The position numbers and the translations under genes are program-made. Source: Alphaproteobacteria bacterium (lineage in GTDB: Bacteria; Pseudomonadota; Alphaproteobacteria; Rhodospirillales; Rhodospirillaceae). From it: DNA of 64,000 nt. The notes under the pieces are model-generated. The model saw nothing but the letters and a program-made list of their open reading frames with translations. It did not search any database and was not told the DNA's origin. Location of the stretch: contig JAUVUZ010000002.1 in the NCBI GenBank assembly GCA_030604885.1, positions 62,001 through 126,000 on the forward strand, written 5' to 3'. Below are positions 1 through 64,000 of the stretch, piece after piece (position 1 is the first letter of the stretch; each line of letters starts with the position of its first letter).

Positions 1-315
1 GTGGCGCTGTTCGCCATCGGCGCCAGCCTCGCCGGGCGGCGCCTCGCCGACGGCCTGCCCCAGGTGGGCCTGATGGTGGGCTTCAAGCTGGCGGTGGCGC
101 CGCTCGCGGTGGCGGCGAGCATGGCGCTGTTCGGCGGCGGCGAGCGCCTCGTCGTGGGGGTGCTGCTGGCGGCGTTGCCGGTGGGCGGCAACTATTATCT
201 GCTGGCGCAGAATTCCGGCTTTTCCGGCGCGCGCGCCTCGTCGGCGATTCTCGTCTCCACCGCCATCGGCGTGGCGAGCTTCTCGGCGCTGGCGGTGGTG
301 CTGGCTAGCTCGTGA
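1..315 (+). CDS. AEC-family (auxin efflux carrier-like) transporter, C-terminal fragment
   Basis: This is the last 104 residues of a membrane permease; the gene begins before the window. The visible part is almost wholly hydrophobic, with about three membrane segments separated by short charged loops. The sequence GVLLAALPVGGNYYLLAQ followed by a final helix ending VLASS is typical of the C-terminal half of AEC permeases, which export or import small organic anions such as malonate. The substrate cannot be told from the fragment. The stop codon overlaps the stop of the convergent receiver-GGDEF gene by 11 bases. The family call rests on pattern recognition of a partial protein. Confidence 0.7.
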   Translation: MALFAIGASLAGRRLADGLPQVGLMVGFKLAVAPLAVAASMALFGGGERLVVGVLLAALPVGGNYYLLAQNSGFSGARASSAILVSTAIGVASFSALAVVLASS

Positions 316-1309
316 GGGTCTGGCTGTAGAGCGCGTAGCGGTCGCGGCCGAGCTGCTTGGCGAGATACATCGCCGCGTCGGCGTTTTCGATCAGTTGCAG
401 GGTGTGGCCGTCCGGCCCCGGGATGATCGAGGCGACGCCGAGGCTGACGGTGACGTGGCGCTCGGTGTCGGAGGCCGGGTGGGCGATGTTGAGGGCCTTC
501 ACCGCGTTGCGCATGCGCGTCACCACCGCCACCGCGCCCGCCTCGTCGGTCTCGGGGAGGATCGCCGAGAACTCCTCGCCGCCGTAGCGGGCGAGGGTGT
601 CCACATGGCGCATCAACGCCGCCGAGAGCGCCCACGCCACCTGCTTCAGGCAGTGGTCGCCGGCGATGTGGCCGAGGCGGTCGTTGTAGGCCTTGAAGTG
701 GTCGATGTCGGCCATGATCAGGGTGAGCGGCTTGCCGGTGCGCAGGCAGCGCCGCCACTCGTAGTCGAGGGTTTCGTCGAACGACAGGCGGTTGAAGATG
801 CCGGTGAGGCGGTCGGTGCGGGAGAGCACGCGGAGCTGCTCGTTGCGCTCCTGCAGCAGCGCCTGCAGGCGCTCCAGCTCGACGATCTTGGCGTCCAGCT
901 CGGCGGTCTTCTCCTCCAGCGCGCGGCGGTGGCGGTGGAGTTCGAGGAAGACGTTGATCTTGCTCTTGAGCACGTCGGCGTCGAGGGGCTTGGCGAGGTA
1001 GTCCACCGCGCCGCTGTCGTACCCGCGGAAGACGTGCTCGCGCTCGGTGCGGTTGGCGGTGACGAAAATGATCGGGATGTGGCGGGTGCGGCTGTTGCCG
1101 CGCATCAGCGCCGCGGTCTCGAAGCCGTCCATCTCCGGCATCTGCACGTCGAGCAGGGCGATCGCGAACTCGTGGGAGAGGGTCTTCGCCAGCGCCTCGT
1201 TGCCGGATTGCGCGGTGATGATGTTGAGGTTGGGGGCGGCGAGGAGGTTTTCGAGCGCGAACAGATTGTTCGGGTTGTCGTCGACGATCAGGATGTCCGC
1301 TTGCATCAT
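305..1309 (-). CDS. Receiver-GGDEF response regulator (diguanylate cyclase)
   Basis: A 334-residue cytoplasmic response regulator. Residues 1-125 are a receiver domain: the acidic pair is in ILIVDDN, the phospho-acceptor Asp is in LLDVQMPEMDG, and the conserved Lys is in YLAKPLD. A coiled-coil linker (about 125-165) leads to a GGDEF domain (about 170-330) with an intact GGEEF active site and an RxxD inhibitory site (RHVD) just upstream. It should therefore make c-di-GMP when phosphorylated, with product feedback. Its ATG overlaps the CheB stop (ATGA), so it is the last gene of the kinase-cheR-cheB operon and the likely output of the kinase. A second ATG one codon in is equally possible. Confidence 0.93.
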   Translation of the reverse strand: MMQADILIVDDNPNNLFALENLLAAPNLNIITAQSGNEALAKTLSHEFAIALLDVQMPEMDGFETAALMRGNSRTRHIPIIFVTANRTEREHVFRGYDSGAVDYLAKPLDADVLKSKINVFLELHRHRRALEEKTAELDAKIVELERLQALLQERNEQLRVLSRTDRLTGIFNRLSFDETLDYEWRRCLRTGKPLTLIMADIDHFKAYNDRLGHIAGDHCLKQVAWALSAALMRHVDTLARYGGEEFSAILPETDEAGAVAVVTRMRNAVKALNIAHPASDTERHVTVSLGVASIIPGPDGHTLQLIENADAAMYLAKQLGRDRYALYSQTLTS

Positions 1310-1875
1310 GCCCCCGGCGCCAGGGCCGCGAGGGCGGCGCCGATGTCCGCGGGCGGCAGCACCGCGTCCACCGCGCATGCGGCGAGCGCGGCCTTCGGCA
1401 TGATGTCGATCTCGGCGGTTTCGGGCGCCTGAACCATCGCCCGCCCTCCCATGCGCTTGATCGCGGCGAGACCAGCCGCCCCATCCGCGCTGGCCCCGGT
1501 CAAGATAACACCCGTGAGCGCGGAGCAGAAGACTTCTGCGGCGGTTTCCATCAAGACATCGATGGACGGGCGCGAATAATTCACCCGCTCCTCTCTCGAT
1601 AGACTGAAACGCAGCTCGGGTTCGACCATCAGATGAAAGTCCGCCGGGGCGACGAACACCACGCCGGGCAGGATCGGCTCCTTGTCCTCCGCCTCGCGCA
1701 CCGGCAGGCGGCAGCGGCGCTGGAAACGCTGCGCCAGGGTGTCGTCGGCGGTGGGGGCGATGTGCTGCACCACCATGATCGCCAATGGAAAATCGGCGGG
1801 CAGGGCCGCCAGCACGGTGCCCACCGCCTCGAGTCCCCCCGCCGAGGCGCCGATCGCCACCGCGCCGAACCTCAT
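1306..1875 (-). CDS. CheB-type protein-glutamate methylesterase, stand-alone catalytic domain
   Basis: 189 residues, only the methylesterase domain; the N-terminal receiver domain of classical CheB is absent. The catalytic triad is visible: Ser in GASAGG near the N-terminus, His in VVQHI, and Asp in TGASADGA near residue 150. Family knowledge: CheB removes methyl groups from glutamates of chemoreceptors, opposing CheR. Without a receiver it cannot be phosphorylated directly, so control must come from partners. The start overlaps the CheR stop by four bases and the stop overlaps the diguanylate cyclase start. No CheA, CheW or receptor is encoded beside it, so its natural substrate may be the hybrid kinase complex. 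Confidence 0.9.
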   Translation of the reverse strand: MRFGAVAIGASAGGLEAVGTVLAALPADFPLAIMVVQHIAPTADDTLAQRFQRRCRLPVREAEDKEPILPGVVFVAPADFHLMVEPELRFSLSREERVNYSRPSIDVLMETAAEVFCSALTGVILTGASADGAAGLAAIKRMGGRAMVQAPETAEIDIMPKAALAACAVDAVLPPADIGAALAALAPGA

Positions 1876-2734
1876 GGCTCCCCCTGCATGCCGAGGGCGC
1901 GGACATGGCGCTTGCGGTAGATTTTCTCCCGCGCGTCCACCACCTCGAAGGCGTCGGCGTGGGCGGAAAAGCGCAGGCTCTCCTTGGAGCCGAGGCAGAG
2001 GAAGCCGCCGTTGCAGAGGCTGTCGAGGAACAGCTTGATGACCTTTTCCTGCAAATCGTCGCCGAAATAGATCAGCACGTTGCGGCAGAAGATCATGTGC
2101 ATCTCGCCGAAGATGCCGTCGGTGACGAGGTTGTGGGGCGAGAACAGCATGGTCTTCTTGAGGTCGGCGGAGAGGGCCACCGAGTCGTATCCGGCGGTGT
2201 AGTAGTCGGCGAACGACGCGGTGCCTCCGGCCTTCTGGTAGTTGGTGGTGTATTGCCGCACCGCCTCGAGCGGATAGATGCCGCGCCGCGCGGTTTCGAG
2301 CACCGGCGGGTTGATGTCGGTGCCGTAGATCTGCGCCCGCGACAGCATCCCCTCCTCCTTGAGGAGGATCGCCATCGAGTAGACCTCCTGCCCGGCGGCG
2401 CAGCCCGCGTGCCACACCTTGATGAAGGGATAGGTCTTGAGGTGCGGCACCACCGTCTCGCGCACCGCGCGGTAGAAGTGGGGGTCGCGGAACATTTCGG
2501 TGACGTTGATGGAGAGCGCCGCCAGCACCTCGTCGAAGAACGGCGGGTCGTAGATCAGCCGGTGGATCATGTCGCAGAACGAGGCCAGCCGGTTGCGCGC
2601 GCGCACGTGGTCGAGGCGGCGCTTGATGTGGGCGCTGGCGTAGCCGCGGAAATCGTAGCCCGAACGCTGGTAGATCGCCTCCAGAAGCAGGCGGATCTCC
2701 AGGCGCTGGTTCTCCACGTCGGCCGGATCGGTGC

Positions 2735-2738
<4 letters not shown>
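1872..2738 (-). CDS. CheR-type protein-glutamate O-methyltransferase
   Basis: 288 residues, the usual length of CheR. The N-terminal helical domain (about 1-80) contains the run HIKRRLDHVRAR. The SAM-binding domain follows with INVTEMFRDP, the glycine loop VWHAGCAAGQEVYS and the conserved IFCRNVLIYF. It should methylate glutamates using S-adenosylmethionine. The start is fixed by the ATGA overlap with the stop of the hybrid kinase upstream. It is paired with a receiver-less CheB, a hybrid kinase and a diguanylate cyclase rather than a full chemotaxis operon, so it probably acts in an adaptation system for that kinase. That role is inference. Confidence 0.92.
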
Positions 2739-6826
<4,088 letters not shown>

Positions 6827-6845
6827 CCAGGCCCCCCCAATCCCC

Positions 6846-6897
6846 TTCATCCTTTCGGAGGATGAAGATTCCCCCGGGGCTTCTGCGGCCCCGGGGC
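6846..6897 (-). other. Two hairpins in the leader of the hybrid kinase gene
   Basis: On the minus strand the leader contains a GC hairpin (arms of about 9 bp, 6872-6897) followed by a second hairpin with 7-bp arms TTCATCC/GGATGAA (6847-6867). The second hairpin embeds the AGG and the alternative upstream ATG at 6848-6850. The arms are seen directly. Any effect on translation or start choice is inference. Confidence 0.4.
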
Positions 6898-7050
6898 TAA
6901 CATACCGCTTCCCCGGGGGCGGCGGCAACAGGCTCCGGCGGTTTCCCGCGTCCTCCGGTGGTATGAAGTTTTCGCCTCCGGGGCGGCGGCGAAATCGCCG
7001 GGTGCGCGGCGCGGCGAAATCCGCTATTCCCTCCTCGAAAGGAGACCGCC

Positions 7051-7515
7051 ATGACCCAAGACACCGACAGCCTGACCCAGCTCGGCCGCGCCGCCGCCGC
7101 CGCCGCCCGCCCCGAGGACGCGGTGCTGGAGCGGGTGCCGTGGACCGGCGACGACCAACCCCGCACCGTGGTGCGGTTCGTCTGCCCCGAGTTCACCTCG
7201 CTCTGCCCGGTCACCGGCCAACCCGACTTTGCGCATCTGGTGATCGACTACGTGCCGTCGCGCTGGCTGGTGGAGTCGAAATCCCTGAAGCTGTTCCTGC
7301 AATCGTTCCGCAACCACGGCGCGTTCCACGAAAGCTGCACGGTGATGGTGGCCCGCCGCCTGGTGGAGACCCTCGACCCCGCGTGGCTGCGCATCGGCGG
7401 CTACTGGTATCCGCGCGGCGGCATTCCCATCGACGTGTTCTGGCAGACCGGCGCGCCGCCCGAGGGGGTGTGGGTGCCCGACCAGGGCGTGCCGCCCTAT
7501 CGCGGCCGCGGCTGA
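7051..7515 (+). CDS. queF: NADPH-dependent 7-cyano-7-deazaguanine reductase (QueF)
   Basis: 154 residues, the length of the short (type I, unimodular) QueF. It reduces preQ0 to preQ1 in queuosine biosynthesis in the cytoplasm. The thioimide-forming Cys lies in [13 protein letters not shown], and the family signature [20 protein letters not shown]-type region is complete, as is the [16 protein letters not shown]-type C-terminal motif. A strong Shine-Dalgarno (AAAGGAGA) precedes the ATG. It is divergent from the kinase operon. No other queuosine gene is in the window, and I see no preQ1 riboswitch in the leader. Confidence 0.96.
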
Positions 7516-7574
7516 TTGACCGCGCCCCCGGCGTCTCCCATGTGTTGAAGGCATGGGAGTCACCGGGAGCCGCC

Positions 7575-7979
7575 ATGGATTTCGCCACCGCCGTCCGCCT
7601 CTGCCTGCGCAAGTACGTGGATTTCTCGGGTCGCGCCGCGCGGCCCGAGTTCTGGTGGTGGGCGCTCGCCTACTTCGGCGGCGTGACCGTCGCCGCGGTG
7701 TTCGACGTCGCCGCCTTCCGCCGCTCCGACGCGCTGTTCTCGGCGCTGTTCGCGCTGGCGGTGTTCCTGCCCACGGTGGCGGTGACGGCGCGGCGCCTGC
7801 ACGACACCGGGCGCTCGGGCTGGTGGCAGCTGCTGTGGCTGATCCCGATCCTCGGGCAGCTGGTGGTGCTCTACTGGCTGGTCTCCCCGGGCGACCCCGG
7901 CCCCAACCGCTTCGGCCCCGATCCCCGCCAACCCGCCGCCCTCGGCGACGCCCCGTTCGTCGATCCGCCGGGAACGTGA
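7575..7979 (+). CDS. DUF805 family small membrane protein
   Basis: 134 residues with three to four hydrophobic segments. The DUF805 hallmarks are present: YVDFSGRAARPEFWWWAL near the N-terminus, then TARRLHDTGRSGWWQLL and LIPILGQLVVLYWLVSPGDPGPN. These are inner-membrane proteins of unknown function, related to YhaH/YhaI of E. coli. The gene starts 59 bases after queF on the same strand and may share its transcript. The GGGAG six bases before the ATG is an adequate ribosome site. Confidence 0.92.
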   Translation: MDFATAVRLCLRKYVDFSGRAARPEFWWWALAYFGGVTVAAVFDVAAFRRSDALFSALFALAVFLPTVAVTARRLHDTGRSGWWQLLWLIPILGQLVVLYWLVSPGDPGPNRFGPDPRQPAALGDAPFVDPPGT

Positions 7980-8063
7980 TTCCGCCCATTTTTCCTTGAC
8001 GCGCCGCCCCACGCGGGAGGATGACCGGACGGGGCCGCTTCCGGTCCGGCGGAGGCGCGTGCG

Positions 8064-8381
8064 ATGGACGGCTACTTCCTCACCTTCTTCACCCAGCAGA
8101 ACCGCACCCACGAGGGCGTGCCGCTCGCCGAGTGGCTGGTGGCGCGGGCGCGGGAGATCGGCGTGCGCGGCGCCACCGTGATCCCCGGTCGCGAGGGCTT
8201 CGGCGACGACGGCCGCTTCCACTCCGACGGGTTCTTCGACATGGAGGATCGGCCGATTCAGGTCGAGATGGTCCTCGCCGACGCCGAGTGCGACCGGCTG
8301 TTGGCCGAGATCGCCGCCCGGCGGCTCCGCATCTTCTACACCCGCTCGCGGGTCGAGTTCGGGCACACGTCCGGCTCCTGA
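8064..8381 (+). CDS. DUF190 family PII-like protein
   Basis: 105 residues. The opening MDGYFLTFFTQQNRTHEGVPLAEWLV, central ARAREIGVRGATVIPGREGFG and later EMVLADAECDRLLAEI match DUF190, a family with a PII-like ferredoxin fold often found beside crcB fluoride channels. Here no crcB is present; the next gene is a DUF554 membrane protein 36 bases downstream. A GGAGG about nine bases upstream supports the start. The role is unknown; a nucleotide-sensing regulator is the usual guess for PII-like folds. Confidence 0.82.
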   Translation: MDGYFLTFFTQQNRTHEGVPLAEWLVARAREIGVRGATVIPGREGFGDDGRFHSDGFFDMEDRPIQVEMVLADAECDRLLAEIAARRLRIFYTRSRVEFGHTSGS

Positions 8382-8417
8382 CTCGCGTCGCGGCCAGCAA
8401 CGACAAGGTGGTTTTTC

Positions 8418-9131
8418 ATGGTCGGTCCCGCTCTCAACGGTGCGGCGCTGGTGTTCGGCAGCCTGCTCGGCGCCGCCATCGGTCCCGGGCTGAACAAGAC
8501 TCTGCGCCAGCAGATCCCCCTCGTGTTCGGGGTGTCGGCAATGGGGATCGGCGTGACGATGACGATCAAGGTCCACGCGTTCGCGCCGGTGATCCTGGCG
8601 CTGATCCTGGGCGCGGTGGTCGGCATCCTGGTGCGGGTGGAGGACCGGGTGCAGCGGCTGTCCGCCCGCGCGCGCAAGCTGGTGGAGCGGGTGGCGCGCC
8701 CCGCCGAGGGCGTCGGGCAGGAGGAGTTCCTCGACCGTTTCGTCGCCCTGGCGGTGCTGTTCTGCGTCAGCGGCATGGGCGTCTACGGGTCGCTCGCCGA
8801 GGGGATGACCGGGGACTATTCGCTGCTGGTGCTGAAGTCGATTCTCGATTTCTTCACCGCGCTGATCTTCGCCTCGTCGCTCGGCTACGCGGTGTGCCTG
8901 CTGGCGCTGCCGCAGTTCGCGGTGCAGGCGACGCTGTTCTTCGGCGCGGCGCAGATCGTACCGCTCGCGACCCCGGAGATGATGGCGGATTTCTCGGCCT
9001 GCGGTGGCCTCATCATGCTCGCCACGGGCTTCCGCATCTGCGGCATCAAGCCGTTCCCGGTGGCCGACATGATCCCGGCGTTGCTGCTGGTGATGCCGCT
9101 GTCGTGGGGCTGGAACCTGCTGCTGGGCTGA
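8418..9131 (+). CDS. DUF554 family membrane protein (YdfK-like)
   Basis: 237 residues with about six membrane segments. It begins with GPALNGAALVFGSLLGAAIG and has the family features of a conserved glycine-rich first helix, an internal AVLFCVSGMGVYGS segment and a C-terminal DMIPALLLVMPLSW helix. Members are possible transporters of unknown substrate. The ATG has AAGGTGG six bases upstream. It follows the DUF190 gene closely and ends two bases before the stop of the convergent MBL-fold gene, so these two small genes probably form one transcript. Confidence 0.88.
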   Translation: MVGPALNGAALVFGSLLGAAIGPGLNKTLRQQIPLVFGVSAMGIGVTMTIKVHAFAPVILALILGAVVGILVRVEDRVQRLSARARKLVERVARPAEGVGQEEFLDRFVALAVLFCVSGMGVYGSLAEGMTGDYSLLVLKSILDFFTALIFASSLGYAVCLLALPQFAVQATLFFGAAQIVPLATPEMMADFSACGGLIMLATGFRICGIKPFPVADMIPALLLVMPLSWGWNLLLG

Positions 9132-9133
9132 GC

Positions 9134-9970
9134 CTAGAACTCCAGCACGTCGCCCGCCATCGGTGTCAGCACGCGGGAGCCGAGGGCCTCGCGCATGAAC
9201 TCGGTGGCGGGGCCGCCGGAGCAGTGGCAGGGCATCACGAAGCCGACGTTCCAATCCACCAGCGCGCGGGCGGTTTCCTCCAGCCGGGCCTCCGACGCGG
9301 CGTTGAGGTGGAAGCCGCCGATCAGCCCGGCGACGCGGTGCTCGCCGGTGACGCGGCGCGCCTGGTGCACGGTGTTGACCAGCCCGGCGTGGGCGCAGCC
9401 GGTCACCACCACCAGCCCCTTGTCGGTGAGGAACCACAGGGACTGGTCGTCGGGGATGTCGTCCGGGGTCTTGCCCTCGGGGTCGAGGAAGAACGGGCCG
9501 CCCACGTCCTCGTAGGGGGTGGCGCGGGGAATCTGGCCGGTGGTGCCGACATCGGGCACCAGCTCCATGGGCGCGACGCTGGCGCAGGCGCGCTGCGGCG
9601 GCAGGCCGCGGATCGCCGCGGCGCACGCGGGCGCCATGCCGATGGCGCGGACGTTGCCGGGGCGCACGCTGTAGCGTTCGCGGAACACCTCGGGGTGGAA
9701 CACCGCCATCAGCGCGTGGTTGTGGGCCAGCACCTGGTCGACCGCGCCGGTGTGGTCGTAGTGGCCGTGGCTGAGCACCAGGAAATGCGCGGCGCCGAGG
9801 TCGATGTTGAGGCGGCAGGCGTTGGCCACCAGGGCGGTGCCCTGGCCGGTGTCGAAGAGGAGCGGGCCGTGCGGCGTGTCGATCCAGAAGGCCAGCCCGT
9901 GCTCCGCCGCGAAGCCGTCGCGGGCGGCGTTCTCCACCAGAACCGTCACGGAAAAGCGCGATCCGGCCAT
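9134..9970 (-). CDS. MBL-fold metallo-hydrolase (COG1237-like)
   Basis: 278 residues. The metal-binding motif SHGHYDHTGA lies near residue 80, and later metal ligands sit in VVVTGCAHAGLVN and GGFHL, ending with the C-terminal PCHCSG. Overall it resembles the dihydropterin/methanopterin-related MBL subgroup, but substrate cannot be assigned. The start is at the second visible Met region: GAGGAGG sits five bases before the ATG at 9968-9970, better than the upstream in-frame Met. It is divergent from thiC and convergent with the DUF554 gene. Confidence 0.88.
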   Translation of the reverse strand: MAGSRFSVTVLVENAARDGFAAEHGLAFWIDTPHGPLLFDTGQGTALVANACRLNIDLGAAHFLVLSHGHYDHTGAVDQVLAHNHALMAVFHPEVFRERYSVRPGNVRAIGMAPACAAAIRGLPPQRACASVAPMELVPDVGTTGQIPRATPYEDVGGPFFLDPEGKTPDDIPDDQSLWFLTDKGLVVVTGCAHAGLVNTVHQARRVTGEHRVAGLIGGFHLNAASEARLEETARALVDWNVGFVMPCHCSGGPATEFMREALGSRVLTPMAGDVLEF

Positions 9971-10060
9971 GCCGTCCTCCTCATATGCGTGCATTCTCAA
10001 CAAACCATGCGCGTCCCCGTTTCGTCCACTTGAATCCCAGGCAACCGGAAGGTTTTGTCT

Positions 10061-10089
10061 TTGACAAACGTCGGCTGCCGCCGCAGGGT
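10061..10089 (+). promoter_or_regulatory. Candidate thiC promoter
   Basis: A perfect -35 hexamer TTGACA at 10061-10066 precedes the TPP riboswitch. The -10 at a 17-base spacing (CAGGGT) is poor, so only the -35 element is convincing. Its position just before the aptamer fits a riboswitch-carrying leader. Confidence 0.4.
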
Positions 10090-10096
10090 TGCGTCA

Positions 10097-12207
<2,111 letters not shown>

Positions 12208-12297
12208 GGGAGGGGTCCTTGCGTGCGTGCGGGGAAGGCGGCGGCCCGGGACCCGGACCGCCGAATCAGATTTCCCTAATATACACGACCGCCCGGT

Positions 12298-13563
12298 TCA
12301 GTCCAGGTCTTCGATCATCTGCCGGGTGACCAGCACCACGCCGCCCTCCGAGCGGTAGAAGCGTTTGCCGTCCAGCTCCGCGTCGACGCCGATTTCCATT
12401 CCCTGGGGGATGTGGGTGCCCTGGGCGACGATCGCTTTCTTCACCACCGCGTGGCGGCCGATGTCGCAATCGGGCAGGATCACCGAGTCCTCCACCAGCG
12501 AATGGGAATTGACGCGCACGTTGTTGGAGATCAGCGAGCCGCGCACCGTGCCGCCCGAGACGATGCACCCGGCGCCGATCACGGAATCGAGGGCGACGCC
12601 GCGGCGGTCGTCGTCGTCGAACACGAACTTGGCGGGCGGCCGCTGCTCCTGGGTGGTCCAGATCGGCCAGTCCGGGTCGTAGAGGTCGAGGTCGGGGGTG
12701 ACGCTGGTGAGGTCGAGGTTGGCCTCCCAATAGGCGTCCACGGTGCCGACGTCGCGCCAGTAGGGTTCCACCTGCGGGCCGGCGCGCACGCAGCTGTCGG
12801 CGAAGCGGTGGGCGAACAGGCGCGAGCGGCCCACCAGGCTCGGCAGCATGTCCTTGCCGAAATCGCGGCTGGAGCCTTGGGTTCCGGCGTCGCGGATGAG
12901 CTGCTGGAACAGGAAGTCGGCGTTGAAGATGTAGATGCCCATGGAGGCGAAGGCGATGTCCGGGTTGCCCGGGATCGACGCCGGGTTGGCGGGTTTCTCC
13001 ATGAACTCGACGATCTGCTCGTTCTCGTCCACCTTCACCACGCCGAACGACGAGGCCAGCCCGATCGGCACCTCGACGCACGCCACCGTCGCCTCGGCGC
13101 GGCGTTCGATGTGCTGGGCGAGCATCTTCGAATAGTCCTGCTTGTAGACGTGGTCGCCCGCCAGCACGAGGATGTAGGTGGGGTTGATTTCCTTCAGCAG
13201 GTCCATGTTCTGGTACACCGCGTCGGCGGTGCCGCGATACCAGCTTTCGTCGGCGGTCTGCTGCTGGGCGGGCCAGATTTCGATGAACTCCTGCAACTCG
13301 GACTTGAGGAACCCCCAGCCGCGCTGCACATGCTGGATCAGGTGGTGGGAGCGGTATTGGGTCGGCACCGCCACCTTGCGGATGCCCGAGTGGATGCAGT
13401 TGGACAGCGGGAAGTCGATGATGCGGAACTTGCCCGCGAAGTGGATCGCGGGCTTGGCGACGGCGTCGGTGAGGTCCATCAGGCGGCTGCCGCGCCCCCC
13501 CGCGAGAACCAGCGCGAGGGTGTTCTTCAACGAGGTATTGAGGTCGCGTTGACTGGTATCCAT
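12298..13563 (-). CDS. glgC: Glucose-1-phosphate adenylyltransferase (ADP-glucose pyrophosphorylase)
   Basis: 421 residues, the family length. It makes ADP-glucose from glucose-1-phosphate and ATP, the committed step of glycogen synthesis. The nucleotide-binding LALVLAGGRGSRLMDLT, the catalytic region WYRGTADAVYQN, the LAGDHVYKQDY metal site and EPYWRDVGTVDAYWEANLDL are all intact, followed by a C-terminal left-handed beta helix. The start at 13561-13563 has GGGGAGG upstream; longer in-frame starts exist but lack one. It is divergent from glgA-glgP across 190 bases, so the two arms of the cluster could share control from that gap. Confidence 0.97.
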   Translation of the reverse strand: MDTSQRDLNTSLKNTLALVLAGGRGSRLMDLTDAVAKPAIHFAGKFRIIDFPLSNCIHSGIRKVAVPTQYRSHHLIQHVQRGWGFLKSELQEFIEIWPAQQQTADESWYRGTADAVYQNMDLLKEINPTYILVLAGDHVYKQDYSKMLAQHIERRAEATVACVEVPIGLASSFGVVKVDENEQIVEFMEKPANPASIPGNPDIAFASMGIYIFNADFLFQQLIRDAGTQGSSRDFGKDMLPSLVGRSRLFAHRFADSCVRAGPQVEPYWRDVGTVDAYWEANLDLTSVTPDLDLYDPDWPIWTTQEQRPPAKFVFDDDDRRGVALDSVIGAGCIVSGGTVRGSLISNNVRVNSHSLVEDSVILPDCDIGRHAVVKKAIVAQGTHIPQGMEIGVDAELDGKRFYRSEGGVVLVTRQMIEDLD

Positions 13564-13753
13564 TGAGCGTCCTCCCCGTGGCGTGATCCGTGGTTTCGAC
13601 ATTGAAGGTATGTCATCGCCGCAAGGCCGCAAAGGGAAAACCGGGAAATTTCGGGACGATGCAACCCAGACGAAACCGCCTTTGGACTACTGCGGGCGCG
13701 GCCGCTGTGCCATAGTCCGAAGAGTTTCAGGCCTTGAGGAAGTGCAAACGCGA

Positions 13754-15202
13754 ATGAAAATCCTGTTCGTCTCCGGGGAGGTCTATCCGCTCGCGAAGAC
13801 CGGCGGTCTGGCCGACGTGGTGGGCGCCCTGCCCAAGGCCTTCCGCAGTCTCGGCGACGAGGCGCGGGTGATGCTGCCCGGGTATCCGGAGGCGATGGCG
13901 AAGGTGACCGACGTGCGCGCGCCGCTGCCGCTCGCCGACGCGATGGGCTACGGCTCGGCGCGGATCGTCCCGGCGCGCATGCCCGACAGCAACCTCGAGG
14001 TGTTTCTGGTGGATTGCCCCGAGGCCTTCGCCCGCCCCGGCGGCCCCTACCAGGACGCCGACGGCCGCGACTGGCCCGACAACCCGCGCCGCTTCGCCCT
14101 GCTCTCCCGCGCCGCGGCGCTGATGGGCGTGGGCGGCGGCCTGGCGGGCTGGCAGCCCGACATCGTCCACGCCCACGACTGGCAGACCGGCCTGGTGCCG
14201 GTGTACCTGCGGCAGTGGGGCGGGCGGACGGCGGGTTCGGTGTTCACCATCCACAACCTCCATTACCAGGGGGTGTTTCCGCCCGCGGTGCTGGGCGAGG
14301 TGGGGGCGGACCCGGCGCTCTACCACGTCGACGCCCTCGAATACTGGGGCAACGTCAGCCTGCTGAAGGCGGGGCTGGTGTTCGCCGACTACCTCACCAC
14401 CGTCAGCCCCACCTACGCGCGGGAAATCCAGACCGAGGGCTTCGGCTACGGCCTCGACGGCGTGGTGCGCGCCCGCGCCGCCACCTTGCGCGGCATCCTC
14501 AACGGCATCGACCAGGAGATCTGGAATCCGGCCGCCGACCCGGCGATCGCGCAACCTTATTCGGCCGCCGACGTTAGCGGAAAGGCGCGCTGCAAGGCGG
14601 CGCTCCAGGCGGCGGCGGGGCTGCTGCCGGATGCGGGGGCGCCGCTCCTCGGGCTTCTCGGGCGGCTGGTGTGGCAGAAGGGCATCGACATCGTGCTGGG
14701 CGCGTTGCCGGAGATCGTCGACATGGGGTTCCAGGTGGTGATCCAGGGCGCGGGCGAGCCGGGGCTGGAGGCCCGCTGCCGCGAGGCGGCGGCGGTGTTC
14801 GCGGGCAAGGTGTCCGCCCACATCGGCTACGACGAAACCTTCGCCCACGTGATCGAGGCGGGGGCCGACATGTTCGCGGTGCCCTCGCGCTTCGAACCCT
14901 GCGGCCTCACCCAGATGTACGCCCTGCGCTACGGCACCCTGCCGGTGGTGCGCCGCACCGGCGGCCTCGCCGACAGCGTCGCCGACGTGGACGAATCCCC
15001 CGACGGCACCGGCTTCGTCTTCGACGGCGAAACCCCCGCCGACTTCCTCGCCGCGCTGATCCGCGCCCGCGAGCTTTACGACCGCCCCGCCGCCTGGGCC
15101 GAGGTTCGCGCCCGCGGCATGACCAAGGATTTCACCTGGCGCGCCGCCGCGGTGCGCTATCGCGAGGTTTACGAGTCCGTTCTGAGGGCCAGAAGAGGGT
15201 AG
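13754..15202 (+). CDS. glgA: Glycogen synthase (ADP-glucose type, GT5)
   Basis: 482 residues. It adds glucose from ADP-glucose to the growing glucan. The N-terminal substrate loop KTGGLADVVGALP is complete, as are VHAHDWQTGL, the C-terminal GLLGRLVWQKGID and the EPCGLTQMYALRYGT motif with the catalytic Glu. I start at the ATG at 13754; an in-frame GTG twelve bases earlier sits too close to the TGAGGAA element. It is followed by glgP after 7 bases, so the two are certainly co-transcribed. Confidence 0.97.
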   Translation: MKILFVSGEVYPLAKTGGLADVVGALPKAFRSLGDEARVMLPGYPEAMAKVTDVRAPLPLADAMGYGSARIVPARMPDSNLEVFLVDCPEAFARPGGPYQDADGRDWPDNPRRFALLSRAAALMGVGGGLAGWQPDIVHAHDWQTGLVPVYLRQWGGRTAGSVFTIHNLHYQGVFPPAVLGEVGADPALYHVDALEYWGNVSLLKAGLVFADYLTTVSPTYAREIQTEGFGYGLDGVVRARAATLRGILNGIDQEIWNPAADPAIAQPYSAADVSGKARCKAALQAAAGLLPDAGAPLLGLLGRLVWQKGIDIVLGALPEIVDMGFQVVIQGAGEPGLEARCREAAAVFAGKVSAHIGYDETFAHVIEAGADMFAVPSRFEPCGLTQMYALRYGTLPVVRRTGGLADSVADVDESPDGTGFVFDGETPADFLAALIRARELYDRPAAWAEVRARGMTKDFTWRAAAVRYREVYESVLRARRG

Positions 15203-15209
15203 GAAAGCC

Positions 15210-17687
15210 ATGCACAAGCCGGTCGAAGACTACCTCGGCGAGCCGCTGATCTCGGCGTTCGCCGACACCGAAAGCCTCAAGGCCGCCTTGGCGCGGTCGA
15301 TGATCCAGAACGTCGGGCGCTCGCCGGTGGGGGCGGATACGCGCGACTGGTTCCTCGCGCTCGCCAACCTGCTGCGGTCGGTGATGTCGGAGCGCAACGT
15401 CGTCACCTCGGCGCAGAACTACGGCCAGGGCAAGAAGCTGGTCTACTACCTTTCGATGGAATACCTGATCGGCCGCTCGCTGCAGAAGGTGCTGCTCGAC
15501 TTGGGCGTGATGGACATCACCCGCGAGACCCTGGCGGACCTGGGCCTCGATTTCGACGCGGTGCAGGAGCACGAGCCGGACGCGGCGCTCGGCAACGGCG
15601 GCCTCGGCCGCCTCGCCGCCTGCTTCCTCGACAGCCTGTTCACCCACGACTACCCCGGCATCGGCTACGGCATCCGCTACGAATACGGCATGTTCCGCCA
15701 GCGCGTCGCCGACGGCCAGCAGATCGAGCAGCCGGAGAACTGGCTGCGCTACGGCAACCCGTGGGAGGTGCCGCGGCCGTCGGTGATGTATCGCGTGCGC
15801 TTCGGCGGGCGGAACGCCTGCTGGCGCGACGCTGAGGGCAACGAGGTGTGCCAGTGGGTGGACGCCGACGAGGTGATGGCGATGGCGTTCGACAACCCGG
15901 TGTCGGGCTTCGACACCCCCACCGTGGGCAACCTGCGCCTGTGGTCGGCGCGGGCGACGCGGGAGTTCGACCTCTCCACCTTCAACCAGGGCAACTACGT
16001 CGAGGCGGTGCGCAACAAGACCCTCTCCGAAACCCTCTCGAAGGTGCTCTACCCCAACGACAAGAGCCAGGACGGCCAGGAACTGCGGCTCAAGCAGGAG
16101 TATTTCTTCGTCTCGGCGTCGTTGCAGGACATCCTCCACCGCTACCTGCGCAACCACGAGAACCTCAAGAACTTCCCCGAGCAGGTGGCGATCCAGCTCA
16201 ACGACACCCATCCGGCGATGGCGGTGGCGGAGCTGATGCGCCTGTTCATGGACGACCACGGCATGAGCTTCGAGGAGGCCTGGGCGCTCTGCACCCGCAC
16301 CTTCGGCTACACCAACCACACCCTGCTGCCCGAGGCGCTCGAAACCTGGCCCATCGACATGATCCAGGCGATCCTGCCGCGCCACCTGGAGATCATCTAC
16401 CAGATCAACGACGTGTTCCTGCGCGAGGTGCGGCGCATGTATCCGGGGGATTCGGCGATCCTGTCGCGGGTGTCGCTGGTGGACGACGCCACCCGGCGGA
16501 TTCGCATGGCGCATCTGGCGGTGGTGGGCAGCCACAAGGTCAACGGCGTCGCCGCCCTCCACACCAAGCTGCTGCGCGAGGGGCTGTTCGCCGATTTCGC
16601 GAAGATCTGGCCCGACAAGTTCGTCAACATGACCAACGGCATCACCCCGCGCCGCTGGCTGCGGCAGGCGAACCCGCCGCTCTCCGCCCTGATCACCGAG
16701 AAGATCGGCAAGGGCTGGGAGAAGGACCTCGACAAGCTGAAGCCGCTCGCCCGCCTCGCCGACGACGCCGAGGTGCGCCACCGCTTCCAGGAGATCAAGC
16801 GCGCCAACAAGGAACGGCTGGCGAAGATGATCGCCCAGTCGTGCGGCGTCACCGTCGATCCGGCGAGCCTGTTCGACACCCAGATCAAGCGCTTCCACGA
16901 ATACAAGCGCCAGCTCCTCAACGTGTTGCAGGTGATCGGCCGCTACAACCGGCTGAAGGAGAACCCCGCCAGCATCGCGGTGCCGCGCACCGTGATCGTC
17001 GCGGGCAAGGCGGCGCCGGGCTACGACATGGCGAAGCTGATCATCCGCCTGGTGCTCGACGTCGCCGAAACCCTCAACCACGACCGCGCCACCAACGGCA
17101 TGCTGAAGGTGGTGTTCGTGCCCGACTACAAGGTGTCGAGCGCAGAGATCCTGATCCCCGGCTCCGAGCTTTCGGAGCAGATCTCGACGGCGGGCACCGA
17201 GGCCTCGGGCACCGGCAACATGAAGTTCGCCCTCAACGGCGCCCTCACCATCGGCACCATGGACGGCGCCAACATCGAGATCCACGACGAGGTGGGGGCG
17301 GAGAACATCTTCATCTTCGGCCTCGACGTGGCGGGGGCGAAGGCGCTCAAAGCCGGGTCCTACGATCCGTGGGAATACTACAACGGCGACGCCGCCCTGC
17401 GTCAGGCCCTCGACATGGTGCGCAACGGCTACTTCTCGCCCAACGACCCGGCGCGCTACAAGCCGCTGGTGGACAGCCTGCTGCGCGGCGGCGACACCTA
17501 TCTGGTGCTGGCCGACTACGCCGACTACGTGCGCTGCCAGGACGAGGTGGACACGGTGTACCGCGACCCGGAGGAATGGACCCGCCGCGCCATCCGCAAC
17601 GTCGCCAACATGGGCAAGTTCTCCGCCGACCGCACCATCCACGGCTACGCCCGCGAGATCTGGGGCATCGAGCCGCTGGACGTGTGA
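15210..17687 (+). CDS. glgP: Glycogen/maltodextrin phosphorylase (GT35)
   Basis: 825 residues, as expected for the family (about 815). It cleaves terminal glucose from glycogen with phosphate, giving glucose-1-phosphate. The PLP-binding Lys is in EASGTGNMKFALNGALTIG near residue 672. Other signatures are LGNGGLGRLAACFLDS, YGIRYEYGMFRQ, QLNDTHPAMAVAELMR and MTNGITPRRWL. It follows glgA by 7 bases with AGGGTAGGAAAG as ribosome site. Pairing synthase and phosphorylase in one transcript means both arms of glycogen turnover are expressed together and must be balanced by metabolites. Confidence 0.97.
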   Translation: MHKPVEDYLGEPLISAFADTESLKAALARSMIQNVGRSPVGADTRDWFLALANLLRSVMSERNVVTSAQNYGQGKKLVYYLSMEYLIGRSLQKVLLDLGVMDITRETLADLGLDFDAVQEHEPDAALGNGGLGRLAACFLDSLFTHDYPGIGYGIRYEYGMFRQRVADGQQIEQPENWLRYGNPWEVPRPSVMYRVRFGGRNACWRDAEGNEVCQWVDADEVMAMAFDNPVSGFDTPTVGNLRLWSARATREFDLSTFNQGNYVEAVRNKTLSETLSKVLYPNDKSQDGQELRLKQEYFFVSASLQDILHRYLRNHENLKNFPEQVAIQLNDTHPAMAVAELMRLFMDDHGMSFEEAWALCTRTFGYTNHTLLPEALETWPIDMIQAILPRHLEIIYQINDVFLREVRRMYPGDSAILSRVSLVDDATRRIRMAHLAVVGSHKVNGVAALHTKLLREGLFADFAKIWPDKFVNMTNGITPRRWLRQANPPLSALITEKIGKGWEKDLDKLKPLARLADDAEVRHRFQEIKRANKERLAKMIAQSCGVTVDPASLFDTQIKRFHEYKRQLLNVLQVIGRYNRLKENPASIAVPRTVIVAGKAAPGYDMAKLIIRLVLDVAETLNHDRATNGMLKVVFVPDYKVSSAEILIPGSELSEQISTAGTEASGTGNMKFALNGALTIGTMDGANIEIHDEVGAENIFIFGLDVAGAKALKAGSYDPWEYYNGDAALRQALDMVRNGYFSPNDPARYKPLVDSLLRGGDTYLVLADYADYVRCQDEVDTVYRDPEEWTRRAIRNVANMGKFSADRTIHGYAREIWGIEPLDV

Positions 17688-17716
17688 GGCCGCGCGACGG
17701 CGAACTCCAAAAGCGG

Positions 17717-17741
17717 ACGGCGGGGCAGATCGCTCCGCCGT
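17717..17741 (+). terminator. Possible terminator hairpin after glgP
   Basis: ACGGCGGGGC and GCTCCGCCGT form a 10-bp stem with one wobble pair around a 5-base loop, 30 bases after the glgP stop. There is no T-tract, so factor-independent termination is doubtful. Confidence 0.35.
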
Positions 17742-17871
17742 TCGCGCATCCGCCGCACGCCAGGCGCGATCAGGGTCTGGTGCATATCGCGTTATGCATT
17801 CCTTTACCAAGAATCGAATATGATCGCATCTTCATGAACGTCGGGAATCCGGCGGCCTCGGGGAGGTGCAA

Positions 17872-19950
17872 ATGGCGGCGAAGCGGTCTTTGGTGCGGGT
17901 GCTTTCGGGGCTTCTGGGAATCCCCGTGTTGGCGGTGGTGGCGGTGGGGGTGTGGGGCCTGGTGGCCGCCGCCGACCGCCTGTCGGACGCCGAGGACGTG
18001 GTGGAACTGACCCGGGTGGACCGGGCGCTGTTCGAGGCGATGCAGCAGGTGCGGGTGCAGGGCGGCACGATCCAGACCGCGCTCCTCACCCTCGACGCGC
18101 CGAAGGACCGCATCGCCGAGGTGCGCAAGGGCGCCAACGCCACGCTCGAGCGGGCGCTGGCGTCGCTGGAGCGCACCCGCCTGCCCGAGACCCCCTCCTT
18201 CCTCGCCCAGGTGAAGGCGCAGCGCGAGGAGATCGCCGCCAAGGAGGCGCTGATCGCCGCCGAGGCGGACAAGCCGCGCGCCGACCGCGACGTGCGCAAC
18301 GTCGCGCCGTGGATCGCCACCACCCAGCAGATGGCGACGGTGCTTTCGGGCATCGGCGATCAGGTGGCGACGCGGGTGCGCGCCGTCGATCCGCAGTTGG
18401 CGGCGTTCGCGCAGGTGCGCGAGGCGGCGTGGGGGATGCGCAGTTCCTTCGGCCTCAACTGCTCGATGCTGCGCGCCAACATGGCCGACGCCACGCCGCT
18501 GACCTCCGAGAGCTATGCCAAGGTGGGTGCGCTGCGCGGCGCCGTCGACGTGGGGATCGAGCGGCTGCGCCTGCTCACCGGCGCGCCCGGCGCCCCGGCG
18601 GAACTGGCGACCGCGTTCGCCGCCGCGCGCTCGCAGGTGGAGGAGACCACCCGCTGGATCGACGGCCTGATCGCCCGCCTCGACGGCAGCGGCAAGCCGC
18701 TGCTGCCGGCGGCGGACTGGACGCAACGCTGCAACGCCCCGTTCGCGTCGATGCTCGCGGTCGGCACCGTGGCGCTCGACGGCGCGGTGGCGTTCGCCGA
18801 GGAAGAGCGTTCCGCCGCCCTGGTGGGAGCGGCGTTCGCGGGCGCCGGGGTGGTGGCGGCGCTGGCTCTGGCGGTGGCGGGCTGGCGCACCCTGCGGCGC
18901 CGCATCGTCGGCCCGCTGGCCGACCTGCAAGGCTCGGTGGGGCGGCTGACGGCGCGGGATTTCGCCACGCCGGTGCCGCGCTCCCGTTACGAGGACGAGC
19001 TGGACGGCTTCGCGGTGGCCCTCGAATCCCTGCGCGAGAGCGCGCAGCGGGCGGAGGAACTGGCCGCCGCCGAGGACGCCCGCCGCGCCGCCGAGGCGGA
19101 GCGGGCGCGGCGCCTCGCCGCCCTGTGCTCCGAGTTCGACGCGGCGGTGCAGGAGTCCATCGACACCCTCAACCACTCCACCGTGCAGTTGCGCGGCAAC
19201 GCGGGCGAAATGCGCCAGCTCTCGTCGCAGTCGAGCGACCTCGCCAACGAGGTGGCCCTGGCGGCGGCGAGCGCCACCGGCAACGTGCAGACCGTCGCCT
19301 CGGCTACCGAGGAGTTGAACGCCTCGATCGGCGAGATCGCCGGGCGGGTCGGCGCCAGCGCCGAGGAGGCGCGGGCGGCGGCGGTCAAGGCGCACCGCAC
19401 CAACGAGGTGGTCACGGCGATGACCCAGGCCGCCGCCAACATCGGCGCGGCGGTGGCGCTGATCCGCCAGATCGCCGGGCAGACCAACCTGCTGGCGCTC
19501 AATGCGACCATCGAGGCGGCGCGGGCGGGCGAGATGGGCAAGGGCTTCGCGGTGGTGGCGGGCGAGGTGAAGAATCTCGCCAACCAGACCGCCCGGGCGA
19601 CCGAGGACATCGAGGCCCTGGTCGGCGAGATCCAGACCACCACCGGCGAGGCGGTGGAGGCGGTGCGCGCCATCGGCGCGGCGATCGACGGCATCGACGG
19701 CAGTTCCTCGGCGATCGCCGCGGCGATCGAGGAGCAGAGCGCCGCCACGCGGGAGATCGCGCGCAACGTCAACCTCGCCGCCGACGGCACCCAGCAGGTG
19801 ACCCAGACCATCGGCGCGGTGGCCGACGCCAGCCGCCAGACCGGCAGCTCGGCGGATCAGGTGTTCGCGGCGGTGGAAGCGCTGATGGAGGCCTCCACCC
19901 GCCTGCGCGCGCAGGTGGAGGGCTTCCTCGGCGAGGTGCGGCGGGCCTAG
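17872..19950 (+). CDS. Methyl-accepting chemotaxis protein, two membrane segments
   Basis: 692 residues. A membrane segment at about 9-31 is followed by a mostly helical periplasmic sensor region of about 280 residues, a second membrane segment near 315-337, a HAMP domain ([18 protein letters not shown] onward) and a cytoplasmic signalling domain whose hairpin tip reads [21 protein letters not shown]. The sensor resembles no ligand domain I recognise. No CheB/CheR-tethering pentapeptide is at the C-terminus (it ends EVRRA). GGGGAGG lies five bases before the ATG. It stands alone after glgP and is convergent with the SDR gene, seven bases away. Confidence 0.95.
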
Positions 19951-19957
19951 GCCCGCC

Positions 19958-20653
19958 TCACCACGGGATCGGCGCGTTGCGGTAGTCCACGAACGCGACG
20001 CCCCCGCTGCCCGCGCGGGCGGCGATGGTGTCGGCGAGGCCGCGCACGCTGGTCTCCACGTCGAGCGGCGCCTGGCTGCCGCCCATCTCGGTGCGCACCC
20101 AGCCGGGCATCAGCGCCAGCACCGTGCGGCGACCGGCGGCGCGCGCCGCCCACGCCTTCAGCAGCTTGTTGAGCGCCGCCTTGCTGGCGCCGTAGACCTC
20201 GAAGTTGCCGTTGGGCGGCAGCTCGACGCTGCCGAGGGCGGACGACATCGCCGCCACCGTTCCCTCGGGCTTCACCAGGGGGGCGAGCGCCTCGATCGCC
20301 TTCAACGGCGCGAGGGCGTTGGTGGTCATCACCCGCTGGAATTCCTCCGGCGCCACCGCGCCCACCGCCTGGGTGGGGTCGTCGGCGACCCCGGCGTTGA
20401 CGATCAGCAGGTCCAGCTCGGTGCCTTCGAGCCGCCGCGCGAAGCCGGGCAGGGCCGCCCAGTCGGTGGCGTCGAAGGCTTCCACCCGCACCGAGCCGCC
20501 GGAGGCGTCGGCGAGGTCGCGCAGGGCGAGGGAGGGGCGGGCGGCGCGCTCGGTGGCGATCACCCGCCAGCCGCGCGCGCGGTATTCGCGCGCGAGGCCG
20601 AGGCCGAGGCCGCGCGAGGCGCCGAGGATCAGCACCGTTGGGGATGGGGTCAT
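19958..20653 (-). CDS. Short-chain dehydrogenase/reductase
   Basis: 231 residues. The cofactor loop GASRGLGLGLAREY, the structural VNAG in LLIVNAGVADDP and the catalytic YGASK motif (near residue 160, preceded by a Ser in AMSSALGS) define a classical SDR with a Rossmann fold using NAD(P)H. It resembles the YciK/CsgA-like subgroup of short SDRs. The substrate is unknown. It lies 11 bases after the stop of the aldo/keto reductase on the same strand and is probably in the same operon. Confidence 0.92.
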   Translation of the reverse strand: MTPSPTVLILGASRGLGLGLAREYRARGWRVIATERAARPSLALRDLADASGGSVRVEAFDATDWAALPGFARRLEGTELDLLIVNAGVADDPTQAVGAVAPEEFQRVMTTNALAPLKAIEALAPLVKPEGTVAAMSSALGSVELPPNGNFEVYGASKAALNKLLKAWAARAAGRRTVLALMPGWVRTEMGGSQAPLDVETSVRGLADTIAARAGSGGVAFVDYRNAPIPW

Positions 20654-20664
20654 GGACGCTGCTC

Positions 20665-21621
20665 CTATTCGGGGGCCGAGGCGGTGTCGAGGGTGAGGAC
20701 GTCCTCCCGCGACAGCTTGAGGGTCGCCGCGCGGACCAGGCTTTGCAGCTGCTCGGGGCCGGTGGCCGAGGCGATCGGCGCGGTGACGCCGTGGCGGCCG
20801 ATCAGCCACGCCAGCGCGATCTCCGCCGGGCTGGCGCCGGTGCGCGCCGAGACCTTGCCGAGGGCCTCGAGAATGCGGCCGCCGCGCGGGGTGAAATACT
20901 TGCCGAGGAACGGGTTGCGCTTGCTGCCCGCGATGTCGGCCGGGGTGGCGTATTTGCCCGAGAGGAAGCCGGAGGCGAGGCTGAAGTAGGTGACCACGCC
21001 GATCTCCTCCCGCGTCGTCAGCTCCCGCAGCGCGCCCTCGAAGCCCTGGCGGTCGTAGAGGTTGTATTCCGGTTGCAGCACGGCATAGGGGGCGAGGCCA
21101 TGGTGGCGCGCCACCGTCAGGCTTTCCTCCAGTTGCGCGGCGGAGAGGTTGGAGGCGCCGATGGCGCGCACCTTGCCCGCGCGGATCAGCCGGTCGAAGG
21201 CTTCGAGGGTTTCGGCGAACGGGGTGTTGGGGTCCGGCTTGTGGGCGAAGTAGAGGTCGATGCGGTCGGTTTGCAGGCGCTTCAGCGACCGCTCCACGCC
21301 CTCGGCGATCCAGCGCGCCGAGAGGCCCTTGGTCTCGCCGTCCTGCACCGAGCCGACCTTGGTGAAGATCAGCACCTTGTCGCGCTTCGCCGGGTTGGCC
21401 TTGATCCAGTTGCCGATGATCGTCTCGGACTCGCCGCCGCGGTTGCCCTCCGCCCAGTGGGAGTAGCTGTCGGCGGTGTCGATGGCGTTGAAGCCCGCGT
21501 CGACCCAGGCGTCGAGCAGGTCGAAGCTCGCGGCCTGATCGACGGTCCAGCCGAAGACGTTGCCGCCGAACACCACCGGCGCGGTGGCGAGGCCGGTCTT
21601 TCCGAGGGGGCGCGTTTCCAT
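20665..21621 (-). CDS. Aldo/keto reductase
   Basis: 318 residues, a TIM-barrel NADPH-dependent oxidoreductase. The tetrad is visible: Asp and Tyr in AIDTADSYSHW, Lys in VLIFTKVG and His in LYFAHKPDPNTP. GASNLSAAQL and the C-terminal cofactor region PIASATGPEQLQ are typical of the Tas/YajO-like AKR branch. The physiological substrate is unknown; such enzymes often detoxify aldehydes. The ATG has AAGGAC upstream. It is the first gene of a pair with the SDR downstream. Confidence 0.94.
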   Translation of the reverse strand: METRPLGKTGLATAPVVFGGNVFGWTVDQAASFDLLDAWVDAGFNAIDTADSYSHWAEGNRGGESETIIGNWIKANPAKRDKVLIFTKVGSVQDGETKGLSARWIAEGVERSLKRLQTDRIDLYFAHKPDPNTPFAETLEAFDRLIRAGKVRAIGASNLSAAQLEESLTVARHHGLAPYAVLQPEYNLYDRQGFEGALRELTTREEIGVVTYFSLASGFLSGKYATPADIAGSKRNPFLGKYFTPRGGRILEALGKVSARTGASPAEIALAWLIGRHGVTAPIASATGPEQLQSLVRAATLKLSREDVLTLDTASAPE

Positions 21622-21686
21622 GAGTGTCCTTCCCGAGCGGTGCGTTCCCGGGAGAGATAGGTACGCGCCGCCGGGAATGCCGCCCC

Positions 21687-22343
21687 CTAATGGAACGGGC
21701 GGCCGTGGCCCTGGGCGACCCGCTTCATCAAATGGGTGAGCCAGTCGCCGACGCTGCCGTAGAAGCTCCGCGCCGCCACCTCGTCGACGGCACGCTCCAG
21801 GGTGCGCTCCACCAGCCGGTCGGCGGCCTCCGGGTCGTGCGCGAGGTGGCGCGCGGTTTGGCGCAACTCGGGCAGCAGCGCCGCCACCTCGTCGCGTAGG
21901 CCGGTGGAGCGCCGCAGCAGGGCGCGCTTGATCGCGGGCCAGTCGTCGGTCTTGGCCAGCACCGGCGCGTGGGCGAAGGCGGGCGGTGGCGGCTCGTCGT
22001 AGGCGGTGTAGAACACGAACGGCACGCCCCGTTGCGCCAGGGCGACGGCCACCGGATAGGCGGTCTCGCGGCCGAGGTGGACGTCGAGCACCGCGCCGCC
22101 CACCTCGGACGCCGCCGCCAGCAGGGCGAGGGCGGCGTCGACGCTGTCGGCGGGGCCGATCACCGTGCCGCCGTCGTCGGCGATCTGGCGGGCGAGGTCC
22201 ATGGCGATCACCGCTTCGTCCTCCACCACCAGCACCGGCGCGGCGAGCCGCAGCGCGGTGCCGAACCCGGCGGGCACGACGACTCCCCCGTGGCCTCCGT
22301 GGGGTCCGGAGAACGAGGCGAAACGGATAGGGGAGGGGGTCAT
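21687..22343 (-). CDS. Receiver domain fused to a sigma2-like domain (inverted PhyR-like order)
   Basis: About 218 residues. Residues 35-150 are a receiver: VLVVEDEAVIAMDL, phospho-Asp in AVLDVHLG, the FATGUY-type motif PFVFYTAYDE and conserved Lys in VLAKTDD. The last 75 residues look like ECF sigma region 2: LLPELRQTARHLAHDPEAAD, then RLVERTLERAVDEV and GSVGDWLTHLMKRV. No region 4 or DNA-binding domain follows. PhyR has sigma-like domains first and the receiver last; here the order is reversed and only region 2 remains. The ATG at 22341-22343 has AGGA upstream. It lies 90 bases after ahpF on the same strand, hinting at an oxidative-stress link (inference). Confidence 0.72.
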   Translation of the reverse strand: MTPSPIRFASFSGPHGGHGGVVVPAGFGTALRLAAPVLVVEDEAVIAMDLARQIADDGGTVIGPADSVDAALALLAAASEVGGAVLDVHLGRETAYPVAVALAQRGVPFVFYTAYDEPPPPAFAHAPVLAKTDDWPAIKRALLRRSTGLRDEVAALLPELRQTARHLAHDPEAADRLVERTLERAVDEVAARSFYGSVGDWLTHLMKRVAQGHGRPFH

Positions 22344-22433
22344 CGCGAAGTGTCCTGCCTGAGGGGCCATGAACACCAACGCCGCGCCCCGGCGGAGGTT
22401 CCGGAGCGCGGCGCTGGGAAATCGCGCGCGGGG

Positions 22434-24017
22434 TCAGGCGGCGGCGGTGGCCGCGTCCGCGCCCTGGGTGCGGATCAGGTAGTCGAAGGCGGCGAGCGAC
22501 GCCTTGGCGCCGTCGCCCATGGCGATGACGATCTGCTTGAACGGCACGGTGGTGGCGTCGCCCGCGGCGAAGATGCCGGGGGCGCTGGTCTCGCCCCGCG
22601 CCGTCACCTCGATCTCGCCGCGCGGCGTCAGCGCCAGCGCGCCTTTCAGGAACTCGGTGTTCGGCACCAGCCCGATCTGCACGAAAATGCCGTCGAGATC
22701 CTGGCGGAACAGGCCCTTGGAGGTGCGGTCCTGGTAGGTGAGGCCGGTGACCTTGTCGCCGTCGCCGTGAACCTCGGTGGTGAGCGCCGAGGTGATCACC
22801 GAGACGTTCGGCAGGCTCGCGAGTTTGTCCTGCAACACCCGGTCGGCGCGCAGGGCGGCGTCGAACTCGATCAGCGTGACGTGGCCGACGATCCCGGCGA
22901 GGTCGATCGCCGCCTCGACGCCCGAGTTGCCGCCGCCGATCACCGCCACGCGCTTGCCCTTGAACAGCGGGCCGTCGCAATGGGGGCAGAAGGCGACGCC
23001 CTTGTTGCGGTATTCCGCCTCGCCCGGCACGCCCATCAGCCGCCAGCGCGCGCCGGTGGCGAGGATCAGCGCGCGGGTCTTGAGGCTGGCGCCGCCCGCG
23101 GTCTTCACCTCGATCAGCCCGCCCGGCGCCGCCGCCGGGATCACCGTCTCGATCTTCTGCAGGTTCATCAGGTCGACGCCGTTGGCCTTGACCGCCGCTT
23201 CGAACTGCGCCGCGAGCTTCGGCCCCTCGGTGTGGGAGACGGCGATGAGGTTCTCGATGCCGAGCGTGTCCTGAACCTGGCCGCCGACCCGCTCCGCCAC
23301 CACGCCGGTGGAGAGGCCCTTGCGCGCCGCGTAGATCGCCGCCGCCGCGCCCGCCGGGCCGCCGCCCACCACCAGCACGTCGAACGGCGCCTTGGCCGCG
23401 AGCTTGGCGGTTTCGCGCTCGGCGGCGCCGGTGTCGAGCTTGGCGAGCAGTTCCTCGAGGCCCATGCGCCCTTGGGCGAACGGCTTGCCGTTGAGGAAGA
23501 TCGCGGGCACCGCCATCACCTGGCGCGCCGCCACCTCGTCGGGGAACAGGCCGCCGTCTATGGCGACGTGGCGGATGCGCGGGTTGAGCGCGCTCATCAG
23601 GTTGAGGGCCTGGATCACGTCCGGGCAGTTCTGGCAGGAGAGGGAGAAATAGGTTTCGAAGCGGTAGTCGCCGTCGAGCGCCTTGATACGGTCGAGGGTC
23701 TCCGGCTCCGCCTTGGCGGGGTGGCCGCCGACGTGCAGCAGCGCCAGCACCAGGGAATTGAACTCGTGGCCCATCGGCAGCCCGGCGAAGGCGACCGAGA
23801 CGTCGGTTCCGGCGCGGACGATGGCGAACGACGGCTTGCGGGCGTCCGCGTCGTCGCGGCGCAGGGTGACGCTGGCGGAGAGGGCGGCGATCTCGCCCAG
23901 CAGTTCCCACAGCTCGCGGGATTTGTCGCCGTCGTCGAGGCTGGCGACGAGTTCGACCGGGTGGACGATGTGGGCGAGATAGGCGCGGAGCTGGTCCTGA
24001 AGCGCGGCGTCGAGCAT
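22434..24017 (-). CDS. ahpF: Alkyl hydroperoxide reductase subunit F (NADH:peroxiredoxin reductase)
   Basis: 527 residues, matching AhpF. The N-terminal tandem thioredoxin-fold domain carries the redox pair in [10 protein letters not shown] (near residue 128), and the thioredoxin-reductase-like part has the FAD loop [19 protein letters not shown], the CPHC disulfide in [13 protein letters not shown], the NADH loop [12 protein letters not shown] and the final [11 protein letters not shown]. It passes electrons from NADH to AhpC. The ATG at 24015-24017 has AAGGGATC upstream; an in-frame ATG 18 bases earlier is less likely. It follows ahpC by 100 bases. Confidence 0.97.
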
Positions 24018-24117
24018 GGGGGATCCCTTCGGCAAGACGAATGCCGCGCGCGGGGGCGCGGCAGGGCAGGGCGGGGGCGCCGGGGCCGCGCTTTCCGCGC
24101 GGCGCCGGCGCGAAAGG

Positions 24118-24681
24118 TCAGATCTTGCCGACGAGGTCGAGCGACGGCGCGAGGGTCTTTTCGCCCTCCTGCCACTTGGCCGGGCAGACCTCGCCCGGGT
24201 GGCTGGCGACGTACTGCGCGGCCTTGATCTTGCGCAGCAGCTCCTTGGCGTCGCGGCCGATGCCGCCGGCGGTGATCTCGACGATCTGGATCTTGCCCGC
24301 CGGGTCGACCACGAAGGTGCCGCGGTCGGCGATGCCGTCCGCCTCGATCATCACCTCGAAATTGCGCGAGATCGTGCCGGTCGGGTCGCCGACCATGGTG
24401 TAGCCGATCTTCTTGATCGCGGGGGAGCTGTCGTGCCACGCCTTGTGGGCGAAGTGGGTGTCGGTGGAGACCGAGTAGATCTCGACGCCGAGCTTCTGGA
24501 ACTCCGCGTAGTTGTCGGCCAGGTCCTCCAGCTCGGTCGGGCAGACGAAGGTGAAGTCGGCCGGATAGAAGAACACCACCGACCAGGCGCCCTTGAGGTT
24601 GGCGTCCGACACCTCGACGAACTTGCCGGACTTGAACGCCTGGGCCTTGAACGGCTTGACGACAGTGTTGATCAGGGACAT
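24118..24681 (-). CDS. ahpC: Alkyl hydroperoxide reductase subunit C (2-Cys peroxiredoxin)
   Basis: 187 residues, identical in length to E. coli AhpC. The peroxidatic Cys is in [12 protein letters not shown] (near residue 47) and the resolving Cys in [10 protein letters not shown] (near 166). It reduces peroxides and is recycled by AhpF, encoded just downstream. GGAGAGA precedes the ATG. A plausible sigma70 promoter lies about 45 bases upstream of the start. No oxyR gene is in the window. Confidence 0.98.
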
Positions 24682-24724
24682 CGCATCTCTCCAGGATTTT
24701 TTAGGGGTATTCGGGACAGGGGTC

Positions 24725-24753
24725 ATCCTAGGAGCATGGGTTTCTTGTGAAAA
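24725..24753 (-). promoter_or_regulatory. Candidate ahpC promoter
   Basis: On the minus strand TTTTCA (24748-24753) and TAGGAT (24725-24730) are spaced by 17 bases, each matching four of six consensus bases. The position gives a leader of about 37 bases before ahpC. An imperfect inverted repeat AACAG..CTGTT lies just upstream (about 24754-24775) and could be an operator, but I cannot name the regulator. Confidence 0.45.
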
Positions 24754-24805
24754 ACAGGTTTTCCAGGTCTGTTTGAGCGGCAAAATCGATTGCCGGGGCG
24801 GCGCC

Positions 24806-26974
24806 TCAGCGTTCCTTGCGCAGCGCCTCCACCCCGGCGCGGATCAGCGGGTGCGCCGCCAGGGAGGAGACCTCCTCGGTCATCCGGCGGCGCCAGTTGG
24901 GGTGTTCGTCCACCGTGCCGGGCAGGTTGATCTGCGTGGTTTCCACCAGCAGGTCGCCCAGGTTCACCACCAGCAGGCGCGAGGCGGTGCGCGCGGCGTA
25001 GCGCAGCACCGCGGCGGTGAGCGCGGCGAGCGCCCCCCGGGCGGAGGAGGGCGGCGGCTCGGGCAGCAGGTGCTGGTCCTCGAGGGCCGCCACCAGCGCC
25101 TCCCGCTCCGCCGCGCGCCCGGCGCTCTCGCGGTTCGCCACCTCCGCGTCGGCGTAGATGCCGATCTCGGTGCGCAGGGCGAGGTCGAGGCCGAGCCAGT
25201 GCCCGGCGATGGTCGGCATGTCGTGGGTGGTGGGGGTGACGAGGGCGAGCGGCGGATACGCGTCCGGCCGCTTGAACAGGCCCGAGTCCCAGCGCTCGAA
25301 ATAGAGCACGCGGTACGACAGCAGCCGCTCCGCCGCCATCCGCCCGCGGAAGTCGTCGGGCACGGTGCCGAGGTCCTCGCCGATCACCAGACAGCGGTTG
25401 CGGCGGCTTTCCAGCGCCACGATCGCCAGCAGGTCGTCGAAGGGATAGGAGACGTAGGCCCCCCCGGCGACGCCCAGGCCCTGGGGAATCCAGAACAGCC
25501 GCATCAGCCCCATCACGTGGTCGAGGCGCAGCGCCGCGGCGTGGCGCATGTTGGCGCGCAGCAGCGCCACGAACCCGGCGTAGGCGGTTTCGCGCATGCG
25601 GTGGGGGTTGGGCGGCGGCAGGCCCCAGTCCTGGCCCACCGGGCTGAAGGCGTCGGGCGGCGCGCCCACCGACATGCCGCGCACGATGTCGCCCTGGTCG
25701 GCCCAGGCGGAGGCCCCCTCGGCGTTGACGCCGACGGCGAGGTCGCGATAGAGGCCCACCTGCGGCACCGCCTTCGCCGCCGCCGCCAGTTGCTCCTCCG
25801 CCAGCCATTGCAGGAAGGCGTGGAAGGTGACGCGCTCGGCGTTGGCCACCGCGAACGCCTCCACCTCCGGCGACTCCGGGTCCTGGAAGGGTGCGGGCCA
25901 GGCGGTCCACGGCAGGCCGCCCATGGTCTCGTGCAGCGCCGAGAACTCGGCGAAGCGCCGCAGCCGCGCCCCTCCGGCGACGCAGAATGCCTCGAACGCG
26001 GCGTTCTCCGGCGCGTCCGGCCGTTGCAGCAGGTCGTCGTAGATCAGCGCCAGGGCGCGGTGCTTGATGTCGCTCACCCGGGGGTAGTCGATCAGTTCGC
26101 AGCGCCGCGCCGCCGCGAGCGCCGCCTCCACCTCCGGATCGGCGCGGAACGCCTGGAACGCCGGGCTGTGCGCCGCGAACGGAACCGCGTCCACGTCGAT
26201 CATCAGCGGGTTGACGAATTCCGCGTTGGAGGGGGAATAGGGGCTGCACGCGTCGGGCCACGCCGGGAACAGCGCGTGCAGCGGATTGATGCCGACGATG
26301 CGGGCGCCCAGGCCCTCCGCCTGGCGCATCAGCTCGGCGAGGGCGGTGAAGTCGCCCACCCCCCAGTCGCCCGCGCGGCGCAGGGCGTAGACCTGCGCGG
26401 CGAGGCCCCAGCGGCGCTCGCCCGCCTCCATCCACGGCGGCACGTAGGCGGCGGCGGGGGCGACGATCAGCGGGCAGCGGGTCGCCCGCCCCTCGAAGCG
26501 CACCACCAGCGCGTGGTAGCCCTCGGGCAGCATCGGCGGCAGCGGCAGGCGGCGGCAGGCGAGCGGAATGCCCTCGATCTCGCCGGTTTCGACGAGCGCC
26601 AGGTCCGACGCCACCGCCTCCCCCGACACCGCGTGGCCGTCTTCCAGTTCCACCGTCCACTCCAGGGTTTCGGCGGCGGCGCGCTCGGCAAGCGACACCG
26701 GCACGCTGAAGCCCTCGGGCGCGCCGCCGCGGCGCAGCACCGTCACCGGCGGCAGCGGCTGGCGCCAGCGCCGCTCGCGCCACAGGCGCAGGCTCTGCAT
26801 CGCCTCGGCGTCGGTGGCGGCGGGAATGCCCATGGCCGCCAGCAGCACGCGGCGGGTTTCGTCGGAGGCGACGTGCAGGGTCCCGGCGATGTCCCAGTAG
26901 GACTCGTGGATGCCCGCCTCGGCGGCGAGTTCCCGCAGGGCGTCCTCGGGGGCGGGCAGATCGACTGGACTCAC
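24806..26974 (-). CDS. malQ: 4-alpha-glucanotransferase (amylomaltase, GH77)
   Basis: 722 residues. It transfers maltodextrin units between chains and so recycles the short glucans left by phosphorylase and debranching enzyme. The family signatures are seen: [45 protein letters not shown]-type region, [17 protein letters not shown] (nucleophile Asp), [14 protein letters not shown] (catalytic Glu) and [14 protein letters not shown]. About 200 N-terminal residues form the extra domain seen in long bacterial MalQ. The start is GTG, three bases after the glgX stop with AAGGAG upstream. It is the last gene of the pgm-glgB-glgX-malQ row. Confidence 0.96.
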
Positions 26975-26977
26975 GGC

Positions 26978-29170
26978 CTACTCCTTTTCCGGGCCGAACA
27001 GCATCGGCGGCAGCGAGGGATCGACGGCGCCCCGTCGCGGGCAGATTTCCGACTGGCCGAGGATCACCAGCGCCCGCCCCTGCAACGGGTAGATCTCCCC
27101 GGCGCGGTAGAGGGGCTGGCGCTCGTCGGCGAACGGCAGCGGGTAGGCGGTGTCCACCATCGCCTTCCAGCAGCGGCCGAGTTCGGCGCCGGGCAGGCGG
27201 AACGGCACCGCGCCGTAATGGGCGTTCATCAGCACCAGGAACGGTTCGTCGTCGAGCACGTCGCCGCGCCGCGACATGTATTCGCCGCGCTCGCCCACCA
27301 CGTGCCAGCCGAAGCAGCGGGCGTAGGACAGGCTCCAGTCTTCCGACGCCAGCTCGCCGCCGCGCGGGGAGAGCCAGGTGATGTCCTTCACCGGCCCCTT
27401 GCCGAGGGTGCTGCCGTGGAAGAAGCGCGGCCGCCGGAACGCCGGGTGCTCGGCGCGGAAGCGCGCCATCCAGCGCACGAAGTCGAGGAAGTCGCGGTCC
27501 TCGTCGGAGGGCGGGCTCCAGTCCATCCAGGAGATTTCGTTGTCCTGGCAATAGGCGTTGTTGTTGCCGCCCTGGGAGCGGCCCAGCTCGTCGCCCGCGT
27601 TGAGCATCGGCACCCCTTGCGACAGCATCAGGGTGGCGACGAGGTTGCGCTTCTGGCGATAGCGGGTGGCGCGCACCGCCGGGTCGTCGGTGGGGCCTTC
27701 GACGCCGCCGTTCCACGAGAGGTTGTAGTCCGAGCCGTCGCGGTTGTTCTCGCCGTTGGCCTCGTTGTGGCGGCGCTCGTAGGAGACGAGGTCGGTGAGG
27801 GTGAAGCCGTCGTGGCAGGTGACGAAGTTGATCGAGGCGCGGGGGCGGCGGCCCTGGTGCTCGAACAGGTTCGACGAGCCGGTGATCGCCGAGGCGAAAT
27901 CGCCCATCACCCCGGAATCGCCGCGCCAGAACTGCCGCACGCGGTTGCGGTAGCAGTCGTTCCACTCCGACCACCCGGGCGGAAAGCGGCCGAGCTGGTA
28001 GCCGTTCGGCCCCACGTCCCACGGCTCGGCGATCAGCTTGACGCGCGAGAGCACCGGGTCCTGCCGCACCGCCGCGAGGAACGGACTCTCCTGGCCGAAG
28101 GCGTCGGGCGCGCGGGCGAGGGTGGTGGCGAGGTCGAAGCGGAAGCCGTCCACCTGCATCACCTCGACCCAGTAGCGGAGCGAGTCCATCACCATCTGCA
28201 GCACCCGCGGATGCGCGAGGTTGAGGGTGTTTCCGCAGCCGGTGAAGTCGGTGTAGTAGCGCTTGTCGTCGCGGTTGAGGCGGTAGTACGAGGCGTTGTC
28301 GATACCGCGGAAGCTGTAGGTGGGGCCGAGGTGGTTGCCCTCGCCCGAATGGTTGTAGACCACGTCCAGCACCACCTGGATGCCCGCGTCGTGCAGCAGG
28401 TTCACCATGGTGCGGAATTCGGCGATGTTGCGCCCCGAGAGGTAGCGCGGCGCCGGGGCGAAGAAGTTGTAGCTGCTGTAGCCCCAGTAGTTGGTGAGGT
28501 TCTTCTCCACCAGGTGCTGCTCGTCGGCGATGGCGTGCACCGGCAGCAGCTCGACGACGTTGACGCCGAGGGACTTGAGGTGCGCGATCACCGGCGCGGT
28601 GCCCAGCCCGGCGAAGGTGCCGCGCTTCGCCAGCGGCACCTGGGGGTGGCGCATGGTCATGCCGCGCACGTGCATTTCGTAGATCAGGGTGTCCTGCCAG
28701 GGCACGTCGGGCGGGGCGGGGGAATGGCGGCCGGGAAGGCCCTCCAGCACCACGCCCTTGGGCATGTAGCGGGCGTTGTCCTGGCGGTTGAACGAGAGAT
28801 CCTGCTTCGGGTGGTCGAGGCGGTAGGCGTAGTTGTTGCGATGCCAGAGAATCTCGCCCGAGACCGCCCGCGCGTAGGGGTCCACCAGCAGCTTCGCCGG
28901 GTTGAAGCGGTGCCCGGCGGAGGGTTCGTAGGGGCCGTGGACGCGGTAGCCGTAAAGCTGGCCGGGCCGCACGTCGGGGAGGAAGCCGTGCCACACCTGA
29001 TCGGTGTATTCGGGCAGGCGGACGCGCTCCAGCTCCTTCTTGCCGGTGGCGTCGAACAGGCACAGCTCGACCTCGGTGGCGTTGGCGGAGAACAGCGCGA
29101 AGTTGGTGCCCTTGCCGTCCCAGGTCGCCCCGAGCGGATACGGGCGGCCGGGCCAAACCACGCTTCCCAT
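26978..29170 (-). CDS. glgX: Glycogen debranching enzyme (GH13, isoamylase type)
   Basis: 730 residues. An N-terminal CBM48 domain (residues 1-150) precedes the GH13 barrel. The nucleophile Asp is in VDGFRFDLATTLAR and the acid Glu in VKLIAEPWDVGPNGYQLG, with the third Asp in NFVTCHDGFTLTDLV. It cuts alpha-1,6 branches from phosphorylase-limit dextrin. The ATG follows the glgB stop after three bases and its stop precedes malQ by three bases, so translation is likely coupled through the three genes. Confidence 0.97.
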   Translation of the reverse strand: MGSVVWPGRPYPLGATWDGKGTNFALFSANATEVELCLFDATGKKELERVRLPEYTDQVWHGFLPDVRPGQLYGYRVHGPYEPSAGHRFNPAKLLVDPYARAVSGEILWHRNNYAYRLDHPKQDLSFNRQDNARYMPKGVVLEGLPGRHSPAPPDVPWQDTLIYEMHVRGMTMRHPQVPLAKRGTFAGLGTAPVIAHLKSLGVNVVELLPVHAIADEQHLVEKNLTNYWGYSSYNFFAPAPRYLSGRNIAEFRTMVNLLHDAGIQVVLDVVYNHSGEGNHLGPTYSFRGIDNASYYRLNRDDKRYYTDFTGCGNTLNLAHPRVLQMVMDSLRYWVEVMQVDGFRFDLATTLARAPDAFGQESPFLAAVRQDPVLSRVKLIAEPWDVGPNGYQLGRFPPGWSEWNDCYRNRVRQFWRGDSGVMGDFASAITGSSNLFEHQGRRPRASINFVTCHDGFTLTDLVSYERRHNEANGENNRDGSDYNLSWNGGVEGPTDDPAVRATRYRQKRNLVATLMLSQGVPMLNAGDELGRSQGGNNNAYCQDNEISWMDWSPPSDEDRDFLDFVRWMARFRAEHPAFRRPRFFHGSTLGKGPVKDITWLSPRGGELASEDWSLSYARCFGWHVVGERGEYMSRRGDVLDDEPFLVLMNAHYGAVPFRLPGAELGRCWKAMVDTAYPLPFADERQPLYRAGEIYPLQGRALVILGQSEICPRRGAVDPSLPPMLFGPEKE

Positions 29171-29173
29171 CGC

Positions 29174-31405
29174 CTATCCCCCGTCGCCCGCGGGCGGCGC
29201 GCTCAGGATCAGGGTGGCGAGCGGCGGCAGGGTCAGGGCCAGGGAATAGGGCTGGCCGTGGCAGGGCACCGCCTCGGCCACCAGGCCGCCGCCGTTGCCG
29301 ACGTTGCTGCCGCCGTAGAGGCCGCTGTCGGTGTTGATCTCCTCGACGTAGCGCCCGGCGCGCGGCACGCCGATGCGGTAGCCCTCGCGCACCACCGGGG
29401 TGAAGTTGCTCACCACCACCGCCTCGCCGCCCGGCGCCGCCGGGTCGCGCCGCAGGAAGGCGAGCACGCTCTGCTCCCAGTTGCCCGCGTCGAGCCAGGC
29501 GAATCCGCCCGGCTCGAAATCGACGCGGAACAGCGCGGGCAGGCGGCGGTAGAGGGCGTTGAGGTCGCGCAGCAGGGCGCGCACCCCGGCGTGCTCGGGA
29601 ATGTCGAGCAGGTGCCAGTCGAGGCCGTGGTCGTGGTTCCACTCCCGCCCCTGGGCGAACTCGCCGCCCATGAACAGCAGCTTCTTGCCCGGGTGCGACC
29701 ACATGAAGCCGAAGTAGGCGCGCAGGTTGGCGAACTTCTGCCAGCCGTCGCCGGGCATGCGGGCGATCAGCGATCCCTTGCCGTGCACCACCTCGTCGTG
29801 GGAGAGCGGCAGCACGAAGTTTTCCTGGAAGGCGTAGACCAGGCCGAAGGTCATGTCGTTGTGGTGGAACGAGCGGTGCACCGGCTCCTTGCCCATGTAG
29901 CGCAGGGTGTCGTGCATCCAGCCCATGTTCCACTTGAAGCCGAAGCCCAGGCCGCCGAGGTAGGTGGGTCGCGACACCATCGGCCACGCGGTGGATTCCT
30001 CCGCCACGGTGAAGGCGCCGGGGTGCTCGGCGTAAAGCTCCGCGTTCATTTCCTTGAGGAAGCCGATCGCCTCGAGGTTTTCGTGGCCGCCGAAGGCGTT
30101 GGGCACCCACTCGCCCTCCTTGCGGCTGTAGTTGAGGTAGAGCATCGACGCCACGGCGTCCACGCGGAGGCCGTCGATGTGGTATTCCTCCATCCAGAAC
30201 AGCGCGTTGGCGATCAGGAAGTTGCGCACCTCGGCACGGCCGAAGTTGTAGATCAGGGTGCCCCAGTCCATGTGGCGGCCCTGGCGCGGGTCGGCGTGTT
30301 CGTAAAGGTGGGTGCCGTCGAACCAGGCGAGGCCGTGGGCGTCCTCGGGGAAGTGGCCGGGCACCCAGTCGAGGATCACGCCGACGCCCGCCGCGTGGCA
30401 CGCGTCGACGAGGTGGCGGAAGTCGTCCGGCCCGCCGAAGCGGCTGGTGGGGGCGAACAGGCCGATCGGCTGGTAGCCCCACGAGCCGTCGAACGGGTAT
30501 TCGTTGATCGGCAGCAGCTCGATGTGGGTGAAGCCCATGTCGCGCACGTAGGGCACCAGGTCGTCGGCCAGCTCGCGATAGCTGAGATAGCGGTTGCCGT
30601 CGAGGTGGCGGCGCCACGAGCCGAGGTGGACCTCGTAGATCGCCATCGGCGCGTCGAAGCGGTTGGCGGCGGCGCGGCGCGCCATCCACTCGGCGTCGTT
30701 CCAGGCGTATCCGCCGCGCCGCACCACGCGGCTGGCGGTGGCGGGCGGGCGCTCGCAGGCGAAGGCGTAGGGGTCGGATTTCAGCGGCAGCAGGGTGCCG
30801 TCGGCCCCCACCAGCTCGAACTTGTAAAGCGCGCCCTCGCCGACGCCGGGCACGAAGATCTCCCACACCCCGCAGCCCGGGTGCTTGCGCATCGGGTGGC
30901 GGCGGCCGTCCCAGTCGTTGAAGCTGCCGACCACCGACACCCGCTGGGCGTTGGGCGCCCACACCGCGAAGGTGGTGCCCTCCACCCCCTCGACCGCGGC
31001 GAGGTGGGCGCCGAGCTTGTCGAAGATGCGGCGGTGGTTGCCCTCGGCCATCAGGTGGCGGTCCAGCTCGCCGAGCGTGGGGGGGAAGCGGAACGGGTCC
31101 TCGGTCTCCCACGCGTCGTCGCCGCGGAACAGGCGCACGCGGTAGGCGAGAGGTTCGGGGGTGTCGGCGGGGAGGGCGGCGACGAAGCCGCCGGGCACGC
31201 CCGCCGCCACCATCGGCGCCAGGTCGGCACCCGTGGCGTCGAGCAGCAGCGCGCGCTCCGCCCCGGGGGCGAACACCCGCACGATCAGCCCCCGCCCCTC
31301 GCGATGGGGGCCGAGAAACCCGAACGGATCCGGGTGGTTGGCGGCGGCGACGCGGGAGAACCCCGCAACGTCGCCCGCGTTCGGGAGCTTGGCGTGTGTG
31401 GTCAT
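29174..31405 (-). CDS. glgB: 1,4-alpha-glucan branching enzyme (GH13)
   Basis: 743 residues, the two-CBM48 form of GlgB. N1 (about 20-115) and N2 (about 120-225, with [20 protein letters not shown]) precede the barrel. Catalytic residues lie in [14 protein letters not shown] (Asp) and [13 protein letters not shown] (Glu), with the third Asp in [14 protein letters not shown]. It forms alpha-1,6 branches on the linear glucan from GlgA. GGGA lies five bases before the ATG. A small DUF2934 gene ends 50 bases upstream on the same strand. Confidence 0.97.
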
Positions 31406-31455
31406 GTTTCCCGTCGGTTGCGCCGGAGCGCGGCTCCGGTGATGAAGGGCACGGC

Positions 31456-31701
31456 CTAGGGTTTGGCCGGAGCCTTGGGCTTGGCCGCGGCCTTCGGCTT
31501 GGCCTCGGCGGCGGCGGCCTTGGGCTTGGCGACGCGCGGCCGGGCGGCCTTGGCCTGGGGCGGAACGCCGGTGGCGGCGTCGCCCAGGATTTCGCGCTCC
31601 GCCTGGAGCCAGAAGTCCCAGTCGTGCCCCTCGGCGCAGCCGTTCTGCTGCCACAGGGCGTAGGCGCGGTCGCGGATTTTGATTTCGGTGGTCTCGGTCA
31701 T
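31456..31701 (-). CDS. DUF2934 protein with a Lys-Ala-Pro-rich tail
   Basis: 81 residues. The first 45 match DUF2934: [30 protein letters not shown]. The rest is low complexity, made of repeats like AKPKAAA, and strongly basic, as in histone H1-like or ribosome-associated tails. The function of DUF2934 is unknown; such short proteins are common beside glycogen genes in alphaproteobacteria by my recollection, but I cannot verify this here. It lies between pgm and glgB on the same strand. AAGGATC sits 11 bases before the ATG, a rather long spacing. Confidence 0.85.
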
Positions 31702-31776
31702 GGCGGGCTGATCCTTCTGTCTCTCGGAAAAACCAACTGTCCGATGCGCAGGTCCGACGCACCTCCCGGAAATATA

Positions 31777-31812
31777 CGCGTTCCCGGCCGGTTATCATCG
31801 GTCGGGAACGCG
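31777..31812 (-). terminator. Hairpin terminator after pgm
   Basis: CGCGTTCCCGGCCG (31777-31790) pairs with CGGTCGGGAACGCG (31799-31812), 13 of 14 bases, around an eight-base loop. On the minus strand it starts 28 bases after the pgm stop and is followed by TATATTT. The T-run is weak, but the stem is long and perfect for most of its length. Confidence 0.6.
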
Positions 31813-31840
31813 AAAAAATCCAGACGTTCCTCCGCCGGGG

Positions 31841-35933
<4,093 letters not shown>

Positions 35934-36030
35934 GGAGGTTCCTTCGCGGCAGAGTCGGGTCGACGGTGTCGGCAGGGACACCGGACTATATGGGATTAAC
36001 CCGTTCGCCTGCGAGGGAAATCGGAGAATT

Positions 36031-36963
36031 TCATGGCGCGCGGCGGCGCGTCGGGAGAAGCCGGAGGAGGGTGCCCGCGGGCAGCGAGAGGGTCGCCACC
36101 GAGGCGATGGTGAGGGCGAAACCGGCGAGTTGCACCGGCGACAGGGTCTCGCCCAGGATCGCCCACGCGGCCACCGCCGTGACCACCGGGCCGGAGAGGG
36201 CGAGCAGCGAGGCGCGCACCGCGCCGCAGCGGCGAATCCCCTCGAACAGCAGGAAAAACGGGATCACCGTGCAGGCGATCGCGTTGACCACGCCCCACGC
36301 CACCCCGACCTCGGGGAAGACCAGCGCGTCGAAACCGGGGGTGACCGCCACCAGCAGCAGCATCGCCGCCAGGGTGATGGAGTTGGAGGCGGCGGTGAAG
36401 CGCGCCGAGCCGACGTCCTTCATGATCGCCTGACTGGCGGTGAGGTAGACCGCGTAGGTGACCGCCGAGGCGAGCGCCCAGGCGATGCCCTCCACCTGCG
36501 TCGGCGTGAGCGCGGCGAGGCCCTTGGGCAGCAGCGCCAGGCCGACGCCGACGTAGGTGACGGCGAAGGCGAGCACGTCGCGCGGGCGCGGGCGGCGGCG
36601 CTCGATCGCGGCGTTGAGGAAGATCACGATCGCCGGAAAGGTGAACAGCACCAGGCGCGAGGTTCCGGCGTCGATCAGCGAGATCGCCGTGAGGTCGGTG
36701 TAGGCGGCGAGGAAGAAGACGAGGCCGGTGGCGCTGCTCGCCAGCCATTGCCGCCGCGTCAGCCCCAGGCCGCCCTTCACCAGCACCCGCGCGCCGAGCC
36801 AGAACAGCGGCACCGCGACGGCGAAGCGCAGCACCAGGAACGCCGGAACCCCCATGCCGGTGGCATAGGCGAGCTTGGCCACCACGCCCTTGAAGGCGAA
36901 GGCGACGGTGGCGGCGAGAACCGCGGCGGTGGCGAAGCTGTCGGGGCGCTCGGGCGGAACCAT
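36031..36963 (-). CDS. EamA/DMT superfamily permease
   Basis: 310 residues with ten predicted membrane helices in two EamA repeats (about 10-140 and 160-295). GVVAKLAYATGMGVPAFLVLR and the second-repeat ILGETLSPVQLAGFALTIASV are typical of drug/metabolite transporters that export amino acids or metabolites. Substrate unknown. GAGG six bases upstream supports the ATG at 36961-36963. It sits on the minus strand 92 bases after the PAS-GGDEF gene. Confidence 0.92.
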   Translation of the reverse strand: MVPPERPDSFATAAVLAATVAFAFKGVVAKLAYATGMGVPAFLVLRFAVAVPLFWLGARVLVKGGLGLTRRQWLASSATGLVFFLAAYTDLTAISLIDAGTSRLVLFTFPAIVIFLNAAIERRRPRPRDVLAFAVTYVGVGLALLPKGLAALTPTQVEGIAWALASAVTYAVYLTASQAIMKDVGSARFTAASNSITLAAMLLLVAVTPGFDALVFPEVGVAWGVVNAIACTVIPFFLLFEGIRRCGAVRASLLALSGPVVTAVAAWAILGETLSPVQLAGFALTIASVATLSLPAGTLLRLLPTRRRAP

Positions 36964-37055
36964 GGAAACCTCATCCCTCGGGCGGCGGCGTCCATCGTTT
37001 GTAGCAGGTCCGGCGCGGGCCGACATCGGCGGCCTGGGGATGGCTGCCCGGCGTT

Positions 37056-37955
<900 letters not shown>

Positions 37956-38027
37956 GGGTGGCTCGTGCGCCTCCGGGTTCGCAATCCGAGCTTTTCATTT
38001 AGAGCGTTCGGCGCGGTCGGCAACGTC

Positions 38028-38906
38028 TCACGGCGCCGAACGGCGCGCTTCGGCGATGCGGCGGAGGATCGGCGTGGCGATCAGTTCCATCGCCAGGCCG
38101 GTCTTGCCGCCGGGCACGACGATGGTGTTGCGGCGCGACATCCACGACCCCTGGAGCATCTGCAGCAGCGCCGGAAAATCCACCGCGAACAGCTCGGGGC
38201 GGCGGAAGCGGATCACCGTCAGGCTTTCGTCGGCGGTGGGAATGTCGCGCGCGATCAAGGGGTTGGAGGTGTCCACCACCGGCACGCGCTGGAAGTTGAT
38301 GTCGGTCAGCTCGAACTGCGGGATGACGTAGCGGACGTAGTCGTCCATGCGCCGCAGGATGGTGTCGACCACCGCTTCCTCGGAATAGCCGCGGATGCGG
38401 GTGTCGCGGTGGATCTTCTGAATCCATTCGAGGTTGATCACCGGCGCGACGCCGATTTTCACGTCGGCGTAACGGCAGAGGTCGATGCCGTCGGCCACCA
38501 GGCAGCCGTGCAGGCCCTCGTAGAACAGCAGCTCGGTGCCGGGCGGGATGTCGGTCCAGGGGGTGAAGGTTCCGGCGATGCCGCCCGCCTTGTCCGCCTC
38601 GCGCTTGTTGTGGAGGTAGCGGCGGTAGCGGCCGCGCCCCTCGGCGCTCCAGTCGCGGAACAGGGCCTCGAGCTCGGGCCAGAGGTTGCCCGCCGGGCCG
38701 AAGTGGCTGATGCGCCGCCCGGCGGCCTCGGCCTCGCGGATCTTGTCGGGCATTTCGCAGCGGGTGTAGCGGTGGAAGCCGTCGCCCTCCACCACCGCCG
38801 CCTTGATTCCCTCGCGGCGGAAGATGTGCTCGAACGACTCGCGCACGGTGCTGGTGCCCGCCCCCGAGGCTCCGGTGACGGCGACGATCGGGTGCTTGCG
38901 CGACAT
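38028..38906 (-). CDS. cbbP: Phosphoribulokinase
   Basis: 292 residues, the size of the octameric bacterial form. It phosphorylates ribulose-5-phosphate to RuBP, the substrate of RuBisCO. The Walker A loop VTGASGAGTSTV, the substrate motif EGDGFHRYTRCEM, the HFGPAGN stretch and the catalytic region LLFYEGLHGCLV are intact. It begins 29 bases after the cbbM stop and is clearly in the same operon. No cbbR, cbbFAT or other Calvin genes adjoin it, so the rest of the cycle is elsewhere or shared with gluconeogenesis. Confidence 0.97.
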   Translation of the reverse strand: MSRKHPIVAVTGASGAGTSTVRESFEHIFRREGIKAAVVEGDGFHRYTRCEMPDKIREAEAAGRRISHFGPAGNLWPELEALFRDWSAEGRGRYRRYLHNKREADKAGGIAGTFTPWTDIPPGTELLFYEGLHGCLVADGIDLCRYADVKIGVAPVINLEWIQKIHRDTRIRGYSEEAVVDTILRRMDDYVRYVIPQFELTDINFQRVPVVDTSNPLIARDIPTADESLTVIRFRRPELFAVDFPALLQMLQGSWMSRRNTIVVPGGKTGLAMELIATPILRRIAEARRSAP

Positions 38907-38935
38907 GGGCGGGGTTCCGCGGACAGGGAGAGGGA

Positions 38936-40297
38936 TCAGACGGGTATCGCGTCCCGCCAGCCTGGGTAGAGCGCGTCCGCGTCGTGCGGGAAGGAGACGA
39001 AGGCGCGCGCCAGATCGCGAGTCTCCCGCGCGGCGGCGATCAGCGGCGTGCCGCTCTCCCAGGCCGCCACCGCGGCGCGCAGCGAGCGCGCGCCCGCGGC
39101 CGCGCCGTCGAGGTGGCCGAAAGTGCCGCCGCCCGCGGTGAGAATCACGTCGGCGTGACCCAGGTTGTCGAAAAACCCCGGCAAACGCAAGGCGTTCATG
39201 CCGCCCGAGACGATCGGCGTGGCGGCTTTCATGCCCCACCAGGGCTGCACGAACATCGGCCCGGCGGCGCAATCGCGGTCGAGCATGTCGGCCACCGCCC
39301 GGTCTTCCGGCCGCCCCTCCATCTTGCCGAAGCCCATGCCGCCGGTGTGCAGGCCCGAGGCGCCCATCATCCGCGCGAACTTGGCGAGCACCAGCGAGGT
39401 GTAGCCGCGGCGGCTCTGGCGCGAGGTGATCGCCCCGTGACCGGCGCGGTGGTAGTGGAGGAAGTGGTCCGGATGGTTGCGCCGCACCGTCGCCACCGCG
39501 CTCGGCCCGGCGAGGAAGCCGTCCACCAGGAAGGCGACGTGGCTCGCGTTCTCGCCGAACGCCTCGAGGATCAGCTCGCAGCGGGCGAGGATTTCCGCCG
39601 GGTCGTCGGCGGTGACGTTGGCGGAGAACAGCTTGGCGGCGCCGGTGGCGTCCTGGGCGCGGGCCATCGCGTCGGCCACCGCGCGCATCGTCTCCTTCAT
39701 CGGCGCGAACACCTGGTTGCCCTGGGGTTCGTCGTTCTTGATGAAGTCGCCGCCCAGCCAGAAATCGTGGCAGGCGTCGGCGAACGGCTGGGGCCGCAGG
39801 CCGAGCTTGGGCTTGATGATGGTGCCGAGGATCGGCCCGCCCTGCCGCCCCAGCACCCGGCGCAGGGTGGCGATGTTGGCGGCCGGGCCGTCGAAGGCGG
39901 AGAGGAAGTCGGGCGGCGCGTAGAAATCCAGCAGCTTGGCGTGGGCGACGTCGTCCATGCCCTGGTTGTTGCCCACCAGCAGCGTCAGCACCGACGAGAC
40001 CATCGCCTTGCCGTCGGTGACGTTGCGGTCGAACAGCGCGAGCGGGAAGGCGATCCTCATCAGCCCGGCATCGGGGTCGGCGGCGTACACCAGGGCGTCG
40101 ACGCCGCGGGTGAAGTCGTCGGTGGTGAACACCTCGACATTGGTGCCGGTGGAGGATTCGGCGGCGAAGTGGGCGGCGGCGGCGAGATAGGAGCCGCGCT
40201 TCGGCTTCATCTCGTAGGCCGCGAGAAGGTGCCCGCCGCGGGCGATCAGGGCCGCCTCGTCGAGATCGAGGGCGGCGTAGCGATGGGACTGGTCCAT
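38936..40297 (-). CDS. cbbM: Ribulose-1,5-bisphosphate carboxylase, form II large subunit
   Basis: 453 residues. It fixes CO2 onto RuBP. All active-site elements of form II are present: [12 protein letters not shown] (catalytic Lys), [14 protein letters not shown] (carbamylated Lys with Asp and Glu for Mg), HYHRAGHGA (His), [14 protein letters not shown] (loop 6 Lys), [13 protein letters not shown] and [12 protein letters not shown] (phosphate). There is no small subunit gene, as expected. The start is at 40295-40297. It is divergent from ettA across 138 bases. CbbR is not encoded nearby. Confidence 0.98.
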
Positions 40298-40375
40298 TCC
40301 GGCTCCGGCGGGGTGGCGACCGCAAGAGGGTAGGGATTGCGGCACCCGGCTGCAAGGCCCACCTTGCGATCGCAC

Positions 40376-40403
40376 TTGATTTCGAGGCGCGGGTCCGTAG
40401 AGT
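40376..40403 (+). promoter_or_regulatory. Candidate ettA promoter
   Basis: TTGATT (40376-40381) and TAGAGT (40398-40403) are spaced by 16 bases and each matches four of six sigma70 consensus bases. They give a leader of about 27 bases before ettA. Confidence 0.45.
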
Positions 40404-40435
40404 CTGCGCCGAACGTTCAACCCCCGGAGACGCCG

Positions 40436-42118
40436 ATGGCCGCCTACCAGTACATTTACGTGATGAAGCACCTCACCAAGATCTATCCCGGCGGGAAGGA
40501 GATCATGAAGGGCTTGTCGCTGTCGTTCCTGCCGGGCGCGAAGATCGGCGTGCTCGGGCCGAACGGCGCGGGCAAGTCCACCCTCCTCAAGATCATGGCG
40601 GGCATCGACACCGAGTTCGGCGGCGAGGCCTGGGCGGCCGAGGGCGCCAAGATCGGCTACCTCGAACAGGAGCCGCAGCTCGACCCGGGCAAGGACGTGC
40701 TCGGCAACGTCATGGAAGGCGCCGCCGAGGTCAAGGGCCTGCTCGACCGCTTCGAGGCGGTTTCGGCGCGCTTCGCCGAGGAGCTGACCGACGACGAGAT
40801 GAACGACCTGATCGCCGAGCAGGCCGAGCTTCAGGAAAAGATCGACGCCGCCAACGGCTGGGATCTCCAGCGCACCGTCGAGATCGCCATGGACGCGCTG
40901 CGCTGCCCGCCGGGCGACGCCGACGTCACCGTGCTCTCGGGCGGCGAGAAGCGCCGCGTCGCGCTCTGCCGCCTGCTGCTGGCGAAGCCCGACCTGCTCC
41001 TGCTCGACGAACCGACCAACCATCTCGACGCGGAATCGGTGCAGTGGCTCGAACAGCACCTGCGCGAATACGCGGGCACGGTGGTGGTGGTCACCCACGA
41101 CCGCTACTTCCTCGACAACGTCACCGGCTGGATTCTCGAACTCGACCGCGGCCAGGGCATCCCCTATGAGGGCAACTACACCTCGTGGCTGGAGCAGAAG
41201 CAGAAGCGCCTGGAGCAGGAATCCCGCGAGGAAAGCGCCCGCCAGCGCACCATCCGCAACGAGCTGGAGTGGATCCGCCAGTCGCCCAAGGCGCGCCAGG
41301 CCAAGAGCAAGGCCCGTATCGCCGCCTTCGACGAACTGGTGGAGCGCGCCGCCAACCGCAGCCTCGACGAGGCGCAGATCGTCATTCCGCCCGGCCCGCG
41401 CCTCGGCGGCCTGGTGCTGGAGGCGGAAAACCTCAGCAAGGCCTACGGCGACCGCGTTCTGTTCGAGAACCTCAGCTTCAAGCTGCCGCCCGGCGGCATC
41501 GTCGGCGTGATCGGCGCCAACGGCGCGGGCAAGTCGACGATGTTCCGCATCATCACCGGCCAGGAGCAGCCGGACGCGGGCAGCTTCCGCGTCGGCGAGA
41601 CGGTGAAGCTCGGCTACGTCGACCAGTCGCGCGATTCGCTCGCCGCCAACAAGACGGTGTGGGAGGAAATCTCCGACGGCGAGGCGGAGGTCAACCTCGG
41701 CTCGCGCAAGATGGCGTCGCGCGCCTACGTCGGTCAGTTCAACTTCAAGAACACCGACCAGCAGAAGAAGGTGGGCCAGCTTTCGGGCGGCGAGCGCAAC
41801 CGCGTGCACCTGGCGAAGATGCTGAAGTCGGGCGTCAACGTCCTGCTGCTCGACGAACCGACCAACGACCTCGACGTGGAAACCCTGCGCGCCCTCGAAA
41901 ACGCGCTGGCGGATTTCCCCGGCTGCGCGGTGGTGATCAGCCACGACCGCTGGTTCCTCGACCGCCTCGCCACCCACATCCTGGCGTTCGAGGGCGACAG
42001 CCACGTCGAATGGTTCGAGGGCAACTTCCAGGACTACGAGGCCGACAAGCGCCGCCGCCTCGGCGCCGACGCCGACCAGCCCCACCGCCTGAAGTTCAAG
42101 CCGCTCACCCGCGGCTGA
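40436..42118 (+). CDS. ettA: Energy-dependent translational throttle protein EttA (ABC-F ATPase)
   Basis: 560 residues. Two ATP-binding cassettes: Walker [10 protein letters not shown] (near 43) and GANGAGKST (near 361), signatures [13 protein letters not shown] and [13 protein letters not shown], and Walker [13 protein letters not shown] and [12 protein letters not shown], joined by the charged linker that contacts the ribosomal E-site. The opening [21 protein letters not shown] is EttA-like. It binds ribosomes and gates the first elongation steps according to ATP level. It is cytoplasmic with no membrane partner. CCCGGAGA lies five bases upstream. A strong terminator follows. Confidence 0.96.
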
Positions 42119-42127
42119 CCCCGACGC

Positions 42128-42159
42128 AAAAAGCCCCGGAGTTCCCTCCGGGGCTTTTT
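42128..42159 (+). terminator. Rho-independent terminator of ettA
   Basis: AAAAAGCCCCGGAG and CTCCGGGGCTTTTT form a perfect 14-bp stem with a four-base loop, ending in five Ts, ten bases after the ettA stop. The A-run makes it work on both strands. Confidence 0.95.
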
Positions 42160-42210
42160 CGCACCGCCCGCTCGGCGGCGCCCGCTTGCGCGTCCTTCCG
42201 CCCGCCCTCT

Positions 42211-42351
42211 CGTCATTCCCGCGCAAGCGGGAATCCACCCGTCACCTCTCGCCCGCCCCCACTCCCTCGTCATTCCCGCGCAAGCGGGAATCCACCCGTC
42301 ACCTCTCGCCCGCCCCCACTCCCTCGTCATTCCCGCGTAAGCGGGAATCCA
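42211..42351 (+). repeat. Three 57-bp tandem repeats, each carrying a GNRA-loop hairpin
   Basis: Units start at 42211, 42268 and 42325, exactly 57 bases apart; the third matches for its first 27 bases and then diverges. Each begins with a 27-base core (CGTCATTCCCGC then GCAAGCGGGAATCCA). Inside is an 8-bp stem ATTCCCGC/GCGGGAAT closed by GCAA in copies 1 and 2 and GTAA in copy 3, both GNRA tetraloops in RNA. The remaining 30 bases are CT-rich. The core resembles widely dispersed intergenic palindromes of proteobacteria. No gene fits the stretch 42160-42669. Confidence 0.93.
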
Positions 42352-42447
42352 CCCGCCGCCGCGACGACGGAGCCGCCGCGAGAGACCCGAAGACACCTTC
42401 CGGCCTTTCGCACTCCTCCCCCGCACCCGTTACGGACCCCTCGGCAA

Positions 42448-42474
42448 TGGATTCCCGCTTGCGCGGGAATGACG
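42448..42474 (-). repeat. Inverted fourth copy of the 27-base hairpin core
   Basis: These 27 bases are the exact reverse complement of the cores at 42211 and 42268. Together with the tandem copies they can form a long perfect stem in a transcript or extruded DNA. Confidence 0.93.
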
Positions 42475-42482
42475 AGGGGGGC

Positions 42483-42655
42483 GGGGGAGCGCCCGCGTCC
42501 TCCCGCCGTCGGGGCGGGGCGGGGGAGTGTCCGCGTTCTCCCGCCGTCGGGGGCGGGCGGGGGAGTGTCCGCGTCCTCCCGCCGTCGGGGGCGGGCGGGG
42601 GAGCGTCCGCGTCCTCCCGTCGTCAGGGGCGGGCGGGGGAGCGCCCGCGTCTCCG
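42483..42655 (+). repeat. Five 38-bp G-rich tandem repeats
   Basis: GGGGGAG recurs at 42483, 42521, 42559, 42597 and 42635, exactly 38 bases apart. The unit is roughly GGGGGAGYGYCCGCGT, then CCTCCCGCCGTC and a G-run of GGGGCGGGC type. Copies differ at a few sites; the fifth breaks off after GCGCCCGCGT. The plus strand has several closely spaced G-runs of three to five, so G-quadruplex formation is plausible (inference). Open frames through here are artefacts of the repeat. Confidence 0.92.
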
Positions 42656-42669
42656 TCAGGCAGGCAAGG

Positions 42670-42701
42670 AAAAAGCCCCGGAGGCGGCTCCGGGGCTTTT
42701 T
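42670..42701 (-). terminator. Rho-independent terminator of mlaC
   Basis: AAAAAGCCCCGGAG (42670-42683) and CTCCGGGGCTTTTT (42688-42701) form the same 14-bp stem as the ettA terminator, with a different four-base loop. On the minus strand it lies 24 bases after the mlaC stop. Confidence 0.93.
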
Positions 42702-42725
42702 GCGGCAAGCGGAAGAGGGGAGGCC

Positions 42726-43376
42726 TCAGCCTTCCGGCAGGGGCTGCGGTTCCTTGCCCGCGCGCAGGTCGTCGCGCATCCGGGTGAGGGCGCGCACCAG
42801 GCCCTCGAAGCCGCCGTCGCGGCGCATCACCGAGGCATACTGCTTGCGGGTGTTGATGAGCATCGAGTTGGCCTCGATCACCACGTCGATCAGCTTGAGC
42901 TGGCCGCCCTGGCGCTCCTGCACCCGCCAGACGATCGGAATCGGCTTGCCCTGGGTGCGCACCTGGCTTTCCACGAACACGTCGGACTTGTCCTGGTATG
43001 CGCCGGTCACCTCGACCCGCACGTCCTTGTACTCGTCGAGGTGCGAAATCCAGGTGAGGATCGAGACGTCCTGGAACAGGCCGACGAACTCCTGCTTCTG
43101 CTTTTCGGAGGCGCCGCGCCATTCGCGGCCGACCACGAAGGCGGCGATGGCGGGAATGTCCGCCGCTTCCACGAACAGCTCGCGGAAGCGTTCCTCCCGC
43201 TCGCGGTGGGAGATCTGCGCGCCGATGACGTCGTTGATGGCGGTGTCGACCAGCTTGGTGACGAACCGGGTCGCCGCCTCGGTGTCGGCGGCCTGGGCCG
43301 TGCCGGGCAGCACCAAAAGGAGGGCGAGCGCCGCGCCTCGCAAGGCGAGGGCGCCGCGGCGGATTACGTCGAACAT
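42726..43376 (-). CDS. mlaC: MlaC-type periplasmic phospholipid-binding protein
   Basis: 216 residues. A signal peptide (LALRGAALALLLVLPGTAQA, cleavage after AQA near residue 29) leads to the Tol-Tol-Ttg2 domain: TRFVTKLVDTAINDV, GREWRGASEKQKQEFVGLF, YQDKSDVFVESQV and KLIDVVIEANSMLINTRKQYASVMRRDG. MlaC carries phospholipids between the outer-membrane MlaA and the inner-membrane MlaFEDB complex. GAGGAT lies eight bases before the ATG. It follows mlaA by 17 bases; mlaFEDB is not in the window. Confidence 0.94.
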   Translation of the reverse strand: MFDVIRRGALALRGAALALLLVLPGTAQAADTEAATRFVTKLVDTAINDVIGAQISHREREERFRELFVEAADIPAIAAFVVGREWRGASEKQKQEFVGLFQDVSILTWISHLDEYKDVRVEVTGAYQDKSDVFVESQVRTQGKPIPIVWRVQERQGGQLKLIDVVIEANSMLINTRKQYASVMRRDGGFEGLVRALTRMRDDLRAGKEPQPLPEG

Positions 43377-43393
43377 TGCAAATATCCTCAGGT

Positions 43394-44179
43394 TCAGGAC
43401 TGCGGGAAGCTGAAGCGATACCCTTCGCCTTCGCCGGGACGGTCCGCAGCGGAGCGGTTCATGATCTCGAGCATGCGCCGCTGGCGCACCATGTCGCGGA
43501 CCGCGACGTAATAATCGACGGAGGTGCGCTCGAGTTCCTCGAGCGGGTCGATCAACGGCACCCGGTTGTCCACCAGGGTGAGGCCGTAGCGGGTCCACAT
43601 CAGCGGCCCGGCGGCGTCCCAGCCCGAGTTCATGCCGATCCAGAACAGCGGGTCGGAGACCACGTCGGCCACCGCGCCCACGGTGTCGCGGGGGTTGGAG
43701 GGGCCGAACAGCGGCCACATCAGATACGGGCCTTCGCCCACGCCCCACACCGCGAGAGTCTGGCCGAAATCCTCCTGCTGGCGCACGTCGCCGGTTTCGG
43801 CGGCGGCGTCGATCAGGCCGCCGATGCCCGCGGTGGAGTTGACGACGAAGCGCTTCAGCACGATCAGCGAGCGGTCGAAATCGCCCTGCAGCAGGGTGTT
43901 GAGCAGGTCGATGGGGGAGCGCAGGTTCACCAGCGCGTTGTGGATGCCCTTGCGCGCCGGTTCGGGCACGTAGTCCCGATATCCCTTCGCCACCGGCTTC
44001 AGGGTGTAGCGGTCGACCGTGGTGTTGAAGGAGAAGATCGCCCGGTTGACCGGCTCGAGCGGGTCGTTCGCGTCGTCCTCGTCCACCGCCAGGGCGGGCG
44101 CGGCGGTGAGGCTCAAGGCGCAGAGGGCGCCGATGGAGGCGCGGCGCAGGGAACGCGGGACGAACGAGAAACCGATCAT
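43394..44179 (-). CDS. mlaA: MlaA/VacJ family protein
   Basis: 261 residues. After a signal peptide come the hallmarks DDANDPLEPVNRAIFSFN, LVNLRSPIDLLNTLLQGDF, RFVVNSTAGIGGLID and GQTLAVWGVGEGPYLMWPLFGPSNPRD-type region. MlaA removes misplaced phospholipids from the outer leaflet of the outer membrane and hands them to MlaC. The signal peptide ends in ALA with no Cys at the cleavage site; the only Cys (GALCALSL) lacks a lipobox, so it is probably not a lipoprotein, unlike E. coli MlaA. Start at 44177-44179 with GAAAG upstream. Confidence 0.93.
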   Translation of the reverse strand: MIGFSFVPRSLRRASIGALCALSLTAAPALAVDEDDANDPLEPVNRAIFSFNTTVDRYTLKPVAKGYRDYVPEPARKGIHNALVNLRSPIDLLNTLLQGDFDRSLIVLKRFVVNSTAGIGGLIDAAAETGDVRQQEDFGQTLAVWGVGEGPYLMWPLFGPSNPRDTVGAVADVVSDPLFWIGMNSGWDAAGPLMWTRYGLTLVDNRVPLIDPLEELERTSVDYYVAVRDMVRQRRMLEIMNRSAADRPGEGEGYRFSFPQS

Positions 44180-44363
44180 GGCGAAGCTTTCATTTGGCGC
44201 AAGGCGAGAGGCCCGGGGGACCCGAACCACACCTCTCCCATATCATAGCGCCGACAGGGTTTTCCAGTGATAAGCCGCAGGCTTGGGGTCGGATTTCCCG
44301 GGGGTGTTGCAAAAACCGAACACCCGTCGCGGGGTGGCGTGACGTGGATCACAGAACGCCGCA

Positions 44364-44391
44364 TTGACATATATACATCCGTGTATATGTT
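44364..44391 (+). promoter_or_regulatory. Promoter overlapped by an AT-rich palindrome, upstream of the arsR-methyltransferase gene
   Basis: TTGACA (44364-44369, perfect -35) and TATGTT (44386-44391) are spaced by 16 bases. Over them lies the imperfect palindrome ACATATATAC-ATC-CGTGTATATGT (44368-44390), strikingly AT-rich in this genome. ArsR-family repressors bind such inverted repeats between -35 and -10, so self-repression is the natural reading. The elements are seen; the binding is inference. Confidence 0.65.
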
Positions 44392-44423
44392 GGGGGGGGA
44401 CGACACCTTGGAGCGCCCCGCCG

Positions 44424-45371
44424 ATGAACGCCACACTGGGTTGCCTGCGCGCCCTCGCCGAGCCGACGCGGCTGCGTCTGGCGCGGCTGTGCGCCGCCGA
44501 CGACCTCACCGTGAGCGACCTCACCGACCTGCTCGGCTCCAGCCAGCCGGGGGTGTCGCGCCACCTCAAGCTGCTGGTGGAGGGCGGGGTGCTGGAACGC
44601 TTCCGCGAGGGGAGCTGGGTGTTCTACCGCCTCTCCCGCGGCGGCGCGCAACTGCCGCTGGTGCGCGCGGCGCTCGATTCGCTGCCCGCCGCCGACCCGG
44701 TGTTCGCCGCCGACGACGACCGCCTGCGCCGCCTGGCCGAGCGCCGCGCCGAGCGGGCGCGGGCGTGGTTCGACACCATCGCCGCCGATTGGGACCGGCT
44801 GCGCGCGCTCCAGGCCGACGACGCGCTGGTGGAGGCGGAAATTCTCGCCCTGGTGCGGGCGCGGCCGGTGGCGAGCGTGCTCGACGTCGGCACCGGCACC
44901 GGCCGGATGCTGGCGCTGCTGGGGCGCGAGGCGGCGCGGGCCGAGGGGGTGGACCTTTCGCCCGAGATGCTGGCGCTGGCGCGCGAGCGGTTGCAGGCCC
45001 AGGGGCTGCGCCACTGCCTGGTGCGCCTCGCCGACATGGAGCGCCTGCCGGGCGACCTCGCCGATTTCGACCTCGCGGTGTTCCACCAGGTCCTGCACTA
45101 TTCCCAGCGCCCCGCCGCGGCGGTGCGCGAGGCGGCCCGGGCGCTCGCGCCCGGCGGCCGCCTCTTGATCGTCGACTACCTGCCGCACGCCCTCGAGGAG
45201 CTGCGGTCCGCCCACAACCACGCCCGCCTGGGCTTCTCCGACGCCGAGGTGCGCGGCTGGTTCGCCGCCGCCGGGCTGGAGCCGGGCGCGGCGCGGGAAC
45301 TGCCGGGCCGCTCGCTCACCGTCGGCCTCTGGATCGGCCACAAATCACCGCAACAGGGAGACGCCCGATGA
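44424..45371 (+). CDS. ArsR-family regulator fused to a SAM-dependent methyltransferase
   Basis: 315 residues. Residues 1-95 are an ArsR winged helix: CLRALAEPTRLRLARLC, then SDLTDLLGSSQPGVSRHLKL and GSWVFYRLS. Residues 120-260 are a class I methyltransferase with motif I VLDVGTGTGRMLALLG and VFHQVLHYSQRP, followed by LAPGGRLLIVDYLPH. I see no metal-binding ELCVCDL motif, so it does not look like a metal sensor. Its stop overlaps the metF start (ATGA), tying it to the methionine/SAM cycle; it may sense SAM or SAH through the methyltransferase fold (inference). A palindromic promoter lies upstream. Confidence 0.92.
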   Translation: MNATLGCLRALAEPTRLRLARLCAADDLTVSDLTDLLGSSQPGVSRHLKLLVEGGVLERFREGSWVFYRLSRGGAQLPLVRAALDSLPAADPVFAADDDRLRRLAERRAERARAWFDTIAADWDRLRALQADDALVEAEILALVRARPVASVLDVGTGTGRMLALLGREAARAEGVDLSPEMLALARERLQAQGLRHCLVRLADMERLPGDLADFDLAVFHQVLHYSQRPAAAVREAARALAPGGRLLIVDYLPHALEELRSAHNHARLGFSDAEVRGWFAAAGLEPGAARELPGRSLTVGLWIGHKSPQQGDAR

Positions 45372-46267
45372 CCCACCCCGAACCCCACGACGCCCCGCGC
45401 GGGCCGCTCGGCGCCGCGGGGCGCGTGCGCGTCTCCTTCGAGTTCTTCCCGCCCAAGACCGAGAAGATGGCGCTCTCCCTGTGGGAGGCGGTGGAGCGCC
45501 TCGCGCCGCTCGCGCCCGAGTTCGTCTCGGTCACCTACGGCGCGGGCGGCTCGACCCGCGAGCGCACCCACGACACCGTGGTGCGCATCGCCCGCGAGAC
45601 GCCGATGAAGGCCGCCGCCCACCTCACCTGCGTCGCCGCCACGCGCGACGAGATCGACGCGGTGGCGCGCGCCTATTGGGACGCGGGCATCCGCCACGTC
45701 GTCGCCCTGCGCGGCGACCCGCCGGACGGGCAATCGGTCTACGCGCCGCACCCGGGCGGCTACGCCTACGCCTCCGACCTGGTGGCGGGTTTAAAGCGCA
45801 TCGCCGATTTCGAGATCAGCGTCGCCGCCTATCCCGAGTGCCACCCGCAGTCGCGCTCGCCGGAGGACGACCTCGACAACCTCAAGCGCAAGATCGACGC
45901 CGGGGCGACCCGCGCGATCAGCCAGTATTTCTTCGACGCCGACGTGTTCCGCCGCTTCCGCGACCGGGTGGCGAAGGCCGGGATTGCGGTGCCGGTGGTG
46001 CCGGGGATCCTGCCGGTCACCAACTTCGCCCAGGTGGTGAAGTTCTCCGCCGCGTGCGGCGCCAGCGTGCCGCCCTGGATGCACGAAGCCTTCGCCGGGC
46101 TGGACGACGACCCGGAGACCCGCCGCCTGGTGGCCGCCACGGTGGCGGCGGAGCAGGTGCGCGCGCTTGCCGCCGACGGCATCCAGGATTTCCACTTCTA
46201 CACCCTCAACCGCGCGGACCTGACGTTCGCGATCTGCCACCTGCTGGGCGTGCGCCCGCAGCGCTGA
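45368..46267 (+). CDS. metF: 5,10-methylenetetrahydrofolate reductase
   Basis: 299 residues. It makes 5-methyl-THF, the methyl donor for MetH. Family features are VSFEFFPPKTEKM at the N-terminus, FVSVTYGAGGSTRERT, the FAD-contacting VVALRGDPPDG, YPECHPQSRS, QYFFDADVFRRF and VVPGILPVTNF. The ATG overlaps the regulator stop by four bases, and metH begins 68 bases after its stop. The three genes make one unit for the methyl branch of methionine synthesis. Confidence 0.97.
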   Translation: MTHPEPHDAPRGPLGAAGRVRVSFEFFPPKTEKMALSLWEAVERLAPLAPEFVSVTYGAGGSTRERTHDTVVRIARETPMKAAAHLTCVAATRDEIDAVARAYWDAGIRHVVALRGDPPDGQSVYAPHPGGYAYASDLVAGLKRIADFEISVAAYPECHPQSRSPEDDLDNLKRKIDAGATRAISQYFFDADVFRRFRDRVAKAGIAVPVVPGILPVTNFAQVVKFSAACGASVPPWMHEAFAGLDDDPETRRLVAATVAAEQVRALAADGIQDFHFYTLNRADLTFAICHLLGVRPQR

Positions 46268-46335
46268 GTTTTTCCCGAACCCGACGCCCGCGAAGAGGCG
46301 GGGTTCCGCTCGAACCCGAGACGAAGGCCGACGCG

Positions 46336-49824
<3,489 letters not shown>

Positions 49825-49840
49825 GGCGGGAGGCCCCCGG

Positions 49841-50905
49841 TCAGCGGCCGAGGGCCTCGCGCAGATATCCCAGGCGGTCCTTGGCGCCGGGGTGGGTGGA
49901 GAGCCAGCCGGTTTCGGCGGCCCCCGCCTCGGACAGGCAGCGGGCGCGGGCGTCGCCCGCGAGCCTGGCGCAGGCTTGCGTGGTGAGGGCGGCGATGGCG
50001 TCGGCGAGCAGCGCCGGGTCCATTCCGCCCGCGCGCAGGATGTCCATGCCGACGAGGTCCGCCTCCTTCTCGAAATCCCGGCTGTTCTTGAACGACCAGA
50101 CGTTGACGACGGTCGCCGAAAGCTCCTCGAGCAGGCTGTCGTCGACGCCGAGGACCACCGAGGCCATCGCCGCCGCCCCGGCGACGGCGAGCACCTGTTG
50201 CAGGGAATGGCGCCGTTCCACGTGCGCCATTTCGTGCGCCAGCACCGCCAGCACCGCGTCGTCGGAGCCGAGCAGCTCGACCAGGGCGTCGGTGACGACG
50301 ATCGGGCCGCCGGGCAGGGCCATGGCGTTGGCGCCGAACCCCGGGGCGCGGTGGAAGACGATTTCCGGCCGCCGCGTCAGGCGCGCCGCCCCGGCGAGGT
50401 CCGCCGCGCGGCGGGCCAGGGTCTGCCGCCGCTCTTCCGGAATCTCGCTGGCGGCGAGGCCCATGCGGGCGAGGGTGGCGTAGGAGCGGTCGCCGATGGT
50501 CCGCTCCAGCCGCTCGGGGACGGCGAGCGCGACGGCGCGCGCCGCCGCCGGAAGCGCCGCGCGGACCCCGGCCACGCACAGGATCAGCGCCAGCCCCAGG
50601 AGCACCGCCTTGGGCAGGGAGAACGCCTCCAGCCGGGCGATCCGCCGCCGCATCGGGCTTTGGAACAGGGCGGTCACCTCCGGCGGCAGGGGGCGGTCGG
50701 CGATGAAGCTGCCGCCCCCGGCGAAGTGCAGGGTGTCGCCCGCCTGCACGTCGTCCACCGCCAGGGCGTCGAGGGCGGTGCCGTCCGCCAGCGCCGCCGA
50801 GACCATGGGCGCGCCCTCGCCCGGCGCGACGCGCAGCCGGGCGGGCTGACCGGCGGAGGAGAGGGGCGGGAAGAACCGCCCGTCCACGAGGTGGGGCGCG
50901 TCCAT
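49841..50905 (-). CDS. M48 family metallopeptidase with a membrane anchor
   Basis: 354 residues. An N-terminal beta-rich region of about 95 residues, with no recognised family, precedes a membrane helix (about 98-118) and the M48 peptidase domain. The zinc motif is VLAHEMAHVERRH (HExxH) with the third ligand likely in FEKEADLVGMDIL. HtpX/BepA-like peptidases of this type act on misfolded envelope proteins. The gene starts two bases after the stop of the DUF898 membrane protein gene, and the pair must be co-translated. Convergent with metH. Confidence 0.93.
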   Translation of the reverse strand: MDAPHLVDGRFFPPLSSAGQPARLRVAPGEGAPMVSAALADGTALDALAVDDVQAGDTLHFAGGGSFIADRPLPPEVTALFQSPMRRRIARLEAFSLPKAVLLGLALILCVAGVRAALPAAARAVALAVPERLERTIGDRSYATLARMGLAASEIPEERRQTLARRAADLAGAARLTRRPEIVFHRAPGFGANAMALPGGPIVVTDALVELLGSDDAVLAVLAHEMAHVERRHSLQQVLAVAGAAAMASVVLGVDDSLLEELSATVVNVWSFKNSRDFEKEADLVGMDILRAGGMDPALLADAIAALTTQACARLAGDARARCLSEAGAAETGWLSTHPGAKDRLGYLREALGR

Positions 50906-50907
50906 CG

Positions 50908-51954
50908 TCAGATCCCGAATTCGAGGCCTTCGAGGTCCATGAATTCCTCGCCGAACGCTCCGACCGCCTGGGTCTGCGCGTCGAGGAACGCGGGCGCGTC
51001 GTCGGCGAGGCCGACGCCGGTGTTCTCGGCCTGATAGCGGTAGGTCCGCACCATCGCCCAGGGGACCAGCAGGCCCAGGGAGAACAGGATCGCCACGGCG
51101 TTGCTCAGCGCGATCCACAGGACGCGCAGCGGGCCGAGGCGGGAGTCGAAGGTCACCGCGTCGCCCAGGGTCATCGAGCGCAGCAGGATGTTGCGGCAGG
51201 CGACGCGATACATCACCTGGAACATGAACAGAAAGGCGAACGCCGGGACCATCAGGAACGGCAGCAGCCCGAGCCACCCGCCCGCTGCGAAGCCCGGCTG
51301 CGTCAGCGCCACCGCCGCGCCCACCGCGACCGCCGCCGCCACCGGCAGAACCAACGCCGCCAGGAAGGCCTTGTAATAGGCCGCGACGGTGGCGCGGGTG
51401 CGGAAGCGGGTGACGCCGAAGGCGTGGCTCTCGGCGAAGTAGCGGTAGGTGGCGCGGGAGATCGGCGGCATCAGGAGGCCGAGGGACAGCATCGCCACCA
51501 GCGGGCAGACGAGGAAGAACAGGAAATTCTTGCCGTAGGTGCCGTGCCAGTCGAAACGGACGTTGCGCCACGAGGTCATGCGCGCCTGGAAGCGCAGCGA
51601 ACGGTTGATCAGCCACGGCAGCGCGATCGCGAAGGCGATCGAAAACGGCAGCACGGCGAGCGGGACGAACGTGGTGATCAGCGTGTAGACGGCGATGACC
51701 ACGCAGGAGACCACGCGGCCGATCAGGATCTGCTTTCCCGTGGCGTGGTAGGAGAACGGGGTGCCCTGGATTCGGGTGGCGTTGTAGAAATACCGCACCC
51801 GCCGCACCTTGGCCCAGGCGGAATAGATGCCGAGGGTGACGATGGACAGGAAGAGGTTGGAAATCCAGATGCCGAAATACTCTCCGGCGCGGCCGTGAAA
51901 GTCGATGCTGCGGATCGCCGGTTCGGCGCGCTCCGCTTCGTTCCCCATGAGCAC
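50908..51954 (-). CDS. DUF898 (YjgN-like) membrane protein
   Basis: 348 residues with about six or seven membrane segments. The family motifs are seen twice as an internal repeat: FHGRAGEYFGIWISNLFLSIVTLGIYSAWAKVRRVRYFYNAT at the start, and a second unit ending in GLLVPWAMVRTYRYQAENT. Function is unknown. I start at a GTG with AAGGGG eight bases upstream; an ATG two codons in is the alternative. The M48 peptidase downstream suggests a shared envelope role. It is divergent from the degenerate GGDEF gene. Confidence 0.9.
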   Translation of the reverse strand: MLMGNEAERAEPAIRSIDFHGRAGEYFGIWISNLFLSIVTLGIYSAWAKVRRVRYFYNATRIQGTPFSYHATGKQILIGRVVSCVVIAVYTLITTFVPLAVLPFSIAFAIALPWLINRSLRFQARMTSWRNVRFDWHGTYGKNFLFFLVCPLVAMLSLGLLMPPISRATYRYFAESHAFGVTRFRTRATVAAYYKAFLAALVLPVAAAVAVGAAVALTQPGFAAGGWLGLLPFLMVPAFAFLFMFQVMYRVACRNILLRSMTLGDAVTFDSRLGPLRVLWIALSNAVAILFSLGLLVPWAMVRTYRYQAENTGVGLADDAPAFLDAQTQAVGAFGEEFMDLEGLEFGI

Positions 51955-52136
51955 GGTGGGTTCCCCTTGGTTCGAAATCCGTAACGATCTCCGCGCACTG
52001 TCTGCCGATCCGGTGCGGATGTCTCGAAAAATCGTTTCGATTGCGGCGATTTTGGGGCGGTGGGACGATTGCCCTTGTCGTCGGGCGTGCGCGGCTTCAC
52101 CATGGGTGCCCGATGGGTGAGCGCAGCGGACGGAGC

Positions 52137-53156
52137 ATGGAGGAGTTCACCGACAGCCCGGAATTCGCCCTCGCGACGGCACGCCGCGCGAGCGAGGCGA
52201 TGGCGTCGCACGGCGTGGTGCCGCACCCGCGCAACTACGCGCTGTGGTATGCCTATTGCGCCGCCACCCTGCCGCCGCTCAACCGCGCCGTGGACGCGGC
52301 GATCGCCGCCGGGCAGCCGTTCACCGAGGCGCTGTGCGCCAGCCTGCACGCCCGCTTCGTCGCCGACACCGACCCGGGAATCGAGGCGGCGAGCGAAAGC
52401 GTGCGCCAGAGCGTGCTGCGGGCGATGGAATACGTCGGTTCCGCCCACCGCGCCGCGAGCGACTACGGCCGCACCATCGAGGCGGTGTCCGACCGCCTGG
52501 AGACGGCGGAGGGCGAGGAGGTGGCGCTGGTGCTGACCCAGGCGGCCGCCGAGACCCGCCGCTTCGTCGACGTCAACCGCTCCCTCGAACGCAACCTCGC
52601 CGCCTCGGAGCGGGAGATCGCCCAGTTGCGCGAACACCTGGAGGCGCTGCGCCGCGCCGGGCGCGCCGACCCGGTCACCGGCCTCGCCTCGCGCCGGGTG
52701 TTCGACATCGCGCTCAAGGAGCACGTGGTGCTCGCCGCCCACGACCGCCTGCCGCTGGCGGTGATCGTGATGGACGTGGACGACTTCGCCCAGTTCCGCG
52801 CCGCCCACGGCCAGGTGATGGCCGACCAGGTGTTGCGCCTGATCGGCCGCAGCATCCTCGAAAACGTCAAGGGCCAGGACACCGTCTCCCGCCACGGCGA
52901 CCAGAGCTTCGCGGCGATCCTGCCCGACACCGGCCTCGCCCGGGCCGAGGCCACGGCGGAGGCGATCCGCGCCGCGCTCGCCGCGCGCAGCGTCGTCAAC
53001 CGCCGCACCGGCGCCACTCTCGGGCAGGTGACGCTCTCCCTCGGCATCGCCGAGCTGCACACCGGCGAAACCCACGCCGACCTGATGCGCCGCGCCGCCG
53101 AGGCGCTGCACGCCGCCAAGGTGGGCGGCGCCAACCGCGCGGTGTGCGCGTCATGA
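52137..53156 (+). CDS. Degenerate GGDEF protein with an N-terminal helical domain
   Basis: About 339 residues. Residues 1-70 hold a helical domain with HPRNYALWYAYCAATLPPLN, then a coiled coil (about 120-180) and a GGDEF fold. The active site reads RHGDQSFAAIL where GG(D/E)EF is expected, so it is probably catalytically inactive; the upstream substrate site is also altered (VMDVDDFAQFRAAHG). It could instead bind c-di-GMP or GTP as a receptor; that is inference. The stop overlaps the ClC gene start (ATGA). The ATG at 52137 is the better of two in-frame choices, the other at 52113; neither has a strong ribosome site. Confidence 0.88.
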   Translation: MEEFTDSPEFALATARRASEAMASHGVVPHPRNYALWYAYCAATLPPLNRAVDAAIAAGQPFTEALCASLHARFVADTDPGIEAASESVRQSVLRAMEYVGSAHRAASDYGRTIEAVSDRLETAEGEEVALVLTQAAAETRRFVDVNRSLERNLAASEREIAQLREHLEALRRAGRADPVTGLASRRVFDIALKEHVVLAAHDRLPLAVIVMDVDDFAQFRAAHGQVMADQVLRLIGRSILENVKGQDTVSRHGDQSFAAILPDTGLARAEATAEAIRAALAARSVVNRRTGATLGQVTLSLGIAELHTGETHADLMRRAAEALHAAKVGGANRAVCAS

Positions 53157-54745
53157 GGGGCTGGGTGTCCGACCGCTGGCGCCGCCTGCGCGGGCGCGGA
53201 CCGCTGATCGGCGCGGTGGCGGGGGTGGTCGTCGGCCTCGCGGTGGGCGGCGCGGTGGTGGGCTGGCGCGAGGGCATCGACGCGATCCAGCTCGTCGCCC
53301 TCGGCACCGACGCGGAAATCCTCTCGCCCGGCCTCGCGCACCAGCCGTGGTGGCGGATCGTCGCGGCGCTGGTGGCGGGCGGCCTGCTGGTGGGCGCCCT
53401 CAATCATCTGTTGATGCCCAACCGCCGCCCCCAGGGCATCGCCGACGTGATCATGGCCGCCCAGGTGGGCGACGGCCGCCTCTCGGTGCGCGGCGGCGTG
53501 GTGGGCGCGGCGCTCACCGCGCTCTCGATCGGCTGCGGCGCCTCGGTGGGGCGCGAGGGTCCGGCGGTCCACCTCGGCGCCTCGCTGTGCTCATGGGCGG
53601 CGCGCCTGTTCCGCCTCGCCGCGGCGGACGCGCGCACCCTGTTCGGCTGCGGCGCGGCTGCGGCGGTGGCGGCATCGTTCAACGCGCCGATCGCGGGCGC
53701 GCTGTTCGCCCACGAGGTGGTGGTGGGGCATTACGGCCTGCGCGCCCTCGCCCCGGTGGTGATGGCCTCCGCCTCGGCCACGGTGGTGTCGCGCTGGTGG
53801 TACGGCGATTTTCCGGCGTTCTCGGTGCCGCCGTTCCGGTTGCAGAGCTTCGCCGAGATTCCCGCCTTCGCGCTGCTGGGGGTGGGCTGCGGCGTGCTGG
53901 CGGTGGCGTTCATGTGGGGGGTGGTGCGCACCCAGCGCGAGGCCGGACGGCTGCCGATTCCGGCGTGGCTGCGCCCGGCGGCGGCGGGCCTCGCGGTGGC
54001 GATCATCGCCCTCGCCGAGCCGCGCGTGCTCGGCGTCGGCTACGAGGCGATGGACGTGGCCCTGCGCGGCGGCCTCGCCTGGCACGCCATCGCGCTGCTG
54101 CTGCTGGCCAAGTTCGTCGCCACGGTGGCGAGCCTGGGGCTGGGCTTCCACGGCGGGGTGTTCTCGCCGTCGCTGATCCTGGGCGCGGTGTTCGGCGCCG
54201 GGTTCGGCTCGGTGGTGGCGGCGCTGTTCCCCGAGCACGCCTCCGGCCCCGCCGCCTATGCCCTGGTGGGGGCGGCGGCCACCAGCTCGGCGGTGCTCGG
54301 CGCGCCGATCTCCACCGCGCTGATCGTGTTCGAACTCACCGCCGACTACCGCCTCGCGGTGGTGGTGATGGTGGCGGTGGTGGTGGCCAACCAGGCGGTG
54401 CGCGCGCGCATCGGCGTGCCGTCGTTCTTCCACTGGCAGCTTTACGCGCGCGGCGTCGACCTCGACCGCGAGTCCGACCACGCCTTCCTCCGCCGCATCA
54501 GCGTCGCCGAGGCGATGCGCCCGGTGGCGGCGGACGCCGCGCCGGAGGCCGCGCCGCCCGGCACCCTCGCCCCCGACGACCCGCTCGAGGCCGCGCTCGC
54601 CCGGCTCGATCTCTCGGGCCACGTGGCGATGCCGGTGGCGGCGCCGGGGCCGAAGGGCGAGCCGGTGGTGGTCGGGCGGATCACCCGCTGCGACGCGCTC
54701 GCCGCCTACAACCGCGCGCTGCTGGAGGCGCTGCACGAACGTTGA
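53153..54745 (+). CDS. ClC-family chloride channel/antiporter
   Basis: 530 residues with ten or more membrane segments. The gating Glu is in SVGREGPAVHLG, and the anion-site motif GGVFSPSLILG and FNAPIAGALFAHEVV are intact. The first anion-binding motif, usually GSGIP, reads PQGIADV, so the central Ser is missing; this subgroup may select differently. The C-terminal 80 residues resemble one degenerate CBS domain. The start codon overlaps the stop of the degenerate GGDEF gene, coupling the two. Confidence 0.94.
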   Translation: MRGWVSDRWRRLRGRGPLIGAVAGVVVGLAVGGAVVGWREGIDAIQLVALGTDAEILSPGLAHQPWWRIVAALVAGGLLVGALNHLLMPNRRPQGIADVIMAAQVGDGRLSVRGGVVGAALTALSIGCGASVGREGPAVHLGASLCSWAARLFRLAAADARTLFGCGAAAAVAASFNAPIAGALFAHEVVVGHYGLRALAPVVMASASATVVSRWWYGDFPAFSVPPFRLQSFAEIPAFALLGVGCGVLAVAFMWGVVRTQREAGRLPIPAWLRPAAAGLAVAIIALAEPRVLGVGYEAMDVALRGGLAWHAIALLLLAKFVATVASLGLGFHGGVFSPSLILGAVFGAGFGSVVAALFPEHASGPAAYALVGAAATSSAVLGAPISTALIVFELTADYRLAVVVMVAVVVANQAVRARIGVPSFFHWQLYARGVDLDRESDHAFLRRISVAEAMRPVAADAAPEAAPPGTLAPDDPLEAALARLDLSGHVAMPVAAPGPKGEPVVVGRITRCDALAAYNRALLEALHER

Positions 54746-54818
54746 GCGAACGCGAGGCTTGCCCGGGCGCCGCCGATGGGGCACAACGTCCCGATCCGTT
54801 CGACCGACAGAGAGACCG

Positions 54819-57026
54819 ATGACCGATCCGTTCGCCCTCGATGACGGCTTCGCGCCGCCGCCCGCTTCCGGCCCCTCGCCCGAAGCCCTGCTCGCCGGAC
54901 TCAATCCCGAGCAGGCCGAGGCGGTGCGCACCACCGAGGGCGCGGTGCTGGTGCTCTCGGGCGCGGGCACCGGCAAGACCAAGGTGCTGACGACGCGCCT
55001 CGCCTACCTGCTGGCGGGCGGCTTCGCCCAGCCGTGGCAGATCCTCGCCGTCACCTTCACCAACCGCGCGGCGCGCGAGATGCGCGAGCGGGTGAGCGGC
55101 ATGATCGGCGACGCGGGGGCGGCGGTGGCGCTCGGCACCTTCCACGCCCTCGGCGCCAAGATGCTGCGGCGCGACGGCGAGCGCATCGGCCTGCCGCGCG
55201 ATTTCGCGATTCTCGACGCCGACGACCAACTGCGCCTGATCAAGCAGATCGCCGCCGGGCAGGAGATCGATTCCAAGCGCTGGCCGCCCCAGGCGCTGCT
55301 GGCGGTGGTGCAGCGGTGGAAGGACCGGGGCGTGCCGCCGGAGCGGGTGGGCAACGACCCGGGCGCCGAATACGCGGGCGGCCGCGCGGTGGCGGTCTAC
55401 CGCGCCTACCAGGCGGAGCTGGCGCGCCTCAACGCCTGCGATTTCGGCGATCTGCTGCTGAAGTGCCTGGAGCTGTTCCAGGCCGCGCCCGACGTGCTGG
55501 AGCGCTACCAGCGCCGCTTCCGCTACGTGATGGTGGACGAATACCAGGACACCAACGTGGCGCAGGGCCTGTGGCTCAAGGCGCTGGCGCGGGGCTGGGG
55601 CAACCTCTGCTGCGTCGGCGACGACGACCAGTCGATCTACTCCTGGCGCGGCGCCGAGGTCGGCAACATCCTGCGCTTTTCCGAGGATTTCCCCGGCGCG
55701 CGGATCATCCGCCTGGAAACCAACTACCGCTCCACCGGCCACATCCTCGCCGCCGCCGCGCACCTGATCGCGCGCAACGCCGACCGCCTCGGCAAGACCC
55801 TGCGCCCGGCCTCCGGCGAGGCGGGGGAGAAGGTGGCGGTGCGCGGCGTCTGGACCGGCGAGGACGAGGCCCGCGTCGTCGTCGAGGCGGCGGAGGCGTT
55901 GCAGCGCAAGAAGGTGCCGCTGTCCGAGATCGCGGTGCTGGTGCGCGCGGGCTACCAGACCCGCGCCTTCGAAGAGCGGCTGATGGCGCAGGGCGTGCCG
56001 TATCGCGTCGTCGGCGGCCCGCGCTTCTACGAGCGCCAGGAAATCCGCGACGCCATCGCCTATCTGCGGCTGATCTCCCAACCCGCCGACGATTTGGCGT
56101 TCGAGCGCATCGTCAACCTGCCGCGCCGCGGCATCGGCGACGCCACGGTGGAGCAGGTGCGCGACGCCGCCCGCGCCCGCAACCGGCCGATGACCGCCAC
56201 GGCGGCGGAGATGATCGCCGCCGGCGAGCTGGCGGCCCGCGCCCGCACCTGCATGGGCCGGTTCCTCGAAGACCTCGCCGCCTGGCGCACCCTCGCCGCC
56301 ACCGCCGACCCGCGCACCCTGCTGGGCGAGGTTCTGGAGGCCTCGGGCTACCTCGACATGTGGCGGCAGGACAAGGCGCCCGACGCCCCCGGCCGGGTGG
56401 AGAACCTGAAGGAACTGCTGGCGGCCCTCGACGAGTTCGCCGACCTGGCCGAGTTCCTCGAATACGTGGCGCTGGTGATGGAGAACCAGAGCGGCGACGA
56501 CGTCGACCGCCTCTCGGTGATGACGCTGCACGCCGCCAAGGGCCTGGAGTTCGACCACGTGTTCCTGCCCGGCTGGGAGGACGGCCTGTTCCCCAACCAG
56601 CGCGCCCTCGACGAGACCGGCGCCAAGGGGCTGGAGGAGGAACGCCGCCTCGCCCACGTCGGCCTGACGCGGGCGCGGAAGGGCGCCACCATCACCTTCG
56701 CCGCCGCGCGGCGGGTCTACGGCCAGTGGCAGAACAACATGCCGAGCCGCTTCGTCGACGACCTGCCCGAGGCGCACATCGCGCGCTTCTCCGAGGCGGG
56801 GATGGGCGTCGGCCTGCCGCCGCCGCGCGCCGCGAGCCTCGCCGCGCCCGCCCTCGAAACCCGCGACACCTCGGCCGAGGGCGCGGGCTATCGGCGCGGC
56901 CAGCGGGTGTTCCACGACAAGTTCGGTTACGGCGAGATCAAGTCGGTGGAGGGCAACAAGCTCGACATCGCCTTCGACAAGGCCGGTTTGAAAAAGGTGA
57001 TGGCGCGCTTCGTCGCGCCCGCGTGA
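54819..57026 (+). CDS. UvrD/PcrA-type ATP-dependent DNA helicase
   Basis: 735 residues, superfamily 1A. Motifs in order: Walker A SGAGTGKTKVLTTRLA, motif Ia AVTFTNRAAREM, Walker B VMVDEYQDTN, motif III VGDDDQSIYSWRGA, motif IV LETNYRSTGHIL, motif V VMTLHAAKGLEFDHVFLPG and motif VI LAHVGLTRARKGA. The C-terminal tudor-like tail GQRVFHDKFGYGEIKSVEG is that of PcrA/UvrD. It unwinds DNA 3' to 5' in repair and in resolving replication-transcription conflicts. It is followed by prmA after 11 bases. Confidence 0.96.
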   Translation: MTDPFALDDGFAPPPASGPSPEALLAGLNPEQAEAVRTTEGAVLVLSGAGTGKTKVLTTRLAYLLAGGFAQPWQILAVTFTNRAAREMRERVSGMIGDAGAAVALGTFHALGAKMLRRDGERIGLPRDFAILDADDQLRLIKQIAAGQEIDSKRWPPQALLAVVQRWKDRGVPPERVGNDPGAEYAGGRAVAVYRAYQAELARLNACDFGDLLLKCLELFQAAPDVLERYQRRFRYVMVDEYQDTNVAQGLWLKALARGWGNLCCVGDDDQSIYSWRGAEVGNILRFSEDFPGARIIRLETNYRSTGHILAAAAHLIARNADRLGKTLRPASGEAGEKVAVRGVWTGEDEARVVVEAAEALQRKKVPLSEIAVLVRAGYQTRAFEERLMAQGVPYRVVGGPRFYERQEIRDAIAYLRLISQPADDLAFERIVNLPRRGIGDATVEQVRDAARARNRPMTATAAEMIAAGELAARARTCMGRFLEDLAAWRTLAATADPRTLLGEVLEASGYLDMWRQDKAPDAPGRVENLKELLAALDEFADLAEFLEYVALVMENQSGDDVDRLSVMTLHAAKGLEFDHVFLPGWEDGLFPNQRALDETGAKGLEEERRLAHVGLTRARKGATITFAAARRVYGQWQNNMPSRFVDDLPEAHIARFSEAGMGVGLPPPRAASLAAPALETRDTSAEGAGYRRGQRVFHDKFGYGEIKSVEGNKLDIAFDKAGLKKVMARFVAPA

Positions 57027-57037
57027 GGGAGACGGGG

Positions 57038-57985
57038 ATGGAAACGGTGCGGCAGTGGCGCCTGGCGCTGATGGGCGACCGGCGGTCGGTGGAGGCGTTC
57101 GAGCTGGCGCTGGAGCCGTTCGCCCCGGCGCTCCTGGCGTTCGAGGCGGACGAGGAGAAGAACCTCTGGACCCTCGAAGGCATCGGCGAGGACGACCCGG
57201 ACGCCGATGGCATCGCCGCCGCCCTGGCCGGGACCGCCGCCCGCCTCGGCGTGCCGGTGCCCGACTACACCCTGGAGCCGCTCGAGCAGCGCGACTGGCT
57301 GCGCGAGAACCTGATGGCGTTCCCGCCGCTGCCGATCGGCCGGTTCTTCGTCCACGGCTCGCACCTCGAGGCGCCGAACCGCTCCGGCCGCGTCGCGATC
57401 CTGGTGGACGCCGCCACCGCGTTCGGCTCCGGCGAGCACCCGACGACGATGGGCTGCCTGCTGGCGATCCACGCGTTGAAGCGCTTTGATCGCCGCCCGC
57501 CCCGGGTGCTCGACATGGGCTGCGGCTCGGGCATCCTTTCGATCGGCGCCGCCAAGGTGTGGCCGGTGCCGGTGGACGCGGTGGACATCGACCCGGAATC
57601 GGTGCGCGTCACCCGCTTCAACGCGGTGCGCAACCGCGTCTGCCGCAGCCTGCGGGCGGAGGCGGGGGACGGCTACCGCGTCGCGATGGTGAGGCGCAAC
57701 GCGCCCTACCACCTGATCCTCTCCAACATCCTCGCCCGGCCGCTGATGAAAATGGCGCCGAAGCTCGACCGCGCGCTGGCCAGGGGCGGCCTCGCGGTGC
57801 TCTCGGGCCTGCTGGTGAAGCAGGAGGCGATGGTGCTGGCCGCCCACCGCGCGCAAGGGCTGGCGAAGGTGGCGAGCTTCCGCCATCGCGGCTGGAGCAC
57901 CCTGGTGCTGCGGAAATCCGGCCCCGGCACCCCCGGCCGCGTCCGCCTGCCGCGCTTCACCCCGCGCGGCCCGGTGACGATCTGA
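57038..57985 (+). CDS. prmA: Ribosomal protein L11 methyltransferase
   Basis: 315 residues. After a small N-terminal L11-binding domain (residues 1-90) comes the class I methyltransferase with DAATAFGSGEHPTTMGCL, motif I VLDMGCGSGILSIGAA, and the NxxA-type motif LILSNILARPLMKMAP. It trimethylates L11 with SAM. The gene overlaps no neighbour but begins 11 bases after the helicase stop, with GAGGGAGACGGGG as a ribosome site. Confidence 0.94.
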   Translation: METVRQWRLALMGDRRSVEAFELALEPFAPALLAFEADEEKNLWTLEGIGEDDPDADGIAAALAGTAARLGVPVPDYTLEPLEQRDWLRENLMAFPPLPIGRFFVHGSHLEAPNRSGRVAILVDAATAFGSGEHPTTMGCLLAIHALKRFDRRPPRVLDMGCGSGILSIGAAKVWPVPVDAVDIDPESVRVTRFNAVRNRVCRSLRAEAGDGYRVAMVRRNAPYHLILSNILARPLMKMAPKLDRALARGGLAVLSGLLVKQEAMVLAAHRAQGLAKVASFRHRGWSTLVLRKSGPGTPGRVRLPRFTPRGPVTI

Positions 57986-58065
57986 CCGCGCCCCCTCCCG
58001 CGCCGGGCTTTTCTTGGCGGGAAATCCGCGCATAATCGCCCGGCGCGCACCATGTGAGGGGTATG

Positions 58066-59853
58066 ATGGACAGCAAGCCTTCCACACTTTCGGCCTCGCC
58101 CCTCGACCGGCTGCGGTCCGAGCTGGCGGCGCGGGGTCTTTCCGGGTTCGTCGTGCCGCGCGCCGACGAGCACCAGGGCGAATACGTTCCCCCCTCGGCC
58201 AAGCGCCTCGCGTGGCTCACCGGCTTCACCGGCTCGGCGGGCGTGGCGGTGGTGCTGGCGTCGAGCGCGGCGGTGTTTTCCGACGGCCGCTACACCCTCC
58301 AGGTGCGCGAGGAGGTGGACACCGGCCGCTTCCACACCCTGCACCTCACCGAGGACCCGCCCGCCGCGTGGATCAAGCGCACCGCCCGGCCCGGCGACCG
58401 CATCGGCTACGATCCCTGGCTGCACACCGCCGACGACGTGCGCCGCCTCTCCGACGCCGCCCGCGCCGCCGGGGCGGAGATGGTGCCCTGCGCCGACAAC
58501 CCGCTCGACGCGGCGTGGGCCGACCGCCCGGCGCCGCCCGCCGCCGCCGCCGAACCCTATCCGCTGGAGCTGAGCGGCCGCGTGGCGCTCGACAAGCGGC
58601 GCGAGGTGGCGGCGACGCTGGAGCGCGAGGGCGACGACGCGGCGGTGCTGACCCTGCCGGATTCGATCGCCTGGCTGCTCAACGTGCGCGGCCGCGACCT
58701 CCCCTGCACGCCGGTGGTGCTGTCGTTCGCGATCCTGCACCGCGACGCCTCGGTGGACTGGTTCGTCGACCCGGACAAGGTCGGCGCGGCGGTGCGCGCC
58801 GGGTTCGACGCGGGGGTGCGGGTGCGCCCGCGCGAGGACTTCGCCCCGGCGCTGGCCGAACTCGGCGCGCGCGGCGCGGCGGTGCGGGTGGACCCGGCCT
58901 CCGGCCCGGCGGCGGTGGCGACGATGCTTCAGGAGGCGGGCGCGCGGGTGAGCCGCGCGGCGGACCCGTGCCTGCTGCCCAAGGCGTGCAAGAACGCGGT
59001 GGAGCTGGACGGCTTCCGCCTCGCCCACCGCGCCGACGCGGCGGCGCTGGCGCGCTTCCTCGCGTGGTTCGAGGCGGAGGGCGCGGGCCAGACCGAGAAG
59101 GCGCTGGCCGACCGGCTGCTGGCGTTCCGCCGCGAGCAGCCCGGCTTCGTCTGCCCGAGCTTCCCCACCATCGCCGGGGCGGGGCCGAACGGCGCCATCG
59201 TCCACTACCACGTGCGCGCCGAAACCGCGCGGGTGCTGGAGCCGGGGCAGCCGTTCCTGCTGGATTCCGGCGCCCATTACCGCGAGGGCACCACCGACGT
59301 CACCCGCACCCTGGTGGCGGGGGCGGCGGACCCGGCCTTCCGCCGCAACTTCACCCTGGTGCTGCAAGGCCACATCGACCTGGCGCAGGCGGTGTTCCCC
59401 AAGGGCACCAGCGGCAGCCAGCTCGACGCCCTGGCGCGGCGCTGGCTGTGGGCCGAGGGGCTGGATTACGACCACGGCACCGGCCACGGCGTCGGCGCGT
59501 TCCTCTCGGTTCACGAGGGGCCGCAGCGCATCGGCAAGGCGCCCAACGCGGTGGCGCTGGAGCCGGGCATGGTGCTCTCGAACGAGCCGGGCTACTACCG
59601 CGCCGGGGCCTACGGCATCCGCATCGAGAACCTCCTGGCGGTGCGCGCGGTGGAGGGCGGCGAGCAGCCGATGCGCGGTTTCGAGACCCTCACCCTGGTG
59701 CCGGTGGACCGCCGCCTGGTGGTGGCCGAGATGCTGCTGCCCGAGCAGCGCGACTGGCTCAACGCCTACCACGAGCGCGTCGCCGAGGTGGTCGCCCCCC
59801 TGGTGGACCCCGCCACCGCCCGCTGGCTGGATGCCGCCACCCGCCCGGTGTGA
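58066..59853 (+). CDS. pepP: Xaa-Pro aminopeptidase (M24B)
   Basis: 595 residues. Two creatinase-like N-terminal domains (about 10-150 and 160-300) precede the pita-bread catalytic domain. The metal ligands are seen in FLLDSGAHYREGTTDVTRT (two Asp), GTGHGVGAFLSVHEGP (His), MVLSNEPGYYR (Glu) and IRIENLLAVR (Glu). It removes N-terminal residues before proline in the cytoplasm. Of two adjacent ATGs, the second at 58066 is better placed from GAGGGG. It stands between prmA and a chemoreceptor on the same strand. Confidence 0.95.
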   Translation: MDSKPSTLSASPLDRLRSELAARGLSGFVVPRADEHQGEYVPPSAKRLAWLTGFTGSAGVAVVLASSAAVFSDGRYTLQVREEVDTGRFHTLHLTEDPPAAWIKRTARPGDRIGYDPWLHTADDVRRLSDAARAAGAEMVPCADNPLDAAWADRPAPPAAAAEPYPLELSGRVALDKRREVAATLEREGDDAAVLTLPDSIAWLLNVRGRDLPCTPVVLSFAILHRDASVDWFVDPDKVGAAVRAGFDAGVRVRPREDFAPALAELGARGAAVRVDPASGPAAVATMLQEAGARVSRAADPCLLPKACKNAVELDGFRLAHRADAAALARFLAWFEAEGAGQTEKALADRLLAFRREQPGFVCPSFPTIAGAGPNGAIVHYHVRAETARVLEPGQPFLLDSGAHYREGTTDVTRTLVAGAADPAFRRNFTLVLQGHIDLAQAVFPKGTSGSQLDALARRWLWAEGLDYDHGTGHGVGAFLSVHEGPQRIGKAPNAVALEPGMVLSNEPGYYRAGAYGIRIENLLAVRAVEGGEQPMRGFETLTLVPVDRRLVVAEMLLPEQRDWLNAYHERVAEVVAPLVDPATARWLDAATRPV

Positions 59854-60002
59854 GCGGACGCTTCCCCGAAGGCGGGGGGAGAGGCCCCGGCGATGATCGC
59901 GGAGGGTGTGTTCGCCCGGCGGTGTGAACGCGGAAAGGGCAGAGGCATCGGCCTGCCGCATTTTTCACCGAGAATTCCGTTGCGCGGGTGGGAAAAGCGC
60001 GT

Positions 60003-61982
60003 ATGAGAATCGCCCGGTTTTTCTCCTTGCATCGGGCGATCATGATTTCCAATCCGCGTTCTTCCGGCGACGGCCGGTATCCCCAGCGTTTCGTCGTGCG
60101 CGTTCTCGCCGTGGTGGGCGTGCTGCTGGCGGCGGCGTTCGCCGGTCTCGGCGTTTGGGTGGGGCACTCCACTGGCGAAACCCTGCGGGCGGAGATCGCC
60201 GGGCGGGTCGCCGCCACCGGCGCGGGCGCCGCGGACGGGGTGCAGAAGTGGCTGGACGGGCGGGTGGCCCTGGTCGACGCCCTGGCGCAGAACATCACCG
60301 CGGCGGACGACGCGCGGATCCCGGCCCTGTTGGGCGCCAAGGCGCTCGCCGACCGCTTCAGCCCGGTCTACTACGGCGACCGCGACGGCCGCTTCCTGCG
60401 CGCGCCCGCCAAGGAGATGCCCGCCGGGTACGACCCGCGCCAGCGGCCGTGGTACGCCGCCGCCGCCGGGGGAACGGTGGTGACGCCGCCCTACGTCTCC
60501 GCCTCCACCAAGCAGCTCTGCCTCACCATCGCCAGCCCGGTGCGCCGCGACGGCGCGCTGGCGGGCGTCGCGGGCGTGGACCTCGAACTGCGCGACATCC
60601 AAACCTTCCTCGCCACCTTCTCGCTCGACGGCAAGGGCTTCGTTTTCCTGGTGGACGGCGCCGGGCAGGTGCTGGCGCATCCGGACGCGGACAAGGTGAT
60701 GAAGCCGTCGGGCTTCGACCCCAAGAGCCGCCCGGAGGTGGACAGCGAGCAGACCCTGGTGCGCTTCCACCCGATTTCCGGCATTCCCGGCGTGCAGTGG
60801 TACGTCGGCGTGTCCCTCGACCGCGCCAAGGTGTTCGCGCCGCTGCGCCAGCAGATGTGGGTGACCGCCGGGGCGGCGCTCGCCTCGCTGCTGCTGGTGT
60901 TGCCGCTCACCGGCTGGCTGCTGCTGCGCCTGCTGGCGCGGCCGATCACCCGCATGACCGGGGCGATGACCGAACTCAGCCGGGGGCGCACCGACGTGGC
61001 GATTCCCGGCCTCGACCGGCGCGACGAGCTGGGGGCGATGGCCGCCGCGCTCGGGGTGTTCAAGGATCAGGCCGCCGAGGTGGCGCGCCACGCGGCGGAG
61101 CGCGAGAGCCTGCGCGCCGAGGCCGAGGCGCACCGCCGCCAGCTGCTGGACGGCCTGGCGGGCAGCTTCGAGGCCGAGGTGCGGGGCGTGATGCAGGCGG
61201 TCTCCGCCGCCGCCCGCGACATGGGGGTGGTGGCCGCCGCCCTGGGCGAGGAGATGGGCCGGGCGCGCGCCGGGTCCGACGCGGTCAAGGGCAGCACCGA
61301 CGAAACCTCGGCCAACGTGCAGACCGTCGCCGCCGCCGCCGAGGAGCTTTCGGTGTCGATCGGCGAGATCGCCCAGCGCGTCACCGAAAGCGCCGAGATC
61401 GCCGCCCGCACCGCCTCCGGGGCCGAGGGCGCGTGCCGCAGCATCGAGAGCCTGGCGGCGCAGATGTCGAGCGTCGGCAGCATCGTCAGCCTGATCACCG
61501 ACATCGCCAGCCAGACCAATCTCCTCGCGCTCAACGCCACCATCGAGGCGGCGCGCGCGGGCGAGATGGGCAAGGGCTTCGCGGTGGTGGCGGGCGAGGT
61601 CAAGACCCTCGCCAACCAGACCGCCAAGGCCACCGACGAGATCAACCAGCAGATCGTCGCCACCCAGGCGGCGACCGAGGTGGTGGTGCAGGAAATCCAG
61701 GCGATTTCCGACGTCGCGGCGAAGTCGCAGGAGCTGGCCGCCAGCATCGCCGCGACGGTGGAGCAGCAGGGCGTCGCCACCCGCGAGATCGCCCGCAACG
61801 TCAACCGCGCCGCCGCCGGGGCGCAGCAGTCGGCCTCCGAGATCGAGGCGGTGGGCGCGGCGGTGGCGATGGCGGCGGAACGCAGCTCCGGCGTCGAGGC
61901 GGCGGCGGAGCGGCTGGTGGCCGAGTTCGCCACCCTCGACCGCCAGGTGGCGAAGTTCCTCGACGGCGTGCGCGCCGCCTAA
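60003..61982 (+). CDS. Methyl-accepting chemotaxis protein with a dCache sensor
   Basis: About 659 residues. Membrane segment (about 31-54), a periplasmic dCache sensor with [15 protein letters not shown] and [18 protein letters not shown], typical of small-molecule binding, then a second membrane segment (about 292-314), HAMP ([20 protein letters not shown]) and a signalling domain with the tip [20 protein letters not shown]. Its cytoplasmic part is close to that of the chemoreceptor at 17872-19950, but the sensors differ. No tethering pentapeptide is seen (ends DGVRAA). The start could also be a GTG at 59988 or an ATG at 60042. Confidence 0.95.
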
Positions 61983-61995
61983 AGCTGCAAACGAC

Positions 61996-62060
61996 AACGC
62001 CGGCTCCGGTGGGGGATCCGGAACCGGCGTTGGCGCCGCGGGACGGAAGCTCCGTCCCGC
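61996..62060 (+). terminator. Two stacked hairpins after the second chemoreceptor
   Basis: AACGCCGGCTCCGG and CCGGAACCGGCGTT (61996-62031) form a 14-bp stem with one mismatch, and GCGGGACGGA/TCCGTCCCGC (62038-62060) forms a perfect 10-bp stem right after it. Neither has a T-tract, so they may stop RNA decay or aid factor-dependent termination. The rest of the 256-base gap to ligA shows no gene. Confidence 0.5.
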
Positions 62061-62184
62061 CGCATTCGCTGGAGAGCCACCAACGTATTCGATTCGCCGC
62101 TCAAGAGAAGTGACGAATTGTTGCGAAGTGTTTCAAGGGGTTGGCGAGAGAACCCTGAGTTTATTTCATTCGCCGTTCATGCGA

Positions 62185-62218
62185 AACGCCGCGCGGCCCG
62201 GAGGCTGCGCGGCGTTTG
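62185..62218 (-). terminator. Terminator hairpin of ligA
   Basis: AAACGCCGCGCGGCC and GGCTGCGCGGCGTTT form a 15-bp stem with one mismatch and a four-base loop, about 20 bases after the ligA stop on the minus strand. T-runs of three end each side, so it may act from both directions. Confidence 0.65.
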
Positions 62219-62238
62219 ATTTGCGCGCTCTCCCGGAA

Positions 62239-64000
<1,762 letters not shown>

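Follow-up and report, generated by a model that had tools for sequence, protein, structure and literature searches.

A receiver-sigma2 protein with the domain order opposite to that of PhyR, a candidate phosphorylation-controlled partner of NepR in Alphaproteobacteria

In the literature examined, sigma-factor mimicry by a response regulator is represented by PhyR, whose contact regions for the promoter and for core polymerase have been called degenerate (PMC8103513, partial text). The protein analysed here, REC-sigma2, shares with PhyR a receiver and a sigma2-like domain, an EcfG-type promoter in the same genome and, by our proposal, NepR as a target. PhyR has sigma2-sigma4 first and the receiver last, whereas REC-sigma2 has the receiver first, sigma2 last and no sigma4. 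With the FATGUY single-domain response regulators, which we take to comprise SdrG, Sma0114 and the LovR/MrrA type, it shares the receiver motif and the nearest solved receivers by sequence, and it differs from them in possessing a sigma2 tail. With EcfG (ECF15) it has the sigma2 domain in common, by profile and by fold; without sigma4, with a shortened end of sigma2 and with a receiver in front, it is incomplete as a sigma factor. Mext_0132, a sigma2-only relative of EcfG compared here by its description, likewise has sigma2 without sigma4, and no receiver is mentioned in the available part of that source (PMC4814048, partial text).

The gene lies in a 64,000-nucleotide stretch of DNA from an alphaproteobacterium of the Rhodospirillaceae (hereafter the window), on the minus strand from an ATG at 22343 to a stop codon at 21687-21689 (Table 1). 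Its product of 218 residues runs from a FATGUY-type receiver to a sigma2 domain and the stop, as a preliminary description had proposed together with the reversal of the PhyR order; both proposals are upheld by the receiver motif and by the Pfam, HMM and shuffle, hhalign and fold tests given below. A longer alternative frame with a TTG start begins at 22379, inside the predicted EcfG-type promoter, and the ATG is preferred for that reason. All 15 family members match the NCBIfam PhyR model (NF006623) at E<=0.1; the window protein scores 54.8 bits on it, where the cut-off is 240, and all 13 NCBIfam families listed for this protein stay below their own cut-offs. By eye, an AhpF-like C-terminus also precedes the gene in two relatives of the same genus (G001, G002), and the aldo/keto-reductase-like gene is also near it in three (G001, G003, G006). 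Genes resembling glycogen phosphorylase, 4-alpha-glucanotransferase and GlgX, again by eye, flank the ahpCF/REC-sigma2 stretch at 15210-17687 (plus), 24806-26974 (minus) and 26978-29170 (minus), and two Ensifer relatives of the REC-sigma2 gene also adjoin glgA with glgX or treZ.

Table 1. Features of the REC-sigma2 locus, in window coordinates, and unannotated NepR-like open reading frames beside relatives, in coordinates of the locus named
Feature	Position	Strand	Evidence
REC-sigma2 protein, 218 aa + stop	21687..22343	-	ORF and translation; relatives at full length
FATGUY-type receiver, residues 35-142, predicted phospho-acceptor D87	21918..22241	-	Pfam below cut-off; PDB sequence and fold matches; conservation
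Sigma2-like domain, residues 147-211, made of one short and three long helices, without sigma4	21711..21905	-	Pfam, HMM/shuffle/hhalign, fold prediction
EcfG-type promoter GGAAC-N16-CGTT, 34 nt upstream of ATG	22378..22402	-	Exact match to PMC7083833 consensus; orthologues; shuffles
Upstream neighbour, AhpF-like	22434..24035	-	ORF and translation; identity by eye
Downstream neighbour, aldo/keto-reductase-like	20665..21621	-	ORF and translation; identity by eye
NepR-like small ORF, L152	6354-6599	-	
NepR-like small ORF, L150	5175-5465	+	
NepR-like small ORF, L151	4070-4360	-	
NepR-like small ORF, L114	3246-3446	+	
NepR-like small ORF, L115	3243-3446	+	

The receiver scores 23.6 bits on Pfam Response_reg, under the cut-off of 30.2. 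It bears the motif PFVFYTAYD together with an acidic pair (E41/D42), D87, T113 and K131, to which we assign the roles presumed for receivers, with D87 as phospho-acceptor. E41, D42, D87 and K131 are invariant in an alignment of 15 family members, and by these conserved residues the domain is predicted to be phosphorylatable. Among solved structures its sequence comes closest to three single receivers (2lpm, 2msw and 5ieb), with PhyR chains ranking below them; we take 2lpm and 5ieb to be FATGUY receivers. The fold match to SdrG (5ieb) has a Z of 14.8. When the whole-protein model (pLDDT 69.8, with helices at 149-168, 171-187, 189-194 and 198-210) was used for a fold search, the receiver occupied all of the best 50 rows and the sigma2 part was barely probed, and the tail was therefore folded and searched separately.

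Sequence, profile and predicted fold agree in making this tail a sigma2 domain. Pfam PhyR_sigma2 (PF22029) gives 27.4 bits, narrowly over its cut-off of 27, and is matched at E<=0.1 by 14 of 15 members, some of them under the cut-off (25.4 bits in G001, 20.9 in Mesorhizobium). We made HMMs of 10 PhyR and 19 EcfG-type sigma2 stretches from relatives, the latter gathered by similarity to the genome's EcfG and in some cases uncertain as EcfG. On these the window tail reaches 34.8 bits (EcfG-type) and 22.3 bits (PhyR), against top scores of 9.6 and 8.8 bits among 3,800 shuffles of family tails. On the EcfG profile 18 of 19 family tails lie above every shuffle; the tail from P. marcusii, at 6.4 bits, does not. 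The alignment of the family profile by hhalign gives 98.9% with EcfG sigma2 (E 3e-17, 66 columns) and 97.0% with PhyR sigma2 (E 1e-10, 61 columns). Modelled alone by AlphaFold2 from a three-row alignment, the tail has a pLDDT of 86.9 and helices at 2-22, 26-42, 44-49 and 53-67. Foldseek ranks first among PDB entries the Bartonella EcfG/RpoE bound to NepR (5uxx; E 0.16, probability 1.00, TMq 0.80 and 0.84 for two chains). By title, 29 of the first 31 rows are sigma factors, transcription initiation complexes or PhyR, the exceptions being an RNA-guided transcription complex at rank 12 and a DnaD-domain protein at rank 25; no E-value in this search falls under 0.001. VIA-align gives Z 11.9 for SigH (73 residues, 2.1 A), 11.5 for 5uxx (73 residues, 2.0 A) and 9.8 for PhyR 3t0y (70 residues, 2.8 A). 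Because Z values under about 13 may, by the program's own warning, reflect only the common arrangement of helical bundles, we give more weight to the succession of sigma2 matches and to the sequence tests. Across the alignment of 15 the tail keeps the motif LLPxLRxxAR...AADRLVERTLERAI...WL. The protein ends a few residues past the last sigma2 helix, with the end of sigma2 shortened relative to EcfG, and in all 18 full-length members the reading frame stops there with no sigma4 following. A chance match or a decayed tail was considered and rejected on the profile, shuffle and fold tests. The structural comparison with sigma2 and the profile search against PhyR and ECF families, both put forward in the preliminary description, thus came out on the side of sigma2.

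That description had also spoken of an inverted PhyR, and as a statement of descent this was not supported. In a quick tree of 99 receivers over 112 columns, collected with a profile of the REC-sigma2 family, the nine PhyR receivers are united in a single clade (SH-aLRT 96). Outside it are the 18 from REC-sigma2 proteins, which fall together, with one other receiver among them, and group with single-domain and hybrid-kinase receivers. A permuted PhyR was rejected on this tree, which has two label changes for the REC-sigma2 receivers and leaves room for a single origin of all 18. Since the receivers are outside the PhyR clade and 17 of 19 tails score higher on EcfG-type than on PhyR sigma2, the sequences are better described as a FATGUY receiver joined to an EcfG-type sigma2 than as a rearranged PhyR. 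On Rhizobium plasmids (L117 3438-4350, L119 2610-4348), receivers of the nearest clade occur beside a sigma-70 gene or within a helix-turn-helix protein, without a sigma2 tail.

The architecture recurs in the window's genus, in Hyphomicrobiales and in Rhodobacterales. Full-length relatives within the genus are 62, 56 and 48% identical to the window protein (G001, G002, G003) and those outside it 30-39%; in the alignments A1 and A3 the proteins of G001 and G002 start upstream of the promoter, probably at untranslated starts. Among 61 genomes near the window's, a stop-free match over receiver and tail is confined to the genus, in which G006 contributes only a tail, a fragment at a contig end; in a few others the match reads across a stop and takes in part of the tail, or is limited to the tail, as in G060, where it is by eye a sigma factor. 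Considering the best eight candidates per genome, a scan of the order found the full-length protein in at least 4 of 317 genomes, plus the G006 fragment, and a broader profile found it in at least 4 of 385 genomes of a class sample (the window's, G331, G349 and G574). A scan of genome contigs returned ten loci, two of which cover receiver and tail and are the same as G002 and G003. The plasmid search gave matches in 183 records, 16 of which have a single place covering 80% or more of the query. Drawing on this search and another one, we examined 11 plasmid loci (Ensifer, Sinorhizobium, Mesorhizobium, Shinella, Paracoccus and Ketogulonicigenium) as well as three loci in genomes outside the genus, the share of 11 of 14 on plasmids being a reflection of the collection searched. 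With the four genus members these make 18 full-length proteins. The plasmid annotations of the gene are 'response regulator', 'hypothetical protein', 'histidine kinase' or none.

A role in stress, earlier suggested from the position of the gene, gains from its promoter. The published EcfG promoter is GGAAC-N16-CGTT (PMC7083833, partial text), and a perfect motif is present in all four genus copies with upstream DNA (the window, G001, G002, G003), which as orthologues are not independent trials. In the latter three, GGAAC-N16/17-CGTT stands 44, 44 and 54 nt before the first in-frame start after the motif (ATG, GTG and ATG). Dinucleotide shuffles of the four upstream regions held the motif in 12 (window), 2, 8 and 35 of 20,000 cases; the shuffled 120-nt regions ended at starts up to 11 nt off, the distances of 34-54 nt being the exact ones. 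The whole window has four perfect motifs of that spacing. As a positive control, phyR of the window's genome also has an EcfG motif upstream (C18 33785, minus). Two opposed and overlapping EcfG-promoter-like motifs, GGAAC-N15-CGTT on each strand, occur at window positions 31805-31830. Upstream of the REC-sigma2 gene in the 14 loci outside the genus there is no perfect EcfG promoter; loose motifs occur in four, 471 nt (L107), 270 nt (L109), 66 nt (L110) and 75 nt (L152) ahead, the last sitting inside the NepR-like ORF.

The preliminary description was right that no nepR or ecfG is near the gene in the window: the phyR-nepR-ecfG locus of this genome, with a canonical PhyR, is on another contig (C18). 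Within the genus REC-sigma2 occurs in five genomes, counting G006 by its fragment, and all five have phyR and nepR. None of the three genes was found in G004, G005 or G007, of which G004 is only 74% complete. Two candidates for PhyR in these genomes were rejected, a 260-aa frame of G005 with its receiver first and another output domain, and a PhyR_sigma2 match of G007 that sits in a sigma-factor-like frame. As far as sequence goes, promoter, co-occurrence with phyR and nepR, and the NepR-like neighbours described next tie REC-sigma2 to the general stress response. Near the canonical ecfG there is also a single-domain receiver (134-aa open frame; G000 C18:34652-34969, minus, locus L003), a possible SdrG-like component of the stress relay.

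Outside the genus a NepR-like small ORF adjoins the gene in 11 of 14 loci, nine by a fixed second-helix pattern matching within 900 bp of the gene and two added by eye where the pattern missed at one position (L107, L110); the independent cases are fewer than 11, as four loci are from Ensifer/Sinorhizobium and two from one genus. No such ORF was found in three Paracoccus loci (L109, L116, L118). The pattern was drafted after most examples were known, the small ORFs of L108, L110 and L112 being previously unread. It matches nine times in 25.2 kb near the gene versus once in the 86.8 kb of these loci that lie farther away. Of its seven matches in 532 kb of other loci, six are canonical nepR and, as the loci overlap, represent four distinct genes; it also matches NepR of the window's genome. 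The small ORFs share with NepR and NepR2 the second-helix motif P-x-R-x-x-x-L-x-x-x-L-x-x-A and differ from them in that Pfam NepR, which matches the NepR of the window's genome as a control, scores one of ten, at 20.5 under the cut-off of 25.7, and in that 7 of 11 have by eye no clear first helix. A profile of the 11 small ORFs found, at E<=1e-4 in the class sample of 385 genomes, none beyond its three genomic members, and as these belong to the profile only the absence elsewhere is informative. In the five genus genomes with nepR its top match is the canonical nepR in three (G000, G002, G003), weakly (E 0.09-0.32), and canonical nepR is not reported in G001 and G006. Five of the ORFs, in two plasmid stretches without a gene table and three genomes without annotation, are given in Table 1. 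EcfG-like (by eye) genes of the sigma-70 family adjoin the REC-sigma2 gene in L109, L110 and L111, and other neighbours in several loci are glycogen or trehalose genes, catalases and CheR-type or PAS proteins. No NepR-like ORF stands beside the gene in the window's genus. A NepR-like gene hidden next to the window gene was rejected, the pattern having no match in the window and the small-ORF profile finding none in this genome better than the canonical nepR, itself weak. In this genome canonical NepR alone exceeds the Pfam cut-off. The neighbours outside the genus make NepR, earlier suggested as a possible partner, the likely target.

We favour, at a probability of roughly 0.57, the reading that REC-sigma2 is a phosphorylation-controlled trap for NepR that would use only the sigma2 half of the interface. 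EcfG would transcribe the gene from the promoter seen upstream, and a histidine kinase, probably of the HWE/HisKA2 type, would phosphorylate D87, as the conserved residues suggest. By analogy with PhyR, phosphorylation would expose the sigma2 domain; binding of NepR, which we infer along with the sign of the effect, would then keep NepR off EcfG and raise or prolong the stress response alongside PhyR. The protein trapped would, in the window's genus, be the single canonical NepR encoded elsewhere in the genome, and in relatives outside it the small NepR-like protein encoded next door. The second helix of CnrY binds sigma2 (PMC7406223, partial text), and CnrY-CnrH superimposes on PhyR-NepR (PMC4598750, partial text). 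This analogy, argued from CnrY and not from NepR itself, would have a sigma2-only mimic contact NepR at its second helix, which is also what the small neighbour ORFs keep best. The trap is supported by the sigma2 identity of the tail, 5uxx as its top fold match, the promoters in the genus, the co-occurrence with phyR and nepR, the NepR-like and EcfG-like neighbours and the kept receiver residues. It is weakened by the genus copies without a NepR-like ORF alongside, the Paracoccus exceptions, the Pfam scores below cut-off, the P. marcusii tail and the imperfect promoters outside the genus. The absence of sigma4, which PhyR has, also counts against it, because NepR might then be bound too weakly for EcfG to be displaced.

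The same absence predicts weaker trapping, and an EcfG promoter suits negative feedback as much as positive; REC-sigma2 might be an EcfG-induced damper, its receiver draining phosphate from stress kinases, or its lone sigma2 docking on NepR without displacing EcfG or competing with PhyR for NepR. Brakes of the general stress response are known, namely NepR2 and PhyR-binding paralogues of NepR (PMC6599016, PMC4814048, partial texts). We nevertheless judge damping unlikely: a phosphate sink has no need of a conserved sigma2 domain, and a NepR-like ORF next to the gene in most outside loci suggests a dedicated pair. Quite improbable is a receiver of the single-domain type with a remnant tail that has no function of its own, to which the low identity outside the genus and the one tail at shuffle level would be congenial; the core motif is kept across the window's genus, Hyphomicrobiales and Rhodobacterales, the tail has a predicted fold with pLDDT 87, and 19 of its columns are invariant among the four genus members. 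Least credible is a decoy for RNA polymerase that binds the beta-prime clamp helices through sigma regions 2.1/2.2 and blocks sigma loading under receiver control, for the retained helices, which we take to be these regions, and the sigma factors within RNA polymerase complexes among the closest fold rows accord with it, but the NepR-like neighbours and the joint presence of REC-sigma2 and nepR in the genus are left unexplained.

Extending the trap to the family as a whole, we propose tentatively, at somewhat short of even odds, a second and independently built class of phosphorylation-controlled anti-anti-sigma proteins, made of a FATGUY receiver and an EcfG sigma2. Outside the genus its partner would be a shortened NepR-like protein, of which chiefly the helix that binds sigma2 is left. 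With both partners lacking the sigma4 half, such a pair would be a minimal partner switch and, beside extra EcfG-like genes on plasmids, possibly the missing regulator of non-canonical EcfG unresponsive to PhyR/NepR. A receiver-sigma2 protein was not found described in open-access full texts, including the available parts of PMC12148442, PMC8103513, PMC8999054, PMC4598750, PMC4814048, PMC6599016, PMC7083833, PMC3892343, PMC3925955 and PMC7406223; novelty is claimed against the open texts searched only.

Where NepR and PhyR do not explain the control of additional EcfG paralogues, some of them plasmid-borne (PMC3892343, PMC4814048, partial texts), REC-sigma2 would offer a candidate answer. In the records read, the small NepR-like ORFs carry either no annotation or the label 'hypothetical', and similar regulatory modules could therefore be going unnoticed. 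If the proposed mechanism is true, a second type of mimic, of separate origin from PhyR, would show how little of a sigma factor suffices to trap NepR.
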